The notes under the pieces: generated by a model
Database searches by the model: none
The model's input: the letters and a program-made list of their open reading frames with translations, nothing else
Told to the model about the DNA's origin: nothing
Translations under genes and position numbers: made by a program
Shown: in pieces, positions 1 through 47,153 of the stretch
How the letters are laid out: each line of letters opens with the position of its first letter
Position numbering within the stretch: position 1 is the first letter of the stretch
NCBI GenBank assembly: GCA_002787535.1
Contig: PCXB01000013.1
Location: 1 to 47,153 of the forward strand
Direction: 5' to 3'
Source of the DNA: Deltaproteobacteria bacterium CG11_big_fil_rev_8_21_14_0_20_45_16
GTDB taxonomy: Bacteria; Bdellovibrionota; UBA2394
Length of the DNA stretch: 47,153 nucleotides

Positions 1-861
1 CTTGGGCAATAGCGTTTGCGAAACCACGCCCTCCAAAACAAAGGAAAGCTGCGCGCGAACTTGCGCCTGCTGATGAGGCGGAAACACATCAACCAATCGG
101 TTAATTGTTTGAACGGCTCCATTTGTATGAAGCGTCGCGAAGCACAAATGTCCCGTTTCCGCGACAGCCAGCGCCGCCTCAATGGTTTCGAGATCTCTTA
201 ACTCTCCTACCATCACGACGTCCGGATCCTGACGCAGAATATACTTCAAGGCTTTCGAAAAGCTTTCCGTATCGTGCTTAACTTCTCGCTGATTGACGAT
301 ACAACCCTTATGCGGATGCAAAAATTCGATCGGGTCCTCAATCGTAAGAATATGCTGATGCGTCTCGCGATTGATCAAATCAATCATGGCCGCTAAAGTC
401 GTCGACTTTCCTGAGCCCGTCGGACCCGTAACCAAAACAAGACCTCGAGGTCTTTTACAAAGATCTTCTATCGTGGAAGGAAGGCCTAAATCTTTAATGG
501 TCGCAATTTTGAAGGGGATTTGCCGAAAGGCCCCAGACACAACACCTCGTTGCATAAATATATTGGCACGAAATCTCGCCAAGCCCTTCACACCAAAAGA
601 CAAATCAAGTTCATTCTCCTCTTCAAACTTAGATTTTTGAATATCCGTCAGGATGCTGTAACAAATTCTCTTACAATCAGAGGGCGACAATGGAGGAAGT
701 TTGAGAGGCACGAGCTCTCCATCGATTCGAATCACAGGCGGCGTCGCGGCAGTGATATGCAAATCACTGCCAGCCTTATCCATCATCGTCTTAAGAAGCT
801 GATGAAGGCTAACCTGCCCCTCGCCCATATTGGCTTCGTCATTTCGATTGTCGTTTGACAT
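1..861 (-). CDS. pilT: Type IV pilus retraction ATPase PilT (3' end beyond window)
   Basis: PilT is the hexameric cytoplasmic ATPase that depolymerises the type IV pilus and powers twitching. The first 287 codons are present; the frame runs off the left edge of the window. After a variable N-terminus comes the PilT N-domain (SDLHITAATPPVIRIDGELV), then Walker A GPTGSGKST, the Asp box (TIEDPIEF), Walker B (DPDVVMVGELRDLET) and the His box (ATLHTNGA). The ATG at 861 is preceded by GGAG at close spacing. It lies 27 bases downstream of pilB on the same strand, so the two are probably one transcript. Some genomes carry a second retraction ATPase, PilU; the missing C-terminus could help separate them. 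The family assignment itself is firm. Confidence 0.93.
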   Translation of the reverse strand, partial: MSNDNRNDEANMGEGQVSLHQLLKTMMDKAGSDLHITAATPPVIRIDGELVPLKLPPLSPSDCKRICYSILTDIQKSKFEEENELDLSFGVKGLARFRANIFMQRGVVSGAFRQIPFKIATIKDLGLPSTIEDLCKRPRGLVLVTGPTGSGKSTTLAAMIDLINRETHQHILTIEDPIEFLHPHKGCIVNQREVKHDTESFSKALKYILRQDPDVVMVGELRDLETIEAALAVAETGHLCFATLHTNGAVQTINRLVDVFPPHQQAQVRAQLSFVLEGVVSQTLLPK

Positions 862-888
862 ATTTACTCCAGCACTTTTGAAAGCAAC

Positions 889-2604
889 TTAGTTCGTATC
901 ACTCGCGGTCACTCTCAAGGATTCTTCAATCGTCGTCACACCATCAGCAATTTTTTGGATTGCACTCATTCGCAGGGTTTGCATTCCCAAGCGAATCGCC
1001 TCACGCTTAAGCTCCGATGTACTTGCGCCATTCAGTACAAAATCTTTAAGCTCATCTTTCATCACCATGATCTCATAAAGAGCCACTCGTCCCTTATAGC
1101 CAGTGTTACCGCAAACCCCGCAGCCAGCGCCCTTACAAACCTTCATGCCGTTGGCCATATCAGGATTCACCCCTATATCTAACAAGGCTTGAACGTTGAC
1201 TTTGTCTTCTACCTTACATTCTGAGCAAATTTTACGAGCCAAACGCTGCGCCAAGATAGCATTCAAGGCCGACGCTACAAGAAATGGTTCAATACCCATA
1301 TTGAGCAATCGACTCACCGTGCTTGGAGCATCGTTGGTGTGCAAAGTTGACAACACTAAGTGACCCGTCAAAGCGGCCTTAATCGCAATTTCAGCCGTTT
1401 CAAAGTCTCGAATTTCCCCGACCATGATGATGTCCGGATCCTGTCGGAGAAAACTTCTTAAAGCCGCCGCAAAATTCAAACCAATCTCATCATGCATCTG
1501 AACTTGATTGATACCACCGATACTGAATTCCACTGGATCTTCAGCGGTCGAGATGTTCTCCGTGATCTGATTGAGCTCGGCGAGAGCCGAATACAATGTC
1601 GTGGTCTTTCCAGATCCCGTGGGTCCCGTAACAAGCACCATCCCGAAGGGTTGGTGAATGGCTTTTTTAAAATCCCCCAACTGTTTCTCACCAAACCCAA
1701 GCTTGGTCATATCCAACTGAAGATTACTTTTATCTAATAGACGAAGAACGACTTTCTCACCAAACAAAGTCGGCAGGACCGAAACCCGATACTCCATGTC
1801 CTGGCCTTTGCCGTATTTCAATTTGATACGTCCATCCTGCGGCAAACGTCTTTCGGCAATATCGAGAGAGGCCATAATTTTAATACGTGACGATATGGCG
1901 TTGCGTAATTTAATGGGTGGCTTCATTTGCTCCTGCAAAACACCATCCACGCGATAACGAACTCTAAGATTTTTTTCGTAAGGTTCGATATGAATATCGG
2001 AAGCGCCCTTTTTTATCGCTTCCATCAAAATCAAATTCACAAGTTTAACGACTGGTGCATCGGCCGAGGACTTTTCGAGTTCACTAAGATTGAGATTATC
2101 TTCCTCACTAACGACTTCGACGTCTTCATCTTCAAAGTCCGCAAGAACATCGCTCATCTGCATGCTCTCGTTCTGATAATACTTCTCGATGGATTCTTTA
2201 ATGGCTGGTTCGGCGGCTACGACAACCTCAATATTGTAGCCCGTAAGAAACTTAATATCGTCGATGGCAAAAATATTACTTGGATCGCTCATTGCGATAA
2301 TCAAACTACTTCCAACTTTATTAACAGGTATCACCGAATGTTTTTCGGCGACGTCCTTTGGAATTAATCGAATGATATCTGGATCAATCTCAAAGGAACT
2401 TAGATCGATTGAAGGAACCCCATACTGCTTACTTAAAAAGCTTGTGAGCTCCGCCTCTTTAATAAATCCAAGCTTCGTAAGATTGGCACTCAGTCGTCCG
2501 CCCTCACGGCGCACAGCTTCTTGTGCTTTCATCAACTGCGAAGCCGATATTAAATTCTCTTTAACGAGAAGTTCGCCAAGACGATCCGATGACCCGGCTG
2601 CCAT
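889..2604 (-). CDS. pilB: Type IV pilus assembly ATPase PilB (GspE/PilB family)
   Basis: This is the motor ATPase for pilus extension, acting at the inner-membrane platform. Its 571 residues match the usual PilB length. Residues about 1-150 form the N-terminal GspE/PilB domain (LGELLVKENLISASQL). The ATPase core has Walker A GPTGSGKTTTLYS, the Asp box (STAEDPVEFS), Walker B (RQDPDIIMVGEIRDFETAEI) and the His box (STLHTNDAPSTVSRLLNMG). A zinc-binding tetracysteine region follows (CSEC then CKGAGCGVCGNTGYKGR). The ATG at 2604 has a GAGG about six bases upstream. The PilT gene follows. GspE of type II secretion is the alternative; PilT as the partner favours the pilus. No pilC or pilin gene is in the window. 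Confidence 0.93.
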   Translation of the reverse strand: MAAGSSDRLGELLVKENLISASQLMKAQEAVRREGGRLSANLTKLGFIKEAELTSFLSKQYGVPSIDLSSFEIDPDIIRLIPKDVAEKHSVIPVNKVGSSLIIAMSDPSNIFAIDDIKFLTGYNIEVVVAAEPAIKESIEKYYQNESMQMSDVLADFEDEDVEVVSEEDNLNLSELEKSSADAPVVKLVNLILMEAIKKGASDIHIEPYEKNLRVRYRVDGVLQEQMKPPIKLRNAISSRIKIMASLDIAERRLPQDGRIKLKYGKGQDMEYRVSVLPTLFGEKVVLRLLDKSNLQLDMTKLGFGEKQLGDFKKAIHQPFGMVLVTGPTGSGKTTTLYSALAELNQITENISTAEDPVEFSIGGINQVQMHDEIGLNFAAALRSFLRQDPDIIMVGEIRDFETAEIAIKAALTGHLVLSTLHTNDAPSTVSRLLNMGIEPFLVASALNAILAQRLARKICSECKVEDKVNVQALLDIGVNPDMANGMKVCKGAGCGVCGNTGYKGRVALYEIMVMKDELKDFVLNGASTSELKREAIRLGMQTLRMSAIQKIADGVTTIEESLRVTASDTN

Positions 2605-2702
2605 AAAACCTCATCCCCCACTCATTCACGCAGCCCACTCCCTAGGCTTAAAGTACCACTCCACTGAATCAAATTAATTGTATCTCAAAGAAGACAATTT
2701 GT

Positions 2703-2728
2703 GACGACTTGCGCCAACTTTTGTCGTC
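2703..2728. repeat. Short inverted repeat upstream of pilB
   Basis: GACGAC (2703-2708) and GTCGTC (2723-2728) are separated by 14 bases, with loosely matching TTTG/CAAA flanks. It lies in the 220-base gap between ribF and pilB, about 100 bases before the pilB start. It could be an operator for pilB or a weak stem after ribF, but there is no T-run to make it a convincing terminator. I see no other feature in this gap apart from a 14-codon open frame. Confidence 0.3.
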
Positions 2729-2824
2729 AAAGTCTAACCCCACTTTGGGAATAAGCCTTAAAAGTCTAGAATTACTGAGACCTTTCAGGGGCTTCTATGG
2801 GAAAAGCTCGCTTCGTTAAAAAGT

Positions 2825-3784
2825 CTAAAATTTTTGCATAGGCCTGATTTGTGAGCGCAAAAAATTCAGATTTGGAAAGTTTTGACTCGCCGCCGCAATG
2901 TCCTTCTTTATTTGAGCAACAAGACTATCTCCGTCACCAAACTTCATTTCGTCCCGAATCTTTTTCAAAAAATGAATTCGGACATTTTTTTCATAAAGAT
3001 TCTGTGCTGAATGCAAGACGTGAATCTCAATAGAAAAACCTGCTTCAAATGTCGGTCGAAACCCGATATTCACGACCGCCTCCAGCAGTTGTGCCCCGCC
3101 TTCCACCTCAAGCCATCCCATAAAGACAGCGCTCGGAAGGATGGGCTGGCGACTCGCCGATAGATTGGCAGTAGGGATTCCCAATCCGCGCCCTCGACCG
3201 TCTCCTCTAACAATGAAGCCAGAGAGAAAATAGGGATGCCCCAATAATTGATTAGCCAATTCAAGGTCCGCTCTCACGAGGCACTCGCGAATCCACGTAC
3301 TGCTAATGAATCGCCCTCCATGGGAAACACCATCAACAATGACAACGTCAAACATATTCTGGTTTCGAAGAGTCTCGACATCACCAACGGCTCCACAGCC
3401 AAATCGAAAATCATGCCCCACAATAAGAGCACGACAATCTAGCGATCTTCCTAATATTTCGTCTCGAAAGTACGCAGCTGAGTGTTCAGAAAACTTTTGA
3501 TCGAATCTTTGAAGTAAAATTTTATCTAGCCCAATCTGGCTTATTGATTCCACTTTCTCTTCATCCGTCATCAGTAATGGCGGCCGATTCGATTTCAAAA
3601 AAAAGTGTCTCGGATGTGGTGAGAAACTAAAGGCTACGGCATCCGCGCCATAACTCTTTGAAAGCCGAAGACTATGTTCAAGCACCTTCCTATGCCCTCG
3701 ATGAAGGCCATCAAAGTTTCCAATACATACAACGCTGGGCCGCTCCCCCCGATAATTTTGATAGTCTTCCACTAGAATGCCCAT
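2825..3784 (-). CDS. ribF: Bifunctional riboflavin kinase / FAD synthetase RibF
   Basis: RibF converts riboflavin to FMN and then FAD. The N-terminal FAD synthetase (nucleotidyltransferase) half has VCIGNFDGLHRGHRKVL, containing the HxGH-type signature, and the later GHDFRFGCGAVGDV segment. The C-terminal riboflavin kinase half starts near residue 185 with GRGRGLGIPTANL, the flavokinase signature, and continues with VVNIGFRPTF and the IEIHVLH strand. At 319 residues it is a normal bifunctional RibF. The ATG at 3784 is used; the gene diverges from the Ser/Thr kinase gene with a gap of about 70 bases. Confidence 0.95.
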   Translation of the reverse strand: MGILVEDYQNYRGERPSVVCIGNFDGLHRGHRKVLEHSLRLSKSYGADAVAFSFSPHPRHFFLKSNRPPLLMTDEEKVESISQIGLDKILLQRFDQKFSEHSAAYFRDEILGRSLDCRALIVGHDFRFGCGAVGDVETLRNQNMFDVVIVDGVSHGGRFISSTWIRECLVRADLELANQLLGHPYFLSGFIVRGDGRGRGLGIPTANLSASRQPILPSAVFMGWLEVEGGAQLLEAVVNIGFRPTFEAGFSIEIHVLHSAQNLYEKNVRIHFLKKIRDEMKFGDGDSLVAQIKKDIAAASQNFPNLNFLRSQIRPMQKF

Positions 3785-3853
3785 GCTTAAGCTATGTTAT
3801 TCTTAATTTTTGGTGTTCTGTCCATTTCCGCCTGTTAAGATATAAAGATATCC

Positions 3854-5509
3854 ATGGATCGCACCCCTTCATTTCATGTTCAAGCCTTCGGCGCCTACTT
3901 TTTACTCGACCGGATCGCGGTTGGGGGCATGGCGGAGATTTTCAAGGCGAAGCAAGTCGGCGTCCGTGGCTTTGAGAAGATCATTGTCATTAAGAAAATT
4001 CTGCAGCATCTCGGCGAAGACAAAGAGTTTGTCGAGATGTTTGAGGACGAAGCTAAGATCGCGGCCCAACTAAATCACACTAACATCGTTCAGATCTATG
4101 AGTTGGGTGAAATTGACGACACCCTTTATATAATAATGGAGTATGTAGAAGGCCGAAATCTCAGAGACGTCACTCGATCGATTTCGGCCAAAGGCCTTCA
4201 TCTTAGCCTTCCTCAGTCGCTATTTATTATTACAGAAGTTCTCAAGGGTTTAGATTACGCACATCGGAAAAAGGATTCTCAAGGTCAGGATCTAACAATT
4301 ATTCACCGAGACATGAGCCCCCAGAATATTATCATTTCCTATGAGGGCGAAGTTAAGATTCTTGATTTTGGAATCGCTAAGGCAGCTTCCAAAGCATCGA
4401 AGACAGAGGCAGGCGTTCTAAAGGGCAAATTTAGCTATATGTCTCCGGAACAAGCAGGTGGTCGCGAAATTGATCAAACGACAGATATTTATGCTTGCGG
4501 AGTTATTTTCCACGAACTGATTACTTCCGAAAGGCTTTTTAGGGCAGAGACCGATTTAGAAACACTCGAGCGTGTGAAACAAGGTAATGCTCCGGCCCCT
4601 TCCGATAAGAATCCTGAACTTCCAAAAGAACTAGATAAAATTGTCCTTAAGGCCTTGCATCGAAGTCCCGAGAAACGTTATGCATCGGCTTCAGAATTTC
4701 TGAATGAAATTACTAAATTCTCATTTGAACGAGGCTTAACTCTTTCGAGCCAAGAGCTTTCCGCGTTTATGAACACTCTTTTTGCTGAAAGCATTCAGCT
4801 AGAAAGAGAAAGGCTCCAACGATCCCTAGCCCAAGTTCCTTCCGCCGACGAATTAAAGGCTCCGAAGAACGTTCGAACTCATATCGCGTTTAAAGCCCCA
4901 CAGTTTGAGCAACTCAAACCGACTCCCACAGATTTCCGGGACGAAGAACGCACGCAACCCACCTTTAAGGGGCGAACTAAATCAGGAAGATTCCGCTGGA
5001 TTGCATCCTTTTTATTTATTGGCGCGCTCATCGCCTACCTATGGACAAACTCGCCTAGCAAAGTCAGGCCGCCCGCTAGTCGTCTGCCAGAGCCTCCTGC
5101 CCAGCGCACACCCGAAGTCTTGCCGGCCGAGCCAACTCCAAGCCTGCCAGAACAGCCCCCCCCTAAGGATCCCGCCCAAGACATTGAGAACGTTTTAAAA
5201 ATAGATGAAACACCGGATAGAACTCCCAAGGTGCAGATAGAACCAAAAGCTAAACCTAAACCTAAACCACCGAAACCAAAACTTCGCTTTGGCAGTTTTG
5301 ATGTCATTGCTCCACCTGAGGGTTATGCAAAACTAACAATCAATAATAAAGACTTTGGTACGGTGCCCGGCCCAAGCGCCCGTGGCATTCGCCTTCCGGT
5401 CGGAAGGCATTTGGTAAGATGCGAGACTTCCACTCGAACCTACGAGGGAAATTTTGATATTACCGGCGAATCCAATCAAACCTTGCGCTGCGCCGATCTC
5501 AACAAATAG
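3854..5509 (+). CDS. Membrane-anchored Hanks-type Ser/Thr protein kinase with periplasmic PEGA-like tail
   Basis: Residues 1-290 are a eukaryotic-like kinase: glycine loop GGMAEIFKA, lysine in VIKKIL, catalytic loop IIHRDMSPQNIIIS, DFG in KILDFGIAK and FSYMSPEQAGG as the activation/P+1 segment, all with the key residues intact. A linker leads to one transmembrane helix near residues 380-398 (RWIASFLFIGALIAYLW), then a proline-rich and Lys-Pro-rich stretch and a final domain of about 75 residues resembling PEGA (FGSFDVIAPPEGYAKLTINN). The kinase would be cytoplasmic and the tail periplasmic. This architecture is common in myxobacteria and relatives. Its stop codon abuts the stop of the convergent gene at 5510. 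The substrate is unknown. Confidence 0.88.
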   Translation: MDRTPSFHVQAFGAYFLLDRIAVGGMAEIFKAKQVGVRGFEKIIVIKKILQHLGEDKEFVEMFEDEAKIAAQLNHTNIVQIYELGEIDDTLYIIMEYVEGRNLRDVTRSISAKGLHLSLPQSLFIITEVLKGLDYAHRKKDSQGQDLTIIHRDMSPQNIIISYEGEVKILDFGIAKAASKASKTEAGVLKGKFSYMSPEQAGGREIDQTTDIYACGVIFHELITSERLFRAETDLETLERVKQGNAPAPSDKNPELPKELDKIVLKALHRSPEKRYASASEFLNEITKFSFERGLTLSSQELSAFMNTLFAESIQLERERLQRSLAQVPSADELKAPKNVRTHIAFKAPQFEQLKPTPTDFRDEERTQPTFKGRTKSGRFRWIASFLFIGALIAYLWTNSPSKVRPPASRLPEPPAQRTPEVLPAEPTPSLPEQPPPKDPAQDIENVLKIDETPDRTPKVQIEPKAKPKPKPPKPKLRFGSFDVIAPPEGYAKLTINNKDFGTVPGPSARGIRLPVGRHLVRCETSTRTYEGNFDITGESNQTLRCADLNK

Positions 5510-6340
5510 TTACTGCGATGGAAAAGTAAACTGAATCGAGGTCCGATCGGGTGGTTGATCGTATACCAAGAAGTAATAACCCAAACCTCCGCCTAAAGCC
5601 ATCCCGCCAAATATTATGGTCCAAAACCACCATCGCTCCCAAAATGGGGTCTTCTCCCCTCCAATGGATATCGTCCCAGCCAGCGACGTAGGATTGAGCT
5701 GCTCTGGAGTTAGAAAAAACTTGGAATCTTCATCTTCAAAGGAAAGGGCATTCTTTTCCTGCTTCGTTTGCAAAAACGAAGGCTTCTCCAAAAAATCTTG
5801 GGGTCCAGGCCGGACAAAACCATCTCGATCCAAGTAATTCATTATCTTAAAACTTAAATCTTCGATCGCCGTCACTCGATTCTTAAGCGCAAAACTCGCC
5901 CGCTCGATTCCACTGTTGGTTTGAATCCTTGAGTCATAAAGCTGTAGCTCCATCTCGATACCTTCAAAAGACTCCTTAAGCATTCCCAATACAATAATAT
6001 CTACTTTGTTATCTACAGCGATCCGATTCAAAAATTCTTGCTGCGCCGGCTCCAAACTTGACTCCGTCGTTCTAAAATATTGATTCCCTGGATTAGAAAG
6101 CATTTTGAAGGATTGAATCTCGGCCTGCCCTGCTAGCCGAGAGTAGCGAGAGAGTGATTTTTGAGTTTGTTTCTTAATAGAATCCTCAACCGAGGCTTCA
6201 ACACTTTCCGTAGCAAAGCCTATCAAAGCTAGTTTTTGAGGCCCTCCCTTGAAGTCCTTGAGACGCTGCTGTGCCATTAGATTCTCGAAATTTGAGAAAA
6301 ATAACAGAGCGCCCGCCAATGTAAGAAGAATTTTTCTCAT
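5510..6340 (-). CDS. Exported protein with C-terminal WWFWT membrane anchor
   Basis: Function not recognised. I use the ATG at 6340 (MRKILLTLAGALLFFS...), which has AGGGAG nine bases upstream; starting further up would overlap the previous gene. Residues 1-24 look like a signal peptide ending near LMAQ. The body (IALIGFATESVEAS, DIIVLGMLKESFEGIEMEL) resembles periplasmic proteins that build a variable ligand-binding fold, but this is weak. Near the C-terminus a membrane helix begins WWFWTIIFGGMALGGGLGYY, leaving a short tail. The gene sits four bases after the gene at 6345-7607, which ends in the same kind of anchor, so they form a pair facing the kinase gene. Confidence 0.7.
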   Translation of the reverse strand: MRKILLTLAGALLFFSNFENLMAQQRLKDFKGGPQKLALIGFATESVEASVEDSIKKQTQKSLSRYSRLAGQAEIQSFKMLSNPGNQYFRTTESSLEPAQQEFLNRIAVDNKVDIIVLGMLKESFEGIEMELQLYDSRIQTNSGIERASFALKNRVTAIEDLSFKIMNYLDRDGFVRPGPQDFLEKPSFLQTKQEKNALSFEDEDSKFFLTPEQLNPTSLAGTISIGGEKTPFWERWWFWTIIFGGMALGGGLGYYFLVYDQPPDRTSIQFTFPSQ

Positions 6341-6344
6341 AGTC

Positions 6345-7607
6345 TTATTCTCCCTGACGAACTGAAAAACGCAATTCATCATTTCCTTGCATTAAATAGT
6401 AAGTTCCCGCGCCCGCTCCAGCCACACCAACCCCAACCAGTGTCCAAAACCACCATGTTTGATAAAACTCGGGAGATTTATAAGCCAGACTGGCACTTTG
6501 TCCAAAACTCTCTGGAACCGGAATTATCAGATCTCCATTCGAATCAAACTGCGCCAAGAGCCTATCTATCAATGCAATCTGGTCGCCCACTGGATTATTA
6601 GTGTCTTGCTCAATAATTGCCGATCGCCGGTCCTCCGGATACTGGAGCCATTGAGCCTTAATGCCCCACCGCTTTGGCGAGGTTTTTTCGAGGTCGAAAA
6701 ATAAAATATACTCCGCCTGAAGATCCTTCAAGACTCTCACAAGGATAGGAGACAAAGTGAGAGATCCTAAGGTTCCGAATAGACCTCGAGTTGAAGAAGA
6801 TTGGTCGCTCATATTTCGCCAGCGTATTTCGGTAGGGAGCCGACTTAACTTGTAAGTTTCTGGATAGAATCCGTCCTTTAAAAAAAGTACAATCTCGTCT
6901 CCCAATACTGGGTGGTTCATTGGCACGAGCAATCGATCGACTTCTCCAGATTGGATCACCACGCGATGTCCCAATAAAAAGGCCTCGAACTCCCTTTCAC
7001 TCGATCGAATCTCAAAAGCCTGCGCAGCGAATCTTTTTCCCTTACGAATTTTCTCAAGAAGCGCCGAGACATTGGGCGGAAAAAGATTGGGTTTTAAAAC
7101 AAAATCTGCCGATAAATCTAACACGCTACTCAAATAATTTTTCGCTGCTGTTTCATTACCCAGAAATAATTCACAAGTTGCTAAATAACTCAAAACATCC
7201 AGAGGAAGACTCGGTGGAACAACCCAGGGGACATCATCGAACTTTTGCCATACCTGCTGCAAAACTCCGATCGCCTCCCCAAATCGAGACGCAAGATAAA
7301 GTTCACGCGCTTTATCCAGCTGAAGATCAAGTTTTTGCAAGTCTCGTGATTGCTTTGTCCTTTCTTGTTTAAAAACTTGCGCCAATGGGTTGGGGCGATT
7401 GAGACGCATTCTCACAAGATCTTTACTCAAAACCGAATAGCGGGTTCGCTGCCCCAACTTTTGCCGCAGCTCATCGACATATTGATCAAGCGCTTGTCCA
7501 TCTAAGGTCTGTGAATAGGCATCTACCACGGCTAGTTCATGTGGTGATGGACCACTAGGCGGCTGTCCTATCTGCAAGCCAAGACTAATGACGAAAGCAA
7601 TAATCAC
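6345..7607 (-). CDS. Tail-anchored protein with TPR-like segment and WWFWT membrane anchor
   Basis: Function not recognised. The GTG at 7607 gives a protein of 420 residues beginning with a weak export signal (MIIAFVISLGLQIG). Residues about 110-190 (REFYLASRFGEAIGVLQQVW-like helices, YLATCELFLGNETAAKNYLS) look like TPR repeats. The C-terminus has QTWWFWTLVGVGVAGAGAGT, a membrane segment closely matching that of the next gene. The shared anchor, the four-base spacing and the facing kinase suggest an envelope signalling or assembly unit, but that is inference from context. The ribosome binding site is weak. Confidence 0.65.
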   Translation of the reverse strand: MIIAFVISLGLQIGQPPSGPSPHELAVVDAYSQTLDGQALDQYVDELRQKLGQRTRYSVLSKDLVRMRLNRPNPLAQVFKQERTKQSRDLQKLDLQLDKARELYLASRFGEAIGVLQQVWQKFDDVPWVVPPSLPLDVLSYLATCELFLGNETAAKNYLSSVLDLSADFVLKPNLFPPNVSALLEKIRKGKRFAAQAFEIRSSEREFEAFLLGHRVVIQSGEVDRLLVPMNHPVLGDEIVLFLKDGFYPETYKLSRLPTEIRWRNMSDQSSSTRGLFGTLGSLTLSPILVRVLKDLQAEYILFFDLEKTSPKRWGIKAQWLQYPEDRRSAIIEQDTNNPVGDQIALIDRLLAQFDSNGDLIIPVPESFGQSASLAYKSPEFYQTWWFWTLVGVGVAGAGAGTYYLMQGNDELRFSVRQGE

Positions 7608-7631
7608 TCAGCTATTGTCTAGATTTTTGCC

Positions 7632-8381
7632 CTAACGATCTAGGTTTTTTGCAATTTGATTCTGGACAAGCTCACAGAGACGATAGCGATCCCCCTCGCT
7701 CATGCCCTTTGTTGGAACCGGCTTGTCCACCCACATTTTGACTATTCCCGGTTTCAGATACAACGCTCCTTTGGGCATAAGTTCATGAGAATTCAGAATA
7801 CTCACCGGTAGAATCTCTGTCTGATACTCAATCGCCAAAATAAAGGCTCCTCGCTTAAAAAGCTGGAGTTTTCCGTCCTTAGAGCGAGTGCCTTCAGGAT
7901 AGATAAATATTGAATTACCGTTGGCTAGGGATTGAGAAATCCCATCGAAAGCCTTTCGATCGCGTCGGCCCTTTTTACGATCCACGTAAATTGTGCCAGC
8001 CATCCACGCAGCCAAACCAAATATTGGAACCCAAAAAAGTTCCTTTTTTGCTAAAAAAAATATTTTCTTCGGCAGGGTTGCAGAATTGACAAAAATATCC
8101 AGGGCGCTCTGGTGGTTCGAAACGATGATTCGTGCCTGTCCGTCTTTAAGATAGGTAAGGCCGGGACCGTCCATCTCGATGCGGACGCGATGGGCCCACA
8201 AAACAAAACGTGCCCATGATCTTCTTAAACTAGGTCCCATCGGAGGCACTCGACCCTGGTTTGGTGAGTAAGCAAAGAGAAGCGGCATGATCAAGCCTAA
8301 AATGAAGAGGGGAAAGCCAAAAACTATAACCGAACCACCCACAATAATAGCGGAATAAAGATTTAAAAAATATTTATACAT
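7632..8381 (-). CDS. plsC: 1-acyl-sn-glycerol-3-phosphate acyltransferase (PlsC family)
   Basis: This enzyme acylates lysophosphatidic acid to phosphatidic acid at the inner membrane. It has acyltransferase block I NHQSALD (HX4D), block II near GTIYVDRKKGRRDRK, block III FIYPEGTRSKDGKL with EGTR, and block IV around LPVSILNSHE. An N-terminal hydrophobic segment (YSAIIVGGSVIVFGFPLFIL) anchors it. I choose the ATG at 8381 (MYKYFLNLYS), giving 249 residues; an in-frame TTG at 8456 would add 25 residues but has no ribosome site and runs into the ssb control region. Some PlsC-like enzymes act on lyso-ornithine or other lipids, so the substrate is inferred. Confidence 0.88.
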   Translation of the reverse strand: MYKYFLNLYSAIIVGGSVIVFGFPLFILGLIMPLLFAYSPNQGRVPPMGPSLRRSWARFVLWAHRVRIEMDGPGLTYLKDGQARIIVSNHQSALDIFVNSATLPKKIFFLAKKELFWVPIFGLAAWMAGTIYVDRKKGRRDRKAFDGISQSLANGNSIFIYPEGTRSKDGKLQLFKRGAFILAIEYQTEILPVSILNSHELMPKGALYLKPGIVKMWVDKPVPTKGMSEGDRYRLCELVQNQIAKNLDR

Positions 8382-8477
8382 CAAATCCAAAAAGCCTTTA
8401 CATGCACCATATTCAGTGCCAACCAGGTTTATAAGCTGAATTGAGTGTTCAGCCAATGAGAGAAAGTGAGGTGTATC

Positions 8478-8897
8478 GTGTCCGGTGTAAATAAAGTAAT
8501 TTTAGTAGGTCGATTGGGGAATGATCCCGAAATTCGTTATACGCAAGGTGGCGCCGGTGTCGCCAATTTCAATATTGCTACGTCGGAAAATTGGACGGAT
8601 AAAGATGGTAACCGCCAAGAAAAGACGGAGTGGCATCGAATTGTTGTTTGGGGGAAAATGGCCGAAACTTGTGCTCAGTATCTTGCGAAAGGGCGTCAAG
8701 TCTATATAGAAGGTCGTCTCCAAACGAGACAATGGGATGATAAAGAAGGCAATAAGCGCTACACGACTGAAGTCGTCGCTAACACCGTCCAGTTCTTGGA
8801 TCGCGGTGATAAGGCTGCTGCTGGAACTTCAACTGAAATGGCTCCTATTGAAAGTCCAATGGAAAGCCCTATTGCTGACGAAGATATTCCATTTTAA
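8478..8897 (+). CDS. ssb: Single-stranded DNA-binding protein SSB
   Basis: The N-terminal OB-fold is clear ([57 protein letters not shown]), followed by a short linker and the acidic tip DEDIPF that recruits repair and replication partners. I start at the GTG at 8478 (VSGVNKVIL), which has GAGG six bases upstream; the earlier GTG at 8466 would overlap that site. The product is 139 residues, a little shorter than E. coli SSB because the linker is short. It is divergent from plsC. Confidence 0.96.
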
Positions 8898-8911
8898 AGC
8901 TTAGAAATTAA

Positions 8912-9328
8912 CTATTTCGATTTCAATTGAGGCCCACTTCCCAACGGATGGGCCTCAATTACATACCAAACTTTATTCTTAGAATCATATTCCCAGTTGA
9001 AGAATCTCTTCGCAGACGTAAGATTCATACTTTTAGGAGAAAAATACTCCATGACAACGGTTACTAAAGCTTTCTCCTGAGTTTCATCAGGATAGATGGT
9101 GTCCACTCGAATATTTGAAAAATGAATGGCTTCTAGTTGTTCAGAGTTCTTAAAAAACTCCGTCCTCTTTTCAGGTCCCACAAAACTCAAGGCTGCATTT
9201 TTGTCTTCCCGCCGCATGGCAGTAAAAAAGTCATTTACTGACTCTTCAAGATTAGCAGTTTTAGAAGCCGTGCACGCACCCGATCCAAATATCAAAATTA
9301 ATATCGCATATAATACTCTATTGTTCAT
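8912..9328 (-). CDS. Small exported protein, lipoprotein candidate
   Basis: Function not recognised. The ATG at 9328 has AGGGAG eight bases upstream. The protein of 138 residues starts MNNRVLYAILILIFGSGAC; the cysteine at the end of the hydrophobic stretch is placed like a lipobox cysteine, though SGAC is a weak lipobox. The remainder (FFTAMRREDKNAALSFVGPE... KVWYVIEAHPL) looks like the NTF2-like/DUF4878 type of small alpha+beta lipoprotein domain; this is a guess from pattern. It is convergent with ssb, and a 12-bp inverted repeat spans its last codons. Confidence 0.6.
   Translation of the reverse strand: MNNRVLYAILILIFGSGACTASKTANLEESVNDFFTAMRREDKNAALSFVGPEKRTEFFKNSEQLEAIHFSNIRVDTIYPDETQEKALVTVVMEYFSPKSMNLTSAKRFFNWEYDSKNKVWYVIEAHPLGSGPQLKSK
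8925..8960. terminator. Perfect 12-bp inverted repeat between convergent ssb and lipoprotein genes
   Basis: AATTGAGGCCCA (8925-8936) and TGGGCCTCAATT (8949-8960) are exact reverse complements with a 12-base loop. The stem is GC-rich in the middle. It lies 28 bases after the ssb stop and inside the last codons of the convergent lipoprotein gene. There is no clear T-run on either strand, so it may act as a stem that protects mRNA ends or as a bidirectional terminator of unusual form. Confidence 0.45.
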
Positions 9329-9380
9329 TGGACGCTTCTCCCTCAATGGCTAAATCTTACCGGAAACCAGGGCCCGCGAC

Positions 9381-10682
9381 CTAGAAGCTTTTGATCAACT
9401 CCTGAGTTGTCTTCATGACCGAGTTCAGACCAACGCCATCTAGGTAATTGCCGGCGACAAAGACATTTGGAGGTAAGCGCTTTCTAAGCTCGGCGACGCG
9501 TTCCCGATGCCCAAGGCCAAACTGCGGAAGAGCATGGTTCAGTCGCTTGGATACTGAAAGGATCGGTGCACCCGTCGTACCCAGAATCCTATTCAAAACT
9601 TCCAATTCGACTTCCAAATCTTTGGGAATCCTCTCGCCTGAATAAAACTGTGCACTGACCAATAGGCCTGAAGCAAAGCGAGACGGAAACATCTCAGAAA
9701 CCCAAAGACTCCCTAAAATTTTCATGTCTTCACGCCTAGGAATAAGGCAGCCGTATCCGGGTTGAAAATCATCTGGTTTCTTCCACACGGTATGCCAAAC
9801 CATCATATCTTGATAACAGATAGACTTTAAGAATTCCCGATCCCTTTCATCCAAGATTCCGCGGCTAATTTCGGACGTGGTTACCGCTGGGGTCGCAAAA
9901 ATCAAAGCATCAAACTCAAAGGATTCAGTCTCACATTCAAGTCGCCATCGACGATGAGCTCCCTTTTCAATATTTACAATCCTACTTCCAAGACAAAACT
10001 TTGGTAACATTTTGGATTTGAGAGCTTCTATAAGTTCCCGCATTCCATTTTTAAAACTTGCCGGCCGAGCACGGTGCTTCGATCCTGATTTTATAACCCT
10101 AAGCGCTCGCAATAAGTTCGAGCCACCCTTGATCTGATCAAAAAGAATTGGAAAACAAGCTGCGGCCGAAAGCTCCCGATCATCCCCCGCATAGATGCCA
10201 CCCAAAAAAGGGTTGATAATATCTTCGACAACATCTTCGGGAAAAATCCTTCCAAAAAAATCTCGGACACTCAAATCCTCTTCTGAAACTTTATGAGCCT
10301 TAAAAAGCGATAGGATAAGCTTCCATTTGGTCGACGCGCTAAGAAGCGATGAGGTCAGAAAATTAATGGGGGAAAGAGGCAGCTCATACTTGCGTCCATC
10401 CTTCCAAATAAATCGCGATCTCAATTTTGAATTCACATAGATAGGGGAAACTTCCAATTCCCTTAACAAGTTTTTCCAATCCTCTGTTACCAAAAGAGAG
10501 TTTGGGCCCCATTCAAGGGGCGCCACTTCAGAGTTCTCGGTGACAATCCATCCACCTAATGTATTTTTGGCTTCAAAAACCTTAACATCATATCCGCTCT
10601 TCGAAAGATAATATGCCGGCAATAAGCCGGATATCCCGCCACCTATTACCGCTATAGCGCCCTTTTCCTTTGAATCCTTCAA
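9381..10682 (-). CDS. hemG: Protoporphyrinogen oxidase, HemY/PPOX type (oxygen-dependent)
   Basis: This FAD enzyme oxidises protoporphyrinogen IX to protoporphyrin IX, the penultimate haem step. The N-terminal FAD-binding motif is IAVIGGGISGLLPAYYLSKS with the Glu in KVFEAKNTLGGW; the substrate/PPOX core has NPFLGGIYAGDDRELS, and the C-terminal FAD motif is VFVAGNYLDGVGLNSVM. At 433 residues it is of normal PPOX length. The start is a TTG at 10682; no ATG or GTG lies between it and the FAD motif. Gene naming varies (hemY in Bacillus, hemG for PPOX in general). hemE, an earlier enzyme of the pathway, is encoded 1 kb away on the same strand. Confidence 0.9.
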   Translation of the reverse strand: MKDSKEKGAIAVIGGGISGLLPAYYLSKSGYDVKVFEAKNTLGGWIVTENSEVAPLEWGPNSLLVTEDWKNLLRELEVSPIYVNSKLRSRFIWKDGRKYELPLSPINFLTSSLLSASTKWKLILSLFKAHKVSEEDLSVRDFFGRIFPEDVVEDIINPFLGGIYAGDDRELSAAACFPILFDQIKGGSNLLRALRVIKSGSKHRARPASFKNGMRELIEALKSKMLPKFCLGSRIVNIEKGAHRRWRLECETESFEFDALIFATPAVTTSEISRGILDERDREFLKSICYQDMMVWHTVWKKPDDFQPGYGCLIPRREDMKILGSLWVSEMFPSRFASGLLVSAQFYSGERIPKDLEVELEVLNRILGTTGAPILSVSKRLNHALPQFGLGHRERVAELRKRLPPNVFVAGNYLDGVGLNSVMKTTQELIKSF

Positions 10683-10725
10683 GGAAGACTTTCTATCAAG
10701 CTATCCCGGGAGTTACAATAGGCAG

Positions 10726-11643
10726 GTGCGAAGCTTTAAATGGATTGTCATCTTTGCAAGCCTGATATCAGGCTATGGGCTAGCCAAGTACCATGTCGAT
10801 GGTCGAGTAAAATCACGGCAAGCGCAAAGCGACATCCGCTATTTGCCTTCCCCTCAAATTACAAAGTTTATGGCGATTGGCTTTCGAGAGGCGCTAGCTG
10901 ATTTCTACTGGATTGATGCCCTTAATTATTTTGGAGAGCAGCTAAGCAAAAAAGTGAAGACCTTCAAATACCTGGATGCTTATATACAAAACATTTTAAA
11001 CTTAGACCCACTTTTTACATTTTTTTATGATTGGGGCTCAACCGTTTATATTTATAACGGACTTGAAATTAATCGAGAAAATATGGTCAAGGCCATTCGA
11101 CTGGCCAACCAAGGAATAGTCACCCTGGACGAAGTTTTTCAATATGATGCCTCACTCATACAAAAGGCCGCTTTCAATTATGCTTTAGATGCCGCCTATT
11201 ACAGGGCTTCACTAGACTATTTCAAATTGTTGGGCCGGCTTTCGTCCCAAACTCGCTCCATGCTTTTGATAGCTTCAAGCTACGCTAGACATCTGGAGGA
11301 TTACGAACAGGAGTTCAGTCTTCGCGAGGAATTCCTCGCCTATCAAAGCTTTGAAGCTGTGACCCAATCCGAGATTCAAGAGGCCTATAATTTAGTGCTC
11401 AACGCCTCTTTTACGGCAAAATCTCTTGAGTTTATAAAACATCTGCGGGTAGCGATGGAAAAAGATGAAGATCTAAAAGAACTTGTCGAGAAACGAATTA
11501 GTCAGAATTCCGTCTTCCAACAGTTTTCTGAAATCGGATCTGAATCCGAATCCGATAAAAACCGCAAATTTCGATTCGTTAAGGTCAGACTAGATCGCAA
11601 CTGGATGCCCTCCACTTTAAACCTTCTCTTAAGTATCTACTGA
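10726..11643 (+). CDS. Membrane-anchored TPR-like helical protein
   Basis: Function not recognised. A GTG at 10726 starts a hydrophobic N-terminus (FKWIVIFASLISGYGLAKYH), a signal anchor or uncleaved signal. The rest, about 270 residues, is helical with repeat-like pairs (REALADFYWIDALNYFGEQL, YIQNILNLDPLFTFFYDWGS, RASLDYFKLLGRLSS), resembling the TPR/SEL1-type proteins conserved in Bdellovibrio and Myxococcus genomes. It is inserted head-on between hemG and hemE, 43 bases from hemG and seven bases from the end of hemE, so it breaks up the haem genes without sharing their strand. Confidence 0.65.
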   Translation: MRSFKWIVIFASLISGYGLAKYHVDGRVKSRQAQSDIRYLPSPQITKFMAIGFREALADFYWIDALNYFGEQLSKKVKTFKYLDAYIQNILNLDPLFTFFYDWGSTVYIYNGLEINRENMVKAIRLANQGIVTLDEVFQYDASLIQKAAFNYALDAAYYRASLDYFKLLGRLSSQTRSMLLIASSYARHLEDYEQEFSLREEFLAYQSFEAVTQSEIQEAYNLVLNASFTAKSLEFIKHLRVAMEKDEDLKELVEKRISQNSVFQQFSEIGSESESDKNRKFRFVKVRLDRNWMPSTLNLLLSIY

Positions 11644-11650
11644 AATGAAT

Positions 11651-12667
11651 TCAGGCCAAAACCTGTGACCATTCATGCACAGACTCAATAAAATACGAAA
11701 CGGACTCCTCCGGAATATTTGGCACAATGCCATGACCGAGATTGACGATATGCCCGGGATCTTTTCCATAGGAATTGCACATTTCAAATACGGCCTCTCG
11801 CAGTTGAGCACGAGGCAAAAGAAGATGATACGGATCCAAATTTCCCTGCAACGCAACGACTTGAGATATTCGATTACGAGCCTCACCCAAAGGCGTTCGC
11901 CAATCAACACTCAAGGCTTGCGCTCCGACGGCCTGAGCTTGTTCAAACAAACTTCCCATACCGTTAATATAATAAACACTCGGCACCGTAACTTGGCTAA
12001 TTACCCGTCGCGCATAAGGTAGAGCAAACTCTTCGTAATCAGCCGGTCCCAATATGGAAGCCCAAGTATCAAAAAGCTGAACAGCATCTGCGCCGGCACG
12101 AGCTTGGGCATCAAGATAATTCCCCATAGCATTGGCCAAAAAATCCAATAGGCGATGACAAGTTTTGGGATCCTTACGAAGCCATGTCCGAACCACTCCA
12201 AGATCTTTGCTCAACTCGCCTTCGAGTAAATACACAAGCATCGTGAACGGGGCCCCAGCGAAACCCAAAAGGGCTTTTTCTTTGGGGATTTGTTTCCTCA
12301 ACTCCTTAAGACTACCCATAATTACGGGGGTCTGTGTCTCTGGATCGAACTCAAACTTTAATTTGTTGATATCCTCTAAGGTTTTGGGCGCTACGATCAC
12401 AGGCCCAGTTTCCTCAAAACTTAGCTTTAAGCCCATACACCGAAGTGGCAGCAGAATATCCGAAAATACAATCGCCGCATCCAATTCATATTGTTTCAGC
12501 GGCAGAAGGCTCACTTGAACGGCCAAATCCACTTGATTAGCAAAATCATCAAAGGAATATTTTTCACGGAGTTTTCGATATGATGCCAGATAGCGTCCGG
12601 CTTGGCGCATAATCCAAACCGGTCGACGTGGGGTCGGGTTAAGTTCTAATGTATCAAGAAGCAGCAT
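11651..12667 (-). CDS. hemE: Uroporphyrinogen decarboxylase HemE
   Basis: HemE decarboxylates uroporphyrinogen III to coproporphyrinogen III. Diagnostic motifs are the N-terminal RRPVWIMRQAGRYLASYR, IVFSDILLPLRCMGL, the GFAGAPFTMLVYLLEG segment, DAVQLFDTWASILGP and the C-terminal NLGHGIVPNIPEESV. At 338 residues it is full length. The ATG at 12667 overlaps the end of rsmI by 14 bases, so hemE is the last gene of the ffh-rpsP-trmD-rplS-rnhB-rsmI series and is probably translationally coupled. Confidence 0.96.
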   Translation of the reverse strand: MLLLDTLELNPTPRRPVWIMRQAGRYLASYRKLREKYSFDDFANQVDLAVQVSLLPLKQYELDAAIVFSDILLPLRCMGLKLSFEETGPVIVAPKTLEDINKLKFEFDPETQTPVIMGSLKELRKQIPKEKALLGFAGAPFTMLVYLLEGELSKDLGVVRTWLRKDPKTCHRLLDFLANAMGNYLDAQARAGADAVQLFDTWASILGPADYEEFALPYARRVISQVTVPSVYYINGMGSLFEQAQAVGAQALSVDWRTPLGEARNRISQVVALQGNLDPYHLLLPRAQLREAVFEMCNSYGKDPGHIVNLGHGIVPNIPEESVSYFIESVHEWSQVLA

Positions 12668-13340
12668 TGTCTTTATCCTCGTCAGGCCAAATTAGACCAA
12701 CCCACTCACCTTTCCAAGACTCAATCGATTTCAAAAGGCTCGTCGCCCTGCCCTCATAAAATCTTTCCGAAATCTTTGTCAGTTCTTTGGCCAAGCAAAG
12801 CTCAGCCAGTGGCTTTTTCTCCTGAATGATCAAGAGGCTCGATTCTAAGCGGTGAGGGCTTTCAAAAAATATCTTCGGAATCGACAAGCTTTCACTGAAA
12901 AAACGCTCGCGCTGGGCTCTTTTAGCCGGCAAAAAGCCCACAAACTCAAATTTCTCAAGTTCGACCCCCAATAACCCGATGAAGTTAGTTAGTGCGCTGG
13001 GTCCTCCGATAACTTCCACCCTGTAACCCAGCTTCCGAATCTCTCCCAATAAAATGGATCCCGGATCCGAAACTCCCGGCATGCCCGCATCGGTAATATA
13101 CGCCACTCGCTGTCCCGATCGCAAAACCTCTTCTACGAGGCCCACGCTCTTTCTTTCCCTGAAATAAGGGGCACTAATTAATTTCTTCTTAATCTCAAAG
13201 TGATTAAGCAATTTCTGGCTTCTGCGCGTGTCCTCACAATAGATAAGATCCACCGCCTTCAAAGTTTCGATCGCGCGCAGACTAATATCTCCAAGATTTC
13301 CAATCGGTGTCCCAACGAGATAAAACTGAGCTTCTTTCAT
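12654..13340 (-). CDS. rsmI: 16S rRNA 2'-O-ribose C1402 methyltransferase RsmI
   Basis: RsmI methylates C1402 in the ribosomal decoding centre. The tetrapyrrole-methylase-like fold is clear: YLVGTPIGNLGDISLRAIE, IYCEDTRRSQKLLNHF, VAYITDAGMPGVSDPGSIL, then VIGGPSALTNFIGLLGV and FFESPHRLESSLLII. It is 228 residues, shorter than the usual 270-290 because the C-terminal extra domain seems absent. It begins three bases after rnhB/yraN and overlaps hemE. The partner RsmH is not in the window. Confidence 0.93.
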   Translation of the reverse strand: MKEAQFYLVGTPIGNLGDISLRAIETLKAVDLIYCEDTRRSQKLLNHFEIKKKLISAPYFRERKSVGLVEEVLRSGQRVAYITDAGMPGVSDPGSILLGEIRKLGYRVEVIGGPSALTNFIGLLGVELEKFEFVGFLPAKRAQRERFFSESLSIPKIFFESPHRLESSLLIIQEKKPLAELCLAKELTKISERFYEGRATSLLKSIESWKGEWVGLIWPDEDKDNAAS

Positions 13341-13343
13341 AAG

Positions 13344-14336
13344 CTAAAACCTAAAGACATCAAAATGAGCATCAATTTGCTCCGGTCCAACGGCAAGAAA
13401 ATCATAGTGCGTACTCAAACCATGCGATCCATTGTTTTTGAGCAAATAGCTTTTGGCCGCATCCACGAACTTTTTTTGTTTGCTACGTGGGAAAGCAGAT
13501 TCAAGATCTGGCTTGCTTTGAAAGCGAACTTCCACAAAATGCAATTCCCTAGCTCGATGAGCTACGATATCTAATTCGCCTGACTTAGACCGCCAGTTTC
13601 GCTCTAAGATTTTAAAGCCTTGGTCTTTTAGAAAACGAACGGCTCGCTCTTCTCCCGCTCGACCCTGGCTCATTCTAAAATAGCGCCCCAAAAAACTCTT
13701 TCGATGAATCGCACAAGGACCAAACTCTTCCAGTGCCCGCCAATGATCCTTGGTTCCATAACCCTTATGTTTTTCAAAAGAGTATTGAGGGTATTCACTC
13801 GCATAGTTCTCCATCAAATTGTCACGATAAACCTTGGCTACGATCGATGCCGCCGCGATAGATTTGGATACCAAATCCCCACCAATAATTGCCCTCTGAG
13901 GAATTCTGCAGCCAGGCACTTCTTTGTCACCATCTACTAAGACATAGTCGATCGAACGCCTCTTCTTTACAGCCTCTTCTAGACATTGCAAAAAAGCCCA
14001 CAGACTAGCCCTCAGAATATTCCGACGATCTACCTCTTCCGAATCGACGACAACAACTTCTGTCCATAGGGCGTTTTTCTGAATCCATTCCGAAAGCGCT
14101 TTGCGATCTCTCTCGCGAACACACTTTGAATCCGTGATCCGATCTAAAGATGGATCCTCTTTGTCTCTCCAAGCCTTTGAAAAGCAAACCGCTGCGGCAA
14201 CGACGGGACCTGCCAATGGCCCTCTGCCAACTTCATCAAGACCCACGATATGATCATGACCAATTTCAGTTTCAATTCGAAACGAACAAAAGGAATGTAT
14301 TGAAGCTTTAGGCTTGAGCAGCTTTTGCCGAGACAT
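13344..14336 (-). CDS. rnhB: Fusion of ribonuclease HII (RnhB) with a YraN/UPF0102 nuclease-like domain
   Basis: Residues about 35-225 are RNase HII, which cuts RNA (including single ribonucleotides) in [23 protein letters not shown] carries the catalytic Asp-Glu, VDGDKEVPG the next Asp, and [18 protein letters not shown] and [18 protein letters not shown] follow. From about residue 228 a YraN/UPF0102 domain begins with [20 protein letters not shown], then [13 protein letters not shown] and [11 protein letters not shown], the restriction-endonuclease-like E-x-D...E-V-R core. These are usually separate neighbouring genes. The ATG at 14336 overlaps rplS by 29 bases and has AAGG six bases upstream; the 330-residue length fits the sum of both. 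Confidence 0.92.
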
Positions 14337-14766
14337 CGTCAGCCTTAGACTCATCGCCATCGGTCGGCTCTGCGCCTCCTTTTTGAGTATCCTCAAAAAT
14401 ATATTCTGACTTAATTCGACTTGCTCTGCCGCTTAGTGCTCGCAGGTAATAGAGTTTCGCGCGTCGCACTTCGCCTTCAGAAACTAAGACAATTCGATCG
14501 ATGACCGGAGAATAAAATGGAAAAATTCTTTCAACGCCAACGCCATTAGAAATCTTACGTACAGTGAAAGAGGCGCGCTCGCCACCTTTCTTAATTCGGA
14601 TCACTAGCCCCTCATAAGGCTGGATTCTAGTTTTCTCGCCTTCAACAACTCGTACAAAAACACGAACCGTATCTCCCACACCAAATTTAGGGAATTTAGC
14701 TGGCTCCTTGAGAATCTTAGCGGAGACTTTTTTGATGATTTTAGTGGGATCAAGGCGCTTTTTCAT
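14308..14766 (-). CDS. rplS: 50S ribosomal protein L19
   Basis: L19 lies at the 30S-50S interface. Residues 1-120 are a normal L19 ([80 protein letters not shown]). About 30 extra residues at the C-terminus are acidic and alanine-rich ([20 protein letters not shown]), longer than in most bacteria. The gene is followed, with overlap, by rnhB/yraN, a common rplS-rnhB arrangement. Confidence 0.96.
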
Positions 14767-14838
14767 TCATCGGGTATCTCGAATGCCCCGGTTTTTGTCA
14801 ATAGCTGGCTCAATTTGTTTAAAACAGCTCCCCCTCGC

Positions 14839-15426
14839 TTAACGCCCAAAAATGCGATCCAAGTAGATCGTGGCAGCCGACCGAACGGAGAGATGGTTAA
14901 AGTCTGACGGCCCTTGAATAGGGGGTAAAAACGCATCTAAACGATCAGTCCATTCGGGCGCCAAGCCATAAGCGGTGCCAAATAACAAAACCACCGGCCT
15001 TTCCTTCATCTTTGTTTTGAGCTCGGAAATGCTGATTTCAGGCGTTTGAGCGCTAGCCTTTGCACTTGTGCCAATTATAAATGGCTTGGCCTCCTGCCTC
15101 TCAATCACCGTCAGTGCCTCCTCAATTGAATAAACGAGCTGCACCAAATTAAGAGCGTCCTTTCGTGTAGGGTTGGCTCGCATGGCAAAATCACCCCCCC
15201 AGTGGTTAATGATCCGACGGTTCAAAGCCTGCTGATCTTCAGAAGGATGGATGATAAAATAACCTTTAACCCCAAAGGTTCGTGAAGCTCTGGCGATGTC
15301 ATGAATATCAAGATTCGTCACGGAAGATGTTACGAGTTCAGCTCGCCGATTGATCACCGGGTAATGAATAAGGCCCACATAGAAGCCAAAACTATTTTGA
15401 TTCAATTTTTGAACGTCGCCACTCAT
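14839..15426 (-). CDS. TrmD-linked SPOUT-type RNA methyltransferase (Methyltrn_RNA_4 family)
   Basis: This appears to be the SAM-dependent RNA methyltransferase seen next to, or fused with, trmD in Thermotoga, Aquifex and deltaproteobacteria. Visible features: an N-terminal FGFYVGLIHYPVINRRAELV, TNLDIHDIARASRTFGVKGY, and the C-terminal RPVVLLFGTAYGLAPEWTDR with PIQGPSDFNHLSVRSAATIY, the cofactor-binding knot region. I choose the ATG at 15426 (MSGDVQKLNQNS), which overlaps trmD by 35 bases; the frame stays open further upstream but would lie wholly within trmD. The target nucleotide is unknown. The call rests on context and remembered family pattern. Confidence 0.7.
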   Translation of the reverse strand: MSGDVQKLNQNSFGFYVGLIHYPVINRRAELVTSSVTNLDIHDIARASRTFGVKGYFIIHPSEDQQALNRRIINHWGGDFAMRANPTRKDALNLVQLVYSIEEALTVIERQEAKPFIIGTSAKASAQTPEISISELKTKMKERPVVLLFGTAYGLAPEWTDRLDAFLPPIQGPSDFNHLSVRSAATIYLDRIFGR

Positions 15427-16039
15427 AAATTTTTCGATGATCCCCCGAAAGCAAAATCTCTGGAACTTCATGTCCTTCATACTCGCTAGGTCGAGTGTAT
15501 TGAGGATATTCTGCTCGCCACTCTTCGCTGAAGCTCTCAACTTCTAAGCTCTCTTCATTTCCAATCACTCCTGGTACGAGCCGCGCAATCGACTCGAGCA
15601 TTATGAGGCTAGGAATCTCGCCGCCCATACAAACGGCCTCACCCACACGAATCTCACGATCAACATAGAAATCAGATACTCGTTGATCGACTCCCTCGTA
15701 ACGTCCGCAAACAAAAATGATTTGTTCATATGCCGAAAATTCTTCCGCAAGCTTTTGAGTAAAAGGCTCACCCTTGGCGGACACAAGGATTCTCAAACTT
15801 TTTGCCTTGGGTACTTCGCAGGCTCGAAGAGCTCTTACAATGGGTTCAATTTTTAAGAGCATTCCCGCCCCGCCGCCAAAAGGTTTTTCATCCACGCGAA
15901 AGTGCGGCGCATCTGCAAATTTCCGAAGATCAATCGCTTCAATCTGAATCTGAGACCGTTGAATGGACTTCTCCACTATTCCAATTTTTGCAAAGGATTC
16001 GATCAACTCGGGATGAACTGTAAGAATAGAAAACTTCAT
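15392..16039 (-). CDS. trmD: tRNA (guanine-N1-)-methyltransferase TrmD
   Basis: TrmD makes m1G37 in tRNAs, preventing +1 frameshifting. It has the SPOUT knot residues: MKFSILTVHPELIESF, RVDEKPFGGGAGMLLKIEP, IIFVCGRYEGVDQRV, EIRVGEAVCMGGEIPSLIMLE and the C-terminal PQYTRPSEYEGHEVPEILLS plus GDHRKIYEWRR. The ATG at 16039 is used rather than a TTG at 16054. At 215 residues it is slightly shorter than the E. coli enzyme because the last domain is trimmed. It follows rpsP by 49 bases; the rimM gene that often lies between them is missing. Confidence 0.96.
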   Translation of the reverse strand: MKFSILTVHPELIESFAKIGIVEKSIQRSQIQIEAIDLRKFADAPHFRVDEKPFGGGAGMLLKIEPIVRALRACEVPKAKSLRILVSAKGEPFTQKLAEEFSAYEQIIFVCGRYEGVDQRVSDFYVDREIRVGEAVCMGGEIPSLIMLESIARLVPGVIGNEESLEVESFSEEWRAEYPQYTRPSEYEGHEVPEILLSGDHRKIYEWRRSKIESK

Positions 16040-16088
16040 AACTCGGCCGCTCAAGGCAACCGAGCTTTAATATGAAGGCCTGATTGGA

Positions 16089-16376
16089 TCAAGCCGCCTT
16101 TTTTGTAGGAATATTGGCTCTTTTTAAGATGTTTTTCACCGTATCGGAGATTTTAGCACCCTGGTTAACCCAATAAGTAATCCGATCTGTCTTTAAACTC
16201 GTTAAGCCCTTTTCAGTTTTTTGATCTGAATCCTTAGGAACTGAAATATTGCAGGGATCATACGTGCCCAAAACTTCGAGGCATGCACCATTTCGCTGAG
16301 CTCGCGAATCAATAGCTACCATTCGATAGTAGGGGCGATTTTTTGTTCCAAGGCGGCTTAAACGAATACACAACAT
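16089..16376 (-). CDS. rpsP: 30S ribosomal protein S16
   Basis: S16 is an early 16S rRNA-binding protein needed for 30S assembly. The sequence is typical: LCIRLSRLGTKNRPYYRMVA, IDSRAQRNGACLEVLGTYDP, LKTDRITYWVNQGAKISDTV. The 95-residue length is slightly long because of an insert after NISVPKDSDQKTEKG. It lies between ffh and trmD in the common ffh-rpsP-trmD-rplS order. Confidence 0.96.
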   Translation of the reverse strand: MLCIRLSRLGTKNRPYYRMVAIDSRAQRNGACLEVLGTYDPCNISVPKDSDQKTEKGLTSLKTDRITYWVNQGAKISDTVKNILKRANIPTKKAA

Positions 16377-16432
16377 AATTAATCCTTCTTACGATCTAGA
16401 ACCTATGCTTTCAACAAAATTCCTTAAAATTG

Positions 16433-17782
16433 TCACCCAAAAAGCCTGCCCAATCCACCCATTCCGGGCATGCCCTTAGCACCCTTAAACCTCTTCATGA
16501 GCTTCTGCATATCGTAGAACTCCTTCAAAAACTGATTGAGCTCCTCTACTTTTGTACCACTACCTGCGGTAATACGCCTTTTTCGAGTTCCATTGATAAT
16601 ATCGGGATGCTTCTTTTCGGAGGGCGTCATCGAGCAAATCATGGCATCTATGCGCTTTAAACGCTTCTCCATGGCCTCGCTATCAACCTTGCCGGCCATC
16701 GCCCCCATTCCTGGAATCATGCCCATCAGAGACTTCATTGATCCCAATTTCGACATCATTTTCATCTGTTGCTGAAAGTCTTCTAGATTCAGGCCTCCCT
16801 TAAAAGCTTTCTGGGCCATCTTCTCGGGATCAACACCCTTTTGTTTTTCGTCCTGGGTAACCTGCTCGACTTTCTCGACCAAACTCTGGAGGTCGCCCAT
16901 TCCTAAAATCCGTCCGACCCACCGATCAGGATGAAAGGCTTCAAAGTCCTCTAGCTTTTCCCCTATTCCTACGAAACATAAAGGAACGCCTAAAGCTTCC
17001 CGGATTGAAAGGGCAACCCCTCCACGAGAATCCGCGTCCGACTTTGAAAGTACAGCTCCTGTCAGGCCGATCTTCTTTGCAAACCCCTCTGCCACTTGAA
17101 GGCCCTGCTGGCCGCTCATCGCATCAGCCACATAGAGGACCTGCTTTGGCCGCAGGCCATGGTACAGGTCTTCGAGTTCCTTCATCAGTTCATCATCAAT
17201 CGAAAGTCGTCCAGAGGTATCAACAATCACAGTGTCGAGCCCATAAGTTCCTGCAAAATTTATGGCCGCTCTCGCCCTCTCCAGAGGATCCATTGAGCTG
17301 GGGTTGAGATAATCAATTTTAGCGTCGGCAGCAAGGCGTTCGAGCTGCTCGATAGCAGCTGGTCGCCGTATATCTACGCTAACAAGCAGTGGTTTTCTTT
17401 TTTGCTTTCGCTTTAGATAAATGCCGAGTTTAGCCGAAGACGTTGTCTTTCCGGCACCCTGCAAGCCCGCCATCAAGATTACCACCGGAGGCCTAGCACT
17501 CAAACTAAACTCAGCTTCGGTGCCCAAGGTATTGAGCATTTCACTTTGGAGAATATAAACAAATTGTTGATAGGGTGTCAGACTGCCAATAACTTCCGAC
17601 CCCAATGCTTTCCCGCGAACATTCTCTAAAAATCTTTTCACAACCTGAAACTGAACGTCCGCCTCGAGCAAATTAGTTTTGATTTCTTCCAAGGCGCGAT
17701 CAATATGTTCCGGTCGAATCTTTGCTTCGCCCCGCAAATTCTTAAGAACCTTCGAAAACCCATCCTGTAAGGCTTCTAACAC
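16433..17782 (-). CDS. ffh: Signal recognition particle GTPase Ffh (SRP54)
   Basis: Ffh with 4.5S RNA delivers membrane proteins to FtsY. It has the N domain (LEALQDGFSKVLKNLRGEAK), the G domain with G1 MAGLQGAGKTTSSAKLG, G2/G3 VDIRRPAAIEQL and VIVDTSGRLSIDDELM, G4 TGAVLSKSDADSRGG, and the methionine-rich M domain at the C-terminus (MMSKLGSMKSLMGMIPGMGA, MICSMTPSEKKHPDIINGTR). The start is a GTG at 17782 with a poor ribosome site. It heads the operon that runs leftwards to hemE. The unlinked ffs RNA is not in this window. Confidence 0.97.
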   Translation of the reverse strand: MLEALQDGFSKVLKNLRGEAKIRPEHIDRALEEIKTNLLEADVQFQVVKRFLENVRGKALGSEVIGSLTPYQQFVYILQSEMLNTLGTEAEFSLSARPPVVILMAGLQGAGKTTSSAKLGIYLKRKQKRKPLLVSVDIRRPAAIEQLERLAADAKIDYLNPSSMDPLERARAAINFAGTYGLDTVIVDTSGRLSIDDELMKELEDLYHGLRPKQVLYVADAMSGQQGLQVAEGFAKKIGLTGAVLSKSDADSRGGVALSIREALGVPLCFVGIGEKLEDFEAFHPDRWVGRILGMGDLQSLVEKVEQVTQDEKQKGVDPEKMAQKAFKGGLNLEDFQQQMKMMSKLGSMKSLMGMIPGMGAMAGKVDSEAMEKRLKRIDAMICSMTPSEKKHPDIINGTRKRRITAGSGTKVEELNQFLKEFYDMQKLMKRFKGAKGMPGMGGLGRLFG

Positions 17783-17833
17783 GATCGAAAGCTAATGAAT
17801 TAGACATCATCCTTCAAGCTTCGATTTGTGAGC

Positions 17834-17871
17834 AAAAAAAAGGCCACCCGGCATGAATCAGGTGGCCTTTT
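17834..17871 (-). terminator. Rho-independent terminator of the subtilase gene
   Basis: AAAAGGCCACC (17838-17848) pairs exactly with GGTGGCCTTTT (17861-17871) around a 12-base loop. Read on the minus strand, the stem is followed by a run of Ts, so it ends the transcript of the subtilase gene, whose stop codon is at 17888, and insulates it from ffh. Confidence 0.88.
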
Positions 17872-17887
17872 AAAAGGAGACAAAGGC

Positions 17888-19306
17888 TTAGTAAATCGAC
17901 AAAAGCTTCTCGACAGCGTTAGGCATATTGATTCGACCGTATCCGTAAGTATTGTCCTTACCTCGATCACCCAGATCATCCGCCGTTTCAGTTAGTACTT
18001 TGATAACATCTTCAATTTTTAAAGCCGGATTGACTTGATACAAAAGTGCAATCGCACCAGTCACGTGCGGAGTCGCCATCGAAGTGCCACTGAATCTAGC
18101 GTATTTTCCTCCAGGAACACTCGAAAGAATTTTTACGCCAGGAGCCGCAATGTCGGGCTTGACGATGGACTCTTGATTTCCTTCGGCGTCGGTAACTTCA
18201 ACCGGTCCGCGTGAAGAAAACGAAGCTGCATCATCATTTTCATCCGTTGCGGCTACTGCAAAAGACATGGGCAAGTTTCCGGGGGTTCCAACCGTTGATT
18301 CGCCTGGCCCTGAATTCCCCGCCGCAAAGGAGGGGAAAATTTGAAGTTCATTCCAGGCGACTACCGCTTGCGCAAAAGGATTCTTGCGAAGGTCCGCTTC
18401 CATGGAGCCACCCCATGAGTTATTGACAACTCTGGGACGAAGATTGCTCTCAAGTTTTCGCTCTGGATTGGCGACCCACTCCATACCACGTAAGATCCAA
18501 CTCAATTGACTATATCCCTGATCAGATAGAATCTTTCCGATGACGAGCTTCGCTCGTGGTGCGATTCCAATTTGCGTTCCTGTAACGCCATCACCTGTAA
18601 TCGTCCCAGCGACATGCGTTCCGTGACCATTTCCGTCATAGGGCAGTTCTTTGCCATCAACAAAATCTTTCCAGGCGACAACCTTGTTTTGCAACTCGGG
18701 ATGGCTTGCATCCATACCAGTATCCAAAATTCCAACAACGACATCCGTTCCAAGAAGGTCAGGATGTGCTGTGCGAAGTTCAGGGATCCCAATTTTTTCC
18801 AGGCCGTAGCTGTACTCGTCCATACCCATTACAGGCTCTTCTTCGTCAGCTAAAATCCCTACGCGAATTTTTCTATCGAGCACGATTGAGGTGACACTAT
18901 CCATTTGCGCCATCTGCCAAAGAAGGCTTTGGCTGATAGTTCCCACCATCGTATTGGCCGTCCAAAGGAACATATAATCTTTGATCGCCGGGTCACCCGC
19001 AAAATCTTCGGTTCCTATCCATTCATTTACGAAGTGGCGCAACTCCCATTGGACTTCAAGAGTCTGCTTTTTTCGATTGTACTCAACCTCTGCCGGACTG
19101 GGTTCATCCCAATAGGATTTGGCGGCAGGCATAATAGGATTCATCACCACCATCACCGCTAGAGGTACATCCGTCTTTGACATCGCTCTCACAAGATACG
19201 GGTCAAATTTCTCAGCCTGAGCAAAGGCTGATGAGACCAGGATTAGAAGCGCCGCAGCTGATGCTCCGGCCCATACAGTTAGTTTATTTATATTGGCTTT
19301 TAGCAT
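17888..19306 (-). CDS. Secreted subtilisin-like serine protease (S8 family)
   Basis: The protein has a signal peptide (residues 1-30, ending SSAFAQ), a pro-region of about 150 residues, and a peptidase S8 domain from about residue 185 to the end. The catalytic triad is visible: Asp195 in VVVGILDTGMDASHPEL, His228 in DGNGHGTHVAGTITG and Ser409 in FSGTSMATPHVTGAIALLY, with the oxyanion Asn331 in PSFAAGNSGPGE. All key residues are present, so it should be active. It is exported, probably to the periplasm or outside. The promoter region is shared with the divergent PrcB-like gene at 19431. Confidence 0.94.
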   Translation of the reverse strand: MLKANINKLTVWAGASAAALLILVSSAFAQAEKFDPYLVRAMSKTDVPLAVMVVMNPIMPAAKSYWDEPSPAEVEYNRKKQTLEVQWELRHFVNEWIGTEDFAGDPAIKDYMFLWTANTMVGTISQSLLWQMAQMDSVTSIVLDRKIRVGILADEEEPVMGMDEYSYGLEKIGIPELRTAHPDLLGTDVVVGILDTGMDASHPELQNKVVAWKDFVDGKELPYDGNGHGTHVAGTITGDGVTGTQIGIAPRAKLVIGKILSDQGYSQLSWILRGMEWVANPERKLESNLRPRVVNNSWGGSMEADLRKNPFAQAVVAWNELQIFPSFAAGNSGPGESTVGTPGNLPMSFAVAATDENDDAASFSSRGPVEVTDAEGNQESIVKPDIAAPGVKILSSVPGGKYARFSGTSMATPHVTGAIALLYQVNPALKIEDVIKVLTETADDLGDRGKDNTYGYGRINMPNAVEKLLSIY

Positions 19307-19430
19307 TCAATTCCCCCCCGAAAATTAAAGATCAATAATTGATTCTATGCTTCTAAATTTTAAAATTTAAGAGAAATTGAATGCGCGTCGAAAATATTTT
19401 GCTACGCTCCATGAAAAGGAGAATAAAATA
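19307..19430. promoter_or_regulatory. Divergent control region with two AT-rich palindromes
   Basis: Between the subtilase and the PrcB-like gene lie two perfect palindromes: ATCAATAATTGAT (19331-19343, one central base) and TAAATTTTAAAATTTA (19354-19369). They are candidate operator sites controlling both genes. Perfect palindromes can occur by chance in AT-rich DNA, so support is modest. The strand of action is not defined. Confidence 0.35.
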
Positions 19431-19991
19431 ATGCAGAGCATTAACACATCGCGAAAATTTATAGGTTTAGTTTCTTTAATAATATTAACGATTCTAAGTT
19501 TTTCAAAAATTCAAGCTCAAGATGCCCTGCCAAAGGAAGATGAAGGAATAAAACTCGAGATTGGTCATTACTACCTTCCACCAACTTCTTTGGAATTTCA
19601 GTTTGATAATTTTCAAAAATTTTGGATTGGAGACTTAGAATCTTGGCAAGCCCTTTGGAAAGATCACAACGCTAACCCCGATAGTCTTCCTGGTCTGAAA
19701 GTAGATTTTCAGAAGAAAGCGATTTTGGCTTTATTCTGGAAAAGCGAAGAAGGCGTGATCCGCTATCCAAGTATTTTGACAGTTGAAGAGGTGACTAAAT
19801 CGGAAACTGAAAAAAACCTCCGATTGCGATTCAATCTCACGACGCCCTGCTTCGGCCTAGTGACATCACGCTCACCAGCTATGTTCTTGGTTTTCGATAG
19901 AGAAGATTTGAAATATTCGAAAATTGAAGTCGAGAGTATCCAGTCGAACCAGCAAGATTGTTTTGGATCACCCTCGACTTCGAATAATTGA
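19431..19991 (+). CDS. Exported protein, possible PrcB-type protease-complex partner
   Basis: I use the ATG at 19431, which has AAGGAG nine bases upstream; the ATG-like start 54 bases earlier lacks one. The protein of 186 residues has a signal peptide (FIGLVSLIILTILSFS, cleavage near IQAQ). The mature part (SWQALWKDHN, KVDFQKKAILALFWKSEEG, LTTPCFGLVTSRSPAMFLVF) resembles the C-terminal domain of PrcB, which in Treponema denticola joins the subtilase-like dentilisin complex. That match is from pattern memory and is tentative. Its position back to back with a secreted subtilase fits the idea. Confidence 0.6.
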   Translation: MQSINTSRKFIGLVSLIILTILSFSKIQAQDALPKEDEGIKLEIGHYYLPPTSLEFQFDNFQKFWIGDLESWQALWKDHNANPDSLPGLKVDFQKKAILALFWKSEEGVIRYPSILTVEEVTKSETEKNLRLRFNLTTPCFGLVTSRSPAMFLVFDREDLKYSKIEVESIQSNQQDCFGSPSTSNN

Positions 19992-19996
19992 TCAAT

Positions 19997-21163
19997 TTAT
20001 TTTTTCTTGGCGCTAGTCGTCGACGCAACAACTTGAGCCACCACAGCCTTGTCTTCTACCTTTGGAGACAGAACTGGAGAGCTCGTAGGCAAATTGATAT
20101 TTAACTTCTGGTAGAGCTCCTTAATCACAGCTGTCTGGATATCTTTGTGCTCTTTTAAAAACTCAATAGCATTGTCTCGGCCTTGACCGATTTTTTCTTC
20201 TTTATAGGCATACCAAGCACCCGCCTTAGAAATAACCTCTTGCTCTGCCGCTAGATCGACAATCTCTCCAACGCGCTCAATTCCTTTGCCATAAATAATA
20301 TCAAACTCAGCCTGCTTAAATGGTGCCGCCACTTTATTTTTGACCACTTTCACGCGGGTTCGATTACCGATGACATCTTCGCCCTGCTTAAGCGCTCCAA
20401 TTCGTCGAATATCTAAACGAAGCGAACAATAAAATTTAAGCGCGTTTCCACCTGTCGTTGTCTCAGGATTGCCAAACATAACACCAATCTTCATTCGAAT
20501 CTGATTAATGAACACAACGACCGATTTGGATTTTGAAATAGTACCTGTCAGCTTTCTCAAGGCTTGACTCATTAGTCGAGCCTGAAGGCCCATATGAGAG
20601 TCTCCCATATTGCCTTCGATTTCTGCCTTCGGTGTAAGCGCGGCGACTGAATCGACAACAATCAAATCCACCACACCCGATCGAACTAAGGCATCGACAA
20701 TCTCGAGAGCTTCCTCTCCCGTATCAGGCTGTGAAATAAGAAGGTCATTAATGTTTACTCCCAAGTTGGAAGCATAGTTCACATCGATCGCATGCTCAGC
20801 ATCAACAAAAGCACAAACCCCTCCACGTTTTTGGCACTCTGCCACAAGGTGAAGAGTGAGGGTTGTCTTTCCGGAACTTTCCGGACCAAATATTTCGATA
20901 ATACGCCCACGAGGCACGCCACCAATTCCCAGAGCAATATCAAGACCCAAAGATCCCGTCGGAATCACATCAGACGATGGGATAACTGCCTTGCTTTCGC
21001 CCAGGCGCATAATCGAGCCTTTGCCAAATTGTTTTTCAATCGAGCTTAGCGCAACCTCTAAGGCCTTCGCTTTCTCAGAACTCAAAACATTAGTCTTCAT
21101 CTCCGGATTTTCTTTTGCTGCTTTAGTGCTTGTAGTTGCTGGCGTTTGACCTGTTTGAGCCAC
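19997..21163 (-). CDS. recA: Recombinase RecA
   Basis: RecA forms the filament for strand exchange and SOS coprotease activity. Motifs: Walker [30 protein letters not shown], Walker [21 protein letters not shown], loop 1 [39 protein letters not shown] with loop 2 and the C-terminal dimer region. I start at the GTG at 21163, which has GAGGAGG five bases upstream; a TTG at 21181 lies before that site. An N-terminal extension of about 25 residues ([20 protein letters not shown]) precedes the usual start. No clear SOS box is visible upstream. The stop is five bases from the convergent PrcB-like gene. Confidence 0.97.
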
Positions 21164-21290
21164 GATGACCTCCTCATTCAAAAATTAATTTCATTAAACA
21201 CTGAAAGCAAAGCTATAGAACTTGTTGTTGGCAAGATGTCTTTTAGAAGCAGTGCTAGTTTGATTTATGGGGCTAGAGAGCATTGCCGCA

Positions 21291-21309
21291 GCCCGCCGAA
21301 GAAGCGGGC
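21291..21309 (-). terminator. GC-rich hairpin after iscX
   Basis: GCCCGC (21291-21296) pairs with GCGGGC (21304-21309) around a seven-base loop, 12 bases past the iscX stop on the minus strand. There is no T-run after it, so it may be a weak or Rho-assisted terminator between iscX and recA. Confidence 0.4.
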
Positions 21310-21320
21310 CCATGCGTTAA

Positions 21321-21725
21321 TTAATAAAGCTCATCCTCGTCGTCTTCGTCTTCATCTTCATCTTCGAAGGCCTCGTCCAAGCTGACTTCATCACGATCAT
21401 CCTCGTCATCATCGTCTTCGACCATTTTATCATCACGATAAACGTCTTCGTCCAATTCAGAGTCTTCATCAACTTCCAAATCTTGGTAAGGACCAAGCTC
21501 ATCTTCCATTTCGCTGCGCTCTTCATGCCAACGAGTTTGAAGCTCTTCCAGAAGGTGAACATCCGGCTTGCGAGTTTTCTCTCCAAAATCACGCAACTTC
21601 GTAACAAGCTCTACCAACTTATTGGCTGTTAGCTTAGATGGATCGAGCTGTGGATGCTCGTCAATTAAACGAAAAGCTAGTTCTTCCGTATCACCCCAAG
21701 TTAGTTTTGCTGACTTTTTTGCCAT
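21321..21725 (-). CDS. iscX: IscX-like Fe-S assembly protein with a long acidic tail
   Basis: Residues about 6-72 resemble IscX/YfhJ, which binds IscS and iron and modulates Fe-S assembly: KLTWGDTEELAFRLIDEHPQ, LDPSKLTANKLVELVTKLRD and KPDVHLLEELQTRWHEE align with the E. coli W-T-D...DP...E-x-I-L-E-A pattern. From about residue 78 onward almost everything is Asp or Glu (LEVDEDSELDEDVY, then DDDDEDDRDEVS and FEDEDEDEDDEDELY). IscX normally has about 66 residues, so the tail nearly doubles it. The ATG at 21725 is used. It lies behind fdx and iscA, which supports the role. Confidence 0.8.
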   Translation of the reverse strand: MAKKSAKLTWGDTEELAFRLIDEHPQLDPSKLTANKLVELVTKLRDFGEKTRKPDVHLLEELQTRWHEERSEMEDELGPYQDLEVDEDSELDEDVYRDDKMVEDDDDEDDRDEVSLDEAFEDEDEDEDDEDELY

Positions 21726-21781
21726 AGCTGGAGCTTTCAATCAGTCGCTTAATAAAATCAAGATTAAAAAGCAGCCCGCCT

Positions 21782-22072
21782 TTAATCCGGTATTCTAACG
21801 ACTATATCGCCTTTCTGAATTCTAGACTGGCAACCCAGGCGAGCGCCGTCTGTAAGTTTATCATTGGCTTCAAGCAAACTCTTTTCATCATCAGACATGG
21901 CACAAATGTTGTCCATTCCCGATTCGACAAAGACCTGACAAGTCGTGCAAGCGCAATTTCCACCACAGTCGTGATCGAGAGGCAAATTGTGTTCAAGAGC
22001 ACATTCAAGGATCGAACTACCCGCTGGAACCTCAAACTTCTCACCAAAATTAGAAAACGTTATTGTAGGCAT
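21782..22072 (-). CDS. fdx: [2Fe-2S] ferredoxin of the Isc type
   Basis: This 96-residue protein is an adrenodoxin-type ferredoxin that donates electrons for Fe-S cluster assembly. The cluster ligands are the three cysteines in DHDCGGNCACTTCQVFVE (the C-x5-C-x2-C spacing, with an additional Cys inside) and the fourth in ARLGCQSRIQKGD. The opening PTITFSNFGEKFEVPAGSSI and the EKSLLEANDKLTDGARLGC segment are typical. It is flanked by iscA and iscX in one direction, forming a compact cluster without iscS, iscU, hscA or hscB in the window. Confidence 0.92.
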   Translation of the reverse strand: MPTITFSNFGEKFEVPAGSSILECALEHNLPLDHDCGGNCACTTCQVFVESGMDNICAMSDDEKSLLEANDKLTDGARLGCQSRIQKGDIVVRIPD

Positions 22073-22114
22073 CGGTAATAAAGTTAACGGGAATTGGGGA
22101 TAGCCTCAAGATTC

Positions 22115-22471
22115 TTAGACCGAAAACGACGTTCCACATCCGCAAGATTTAGAAGCTTTGGGGTTTTTGTAGATAAAGCCCGAACCATTTAGACCATCTT
22201 CAAAGTCGATCTCAATGCCTTCTAGAAAAAGGGCGGACTTTGGATCCAAGAAAATACGAATCCCATTTTCCGAAATCTCCTGATCTCCGGCCTTGCTTGT
22301 ATCTTCAAAAGACATTTTATAAGAAAAACCAGAACAACCCCCTCCAACCACTGAAACTCTCAAAGCACAGCCCTCCGGCTTGCTCTCACGCTTCATAAGA
22401 CTTAAAATCTTATCGCGCGCCCGATCGCTGAGACTGAGGGTTTTGGAGGTTTGCACGGCTGGACTTGTCAT
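22115..22471 (-). CDS. iscA: A-type Fe-S carrier protein (IscA/ErpA family)
   Basis: A-type carriers bind Fe-S clusters or iron with three cysteines and pass clusters to targets. All three are present: the Cys in VVGGGCSGFSYKMSF and the two in SKSCGCGTSFSV at the C-terminus. The conserved LSLSDRARDKILSLMKRESK and EGIEIDFEDGLNGSGFIYKN segments support the family. IscA and ErpA are not separable by eye; I use iscA because fdx and iscX follow. The ATG at 22471 fits a protein of 118 residues. Confidence 0.9.
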   Translation of the reverse strand: MTSPAVQTSKTLSLSDRARDKILSLMKRESKPEGCALRVSVVGGGCSGFSYKMSFEDTSKAGDQEISENGIRIFLDPKSALFLEGIEIDFEDGLNGSGFIYKNPKASKSCGCGTSFSV

Positions 22472-22608
22472 AATCTAATCATTACAAATTTAGCATGTAT
22501 TGTCGTCTTGAGCAATGATTGGTCACACAAACTCCTGCCGAGCGAGATTGACAGCGTCCTATGGCTAACGTAGCCGATTTCTGACTTTAATCCCTCGAGA
22601 GGCAGCCT

Positions 22609-23523
22609 ATGAATTGGTCCCAAGCACAATCCAAATATTTCTCAGCACCACTCGTGCTTATCCATTCCGGCCTGGGCCCTGGTGACACTCTTCAACACAA
22701 AGCTGGCAAACCGGATTGGTATCTGTCTCGCTTGGAAGAAATCGCCAAAAAAATCCAAAAGAAACTGCGCGATCAAAATCCTTCAACCTTGGATCTCAGT
22801 TTGTATGGCGTCGAACAACTCGAGAACGAGGCTATTTTCAACGCAGGCTACGGAGCCAAACTTCAGTCGGATGGCCAGGCTCGACTTTCTTGCTCACTGA
22901 TGGATGGTGAAACTCAAAGATTTTCGAGTCTTTCTAATCTGGAAGGGTTCCAACATCCGTCAAAGATTGTCCAAAAACTTTTGGACGAACGAGACCGAAA
23001 CCTAAGCGGAGAGGGAGCCGCCCTATACGCGCTCGAAAAAGGCATTGAACCCGCTTCACCCATAACCGAAGCGCGACTGGAAGAGTGGAAAAATAAAAAG
23101 GCCGGCCAAACCGGGACCGTTGGCTGCGTGGCGCTCGATTCCAGATCCCACCTGGCCGCCTGCACTTCGACCGGAGGCCGCGGCATGGAAAGAATCGGAC
23201 GCGTCTCCGATAGCTGCACACCTGCCGGTAATTTTGCCAATCCGTGGGGAGCCGTATCGGCGACAGGAATAGGGGAAGATATTTTAGATGCCGGTCTTGC
23301 TGCCGCCATTCTCAGCCGCCTCGAAGATCGAATGAGTCTACAGGAATCTGTGAGCCGAGCCTTTTTAAGACATCAAAATAAGCATTTTGGGATAATCGGG
23401 CTAGACCGCGAGGGCAATGCGATCGTCCACGCCACTCAAGGAACTCTAGGCTTTGCCATCATCACCCCAGAAAAAACGTATATAGGCCTGGATTCAGAGG
23501 ATTGGGGAAAAATTTCAATTTAG
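22609..23523 (+). CDS. Isoaspartyl peptidase / L-asparaginase (Ntn hydrolase, type 2)
   Basis: Plant-type asparaginases are made as precursors that cleave themselves before a threonine, which becomes the nucleophile. Here Thr170 in KKAGQTGTVGCVALDSRSHL is that residue, followed by AACTSTGGRGMERIGRVSDS and the NPWGAVSATGIGEDILDAGL core, both typical. The N-terminal half has APLVLIHSGLGPGD and NEAIFNAGYGAKLQSDG. The 304-residue length is normal. It is cytoplasmic by lack of a signal peptide. A GAGAGG lies six bases before the ATG at 22609. The natural substrate (beta-aspartyl dipeptides or asparagine) is not set by sequence. Confidence 0.9.
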   Translation: MNWSQAQSKYFSAPLVLIHSGLGPGDTLQHKAGKPDWYLSRLEEIAKKIQKKLRDQNPSTLDLSLYGVEQLENEAIFNAGYGAKLQSDGQARLSCSLMDGETQRFSSLSNLEGFQHPSKIVQKLLDERDRNLSGEGAALYALEKGIEPASPITEARLEEWKNKKAGQTGTVGCVALDSRSHLAACTSTGGRGMERIGRVSDSCTPAGNFANPWGAVSATGIGEDILDAGLAAAILSRLEDRMSLQESVSRAFLRHQNKHFGIIGLDREGNAIVHATQGTLGFAIITPEKTYIGLDSEDWGKISI

Positions 23524-23575
23524 ACGCCTAGTTTTAAGTTGAGTTCTCTCCATTAATTCTGAAAAGATCGGGCCG

Positions 23576-25714
23576 ATGGAGGGGATCCAGAGGGAAAGGC
23601 CAAACTTGCTTGGAAGCTATTTTTTGGGGCTTCTAATTTACTCAAGCCTAGTTTTCCTAGGATTTGCGCCCAACTCTTCCGCGCAGACTGAAGCTTCGGT
23701 TGTTCAGCTCATGCCAAAACTTTTTTATTTTGAAAGCGCTCAGGATCTCCAGCGCTATTATGAGCGGTCTATCGAGGACCTTGAAAAACGCATCAAAAAA
23801 CTCGTGGAAATTCCCGACGGTCGAAATTTTCTTTTGGAACTAGACCGATTGTTTGGTTTTTTTGGAGAAAAAATGGCCTCATTCCACTTAGCCGAAGTGG
23901 CTCTCGCGGATTCTAAGCTCCGAGAAGAAGCCTCTCGACTACAGCTTCGAGCCTATGTTTGGTGGAACAAAGAAGTGATCGGCCGCATCGAAATTCATCG
24001 AAAACTTCGCCATGTCGAAGTTGATATGGATCGCTTAGCTCCTAAAGAACGTCGACTACTAGATGGCCTTCAATCTAATTTTAGACATTGGCATTCTGCC
24101 GACTCCGACTCGGAAGAATCCAAATTACTTGCTCAACAGAGTGCGATTAATCGCATTCAATTAAGTCAAAACATCGAAATCGCGGAGAATCTCTTCCAAA
24201 GAAATATTAATATGGCGAAGGCAACTTTGATTTTTGCAGAGGAAGATCTCCGAGGAGTGCCCTTGGAATATATCAAGGATCTCAAATTGAAGGATGGTCG
24301 CTATCAAATTGAGGCAGCAGAATGGTGGCAGTTTGATTTAATTATGCGCTCCGCCAACTCGGCCACCACACGGCGGAGAACTTACCGGGCGCGGGAAAGT
24401 ATTGCGGCACAAATTAACGACCTCTTGATTCCCCAGATTCTTGAACTGCGGCGGCGTCTCGCCCTTACTTCAGGAGTCTCCAATTGGGCAACTTATCAAC
24501 TCGAAGGCCTCGTATTTGAAAGCCCAAAAGAACTAAGAAACTTTCTGCTGCGAGCAGAGAAACGCAACCGACCTAAATTTATTGCGGAACAAACCTTGAT
24601 TCGAAAAATGAAGTCTAAACGGATGGGCAGATCCAATCCCGAAATTTATCTTTATGATGTCGCCTACTATCTCAATGAATACGTTAAGGATGAACTTGCT
24701 GTCGATCTTGTCGGCTTGCGAGATTACCTAGAGTTCGAACACGTGCTTCAAGTTATTTTTGAACAAATGGAAACTAGCTTCCATTTGAAAATCAAACGTT
24801 CGCAAGTCAAAGTCTGGGACCAAAATGTGCTGGCCTACGACGTCTACGAAAGAGAATCAGGAACTCGAAAGGGAAGAATCTATATTGATCCATTTCCTCG
24901 AGACGGAAAGGATAAGTGGTTTTTCAGTCTAAGTCTCAATGATAGATTTGTTGATCAGGATGGGCGCGTTCATATACCAAGTAATTTGATTGTCGCCAAT
25001 TACCCCCCCGCTTCTGAGGGCGCCCCCGCACTTCTTAGTATGGAGGACGTTGAAACCCAGCTTCACGAACTGGGTCACAGCCTTCACCAGATTTTGACGA
25101 ATATTGATTATGCATCTCTCTCTGGAATGAACTCACAGGAAGATATTACTGAGACTCCTTCTAAATTTTTGGAAGTCTGGATGCGGGACACAGAATTCTT
25201 ATCAAAGCTTTTGGTCCATCACAAAACTGGGGAGCGTCTGGAGCCCGAAGCGATAAATAAAGTTATTGAAGCCCTGAGAGTTGGAAGCGCTCACCGGCGA
25301 CAAGGTCAGATTGCTAAATCTATATTGGATCTTGAACTTCACGAAGCCGAGAATTCCACTCAATCAGCTCGTCAGATCGAGCAAAAAATCTACGCTAAAT
25401 ACTTCTACCCTCTTGACGAGAAAAGCTTTCCCCTGACTAGCTTTAGCCATCTCTTTGGCGGCTACGATTCCTTGTTCTGGATTTATGAATTAGGATCGAC
25501 TTTAGCCGAGCGAATCGAAAATCTATTTCTTAGCGAAGCGGGCAGCATTTTAGATCCCGCTATGAGCGCTCGCTATCGAGAAAGATTCCTATCGCAGGGA
25601 GGGATTCAGCTTTCCAGAGATCTTATTGCTGATTTATTTGAAATGAATAGGAATTCTTGCGCGAAGTTTTTCAATAAACTCGGATCACATCGGATCACAA
25701 GAGACTCTCCCTAG
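23576..25714 (+). CDS. Exported M3-family zinc metallopeptidase (oligoendopeptidase-like)
   Basis: Residues 1-37 include a signal-like hydrophobic stretch (YFLGLLIYSSLVFLGFAP) ending near SSAQ. The M3 active site is clear at about residue 497: ETQLHELGHSLHQILTNIDY with the HExxH zinc ligands, and the third ligand and downstream motif in QEDITETPSKFLEVWMRD. The long helical N-terminal half is typical of this family, and the C-terminal region (FSHLFGGYDSLFWIYELGST) contains the conserved GxxYxS-type substrate-site pattern. M3 enzymes cleave short peptides. At 712 residues it is of thimet-oligopeptidase length; a signal peptide suggests a periplasmic or secreted role. Confidence 0.9.
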   Translation: MEGIQRERPNLLGSYFLGLLIYSSLVFLGFAPNSSAQTEASVVQLMPKLFYFESAQDLQRYYERSIEDLEKRIKKLVEIPDGRNFLLELDRLFGFFGEKMASFHLAEVALADSKLREEASRLQLRAYVWWNKEVIGRIEIHRKLRHVEVDMDRLAPKERRLLDGLQSNFRHWHSADSDSEESKLLAQQSAINRIQLSQNIEIAENLFQRNINMAKATLIFAEEDLRGVPLEYIKDLKLKDGRYQIEAAEWWQFDLIMRSANSATTRRRTYRARESIAAQINDLLIPQILELRRRLALTSGVSNWATYQLEGLVFESPKELRNFLLRAEKRNRPKFIAEQTLIRKMKSKRMGRSNPEIYLYDVAYYLNEYVKDELAVDLVGLRDYLEFEHVLQVIFEQMETSFHLKIKRSQVKVWDQNVLAYDVYERESGTRKGRIYIDPFPRDGKDKWFFSLSLNDRFVDQDGRVHIPSNLIVANYPPASEGAPALLSMEDVETQLHELGHSLHQILTNIDYASLSGMNSQEDITETPSKFLEVWMRDTEFLSKLLVHHKTGERLEPEAINKVIEALRVGSAHRRQGQIAKSILDLELHEAENSTQSARQIEQKIYAKYFYPLDEKSFPLTSFSHLFGGYDSLFWIYELGSTLAERIENLFLSEAGSILDPAMSARYRERFLSQGGIQLSRDLIADLFEMNRNSCAKFFNKLGSHRITRDSP

Positions 25715-25817
25715 TTGGCAGACCTTTCAATGCTAGACAATTTTACTGAACACAAGATTGTTACACTTTGAACACAATCCGCTTGATGTCTGCTTTATCC
25801 AGATTTAGTTTGTTCGA

Positions 25818-26673
25818 GTGTCTGGGGAGAGGTCGGCAAATTCGTCAAAGAATCTATTTGAGTTTTCTGAGGCTAGAGATTGGCTCGCAGAGGTATTTCG
25901 GCAAAAGAAAATGAAAAACTCCCGCTTTTCTTTGAGAGCCTGGTCCAAACAACTCGGTTTTTCTAGTTCTAATATGTTGTCAATGATTCTTCGCAAAGAG
26001 CGCCGACTCGGCCCTGAAACGGCGCGACGCACGCATAGCGGACGAGATGAAGCTAGGACCTGAGCCGACGCGCTACCTGGAGCTCCTTTGCTCATACAAC
26101 AATGCAAAATCGAGCGAGGAAACTAACTATTTTCTGTATCAACTTGAAGGTCTTCGGCCAAAAAGACTGGAGAGTTTTCTATCATTGGACAAATTTCGAC
26201 TAATTGCTGACTGGTATCATATTGCGATTCTGAAAATGATTAACCTACCCGACTTCCGTAATTCGCCAAATTGGATCTCGCGTAGATTCGATTCAAAAAT
26301 TCCGCCAACGACAATTAAGGCCGCAATCCGCAGGCTGATTCGTCTTGGGATAATCGAGGAAGATGCCCAAGGAAACATAAAGCGAAAAAATGAAAACATA
26401 GATTCGACAACTAATGATTTGCCCAGCCAAGCCATTCGAAAATTTCACAGCCAAATGATTGAAAAGGCCGGCGAAGCTCTAAGGGAGCAGAGTGTCGGAG
26501 AGAGAGAAATTTCGTCGAACACCTTTGCCATTTCCGCCGCGGATTTGCCAAAGGCAAAGAGAATGATTCGAAAGTTTCAGGATGAACTTCAGGCTGTGCT
26601 TAGCCGGGGTAATTCCAATGAAGTTTATCAACTCAATATCCAATTTTTTGCATTAACAAAGGGGGAAAAATGA
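25818..26673 (+). pseudogene. TIGR02147-family gene with a frameshift (4-bp duplication)
   Basis: Two consecutive frames together match the TIGR02147 pattern seen in Bdellovibrio and Fibrobacter. The first, from the GTG at 25818, has FEFSEARDWLAEVFRQKKMK, RFSLRAWSKQLGFSSSNML and RKERRLGPETARR, a helix-turn-helix-like N-terminus. The second continues at DEMKLGPEPTRYLELLCSYN and carries the rest, including SRRFDSKIPPTTIKAAIRRL. They are joined by ACGC repeated at 26027-26030 and 26031-26034. Removing one copy restores a single frame reading ...ETARRIADEMKLGPEP. An ATG near 26047 could start the second part alone. It overlaps the next gene by ATGA, so the two were once coupled. Sequencing error or programmed shift is possible. 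Confidence 0.8.
26027..26034 (+). repeat. Tandem ACGC duplication causing the frameshift
   Basis: The sequence CGACGCACGCATAGC contains ACGC twice in a row. Deleting one copy puts both halves of the TIGR02147-family gene in one reading frame. The direct repeat is the type made by slipped-strand replication. Confidence 0.85.
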
Positions 26674-28310
26674 AAAACCTATTTTTTATATGTTGTATTT
26701 TGCTTGCCAATAGCACTCTGGCGGATCCGCCAGACGATATCCGAGCTTTTAAAGTTGGAAATGGCGGCGACTCCGTGGTTTTGGAGTTTAAGGAGATTTT
26801 ACGAAATGTTTATGCCCAATTAGAGCAGAAATACAAATCTGACGAAGAGTTTATTGAAAATATGACTGTGAAAAGATTTTCCGACATATTGAATGCTCCC
26901 ATCAGAAGTTATGACGAAGTAACCTTAAAGGGTGTAAGCCTAGATGCTGTTAACGACCCTATTTTTGAAAAGGAGATTGCCTTAAGCCGCCCCAGATGGA
27001 ATTCAAGCTCCAATCTGCAGCGCTATCGAATCGTCCTTCATGAAAGCCTACTTTATCTTGGAAACGACGACGTCGAGGGTAGAAATTCAGCAGATATTTT
27101 GAACATGTTGATTGTTGTCCCCTTTCATGCCGATGGCGGTGCAGATAGCGATCAATTTGACAATGATTTGACTAGACCTGAAGGTCGCGGCTTACAAATT
27201 AGCCGTGAGAACGCTCACGAATTTGCACTTCAAGCAGCTGATGCGACGGAAACTTTATGGATGGGCTTTAGCCGTCAGCGTGATTTCTCTGTACAGGCCG
27301 CAAACGGAGCCGTCGGAGCTAAGGAACGAGGATTCTTGAACGACGAATTTCAAGCCTACAAAGAAGAGATGCTACGGATCATTCGAACTTCAAAATTTGA
27401 AGATATGTATACAAATACGCACCATTATATGTTTGATGGCTTTGACTTTAGTGTGCCCATCGAAATGTTCCATGGGCGATACTACTATTTAAAAAATTTC
27501 GACTTTCCGTCTTTAGAGTCAATCGGAAAAGTATATTCTTCGATATTCGAAATTTATCCAATAGAGCCCCTGATGGCTCACTCCTTCGCCATCCGGCAGG
27601 GAGATAAAACTTGGAACTTTGAGCTTGGCAGTAATGATGACCTCGTATCGCCCGACGATCCCGTACATTCTTCGATCTCTATCGCAAGGCGGATAAACGC
27701 CAATAACGGTCTCATATCAGCTCAGGTTTTAGATACTTCGTTTCGAATGGAAAATTTAGATATCGAAAGTTGGAAAAATAAATACGGTGAGCTTTCGGGC
27801 GATGACCTCGTTATCAACGGAGTTAATATCGTAGGGAGTTTGCACAACGCGGAAGACTTTGCTTATCTAATAAATAATTTTTCGAGCCGCACGGGCATCA
27901 AGGCGGAAGTTATATCGGAAGATCCAGACACTATCGAAATATACGCCGAAGATGGTAGAAATATCTCGCTGAAATCCAACACAAATAGTCATTCCGATAA
28001 CTTTGCAACCGTGAGTGGCATTAAAATCGTTCCCGACGAAACTAATATAATTTATGGGAGAGTGGAACTCACATCGTTTCAAGCATTCAACTTAATCGAT
28101 CCAGACGGGCTTTTTGGAAAACTAGATGCAAACTACGAGGTATCGATACCCGAACTTCACAACTATAAAAATAGTACTATAAATACTCAGGAGGGAGCTC
28201 AGGACACTATCACGGTTATGGATCAAGTCCTTCATGACATAAAGGCTTACCAAATCAGTCTAGATATTCTATTGCATTTCTGCCCGAGTCCGACGAAGGA
28301 CCCAGGTTAA
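26670..28310 (+). CDS. Chimeric secreted protein with flagellin-derived domains
   Basis: Residues 1-18 are a Sec-type signal peptide (MKNLFFICCILLANSTLA). Residues 28-135 have the VGNGGDSVV...YRIVLHESLLYLG pattern of a small secreted family common in Bdellovibrionota. From about 175 the protein turns into flagellin: RQRDFSVQAANGAVGAKERG, FLNDEFQAYKEEMLRIIRTS matches the D1 helix region, GELSGDDLVINGVNIV...INNFSSRTGIKAEV is a flagellin IN motif, and TINTQEGAQDTITVMDQVLH with DIKAYQISL is the C-terminal D1 helix. The N-terminal D0 helix is absent and the C-terminal D0 is replaced by a short unrelated end. It probably cannot polymerise by the normal flagellar route. Alternatively it is a decaying recombination product. 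Confidence 0.72.
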   Translation: MKNLFFICCILLANSTLADPPDDIRAFKVGNGGDSVVLEFKEILRNVYAQLEQKYKSDEEFIENMTVKRFSDILNAPIRSYDEVTLKGVSLDAVNDPIFEKEIALSRPRWNSSSNLQRYRIVLHESLLYLGNDDVEGRNSADILNMLIVVPFHADGGADSDQFDNDLTRPEGRGLQISRENAHEFALQAADATETLWMGFSRQRDFSVQAANGAVGAKERGFLNDEFQAYKEEMLRIIRTSKFEDMYTNTHHYMFDGFDFSVPIEMFHGRYYYLKNFDFPSLESIGKVYSSIFEIYPIEPLMAHSFAIRQGDKTWNFELGSNDDLVSPDDPVHSSISIARRINANNGLISAQVLDTSFRMENLDIESWKNKYGELSGDDLVINGVNIVGSLHNAEDFAYLINNFSSRTGIKAEVISEDPDTIEIYAEDGRNISLKSNTNSHSDNFATVSGIKIVPDETNIIYGRVELTSFQAFNLIDPDGLFGKLDANYEVSIPELHNYKNSTINTQEGAQDTITVMDQVLHDIKAYQISLDILLHFCPSPTKDPG

Positions 28311-29938
28311 TTAAAAAACCGATGAACCAAAGGAACGCGGCGACCGATTCCAAAAGCTTTTGATGAAACTTTAAGACCCAGTGGCATTTGATAGCGTTTG
28401 TATTCGTTGGCCGCCAAAAGTTTAAGTGTCTTCTCAACCTCTTCTTTGGAATGCCCTTTTTTGATCAAGGCTTCGCGAGTTAAAAAATTCTCGATTACAT
28501 CTTTGAGAATTTCATCCAATCTTTCATAAGGCGGCAGAGTGTCCTGATCTTTTTGATTCTCTCGAAGCTCTGCCGTTGGAGGTTTAGAAAATACACGCTC
28601 AGGAATACGTTCCTGCCTGCGATTGGCCTCATGACCCAGTTCATAAACCTGCATCTTGTAAACATCCGCCAATGGCGCTAAACCGCCGCACATATCACCA
28701 TACAAAGTGCAATAACCAATGGCCAGTTCACTTTTATTTCCTGTCGTCAAAACCAGATGCCCAAACTTGTTGGACATCGCCATGACAATCATCCCGCGAA
28801 TGCGGCTTTGCAAATTTTCTTCCGTAACATCTTCTTTAACTTCTTTGAAAGCCATCGAAAGCGTTCGAAGCGCCGCCGTATACATTTCTTCGATAATATA
28901 AATATGTAATGGATTCTGCATTTTTTTGGCAATATAGAGAGCATCTTCGTTGCTGTCCTTAGATGTAAATCTTGAGGGCATCATCAAACCTGTTACATTA
29001 GTCGGCCCCATGGCATCGGCAGCTAAACATGCCACTACAGATGAATCGATCCCCCCGCTCAATCCCAAGATGGCGGACTTGAATCCAACCTTCTGAGCAT
29101 AATCTCGTATCCCCAAAACGAGAGCATCGTAGATATCCTTGATCGCGTTTGGTTTCGTGGGCGTAACAAATGAAGAAGCCGAATCATCAAAGAGTTCGAG
29201 CTCGTAAGTCTGCTCGGCAAAGGCCCCACCCTCCAATACGAAACTTCCATCCTGATTCCAAGCATACGACCGGCCATCAAAAATCAAACTATCGTTAGCT
29301 CCCACAGCATTGACGTAAACAAATGGCTTTTTGAAAGCTTTCGCTATCGCATCTAACATTTTGCGCTTAGCTTCTACCTTCGAGGCCTCAAAAGGTGAGG
29401 CAGAGATATTGATGAGAAGATCTGCTGCCCGACAGTCTTCCAGAGGATACTGCTCGTAACGATTATGAAGATCGCTTTGAATCTCGTTATTCCAGATATC
29501 TTCACAAACACTAAGGGCCAGCGTTTTTCCTTTGAACTCAACTAAGCACGCCTTCCTCCCAGGTTCAAAAAATCTATCTTCATCAAAAACATCATAAGTC
29601 GGCAAAAGCCTTTTGGCATAACGAGCTTTTATCTTGCCGCTTTCGACAAAAACTGCCGCATTATGAAGCGGACGGCCAGGTCCGGAGTTACGGCTGATAT
29701 TTCCGAAGATAAAATTCTGTTTCGGAAAACTTTCAATCAATTTTTGTTCATAGACTTCGGACTGTTTTAAGAAATCCAGGTAGTCTAAGAGATCCTGCGC
29801 CGGATAACCGCACAAGGCGCATTCAGGAAAGACAACGAGATCGGCGGCTTGATTTTGACGCAAAACCTCGCCCATCTTCTGAAAGTTCCTTTCGAAAGCC
29901 CCCACAGTCGAATTAATTTGCGCGAGTACAATCTTCAA
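28307..29938 (-). CDS. nadE: Glutamine-dependent NAD+ synthetase NadE
   Basis: NadE amidates nicotinic acid adenine dinucleotide to NAD, using glutamine. The N-terminal nitrilase (glutaminase) domain has the catalytic triad: Glu39 in DLVVFPECALCGYP, Lys109 in RYAKRLLPTYDVFDE and Cys145 in ALSVCEDIWN. The C-terminal synthetase has the pyrophosphate loop ILGLSGGIDSSVVACLAAD and LTTGNKSELAIGYCTLYGDM. At 543 residues it is the usual two-domain bacterial length. Its stop codon shares four bases with the stop of the convergent chimeric gene. The start ATG at 29938 faces the phosphatase gene. Confidence 0.95.
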   Translation of the reverse strand: MKIVLAQINSTVGAFERNFQKMGEVLRQNQAADLVVFPECALCGYPAQDLLDYLDFLKQSEVYEQKLIESFPKQNFIFGNISRNSGPGRPLHNAAVFVESGKIKARYAKRLLPTYDVFDEDRFFEPGRKACLVEFKGKTLALSVCEDIWNNEIQSDLHNRYEQYPLEDCRAADLLINISASPFEASKVEAKRKMLDAIAKAFKKPFVYVNAVGANDSLIFDGRSYAWNQDGSFVLEGGAFAEQTYELELFDDSASSFVTPTKPNAIKDIYDALVLGIRDYAQKVGFKSAILGLSGGIDSSVVACLAADAMGPTNVTGLMMPSRFTSKDSNEDALYIAKKMQNPLHIYIIEEMYTAALRTLSMAFKEVKEDVTEENLQSRIRGMIVMAMSNKFGHLVLTTGNKSELAIGYCTLYGDMCGGLAPLADVYKMQVYELGHEANRRQERIPERVFSKPPTAELRENQKDQDTLPPYERLDEILKDVIENFLTREALIKKGHSKEEVEKTLKLLAANEYKRYQMPLGLKVSSKAFGIGRRVPLVHRFFN

Positions 29939-30004
29939 CTAATGCGTTCCTTAGAATGTTTTACGTTCCTCATTCTCCGAATTCCAAATATAACTGAATT
30001 GGGC

Positions 30005-30853
30005 ATGGACTTACAGAATGAACTAGATTTTGCGATCGATCTAATTAAATCCACAAGCAAAAGAGTGCTGGAATTACATAGATCTGAGGGTTCCTCCTAC
30101 GAGCTAAAAGAAGATAAAAGCAAGGTCACTGAGGCCGATCGAATTATCAACGAAATCCTGGTTAAGGCCATTGCTAAGGAATTTAGAAATGATCTTGTAA
30201 TTGGTGAAGAGTCCGCCAGTTCTGTGGATAGTAAAAATAAGCGACGCACGTGGTTAATTGATCCCATTGATGGAACGGCAGACTTTATTCGCGGCAACGA
30301 TCAGTGGGCCATCCAAATTGGTCTCGTGGATAGAGAGACGGCTGTCATGGGCCTTGTCGCCCGACCACTTCGAGATGAACTGTTCTTTGCCCGCCAAGGC
30401 GCTGGCTCTTTTGTAACGAGTTTAAGTTCGACTACGAAAGCCACTCAAATTCACTGTAGTAACTGTTCGGACATCAAGGTGGCTCGACTGATTGAGTCCT
30501 CCAATCGAATCGATCCGACCACCGCACAATTTAGAGCCGAAGGCTTTAACAATGAACTTATTCGAACAGGTTCGCTCGGAATTAAATTAGGTGAGATCGC
30601 CAAATCTAAGGCGGATTTATATTTTAATAGTTCCCATCATTGTGGGCTTTGGGATGTCTGTGGACCTCAAGTCATTCTCGAGGAAGCCGGAGGTTTGCTT
30701 CTCGATTTTCAAGGTAACAAAATCACTTATCGGCTCAACCAAGGCCCTAAGCTCACAACCAAGGTCTTTGCTTGCAATAAATCCTTGAGAGACTCCGTCC
30801 TAAGTTGGTTGAGTAGGGAAAACCCCACTTCTTCCAATAGTTTACATACCTAG
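30005..30853 (+). CDS. Inositol monophosphatase-superfamily phosphatase (CysQ/PAP-phosphatase type)
   Basis: This Mg-dependent, lithium-sensitive fold is shown by VIGEESASS (metal Glu), TWLIDPIDGTADFIRGNDQW (the DPxDGTxxF signature) and SSHHCGLWDVCGPQVILEEA (the C-terminal WDxxxP/A motif). CysQ hydrolyses 3'-phosphoadenosine 5'-phosphate; inositol or histidinol phosphate are alternatives, so no symbol is given. I choose the ATG at 30005 (MDLQNELDFAIDLIKS), giving 282 residues; starts further up would overlap nadE on the other strand. The ribosome site is weak. Confidence 0.87.
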   Translation: MDLQNELDFAIDLIKSTSKRVLELHRSEGSSYELKEDKSKVTEADRIINEILVKAIAKEFRNDLVIGEESASSVDSKNKRRTWLIDPIDGTADFIRGNDQWAIQIGLVDRETAVMGLVARPLRDELFFARQGAGSFVTSLSSTTKATQIHCSNCSDIKVARLIESSNRIDPTTAQFRAEGFNNELIRTGSLGIKLGEIAKSKADLYFNSSHHCGLWDVCGPQVILEEAGGLLLDFQGNKITYRLNQGPKLTTKVFACNKSLRDSVLSWLSRENPTSSNSLHT

Positions 30854-30965
30854 ACTTAGATCCTAAATTTCATCGAATCTTAACAATACCTGCACTTAGG
30901 TCGTGCTAAGAGGTTGCCTTCCGGTACATATTTCGATTGTTCTGCTTAATAATAGGGAGCTTTAA

Positions 30966-32666
30966 GTGATCAATTTGGGGCGTTGTTTGAAGTCATGGCT
31001 ACTCGGGTTAATAATCTTGTTATATTTTCCGGCAGTTCTCGCGCAGGATGGTAACGACGCACAAAACGAAGATTCCGTCTCAACGGAAGAATTACTAGCT
31101 GTCTTTAGTTTTCAACATGATATTTCTGACGAGCCTAGGATCCCAGTTGAGGAAATCAATCGGCGGCTCAATACTAGCGAATTTGAAATTCCCGAACCTC
31201 TTTTGGAGCTTTACTTGCAACTTTTGACTCGAATTGAGGAGCTTAAAGCAAAGATTGATCCTTTGACTTTCAAAGAAGAAGTTCAAATGAATAAAATCTA
31301 CACGGGTCGAAATGGCATCGGAAGGGCTGAACTTACGACATTAAATGGTTACTTCCGAATTCGAGTCATTGATGACAATACTCAACGATCTTGGTTTTTC
31401 TTTATGAAGGAAGAAGATCGTTTTGATGGCGGTCATGAAACCAAAATACGTGATCGCCAAATCATTATGGCCGGAACCGAAAAAGCTCGAGCGGCACATC
31501 AAAGACTTTCGGAGGCCTATGAGGCAGAGGGATTACATTGGTATAATTTTTTCAAAAGATGGCGTGTACGGTCGGATTTCAAAAAACAAAACTATCGAGC
31601 GCTCTACCTCCCAGGGCGTGACACAAGCTTTGCGATGCTCGAAAATAATGAAAACGGTAGTCAAAGAATCGACGCCGTCGAACACTATGATCGCCCATTT
31701 AATAAAATGTTTTTTGGCGTGGGTTTTCCCATTTCCCCCTGGTGGCAGCACTATAAAGGAGCTCTTAAGGCTAAACTGAATTGGCGATTGGCTGGAGTAT
31801 GTGCCGCCTTTCAGGTTACTTTTACCTGTGGCCTGGGTTTGGCCAACGATGGTTTGCACTGGAGCAGCGTACCGGTAAAAGCCATGTTATTGTCTGCTCT
31901 TTTCGGGGGTGGAATTGCTTCCTTCGCGGGAACCTACAAAGAGTGGGCGCGACTTGGCGACCCGATTCGACAATGGATGAAATTGATGACAGTCGGTTTT
32001 GCATTTGGTTATCCATTTAGCCTTTGGGTAAAATATGATGGTCAACTTGAAGCCTTTAGGATTTTTGATTCGACCGGAAATCTAGCCACTACAGTAACAA
32101 CAGCTTCTGGCGCCGTCATTGCAGCTGGAGTGCTCGCCCATGCCAGCATTGCACTTAATAATACGATCAATCAGTTCTTGAAACGTGAAATATATGAACT
32201 TGCCTATATGAGACGCCGAATGCGCTTGGACCGAGGAAAATTTGAGAGCGGTATTCTGAAAGGCTCCAGCCGATCGGACGCCATGATGCAGTTTTTTTAT
32301 AACGCCACTTATATCGCAAAAATTGGAGACCTTGGAGGTCTCAAGCTTGGTGGAATACCTTTGGGCAAAATCATTCTACTGGGGTCCGTTCCTGCGGTTC
32401 AGCTCTATAAGATTCTTTTCTCTTCTCACCAGATGCAGAGTGCTCCGATTGAACTTCGACCAGAGTGGAGAGAGATAAACAAATCGCTCGTTAAGAATTG
32501 GTGGCGAAGTACAGGGATTCCTTTTTACCCGATTAAATTTGCCTGGGATTTTACTCGAAACACACCAAATACATGGGGTCAGCGAGCACGCGGCAAATGT
32601 ACTCAGATCTTTGATGGACTTGCAGAATCTACAATTTCTCCTGGAGTTTTTCGTCCGCCATTTTGA
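30966..32666 (+). CDS. Exported/membrane protein of unknown function
   Basis: Function not recognised. The GTG at 30966 has AGGGAG just upstream. A signal peptide (SWLLGLIILLYFPAVLAQ) precedes about 250 soluble, charged residues (EELLAVFSFQHDISDEP, WFFFMKEEDRFDGGHETKIR). Residues about 270-480 contain several hydrophobic segments (VCAAFQVTFTCGLGLAN, AMLLSALFGGGIASFAG, KLMTVGFAFGYPFSLWV, TTASGAVIAAGVLAHASIAL, IPLGKIILLGSVPAVQLYKI), so it is likely a polytopic membrane protein with a large N-terminal extracytoplasmic domain. It ends exactly where the convergent methyltransferase gene ends. No homologue comes to mind. Confidence 0.7.
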   Translation: MINLGRCLKSWLLGLIILLYFPAVLAQDGNDAQNEDSVSTEELLAVFSFQHDISDEPRIPVEEINRRLNTSEFEIPEPLLELYLQLLTRIEELKAKIDPLTFKEEVQMNKIYTGRNGIGRAELTTLNGYFRIRVIDDNTQRSWFFFMKEEDRFDGGHETKIRDRQIIMAGTEKARAAHQRLSEAYEAEGLHWYNFFKRWRVRSDFKKQNYRALYLPGRDTSFAMLENNENGSQRIDAVEHYDRPFNKMFFGVGFPISPWWQHYKGALKAKLNWRLAGVCAAFQVTFTCGLGLANDGLHWSSVPVKAMLLSALFGGGIASFAGTYKEWARLGDPIRQWMKLMTVGFAFGYPFSLWVKYDGQLEAFRIFDSTGNLATTVTTASGAVIAAGVLAHASIALNNTINQFLKREIYELAYMRRRMRLDRGKFESGILKGSSRSDAMMQFFYNATYIAKIGDLGGLKLGGIPLGKIILLGSVPAVQLYKILFSSHQMQSAPIELRPEWREINKSLVKNWWRSTGIPFYPIKFAWDFTRNTPNTWGQRARGKCTQIFDGLAESTISPGVFRPPF

Positions 32667-33296
32667 TTAATTCGGGTGTTTAAATACTACCAAGCGATTG
32701 GTAACTAAGAAGGATTCAGCGCGAATGAAATTACCCATCCATCGAAGGCTCGCCTCGGAAAAAAAACCAATATGCGTGGGATCGTTCTTGTAATACCAGT
32801 GAGGAAAATCAGCCGGATTTCCAAGTTGCTCCGTCATGATGATAAGAACATCTGATAGCTTTGAAAGCTCTACCAGGACGCCTCTAGGCTCTCTCAAATG
32901 CTCGAAGACCTCTGTAGCAGTGATGAAATCATACTGATGATCCAGGGCGCCCTTGTCCGGAAAAAAGAAGGGATCGTAAAGGTTCATTGGATACCCGCGC
33001 GACTCGAGGATCGCCGCTAGGGCGGGGCCCGGTCCACATCCAAAATCCAATCCTCGGCTACGGGCAGGACAAAACTTCACAACCGCCTCCACGACTGGCA
33101 TCAAAAAATTCTGATATCCAGAATCATCAATATTATTTTCGTGAAGAGCGTAACGGGCTTTTTCCTGCTCGAGAGAAAGATGAAATTCTGCAGGAACAAA
33201 AACATACTCGCAATCTTGGCAGCGCCAAAATTCTCGTGATTTGGCTTCTTTATAAAACAGACTTATTTGTGAACTTTGGCAAAGAGGGCAAGACAC
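32667..33296 (-). CDS. SAM-dependent methyltransferase with N-terminal zinc-ribbon-like motif
   Basis: The N-terminus MSCPLCQSSQ...FWRCQDCEYVFVP has two CxxC pairs that could bind zinc. From about residue 75 a class I methyltransferase core follows: RSRGLDFGCGPGPALAAILE is motif I, and FITATEVFEHLREPRGVLVE is the later acidic and helix region. It looks like the Methyltransf_23 group. The start is a GTG at 33296. At 209 residues it is complete. The substrate is unknown; this type often modifies sugars, small molecules or proteins. Confidence 0.82.
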   Translation of the reverse strand: MSCPLCQSSQISLFYKEAKSREFWRCQDCEYVFVPAEFHLSLEQEKARYALHENNIDDSGYQNFLMPVVEAVVKFCPARSRGLDFGCGPGPALAAILESRGYPMNLYDPFFFPDKGALDHQYDFITATEVFEHLREPRGVLVELSKLSDVLIIMTEQLGNPADFPHWYYKNDPTHIGFFSEASLRWMGNFIRAESFLVTNRLVVFKHPN

Positions 33297-33319
33297 GCAT
33301 TTTGAGTATCTTTAATTAA

Positions 33320-33715
33320 CTAAATCTCAAAGACAAAACCATCGCCAGCCAGCTCTTCCAATTTCTTGGCCATACCGTCCAAACGATCCTGAAAGGCCTG
33401 AAGAAACTCCACTCCGTAGTAATAAACCTTCTTTCCTGCTACTTCGTAAGGACGGCAATAAACCAAATTCCCTTGGATTTCCAGCGGCTCGTCCGAAAGA
33501 CCCTCAAAGCGAAGTCGGCAAAAAATTCTTCTAGGCGGCAACAAAGATTCCGATTCCTTCATCGTATAAAAGCCACAACCACCCTGCCCCAAGGAAACAA
33601 GTTTCTCATCACAATGAAGATTGAGTTGCACTTCCAGACCTTCGAAGTGGGCGACATTATATCGAGGGTGTTTTCGTTGCGTCATCGCTCGCTCTGAATG
33701 AGATGATTTAACCAT
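33320..33715 (-). CDS. Single-domain PilZ protein (c-di-GMP receptor candidate)
   Basis: The PilZ c-di-GMP-binding signatures are visible: RKHPRYN near residue 14 (RxxxR) and VSLGQGGCGFYTM (DxSxxG-like) at about residue 40. The rest (RRIFCRLRFEGL, LVYCRPYEVAGKKVYYYGVE) follows the beta-barrel. I use the ATG at 33715, giving 131 residues, because it aligns with the start of the paralogue at 35067-35468; an ATG at 33685 is also possible. It lies directly behind the nucleoside transporter gene on the same strand. Confidence 0.82.
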   Translation of the reverse strand: MVKSSHSERAMTQRKHPRYNVAHFEGLEVQLNLHCDEKLVSLGQGGCGFYTMKESESLLPPRRIFCRLRFEGLSDEPLEIQGNLVYCRPYEVAGKKVYYYGVEFLQAFQDRLDGMAKKLEELAGDGFVFEI

Positions 33716-33803
33716 AAGCCATATTCTATAACCAAAGCCGTCCACTAGCCTAGTTAGGCAAAACTGCCAGAGCCTAAGGTCCCGGATTTATAGAACTTCT
33801 TTT

Positions 33804-35006
33804 TTAGGGAATTAGTATACCGGCTACACAGGCCGTCATATTCGCTGCCAATGTGCCCCCCAACATAGCTTTAAACCCAAGTTTCGCTAGATCTTTGCGA
33901 CGCTCGGGCACCAAAGCGCCGATACCGCCAACTTGGATAGCGATTGAAGAAAAATTTGCAAACCCACACAAAGCGTAAGTCGAAATAATAAAAGACCGAT
34001 CCGAAATTACGCCCTTTAAATCTTTCAAATCGATATAAGCGATAAATTCATTCAAGAACATTTTCTTCCCAAGCAAGCTTCCAACGATCAACGTATCTTG
34101 CGAAGGTACTCCCATCAGCCAAGCCAGTGGCGAGAACAGCCAACCCAATACCCTCTCCATGCTTATCGGCGCGCCGCCAAAACCAGGAAGAAAGGCCAAA
34201 ATATAATTGATCAAAGCCGCTAAGGCGACAAAAGCAATTAACATCGCGGCTACATTTAGAGCCAAGTTCAATCCCTCACCCGCACCTCGGCAAGCAGCGT
34301 CTAAAACATTTGTATCCGCCTGAGGCACATCAACTTTTAGAGTTCCCCGAGTAAGAGGTGTTTCAGTTTCAGGAAGGATGATTTTAGCAATCACAATTGC
34401 AGCCGGAGCTGACATCACCGAAGCCGCCAACAAATGTCCTGGATCCGCTCCAAAACTCGCGTAAGCCGCCATCACACTTCCTGCTACCGTGGCCATCCCA
34501 CTTACCATCATCGTCATAAGCTCCGACGAAGTCATTTTAGCAATATAAGGCTTGATCAAAAGCGGCGCCTCCGTCTGGCCCATAAAAACATTGGCACTTG
34601 CGGCTAAGGACTCCGCACCCGATACATTCATCAAACGAACCATTACCCAGCCCATAGCTTTAACGATCCTCTGCATAACACCGAGGTAAAACAAAATCGC
34701 GGTGCAGGATGAAACAAAAATAACTGTCGATAAAACTGAAAAGGCAAAGAAGTGTTCTCTAAATCCCTCACCGAAAACAAATGATGCTCCAGCATCCGAA
34801 AATCCTATAATGCTAGATATGGCCTCCCTGGCCGCGGAAAAAAATAAGACTCCCGGCGTCGTCCAAACGACAAGAACTCCAAACCCAATTTGGAGGCCTA
34901 CTCCAATAAGAATGATCTTAATCGAAATGGCAGATTTTTTGCTCGATAGCAAATACGCCAAAAACATCATTACCAAAAGTCCCAGCAAGCTTGTTAAATG
35001 TTGCAT
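33804..35006 (-). CDS. nupC: Concentrative nucleoside transporter (CNT/NupC family)
   Basis: CNT proteins import nucleosides with a sodium or proton gradient. There are about ten hydrophobic segments. Characteristic segments: LGVMQRIVKAMGWVMVRLMN, GAESLAASANVFMGQTEAPL, ELMTMMVSGMATVAGSVMAA, and the C-terminal SIAIQVGGIGALVPERRKDL, all typical of CNT helices that hold substrate. The ATG at 35006 has AGGTG upstream; the GTG nine bases earlier overlaps that site. At 400 residues it is full length. It sits between two PilZ genes on the same strand. Confidence 0.92.
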   Translation of the reverse strand: MQHLTSLLGLLVMMFLAYLLSSKKSAISIKIILIGVGLQIGFGVLVVWTTPGVLFFSAAREAISSIIGFSDAGASFVFGEGFREHFFAFSVLSTVIFVSSCTAILFYLGVMQRIVKAMGWVMVRLMNVSGAESLAASANVFMGQTEAPLLIKPYIAKMTSSELMTMMVSGMATVAGSVMAAYASFGADPGHLLAASVMSAPAAIVIAKIILPETETPLTRGTLKVDVPQADTNVLDAACRGAGEGLNLALNVAAMLIAFVALAALINYILAFLPGFGGAPISMERVLGWLFSPLAWLMGVPSQDTLIVGSLLGKKMFLNEFIAYIDLKDLKGVISDRSFIISTYALCGFANFSSIAIQVGGIGALVPERRKDLAKLGFKAMLGGTLAANMTACVAGILIP

Positions 35007-35066
35007 GCTGGACACCTAACATTGGGGGATTGGATCTCTCAACCAATATTGAATACGGACGAAAAT

Positions 35067-35468
35067 TTAGACGCGCAAAACGACACCTTGATCAGCCAAA
35101 GCTTCGAGGTGCTCAAGTATTCCACGCAATTTGGCACGCTCTTCATGATGAAACTTGACCCCATATTGAAAACCCGCCAAGGTTCCCAAACTAATCGGCC
35201 TCAAATAGATGAGATTTCCGACGACAAACTGCGCGTCGTTTACGCCACTTTCATCTGACGAGTAAATTGAACAGAGAACTTCCTTCGGAGGAACAAATCC
35301 AGTTTCCCCTGATGTTGATAAAAATGCACAGCCTCCCAATCCGAGAGTGGAAAGTTGAAACGAGGAGCTTGCTTCGGGCATCACCCCACCAACCGACTCA
35401 CAGTGCGATACTTCAAATCTAGGAAACTGTCTCAACTTGGCATATTCAGAATTCTTGCTTGCTGACAT
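35067..35468 (-). CDS. Single-domain PilZ protein, paralogue of the one at 33320
   Basis: RQFPRFE at residue 13 and STLGLGGCAFLST at about residue 40 are the two PilZ ligand motifs; the remaining strands (PKEVLCSIYSSDESG, GNLIYLRPISLGTLAGFQYG) match the paralogue at 33320-33715. The 133-residue length and the start position correspond. It is immediately upstream of nupC, so PilZ-nupC-PilZ is probably one transcript. Confidence 0.82.
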   Translation of the reverse strand: MSASKNSEYAKLRQFPRFEVSHCESVGGVMPEASSSFQLSTLGLGGCAFLSTSGETGFVPPKEVLCSIYSSDESGVNDAQFVVGNLIYLRPISLGTLAGFQYGVKFHHEERAKLRGILEHLEALADQGVVLRV

Positions 35469-35489
35469 TCTCTTCCAGTTTAGCGCGCT

Positions 35490-36521
35490 TTAGAGAGAAT
35501 CTCTAGATGTGGCAAATCTGCCCGACCGAGGAGCAAACAGCATTTCGAGGACATCCCTTCGCGTACCGGACTCGATATTTCGAAAACTCTCAAACTTCAC
35601 ATGCTTATCAGGCTCTTTCGGATTTAATACAATGCCCCATAAAGGATCGAGCTTATTAGGAAGCATTGAATACCTCGCATCGGCCAAAACCCCAGGACGC
35701 CCTTCAGGTTCAAAAAGCCTATCGTCGGAAAACCAACGAAAGCGCTCAATGTCTCGGGCCAACGAACTGTCCGCCGGGATCGAATCATTCAAATCCTCAA
35801 GGTTTTCAATTTTTCTTGTACTTACTCCTTCCAAAACCACGGGAGAAAATAAAATATGAACCGCATCAACATAAATTCGGTCGTTGGTTTCATAGATTGT
35901 TTTCCAAAGAACTAAATTGGCAAGACTTGGCATCGCTCGCATACTTTCTATCTTCTGACCTCGCGACGCCGCCAAATCTACTGCAATCATCCCAGCTCGT
36001 TCCCGTTGAAACACTCCCAAAGCCAAATAAGAAAGAGCAAAAATCCAAGCCCTTTTTGCTATCGAAAAACGGCGCCACCACAATGCCCCCAGCAAAAAAC
36101 TCAATAGGATCAACGTAAATATCGGATCGATAATAGAGATACAATCCCAAGCCACGCGACGATTCGAAAACGGCCAAAGCAATTGAGTTCCATAGCTCGT
36201 GCAAGCATCCAAAAGCCCATGCGTAGCAAAGCCAGCCAACGCCCAGAGATAAATATTTCTTAAGTTATGTTTTGATCGCAAAATAAGCTTAAAAACTAAG
36301 GCTACAACAAAAGCGCCAATTGGAATGAAGATCAATGAGTGTGTAAATTGCCGATGAAATTCTAACGCCAATAAAGGATCAGAATCGGATCGAATAAACA
36401 CATCTAAATCTGGAGCCAAAGCGGCAACAAAGCCAACAGCCGTAGCAACTCCAATGTTCTTTTCTTTTCCAGCCACTTGAGCAGCTAAAGCGCCCAAAAT
36501 GCCATGACTTAGAGGATCCAT
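35490..36521 (-). CDS. YdjM-like inner-membrane metal-dependent hydrolase
   Basis: The N-terminal half is typical of the YdjM/DUF457 family: MDPLSHGILGALAAQVAGKE, PDLDVFIRSDSDPLLALEFH, RQFTHSLIFIP, LAGFATHGLLDACTSYGTQL and NRRVAWDCISIIDPIFTLI, with conserved His and Asp residues in membrane-embedded positions thought to bind metal. In E. coli ydjM is controlled by LexA, but nothing here shows SOS control. The C-terminal 170 residues are soluble and less conserved. The product is 343 residues with about five membrane helices. Confidence 0.85.
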   Translation of the reverse strand: MDPLSHGILGALAAQVAGKEKNIGVATAVGFVAALAPDLDVFIRSDSDPLLALEFHRQFTHSLIFIPIGAFVVALVFKLILRSKHNLRNIYLWALAGFATHGLLDACTSYGTQLLWPFSNRRVAWDCISIIDPIFTLILLSFLLGALWWRRFSIAKRAWIFALSYLALGVFQRERAGMIAVDLAASRGQKIESMRAMPSLANLVLWKTIYETNDRIYVDAVHILFSPVVLEGVSTRKIENLEDLNDSIPADSSLARDIERFRWFSDDRLFEPEGRPGVLADARYSMLPNKLDPLWGIVLNPKEPDKHVKFESFRNIESGTRRDVLEMLFAPRSGRFATSRDSL

Positions 36522-36631
36522 CTACTTAGACAAGAGCCTTAGATGGTCCTGAAAAGAAAGAAAAGGCATTTGCAAAGACGTGACTTTTTGGCGATGATTC
36601 CGTAGCTGCAAGTAAACGTTAGGAGATTTCA

Positions 36632-36853
36632 TTGTCAAAAGCTGACTTAGTTCGAGTTGAGGGCAAAATTATTGAGGCCGCCGGTCGCGGCAACTATAAG
36701 GTATTATTGGACAATGCGATCAGTGTTAATGCGCGCCTGTCAGGTAAAATGAGTCGTTTCAAAATCAGAGTTACCGTGGGAGACCGGGTCAGCGTCGATA
36801 TGTCGCCCTATGACCTAACCCACGGTATAATCACACATCGACACAAAACCTAA
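36632..36853 (+). CDS. infA: Translation initiation factor IF-1
   Basis: IF-1 is an OB-fold protein that binds the 30S A site. The sequence (LVRVEGKIIEAAGRGNYKVL, GKMSRFKIRVTVGDRVSVDM, SPYDLTHGIITHRHK) is typical and complete at 73 residues. The start is a TTG at 36632 with AGGAG six bases upstream; TTG is unusual for infA. It stands alone between membrane-protein genes instead of in a ribosomal protein operon. Its stop overlaps the stop of the convergent desaturase gene by four bases. Confidence 0.95.
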   Translation: MSKADLVRVEGKIIEAAGRGNYKVLLDNAISVNARLSGKMSRFKIRVTVGDRVSVDMSPYDLTHGIITHRHKT

Positions 36854-38025
36854 TTTGATGAAGGAGAGTCGGTCGAAGCGGGGACCAGACCGAGGCGAAC
36901 CGTTTTTTCCAACTGAAGTTTCCAATTTTGATAAGCGATGATGTAGTCAGCTCGAGCTTCATGAATCTTTTGTTTTAAGGGTCGCCATTTAGCCTCCCAA
37001 TCATCGTGCTTTCTGGCCTTTAGCGCCTCCCATTCAACACTCAACTTTTGCCACTTCTGAAGCGCCTCATCCATTCGATCCGAAATTTTAGTTAGATGTG
37101 GATGATCTTCGAGCGACCACTTCGCTCGTTGAGTTTGTAATCGAGCCCGATAAATCTCGGCTTGAGGCGTTCGAATAAGATTCCGAGTTAAGCCCAAAAA
37201 CTGTCCAACATAAATCAGCCATTTAGCTGGATCCCAGTGGTAAGCTCGATGACCATTGCGATAATCAAATGGAAAACGGTGATGATAATTATGCCAACCT
37301 TCTCCACTCGCCATAATCGCACAAATCAAAGAATCCTTAGCCGTGATAGTCGTAGAATAGGGGCGCCGGCCAAAGTAATGCGCATAGGAATTAATCATAA
37401 ACGTAAACTGTTGGACAATGATCAATCGCGTAAATCCTGCCAACAATAAACTTGCCAGGGGACGATCAAATACAAAGCCAAGCGCTAAGGGAAACAACAA
37501 GCTGCTAACCAAAAACCATGGCACATAAAATTTATCCTGGTTGCGAAGTAGGGGCTCTCTATAAAGATCTGGGCAATTTGAAAATTCCGTCGTGGTTGGA
37601 CTTCCAATGATCCATCCCATATGGGCCCACCAAAAACTACGATTCACGTTATAAGGATCTAGCTCTGTATCTTCATAGCGATGGTGTCGACGATGATCGG
37701 CGCACCAACTCAAAACAGAGCCTTCGCCCGTGGAAGATCCGCAAAATACCGCAATCCATTTCATGAAAGGTGACATTTTAAAACTTCGATGACTAAAACC
37801 GCGATGGTAGCCGACACAAATTCCCACAATAGAAAAGGCATACATTAAAAAACCGATCGCTACCTCTGGCCACTGAATCCCACCACCAAAATAAAGATAA
37901 ACGGGCCAGCCAAACAACCCGAAAACATAAATCGGAATCAAAAAGCCGATATTCTTCCAATTCGGGTCAAAGCCTAAGGATGAAGTCGACGCAATACTAG
38001 TTCTTTTGAATTTCTCTTTAGCCAA
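36850..38025 (-). CDS. Membrane fatty acid desaturase (acyl-CoA delta-9 type)
   Basis: The three di-iron histidine boxes are complete: GYHRGFSHRSF, CADHRRHHRYEDTELDPYNV and GEGWHNYHHRFPFDYRNG. Hydrophobic segments flank them (WPEVAIGFLMYAFSIVGICV, LLFPLALGFVF). This is the stearoyl-CoA-desaturase-like class, making unsaturated fatty acids in the inner membrane with oxygen. A C-terminal extension of about 100 residues (SDRMDEALQKWQKLSVEWEA...) is charged and probably helical, outside the usual enzyme. The start is a TTG at 38025 with AAGGA seven bases upstream. Confidence 0.9.
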   Translation of the reverse strand: MAKEKFKRTSIASTSSLGFDPNWKNIGFLIPIYVFGLFGWPVYLYFGGGIQWPEVAIGFLMYAFSIVGICVGYHRGFSHRSFKMSPFMKWIAVFCGSSTGEGSVLSWCADHRRHHRYEDTELDPYNVNRSFWWAHMGWIIGSPTTTEFSNCPDLYREPLLRNQDKFYVPWFLVSSLLFPLALGFVFDRPLASLLLAGFTRLIIVQQFTFMINSYAHYFGRRPYSTTITAKDSLICAIMASGEGWHNYHHRFPFDYRNGHRAYHWDPAKWLIYVGQFLGLTRNLIRTPQAEIYRARLQTQRAKWSLEDHPHLTKISDRMDEALQKWQKLSVEWEALKARKHDDWEAKWRPLKQKIHEARADYIIAYQNWKLQLEKTVRLGLVPASTDSPSSN

Positions 38026-38087
38026 TTTGATGTCCTTCCTCTCTAGGTAGCATCATACGGCTCAAATTGAAAGAAAGGGAACTATGC

Positions 38088-39209
38088 TTAATAGCCCGTT
38101 TCGCTGAGGCTGAGCCGCATAAATATAGGGAAATGGTCAGAAGCTCCACCCTTCGCTCCGCCTCGAAAGGGTTTATAGGGAATAGGAGCCCCATTTTCAT
38201 CGGTATAGTCTTTGTGCCGCAATATTCGATAGGAGTCCTTTACATAAGAAAATCCTCTTGTATCGAACATGCCTCGAGGCAATATCATATGATCAAGAGC
38301 ATAAAAGGTTTTCTTTTTTTTATAATAGTAAGTGCCGCGTACTTTTCGATAGTAGCGTTCGATTTCCTGCAACTCTTCTTCACTGACCTGCGAACGCTGC
38401 TCTTCTAAAATAGAAGGTAAATGAAATTTTTCAAAACTTGCATCCCATAAGAAAATTTCATTTGGATTTTCCATTAAGTATTGAAGGTTCGGCGTTACCT
38501 TCAGCGTCGTGGCAATAGACTTGTTTTCGGGCTCATCATTCATATCTCCCATGATGATGTAATCAGCATAGGGATCCTGAGCATTAAAGGCTTCAAGCCG
38601 GCTCATCAAAACACTTGCGGCCTTCATGCGAAGCTCTTCGCCATCATCTCCTATACGACTTTTCCAGTGATTAACAAAAATCGTAATCGGATGTCCCTCC
38701 ACTTCAAAGGTTGCTTCCAAGATGTGCCGTCCACCACGATAGACAACATGTAGAATGGGCTGACTCATTAATTTGAATCGGCTCAACAGCGCCACTTTAA
38801 TACCTCTGAAGTCTCCAACCTCATCACCTGACTGCGGGTCTTCGATAATTGGCGCGTTGTAATCGCAAACTTGCATAAAGTATTGCTTCCAATACTGCAG
38901 AACCTCTTTGTTCTCGACCTCAACAAGCCCCAAAATGTGCGGGCATCTCGTGCCGTCCGAATTTTGAATTGGCGTTACGACATCGGCTAGATTCCGGGAT
39001 TTTTCCTTTAATTTTTTCGCTGTCCACTCATAGGTTCCGCCGGGTGTAAAGGCTTCATCTCGTGTTAAAGGATCGTCTTCCGTATCGAAGAAATTTTCGA
39101 CATTGAATGACATCACGGAGATTTCCTCAATGGCATAAACATTCAATTTTAATAAATAGACTAGAACAAAAAAACTTGCGGCTTTCGCCTGTGATCTCAA
39201 ACTTCCCAT
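38088..39209 (-). CDS. Secreted endonuclease/exonuclease/phosphatase-family nuclease
   Basis: A signal peptide (KAASFFVLVYLLKLNVYA) leads to an EEP fold: ISVMSFNVENFFDTEDDPLT (metal Asn and start of fold), ILGLVEVENKEVLQYW (Glu), TIFVNHWKSRIGDD (catalytic His), YIIMGDMNDEPENKS (Asp, Asn) and GGASDHFPIFMRLSLS (C-terminal Asp-His pair). All catalytic residues are present. It would act outside the cytoplasm, for example on extracellular or prey DNA. The length of 373 residues fits extracellular nucleases of this group. It diverges from the TauE-type gene with a 14-base gap. Confidence 0.9.
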   Translation of the reverse strand: MGSLRSQAKAASFFVLVYLLKLNVYAIEEISVMSFNVENFFDTEDDPLTRDEAFTPGGTYEWTAKKLKEKSRNLADVVTPIQNSDGTRCPHILGLVEVENKEVLQYWKQYFMQVCDYNAPIIEDPQSGDEVGDFRGIKVALLSRFKLMSQPILHVVYRGGRHILEATFEVEGHPITIFVNHWKSRIGDDGEELRMKAASVLMSRLEAFNAQDPYADYIIMGDMNDEPENKSIATTLKVTPNLQYLMENPNEIFLWDASFEKFHLPSILEEQRSQVSEEELQEIERYYRKVRGTYYYKKKKTFYALDHMILPRGMFDTRGFSYVKDSYRILRHKDYTDENGAPIPYKPFRGGAKGGASDHFPIFMRLSLSETGY

Positions 39210-39223
39210 CCATCTAGAAGTCT

Positions 39224-40045
39224 ATGTTGCTGATGCACCGCCGTCTTGTTAAGAGTCTGTTTAAATCTATGGCACAATGCGGCGAGCTGGCTCTATCAGC
39301 AATAATTCCATGTGATTGGCTATTTTTGATACCAATCGTTTTTGTCACCTCATTTATCTCGGGCGTGTTCGGCATAGGCGGCGGCCTTCTCCTCGTCATT
39401 ATTATGTCGTGGATGCTTCCGCCGATTGAACTTCTATATGCCCATGCAAGCGTGCAGCTGCTTTCAAATTTTACTCGAGCCTATATTCACCGCAAAACTA
39501 TTGACCGCGGCTTTATCAAAAACTTTTCTCTTGGAATCTTGATCGGATTTATTCCTGCATTTTTTATTTTTGGTCGCATGGATATCGAAAAGCTTAAACC
39601 ACTTCTCTATGTCTATGGGTTGGTGATGATGCTCGTTCCCGCTGGTTTGATGACCGCGGCGTTTCAAAAGCTTCCCAACCTAACAATCCCAATATCGGTC
39701 CCCCTAATGGGAGCGATGTTCGGAGCGATAGGGCCTTACTTGACACCCTATTTCTTAAGCCTTGGCTTTAGTCCCGCAGCTTTCGTGGCGACCGAGGCTG
39801 TTGCCGCGGTTATCAATCATATTGTGCGCTTGGGAATCTATTTTGGATCGGATCGAGTTTCAGTCAGTTCGTTTTCGGCATCTACGCTTTGGCTTCCCTT
39901 TGCATTATTTCCATCGATTCTCATGGCGACAAGACTCTCTAAGGTCTGGGTCTACCGAATGGAGGCTCGAGCCTTTTTTATTTGGGTGCGGATTTTAGTC
40001 ATTTTGATTTGCTTTATCTCTTTGCTGTTTTATTTCATGGGATAA
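39224..40045 (+). CDS. TauE/SafE-type membrane permease
   Basis: This family exports sulfite or organosulfonates or imports related anions. It has the N-terminal repeat PIVFVTSFISGVFGIGGGLL followed by YAHASVQLLSNFTRAYIHRK, and the second repeat with GAMFGAIGPYLTPYFLSLGF, FVATEAVAAVINHIVRLGIY. About seven hydrophobic segments span 273 residues. The start at 39224 has a weak ribosome site; an ATG at codon 16 is possible. The transported substrate is unknown. Confidence 0.85.
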   Translation: MLLMHRRLVKSLFKSMAQCGELALSAIIPCDWLFLIPIVFVTSFISGVFGIGGGLLLVIIMSWMLPPIELLYAHASVQLLSNFTRAYIHRKTIDRGFIKNFSLGILIGFIPAFFIFGRMDIEKLKPLLYVYGLVMMLVPAGLMTAAFQKLPNLTIPISVPLMGAMFGAIGPYLTPYFLSLGFSPAAFVATEAVAAVINHIVRLGIYFGSDRVSVSSFSASTLWLPFALFPSILMATRLSKVWVYRMEARAFFIWVRILVILICFISLLFYFMG

Positions 40046-40062
40046 GGACTAAAATCGATTTT

Positions 40063-40464
40063 ATGAAGACGAAAACTAGACGAACTCTTCGTGCTGATTT
40101 TAACTATATCACTCTGATTTTGTTCATTGCCCTCATCGGTGGCGGCTGGTGGCTTTATGCATTTATTCCCGGTTATTACTCAAGTGCGCAGGTCAGCGGA
40201 ATTCTTGGAGATGCTATTATTAGGCATCACAAAAATGGGGATGAAGCGATCAAAGAGCGCGTGCTCACGCTTCTTTCCAAATCCCCTCAGTATGAATTGA
40301 CCGCTGCTGATATCGTGCTTGTTAGGGACGAAAACTCACCCGTGATAAATGGCACGATCAATTATATCTACGTGATTAAGATCCCCTTTACGGAAAGACG
40401 CATTGATCTGAAACTTAAGGCTGAAGCCTATAAGGATTTTACACTTTCCAATTCGCTCAATTGA
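40063..40464 (+). CDS. Small single-pass membrane protein
   Basis: Function not recognised. The ATG at 40063 gives 133 residues: a basic N-terminus, a hydrophobic helix (ITLILFIALIGGGWWLYAFI) and an extracytoplasmic domain of about 95 residues with alpha and beta character (RHHKNGDEAIKERVLTLLSK, TINYIYVIKIPFTERRIDLK). The pattern resembles DUF4845-like and pilin-associated small proteins, but the match is not specific. It follows the TauE-type gene by 17 bases and could be cotranscribed. Confidence 0.6.
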   Translation: MKTKTRRTLRADFNYITLILFIALIGGGWWLYAFIPGYYSSAQVSGILGDAIIRHHKNGDEAIKERVLTLLSKSPQYELTAADIVLVRDENSPVINGTINYIYVIKIPFTERRIDLKLKAEAYKDFTLSNSLN

Positions 40465-40599
40465 GGACGCTATCTCTTTGAGAATATTGGGTATTATTTG
40501 ATGTCTTCTCGAATGGCTCAAGTTTCCTGCTGCGATGCCGATAGAGTATTGTCGGATGAAGCATGAGGCTTCAAATTTTTCTGAAAGGTACAAGGATGT

Positions 40600-40875
40600 A
40601 TGTTTTCAGCTTACGAAATTTTACAAGTAGATGAGGGCGCCAGTGACGAAGAAATCCAGAGAGCTTTTCGTCGCAAAGCCCTTCTCTATCATCCGGACCG
40701 CCTCAGCACGAGTGACCATCTTGATTTTGTAAGCCTAAAAAAGGCGCAAGAGTTGCTATTAAATTCTTCTCTCAGACATTTGTTTGGTCATAAAAAAATA
40801 TTTCAAATATCACAACGAACTCGAATGACTAAGGGGACAAGAATCTTCCTCGATAATCTCGAGCGAATTAGATAA
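40600..40875 (+). CDS. Minimal J-domain protein
   Basis: Residues 1-65 form a J domain, the DnaK-stimulating module: FSAYEILQVDEGASDEEIQR, AFRRKALLYHPDRLSTSDHL with the essential HPD. Helix IV and the tail (ELLLNSSLRHLFGHKKIFQI) end at residue 91; there is no Gly/Phe region, zinc finger or client domain. It should work as a specialised cochaperone for an unknown target. An AAGG lies six to seven bases before the ATG. Confidence 0.85.
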   Translation: MFSAYEILQVDEGASDEEIQRAFRRKALLYHPDRLSTSDHLDFVSLKKAQELLLNSSLRHLFGHKKIFQISQRTRMTKGTRIFLDNLERIR

Positions 40876-40911
40876 CCACAAATTAAATAACCATGGATGA
40901 AGGCATAAACG

Positions 40912-41022
40912 ATGTCACTCGCAAGAAAATCAAATAAAGACCCAAAGTATATCTATACGCGTCGTGCCGAAATCCGACTGCTCAACAACGCCAAGGGAAC
41001 TATAATCCAGCGACTCGCTTGA
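40912..41022 (+). CDS. Possible small basic ORF (36 aa)
   Basis: ATG at 40912 with AAGG eight bases upstream opens a frame of 36 codons, MSLARKSNKDPKYIYTRRAE then IRLLNNAKGTIIQRLA. It is basic and lies in the 201-base gap between the J-domain gene and the gene at 41077. It may be spurious; the ribosome site and the lack of any other feature here are the only support. Confidence 0.25.
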   Translation: MSLARKSNKDPKYIYTRRAEIRLLNNAKGTIIQRLA

Positions 41023-41076
41023 ACAGGCCCTCACAATCTGCGACGGCTAGTTGAGTTCAGTTCGATCCAACCGAAT

Positions 41077-41886
41077 CTACTCGCCGATCACGCGCGGAGG
41101 CGGGAACTTCAATTCAAAGCTAGAAGAGATAAGTTCTTTAAGCTCGCCAATTGTGATCTCAGGAGTCGAATAATCTGAGGGCTCCCACAGGTCATTTTGA
41201 CTCGCCGGCACTAAAATTCTGTACCGATCAAATGCCGAGCCATAGGCTAAATTTCTATGCTCTTCCGGCATACAAGAAAGTATTTCTTCCCAGGGACTCA
41301 AAAAAAGACCACTCAGTTTTTCGTCTGGCACTTCCCTTAAGCCAGGGATGCGTCTAGCGCATGTGAATTCCTCAAAAGGGGCCTTGAACTCCCGATCCAC
41401 TTCTTTAGAGGTTGAAGAAGTCCAAAAAGTGACTCCTGGAAAAGATGGAATATATAAATAACTGCCAGCCTTGATCCCATCCTTGGGGAGGTAGGCCAGA
41501 GGGTTCCCCCGGAGGGCAGTCTTGTACCTTTCAACACCATGATTAATCGTAAAAACATCGATCGGCTGGGGCTTCCGCGTGAACCATTCATTGCCCTCGA
41601 TAACCTCGAAATTGTTAGGAAGTAGGCGGTCTTCGGTCGAGGGAATAATTCTCAAAGCGCAGGCGAGGTCCATTGCGTCGGCGCCTTCTGAATGCCGGTC
41701 AATATTGGCAAAGGATTCATTGCCTTTCCAATCCGTCACCTGCAACGGATCTTGCCCTTGCAAGAAAACTATTGCGTTTGTTTTTGGAAGAATATTCATC
41801 TCCCGAATCGATATGATCTTTGTCCCCTTGGGAATCACCTCTATCGAATCTGAATCTCCCGGGTGAAGCATGGCCGTAGTTAACAA
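41077..41886 (-). CDS. Exported protein of unknown function; start uncertain
   Basis: Function not recognised. The 269-residue frame starting at the TTG at 41886 includes IREMNILPKTNAIVFLQGQD and YLPKDGIKAGSYLYIPSFPG, patterns of a beta-rich exported domain. The frame remains open upstream to 41910 and reads V-I-I-F-S-S-L-L-L before the TTG, a signal-peptide-like stretch, and an AAGGAG at 41915-41920 is well placed for initiation at ATC or ATT (41907 or 41904) but not for the TTG. Thus the product may begin with a non-standard codon. There is no ATG or GTG between. Confidence 0.6.
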   Translation of the reverse strand: MLTTAMLHPGDSDSIEVIPKGTKIISIREMNILPKTNAIVFLQGQDPLQVTDWKGNESFANIDRHSEGADAMDLACALRIIPSTEDRLLPNNFEVIEGNEWFTRKPQPIDVFTINHGVERYKTALRGNPLAYLPKDGIKAGSYLYIPSFPGVTFWTSSTSKEVDREFKAPFEEFTCARRIPGLREVPDEKLSGLFLSPWEEILSCMPEEHRNLAYGSAFDRYRILVPASQNDLWEPSDYSTPEITIGELKELISSSFELKFPPPRVIGE

Positions 41887-42115
41887 AAGTAGGCTGCTAA
41901 AAATGATTACTTATCTCCTTCTTGAAAGGCATGTACCAAATCAGAACTGTCCCGGCAAGCCTTGCATGGTGGGAGCTGCGCCACTATTCATGGGCATTAA
42001 CGAGGAAGCTGCGAGTGTATGTTTCTCCATCTGAGCCTAAACGCTCACCAAACAATTGAGATTATCAGTGCCTTTAATTGAACTTAAAACTCTGATAGAA
42101 ATTGCTCTGAAAATG

Positions 42116-42199
42116 GCTCAGGTGGCGGAATTGGTAGACGCGCTAGGTTCAGGGTCTAGTGGGTTCACACCCGTGAGAGTTCGAGTCTCTCTCTGAGCA
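42116..42199 (+). tRNA. tRNA-Leu (anticodon CAG)
   Basis: The 84-base sequence folds into a class II tRNA: acceptor GCTCAGG pairs with TCTGAGC (one G-U), the D-arm region has TGGCGGAATTGGTAGACGCG, the anticodon stem CTAGG/TCTAG holds TTCAGGG with CAG at 42150-42152, a long variable arm follows, and the T-arm is GAGAGTTCGAGTCTCTC. It closely matches other Leu-CAG tRNAs. The CCA end is not encoded. The downstream flagellin gene is on the opposite strand, ending 25 bases away. Confidence 0.97.
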
Positions 42200-42223
42200 T
42201 TTCATATTAATAGCTAATCCAAA

Positions 42224-44107
42224 TTAAAAGCTAAGTAGCTGCATGACCGTTTGAAGTTGGACATTGGCTTGTGCATAACTAGCGACCTGAGCATCCGCTA
42301 GAATTTGGTTTCGCAAAAGCTCCGTCACTTCCAAGACTGTATCTGGATCGTTAATCCGGGATTTAGCTTCTTCAAAACTATCACTCATTAAGAGATTTGA
42401 AGCTCCTATGATATCCAACCGGCTATGAACACTGCTTAGCTTAGATTGTTCATCTTCGAGAGCTAAGATTGTATCGTCCAAAATATCGGCCAATTTCGAA
42501 GCCGTCTCCACATCGTTTACATTGAGATCGGCAAGAGCGACGACTTGTTTAGTGTTTGTTAAAATCTTTGTAATATATGACGTGGCGCTAGTGGAGAGTC
42601 CAATAACGTCAGCAACGCCGTCATTGTCAATATCGCCAACAGAAAGATCCGCCACGTTATTAACCAAACTAATGACCTTACTAGCCGTAAAAGTCCCATT
42701 ACCAACACCCTGATAGTATTGTGCCGTATCGCCGGTAGTATCCATGGCAACAAAATCAAGAACCCCATCGCCATTAAAATCCAAAATCTCCAAGTCCGTA
42801 TTCGTCGAGCCAAGCGATAATGCCCCCATTACCCGAGCATCAAAGGTTCCGTCTCCATTTCCGGCATGAAATGAATACTGACCCGTATTGAAATCCAGGT
42901 TCAAGATATCCATCTCCCCATCACGATTGAAATCGGCAACCTGCAATCGATAGGGAAAGTCGCCCGTCGCAAAGGTGCTAAGAGTCTGAAAGGTTCCGTC
43001 GCCGTTGCCTATCTGTATCCCTATTGAATCATCACCAGCATTGGCCTCCACAATATCTGGAATCCCATCATTATCGATGTCAACCATCTGCACATCATAA
43101 ACCAGATTCGAACCCGCCTCATTGGTCTCCGTAAAGCTCAAGGCACCATCGTTCGTAAAAATATCGACTGAGGTTAGAGTTTTATTCGACCCAACAATAT
43201 CCAAATCTCCATCATTGTCTATATCTACAACATCCCCATGAAGCCAGGTCCCACCAGGACTCGCACTCGTAATCGCCGTCTCAAATGTACCATCCCCTTT
43301 TCCAATCAAAATCGAAAACCGTGCGTTTAAGAAAAATGTCACGATATCTTGAATACCATCGTTGTTCATATCCGCGGCAACCATTTCCCGACCAATACTC
43401 GCGCCGGCCTCGGCCCCGCCCCCGTCAATTGTTGTGCTGTGGCCAAAACTACCATCACCGGTACCCATATAGATACTTACATATTCTCCTGCGCCCGCAA
43501 AGTCGTTGATGCCGTCTCCATCGAAGTCCGAGATAACCGACGCCTGGTGACTTGTTGTTCCAAATGTTGTCGTCGCCGATGAAACTCCGCTCCCAACAGT
43601 TTTCAAAAAACTTTTTCCCGCATTGAGATCGGGCAGTTCAAAATTCAAATCATTGCCTTGGTTGGCACCGACTAAAAGGTTTTGCGTTCCCGCTCCGCCG
43701 TCCAGCAAATGTATGTCATTAAATTCTGTGGAAGAGACAATCTCGTTAAACTGGCTTAGGAGTTCTTGCAGTCTCGTATTAATCTCTTGTCGATTGTCCG
43801 CACTAAGACTTGAATTGGCACCCTCAAGCGCAAGGGCCTTCATGGCCTGGACAATATCCATCTGGGCCGAGATCGCATCCTCGGCCGTAGCCAACATGCC
43901 TTGAGCTTTATTCACATTGAAGTTGGCCTGAGTTAGTCCACGAGTTTGCGAATTAAGCCAACTTAAAGAGTGAAATCCGACCAAATCATCACCAGGACTT
44001 AAAATTCGCTGACCACTAGACAGACGCTGAATCGATTTTGAAATCGCTCGTGTTGTCGCGGCCAATCGATTGGCCACTCCCATCTGTGTTGATATATCCA
44101 GTTTCAT
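42224..44107 (-). CDS. Flagellin with a seven-repeat FG-GAP/VCBS propeller insert
   Basis: Residues 1-140 are the flagellin N-terminus: ANRLAATTRAISKSIQRLSS, SGQRILSPGDDLVGFHSLSW and the D1 helix ending STEFNDIHLLDGG. Residues about 525-627 are the C-terminal D1/D0 (ALEDEQSKLSSVHSRLDIIG, QANVQLQTVMQLLSF). In between lie seven copies of D-x-[DN]-x-D-G-x-x-D at about residues 194, 246, 295, 343, 392, 443 and 492, spaced 48-52 residues, each following a sequence like GNGDGTF. This is the FG-GAP/VCBS repeat of integrin-type beta-propellers; seven make a closed ring, with Ca-binding loops. Filament surface display is inferred. The ATG at 44107 has GGAG upstream. No other flagellar gene lies in the window. 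Confidence 0.9.
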   Translation of the reverse strand: MKLDISTQMGVANRLAATTRAISKSIQRLSSGQRILSPGDDLVGFHSLSWLNSQTRGLTQANFNVNKAQGMLATAEDAISAQMDIVQAMKALALEGANSSLSADNRQEINTRLQELLSQFNEIVSSTEFNDIHLLDGGAGTQNLLVGANQGNDLNFELPDLNAGKSFLKTVGSGVSSATTTFGTTSHQASVISDFDGDGINDFAGAGEYVSIYMGTGDGSFGHSTTIDGGGAEAGASIGREMVAADMNNDGIQDIVTFFLNARFSILIGKGDGTFETAITSASPGGTWLHGDVVDIDNDGDLDIVGSNKTLTSVDIFTNDGALSFTETNEAGSNLVYDVQMVDIDNDGIPDIVEANAGDDSIGIQIGNGDGTFQTLSTFATGDFPYRLQVADFNRDGEMDILNLDFNTGQYSFHAGNGDGTFDARVMGALSLGSTNTDLEILDFNGDGVLDFVAMDTTGDTAQYYQGVGNGTFTASKVISLVNNVADLSVGDIDNDGVADVIGLSTSATSYITKILTNTKQVVALADLNVNDVETASKLADILDDTILALEDEQSKLSSVHSRLDIIGASNLLMSDSFEEAKSRINDPDTVLEVTELLRNQILADAQVASYAQANVQLQTVMQLLSF

Positions 44108-44176
44108 CTTCTACTCCATTCTACCGCGGCGCAGCAATATCCGTAAGATGCCCCGCAGCAAATTGCTACAATTTCT

Positions 44177-44184
44177 GTATCGGC
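44177..44184 (-). promoter_or_regulatory. Candidate sigma-28 -10 element for the flagellin gene
   Basis: On the minus strand GCCGATAC lies about 70 bases before the flagellin start, close to the FliA consensus GCCGATAA. The matching -35 region is poor (TTTCTTTT rather than TAAAG). The 289-base divergent gap 44108-44396 otherwise shows no clear element. Confidence 0.4.
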
Positions 44185-44396
44185 ACCGCGTCAAAAGAAA
44201 CCGCGAAGCCGATCTCATCTACACATTCGGATAAGTAAGCGGAGATCGAAGCTAGAAAGTGAAAAATTATTTAAGATCTTAAATTTGCCAGCCTTTTATC
44301 ACTCAACGATCTGCGTCAAACTCTCGACTAGAAACTGATTACAGAATTAGACCAATTGCGGCTAATTGGATAACTTTATGCCTTGGGAGGTGTGGG

Positions 44397-45437
44397 ATGA
44401 TTGTCGGAACTTCATTTTTTCTAGCTATTGGACTTAGCATGAACGGTTCGCAGATTGCTAAGCTTCCGGCCCCGTCAAACAATTGGTGCTATTCCGAAAC
44501 CCATCTCGAAAGTCATAATGATTTTGGCGTTTTTGTCTCCCAGCTAACAGAAATAGAAGAGCGAAGCTTCTCACTAAGCGGACGACTTCACCAAAGGATC
44601 CAGCGTGAATTCGATACTCAAGGCAATGAAGTTTCCCGTGCGATTTACCAATATACAAATTTCGGCGCGCTGTCTTTTGTCCAGGCTTACGACCATGGCA
44701 AACTTATTCAGGAAGAGGAAATTGTTTACGATCAAACAAACAATCGTCCCGTTCAAATTCAAAGCCTAGATCACAGCCTGGGAATTCTCCATGTGACGAC
44801 ACTACATTACGACGACAAAGAGCGAATCGTTGCCCGCTCCCACAAAATTTGGAATGACGAGCAACTCATCGATCAGTGGACCGATGAATTTATCTTTGAC
44901 GACCAGGACACCATCCTAGTTCTGAATTTTTGCTATCTCGAAAATAACCGCTTGGAAGGAATCGGAAGCGTGATTCAATGGGATGCCCAAGGTCATATCG
45001 TTCGTGAAACCTGCATTGGTCGCGAGGGTTTGATTTATGATCGCGAAACTAGCATTACCTACGATTCTGAAAGCAAAATTACTCAGACCTATCTGATAGA
45101 AACTGATCAAGCTGGCCAAAGCATACGACAGGAGTTTTTTGACGCCAACGAGCGAATTATTCAAATAAATTTTGATCGAAACGCCGATCATCACTTTGAT
45201 TGGACTCAGCTTTCAAACTACGAAGAAACCTCCGATGATTTAAGGAGAAATATGCTTCGTATCGATCTTCGATCTGACAACAATAGCCTGATCCACAACG
45301 AACGCAGAAACCTAGATGCTGAAGGAAGGGTTTCAATCGAATCTACCGAAGACTACTCGTTGTTTGACAAGATTCAGGGTCGACTGAAGAGCTGGACCAA
45401 AAAACGTCAATCTTTTGATTACGAATGTACAAACTAA
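44397..45437 (+). CDS. Exported protein with RHS-like YD repeats
   Basis: The ATG at 44397 follows GGGAGGTGTGGG. The N-terminus is hydrophobic (MIVGTSFFLAIGLSMNGSQI) and could be a signal. The body has RHS/YD-type repeats: REFDTQGNEVSRAIYQYTNF, LHYDDKERIVARSHKIWNDE, WDAQGHIVRETCIGREGLIY and TYDSESKITQTYLIETDQAG. There is no RHS core motif or toxin-like variable C-terminus within its 346 residues, so it is not a complete Rhs toxin. It may be a wall- or envelope-associated repeat protein. Divergent from the flagellin gene. Confidence 0.65.
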   Translation: MIVGTSFFLAIGLSMNGSQIAKLPAPSNNWCYSETHLESHNDFGVFVSQLTEIEERSFSLSGRLHQRIQREFDTQGNEVSRAIYQYTNFGALSFVQAYDHGKLIQEEEIVYDQTNNRPVQIQSLDHSLGILHVTTLHYDDKERIVARSHKIWNDEQLIDQWTDEFIFDDQDTILVLNFCYLENNRLEGIGSVIQWDAQGHIVRETCIGREGLIYDRETSITYDSESKITQTYLIETDQAGQSIRQEFFDANERIIQINFDRNADHHFDWTQLSNYEETSDDLRRNMLRIDLRSDNNSLIHNERRNLDAEGRVSIESTEDYSLFDKIQGRLKSWTKKRQSFDYECTN

Positions 45438-45464
45438 AGAACCCATCTTAGTACTAGGCAAAGA

Positions 45465-46334
45465 ATGCCAAGTTATTCTGATATTACGATCTTAACGAGT
45501 GAGCAGTTTGATGAACCTCATTCGGATGATATTTTTCTGATTCGGGCCCTCAAAGAAGAGGGCTTACGCGTAGATCTCAAGCCCTGGGAAGGACTCGATC
45601 CGATCGCGCACGATACAGGAGCCTACATCTTCAGAACGACCTGGGGTTACTTCACAAGGATAAAGGAATTTAAGCTATTTCTAAGAAAATTAAGCGAATC
45701 CAGAAAATCCGTTTGGAATCCTATTTCGATCGTCAAATGGAATCTTCATAAAAAGTATTTGCTAGAACTGCGCGGCAAATCTCTCCCCGTGGTCCCCACC
45801 GAAATTACTTCCGTCTCTAATCATCTTAACCTTCATCATCTCTGCGAAAAATTTGGATCGGAGATATTGGTTATCAAACCTTGCGTCGGAGCAAGCGGCT
45901 ATCTAACTTTCCAATTTTCAAACAAAACTGGTTTTGGTGAACATGAAAAAAGTTTTGCGGAGTTAATTGGTCACGAGGTTCTGATTCAACCCTTTATTGA
46001 AAGCATTGGAACAGAGGGCGAATATTCATTTATTTTTATAGATGGCCTATTTACCCACTGCGTCCTCAAGCAGCCCGCGGCTTCAGAGTTTCGAGTACAA
46101 GCCGATCATGGAGGAACAGCCTTGAAAGTTCCAGCGCCACCTAAAGGTCTCCAAGTAGCTCAACAAATATTGCAAACCTTGGAAGAGGAAATTCTCTACG
46201 CACGAGTGGATCTCGTTCGACATCATTCAAACTGGCTTCTGATGGAACTAGAGTTGATCGAACCGCAACTTTGGTTTCGATACGAGGCTTCGGCCGCGAC
46301 AGCTCTGGCTCTCGCCCTATCTAAGCGTCTCTGA
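45465..46334 (+). CDS. ATP-grasp-family ligase
   Basis: The fold is suggested by IVKWNLHKKYLLELRGKSLP, the SEILVIKPCVGASGYLTFQF central Lys-loop, HEVLIQPFIESIGTEGEYSF, FRVQADHGGTA and the C-terminal YARVDLVRHHSNWLLMELEL with the Mg-binding E-x-x-x-x-P. It most resembles the RimK/GshB-like and cycloserine-pathway DcsG-like ATP-grasp proteins, which join carboxylates to amines. The 289 residues and short N-terminal domain fit. It follows the RHS-like gene by 27 bases on the same strand, so they may be coregulated. Substrate unknown. Confidence 0.8.
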   Translation: MPSYSDITILTSEQFDEPHSDDIFLIRALKEEGLRVDLKPWEGLDPIAHDTGAYIFRTTWGYFTRIKEFKLFLRKLSESRKSVWNPISIVKWNLHKKYLLELRGKSLPVVPTEITSVSNHLNLHHLCEKFGSEILVIKPCVGASGYLTFQFSNKTGFGEHEKSFAELIGHEVLIQPFIESIGTEGEYSFIFIDGLFTHCVLKQPAASEFRVQADHGGTALKVPAPPKGLQVAQQILQTLEEEILYARVDLVRHHSNWLLMELELIEPQLWFRYEASAATALALALSKRL

Positions 46335-46335
46335 T

Positions 46336-46545
46336 TTAGGAGGCTGCGGGCTCAGCCGCAGCTTCAGCCGGAGCCGCTTTCTTAACTTTGACTTTAATCA
46401 ATCCGGCCTCGATGAGAATCTTAACCTTCTCTTCGCCGTTAATCATTTTGGCCTCGGGAGACATGACTGAATAGCGTCCCGATCTCTTTTGAGTAATCGT
46501 ATACTTGGCAGTTTTTTTAACTCTTTTTGCAGCTTTTTTCACCAT
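46336..46545 (-). CDS. Small basic lysine-rich protein
   Basis: From the ATG at 46545, preceded by GGGGG, the 69-residue protein begins MVKKAAKRVKKTAKYTITQK and ends IKVKVKKAAPAEAAAEPAAS. Lysine and alanine at both ends flank a folded-looking middle (RYSVMSPEAKMINGEEKVKI). It resembles the small basic nucleic-acid-associated or histone H1-like proteins of Bdellovibrio, but this is only a composition match. An earlier in-frame start at 46599 is not supported. The gene follows the RRM gene by about 125 bases. Confidence 0.65.
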   Translation of the reverse strand: MVKKAAKRVKKTAKYTITQKRSGRYSVMSPEAKMINGEEKVKILIEAGLIKVKVKKAAPAEAAAEPAAS

Positions 46546-46608
46546 GAACCCCCATGTAGCGAGTTTGAGTTCGGATGAGAAGAAGTTTCTCGCCCCCAAA
46601 ACGTAAGA

Positions 46609-46635
46609 AGGCCGGTACTCTTAAAGTCCCGGCCT
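46609..46635 (-). terminator. Candidate terminator of the RRM gene
   Basis: AGGCCGG (46609-46615) pairs with CCGGCCT (46629-46635) around a 13-base loop in which ACT/AGT can pair further. It lies between the RRM gene stop and the basic protein gene. The T-run on the minus strand is broken (TTCTTACGTTTT), so terminator strength is uncertain. Confidence 0.45.
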
Positions 46636-46671
46636 CCATACAAAGATTTTAAAATCTAAAGCGAATTCTGA

Positions 46672-47028
46672 CTAGTAGCGTCCGCCGCCACCGCCGCCGA
46701 ATCCACCGCGACCACGACCGCCACCGCCGCCGAATCCACCGCGACCACGACCGCCACCGCCACCGAATCCACCTTCACGTTTTTGAGGTGGCTTGGCGCG
46801 ATCAACTTTTAGACTTCTTCCATCAACTTCTTTTCCGTTGAGGTTTGAAATCGCTGCATCAGCGGCTTCATCGTTTTCGAATTCTACGAATCCGAATCCT
46901 TTGCTCCGCCCAGATACTTGATCTGTTACAACACGAGAGCTGACAACATTGCCATATGGCGCGAAGATTTCGCCCAATTTGGCATCATTGACAGAATAAG
47001 AGAGGTTACCGACATACAATTTAGACAT
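46672..47028 (-). CDS. RNA-binding protein with one RRM and a glycine-rich tail
   Basis: Residues 1-80 are an RRM: KLYVGNLSYSVNDAKLGEIF has RNP2 (LYVGNL), and SGRSKGFGFVEFENDEAADA has RNP1 (KGFGFVEF). The tail after KPPQKREGG consists of three GFGGGGGRGRG-like repeats ending in GGGGRY, like the glycine-rich RNA-binding proteins of cyanobacteria and delta-type bacteria. It is cytoplasmic and may act in cold adaptation or mRNA binding. AAGGAG lies seven bases before the ATG at 47028. Confidence 0.9.
   Translation of the reverse strand: MSKLYVGNLSYSVNDAKLGEIFAPYGNVVSSRVVTDQVSGRSKGFGFVEFENDEAADAAISNLNGKEVDGRSLKVDRAKPPQKREGGFGGGGGRGRGGFGGGGGRGRGGFGGGGGGRY
46688..46773 (-). repeat. Tandem 33-bp repeats encoding the glycine-rich tail
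   Basis: The 33-base unit at 46688-46720 is repeated exactly at 46721-46753, and a 20-base partial copy with one change follows to 46773. Each unit encodes GGFGGGGGRGR on the minus strand. Identical copies imply recent expansion. Confidence 0.9.
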
Positions 47029-47153
47029 AGAGAAGCTCCTTGGCTTTCAATTCAGTTAAGTTAAGTTACTTGTTACAAATGCCAAGGATGCAGGGAGAAA
47101 AAATTTCCAACTTCATCATGGCGAACCAGAAAGTAGTATACCACGAATCAAAA
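47029..47153. other. Region upstream of the RRM gene, nothing further seen
   Basis: These 125 bases precede the RRM gene and reach the window edge. Apart from the ribosome binding site of that gene I see no gene, RNA or clear promoter; the sequence continues beyond the window. Confidence 0.5.

What the first reader, a model, noticed from the sequence alone, without database searches (positions are those of the whole stretch)
42224..44107. Flagellin whose variable domain is a predicted seven-bladed FG-GAP propeller
The flagellin terminal helices are intact. Between them lie seven D-x-[DN]-x-D-G-x-x-D loops at about residues 194, 246, 295, 343, 392, 443 and 492, an even spacing of 48-52. Integrin-alpha and VCBS propellers use this repeat, and seven blades is the number that closes a ring. 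The prediction is that each filament subunit displays a calcium-binding propeller, giving thousands of copies on the surface. Possible roles are adhesion to a host or prey, or a calcium-dependent filament change. I do not know of a characterised flagellin of this kind.
Basis: partly seen in the sequence, partly recalled or inferred. Interest (0 to 1): 0.85.

Follow-up and report, generated by a model that had tools for sequence, protein, structure and literature searches.

The report
Flagellin carrying a seven-bladed calcium propeller
This bacterium, an uncultured relative of the predator Bdellovibrio, makes flagellar tail subunits whose outward-facing part is predicted to be a calcium-binding, seven-bladed wheel of a type often used for sticking to things; its whole order carries several diverged copies, and we found no description of such a flagellin.

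Summary
The gene is on the minus strand (627 aa). Flagellin_N and Flagellin_C are both above Pfam cut-offs, and between them lie seven exact D-x-[DN]-x-D-G-x-x-D loops at the stated residues; 100,000 shuffles never gave more than two. An AlphaFold model of the insert (pLDDT 73.5, pTM 0.78) has seven blades and matches solved propellers, but its two ends are low-confidence.

It is not a one-off. The genome has three intact FG-GAP flagellins, one frameshifted copy and one fragment. All five genomes of its order carry them (seven in G001, about a dozen or more in G002), and none was found elsewhere in 369 genomes of the phylum, identified as Bdellovibrionota by a Bdellovibrio 16S primer match. 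The core tree fits one insertion followed by expansion. Calcium ligands are kept in 16-19 of 19 relatives per blade, while the propellers share only 24-38% identity.

Best reading: a calcium-stabilised outer domain of a mosaic filament, probably for multivalent binding. Adhesion, stoichiometry and exposure (Bdellovibrio flagella are sheathed) are untested. It is a new variant of a known kind, domain-inserted flagellins.

The parts
42224..44107 (-). FG-GAP propeller flagellin gene, 627 aa
43694..44080 (-). Flagellin_N, residues 10-138 (D0/D1 N-terminal helices)
   Evidence: PF00669, E 9.8e-24
43559..43594 (-). GSG...T segment, residues 172-183; inferred to supply the closing outer strand of blade 7
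   Evidence: G-x-G-x-[FYLIV] turn in 12 of 19 relatives at this point, in 5 of 19 after blade 7 and 16-19 of 19 between blades. The window protein itself is an imperfect case by this pattern (no match here, a weak match after blade 7). Low pLDDT in the model: inference
42527..43591 (-). Seven-bladed FG-GAP_3 propeller domain, residues 173-527
43502..43528 (-). Ca loop of blade 1 (residues 194-202)
43346..43372 (-). Ca loop of blade 2 (residues 246-254)
43199..43225 (-). Ca loop of blade 3 (residues 295-303)
43055..43081 (-). Ca loop of blade 4 (residues 343-351)
42908..42934 (-). Ca loop of blade 5 (residues 392-400)
42755..42781 (-). Ca loop of blade 6 (residues 443-451)
42608..42634 (-). Ca loop of blade 7 (residues 492-500)
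42233..42487 (-). Flagellin_C, residues 541-625 (D1/D0 C-terminal helices)
   Evidence: PF00700, E 7.6e-8

Best explanation
This is a filament flagellin whose hypervariable outer part was replaced by a seven-bladed FG-GAP_3/VCBS beta-propeller. The D0/D1 ends (residues 1-165 and 541-627) should pack into the filament core. The chain leaves D1 after residue ~170, gives a strand to blade 7, runs through seven blades, and returns to D1 at ~530. The subunit would be exported unfolded through the flagellar channel and fold at the tip, where external Ca2+ fills one site per blade. Propellers would then stud the filament as its outermost domain. With several diverged paralogues per genome, the filament is probably a mosaic with many binding surfaces. 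Most likely role: multivalent, Ca-stabilised binding (adhesion to cells, prey, particles or polymers). Shown: domain order, motif conservation, order-wide multi-copy occurrence, predicted fold. Inferred: export, assembly, exposure, Ca binding and the binding function. My estimates: anatomy 0.9, assembled into filaments 0.75, binding as main role 0.45.
For: Pfam architecture Flagellin_N + FG-GAP_3 + Flagellin_C, repeated in own-genome genes at C34 and C16 (and a frameshifted copy at C50) and in giant relatives. Strict seven-loop motif; ligand sets complete in 16-19 of 19 family members per blade; propellers 24-38% identical to each other. AF2 of the insert: pLDDT 73.5, pTM 0.78, four strands in each of blades 1-6 plus blade 7. 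Foldseek top hits include KICSTOR subunits, CRTAC1, BBS1/BBS9 and integrin alphaV beta3, query TM mostly 0.5-0.7. FlhA and flagellins without FG-GAP are in the genome. Loops on the inferred top face are more variable (2.8 bits) than the Ca loops and C-D turns (1.0-1.2 bits). Filaments as direct adhesins are known (PMC8306008).
Against: No expression, Ca or binding data. The model used only 8 divergent rows and its ends are below pLDDT 50. No conserved ligand pocket was identified. The top/bottom variability contrast would be expected in many FG-GAP families and is not specific to adhesion. Fast divergence of the outer domain is also seen in the non-propeller flagellins of the same order. Cultured Bdellovibrio and Bacteriovorax have sheathed flagella (PMC7175336); a sheath here would hide the propellers. 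No sigma-28-like promoter was found above shuffles.
Confidence: 0.5

Rival explanations
1. Mechanical outer domain: neighbouring propellers pack against each other on the filament surface, with Ca2+ stiffening them, giving a thicker or more rigid filament for swimming in viscous or particulate settings, with no external ligand.
For: Outer domains contribute to filament stability and motility in viscous media in other bacteria (PMC8931119 title/abstract; PMC8306008). A Ca-dependent protein flagellar sheath in the magnetotactic coccus MO-1 boosts thrust (PMC7175107). Giant flagellins make thick filaments (PMC6248924). Calcium ligands are conserved in all seven blades.
Against: Propellers of paralogues share only 24-38% identity, which is hard to reconcile with tight conserved lateral packing. 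The filament very probably mixes several different flagellins.
Confidence: 0.27
2. Surface variation for its own sake: the propeller is a tolerant scaffold whose loops diversify to escape flagellum-binding phages, grazers or other recognition, without a ligand of its own.
For: Propeller divergence is far above core divergence (pairs with 61-70% identical cores have 28-38% identical propellers), and the other outer domains of the order also diverge fast. Expansion to seven copies in G001.
Against: All copies keep seven blades and most of their Ca loops. Simple relaxed constraint gives the same divergence, and no selection test was possible at these distances.
Confidence: 0.13
3. [quoted passage not shown]
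For: Sheathed flagella in Bdellovibrio and Bacteriovorax (PMC7175336; PMC2791853). Some flagellins elsewhere are secreted (Campylobacter FlaC, PMC7643111).
Against: Both D0/D1 ends are intact, and the profile match runs end to end. Sheathed relatives have flagellins of about 275-350 aa with no large outer domain (PMC2791853), so 500-700 aa flagellins in this order suggest an unsheathed filament (inference).
Confidence: 0.1

Closest known systems
Flagellinolysins and other domain-inserted flagellins (Eckhard et al. 2017, PMC5595980)
   Same: A folded domain replaces the flagellin hypervariable region between intact D0/D1 ends; found in many lineages.
   Different: Theirs is a zinc metallopeptidase. 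Their survey found 61 inserted domains; the ten commonest include vWFA and sialidase but not FG-GAP. The full list is in a supplement that could not be read, so FG-GAP may be on it.
FG-GAP_3/VCBS propeller proteins (PF13517)
   Same: Same repeat family, about 50-aa blades, one predicted Ca loop per blade; a seven-blade lipoprotein-like example is in G346 of the same phylum.
   Different: Those are stand-alone secreted or surface proteins, not embedded in flagellin.
Bacterial integrin-type propellers (Chouhan 2011, PMC3192720)
   Same: Seven blades, a Ca site in every blade.
   Different: About 60-aa repeats with a strict FG-GAP/Cage Gly-Pro motif, which is absent here.
Bdellovibrio FliC1-6 (PMC2791853)
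   Same: Same phylum; several flagellins in one filament, in ordered blocks.
   Different: 274-282 aa, no outer domain, sheathed filament.
Giant flagellins (Thomson 2018, PMC6248924)
   Same: Enlarged outer region.
   Different: Their inserts are not described as propellers. Giant FG-GAP versions exist in this order (898 and 1598 aa).

Membership tests
Bacterial flagellin (FliC) | Flagellin_N and Flagellin_C above curated cut-offs in one open frame | tested here: met
   84.4 vs 26.6 bits; 33.0 vs 23 bits
Bacterial flagellin (FliC) | Assembles into the filament | not testable with these tools
   needs filament proteomics or cryo-EM
Bacterial flagellin (FliC) | Distinct from hook-associated FlgL | tested here: met
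   FlgL model 54.8 bits, below its 127.2 cut-off; a separate 315-aa FlgL-like gene lies at G000:C74
FG-GAP_3/VCBS propeller (PF13517) | Repeats above Pfam cut-off | tested here: met
   128.9 vs 26.9 bits, six stretches
FG-GAP_3/VCBS propeller (PF13517) | Predicted seven-bladed propeller | tested here: met
   AF2 pLDDT 73.5, pTM 0.78; Foldseek to solved propellers; ends low-confidence and coordinates not viewed
FG-GAP_3/VCBS propeller (PF13517) | Ca2+ bound in the D-x-D-x-D-G loops | not testable with these tools
   ligand residues conserved; binding not measured
Integrin-type propeller (Chouhan 2011) | FG-GAP/Cage motif with Gly and Pro in every ~60-aa repeat | tested here: not met
   48-52-aa repeats; C-D turn is mostly G-x-G-x-F with no Pro (definition)
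Flagellinolysin | HExxH gluzincin peptidase domain in the hypervariable region | tested here: not met
   No peptidase family match in Pfam

The most novel reading that the evidence does not exclude
An order of Bdellovibrionota has turned its flagellar filament into a mosaic recognition organelle: a clade-specific, expanded repertoire of diverged Ca-dependent propeller flagellins gives one filament many binding specificities, for example for prey, host or particle surfaces.
Probability: 0.25. Interest if true: 0.8.

Novelty: new variant of a known kind. Interest (0 to 1): 0.57.

Why it matters
Flagellin hypervariable regions are known to host inserted domains, but among those named in the papers we could read there is no calcium-type FG-GAP propeller. 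If assembled, the filament would be a long, dense, natural array of a seven-bladed binding scaffold. It would show how a bulky Ca-dependent fold can be exported through the narrow flagellar channel, and a relative of predatory bacteria would be the place to ask whether filaments bind prey or particles. Motif, order-wide multi-copy occurrence and phylogeny make this directly testable.

Tried and rejected
Single-sequence AF2 of the whole protein failed (pLDDT 36). I did not submit loci from whole-genome tools to the structure predictor because its stated rule lists other sources, so the second job used the window insert plus L040 and six viral-contig FG-GAP rows. Viral-contig searches with the window insert, L044, L040 and a flagellin found nothing usable. 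Plasmid tblastn found FG-GAP proteins and flagellins separately, none covering 80% of the query. A sigma-28 promoter scan gave no signal. Gene neighbourhoods show no conserved partner; one locus (C16) shares neighbours with the FG-GAP flagellin loci in G003 (C119) and G002 (C143), which suggests shared ancestry of the locus. PDB sequence search with the insert gave only weak Tc-subunit propeller hits. Rejected: chance repeats; one-off assembly artefact; pseudogene (intact 627-aa frame, conserved ligands).

Full report
OBSERVATION. The gene lies at 42224-44107 on the minus strand and encodes 627 aa. Pfam gives Flagellin_N (10-138), six FG-GAP_3 stretches and Flagellin_C (541-625), all above curated cut-offs. 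None of 100,000 shuffles exceeded two.

FOLD. Folding the whole protein alone failed (pLDDT 36). The insert (residues 160-535) folded with seven distant FG-GAP rows gave pLDDT 73.5 and pTM 0.78, with four strands in each of blades 1-6 and at least two confident strands in blade 7. Foldseek against the PDB puts KICSTOR subunits, CRTAC1, BBS1/BBS9 and integrin alphaV beta3 among the top 50, with query TM mostly 0.5-0.7. These are propeller proteins (established knowledge). The ends (160-185 and 507-535) are below pLDDT 50, so closure of the ring rests on sequence. Every blade should have a G-x-G-x-[F/Y/L/I/V] turn between strands C and D. Family members have it after blades 1-6 (16-19 of 19), rarely after the seventh loop (5 of 19), and in 12 of 19 cases just before the first loop. 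The natural reading is that the N-terminal strand completes blade 7, so that entry and exit lie side by side, as an insertion into the D1 hairpin requires. In the window protein the N-terminal turn reads GSGVSS, an imperfect match to that pattern, so for this protein the closure is an inference from its relatives.

ORGANISM. A known Bdellovibrio 16S primer (GGTAAGACGAGGGATCCT, held in PMC3628794 and PMC7585534) matches exactly in all five genomes tested of genus g41 of the same phylum. The phylum is therefore Bdellovibrionota, and the window genome is a member of an order of which only one family with five genomes is held. Names are not given by the tools, so nothing finer can be said.

DISTRIBUTION. 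The genome (2.44 Mb, 94% complete) has nine Flagellin_N loci. One is FlgL-like (C74). FG-GAP flagellins are at C45 (this one), C34 and C16 (intact); C50 is out of frame near its end, with a stop; C58 holds a C-terminal piece. Three flagellins of about 500 aa lack FG-GAP (C28, C93, C13) and one is minimal (275 aa, C73). The other four genomes also carry FG-GAP flagellins. G001 (20 contigs, 96% complete) has seven, one of them cut by a contig end. G002 has about a dozen or more, several at contig ends. A profile of 19 such proteins searched in 369 genomes of the phylum found end-to-end matches only in this family; elsewhere the flagellin part or the FG-GAP part matches alone. That scan scored three candidates per genome; a scan scoring up to 13 in 97 genomes agrees. 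Flagellin frames listed for the rest of the phylum are mostly 275-350 aa. Across the plasmid collection no record matched 80% of the protein. Other phyla were not surveyed genome-wide.

EVOLUTION. In a tree of the flagellin core, the 25 FG-GAP flagellins of the family form one cluster with one long-branched row (SH-aLRT 99), beside the 500-aa flagellins of the same genomes and apart from the rest of the phylum. This fits one propeller insertion in the order's ancestor and later expansion; a second event is not excluded. Mean pairwise identity is 43% in the cores and 30% in the propellers (24-38%); pairs with 61-70% identical cores have only 28-38% identical propellers. The outer domains of the 500-aa class also diverge fast, so this is not special to propellers. 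Calcium ligands are kept almost everywhere (16-19 of 19 per blade), while the loops on the inferred opposite face vary most (2.8 against 1.0-1.2 bits).

MECHANISM. Shown: domain order, seven conserved Ca-type loops, predicted propeller, multi-copy occurrence. From established knowledge: flagellin ends build the core, the middle faces outward, subunits travel unfolded through the channel. Inferred: this subunit co-assembles with the others, folds outside where Ca2+ is available, and displays propellers. Binding is my preferred role because FG-GAP propellers are common in recognition proteins and filaments are known adhesins (PMC8306008), but a mechanical role or mere surface variation is not excluded.

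EXPOSURE. Bdellovibrio and Bacteriovorax flagella are sheathed (PMC7175336) and the six Bdellovibrio flagellins have 274-282 aa (PMC2791853). Large outer domains in this order hint at an unsheathed filament, but this is inference.

NOVELTY. Domain-inserted flagellins are known (flagellinolysins; 61 inserted domains in one survey, the ten commonest without FG-GAP; PMC5595980). Text searches joining flagellin with FG-GAP, VCBS or propeller terms returned no paper describing such a flagellin. Hence: new variant of a known kind.

Noticed in passing
window 26670-28310 (+): A 546-aa protein with a signal peptide-like start holds a collinear flagellin fragment: residues 202-546 match residues 92-449 of a 504-aa flagellin of the same genome (27% identity, E 1e-31), but both flagellin ends are missing. 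It looks like a flagellin piece recombined into a secreted protein.
   Followed up: partly
L046:4913-6859 (G000:C50): A fourth FG-GAP flagellin is frameshifted after blade 5 with a stop at 6317-6319: pseudogene or sequencing error.
   Followed up: partly
L116:1005-2025 (G000:C58): The C-terminal part of an FG-GAP flagellin is joined to the start of a membrane protein gene; rearrangement or misassembly.
   Followed up: partly
L068:3852-8645 (-) and L073:5900-8593 (+): Giant FG-GAP flagellins of 1598 and 898 aa in related genomes; in L068 about 1000 aa separate two groups of Ca loops.
   Followed up: no
G002 and G001: Up to 18 and 15 Flagellin_N matches per genome (FlgL-like and partial ones included), around the 14-15 flagellin paralogues a 2020 review calls the highest number (PMC7175107). 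G002 is fragmented, so its count is approximate.
   Followed up: partly
L079:6586-8535 (+) (G004): This FG-GAP flagellin has N in place of the third acidic ligand (D-x-N-x-N-G type) in all seven loops, which may alter its metal binding.
   Followed up: no
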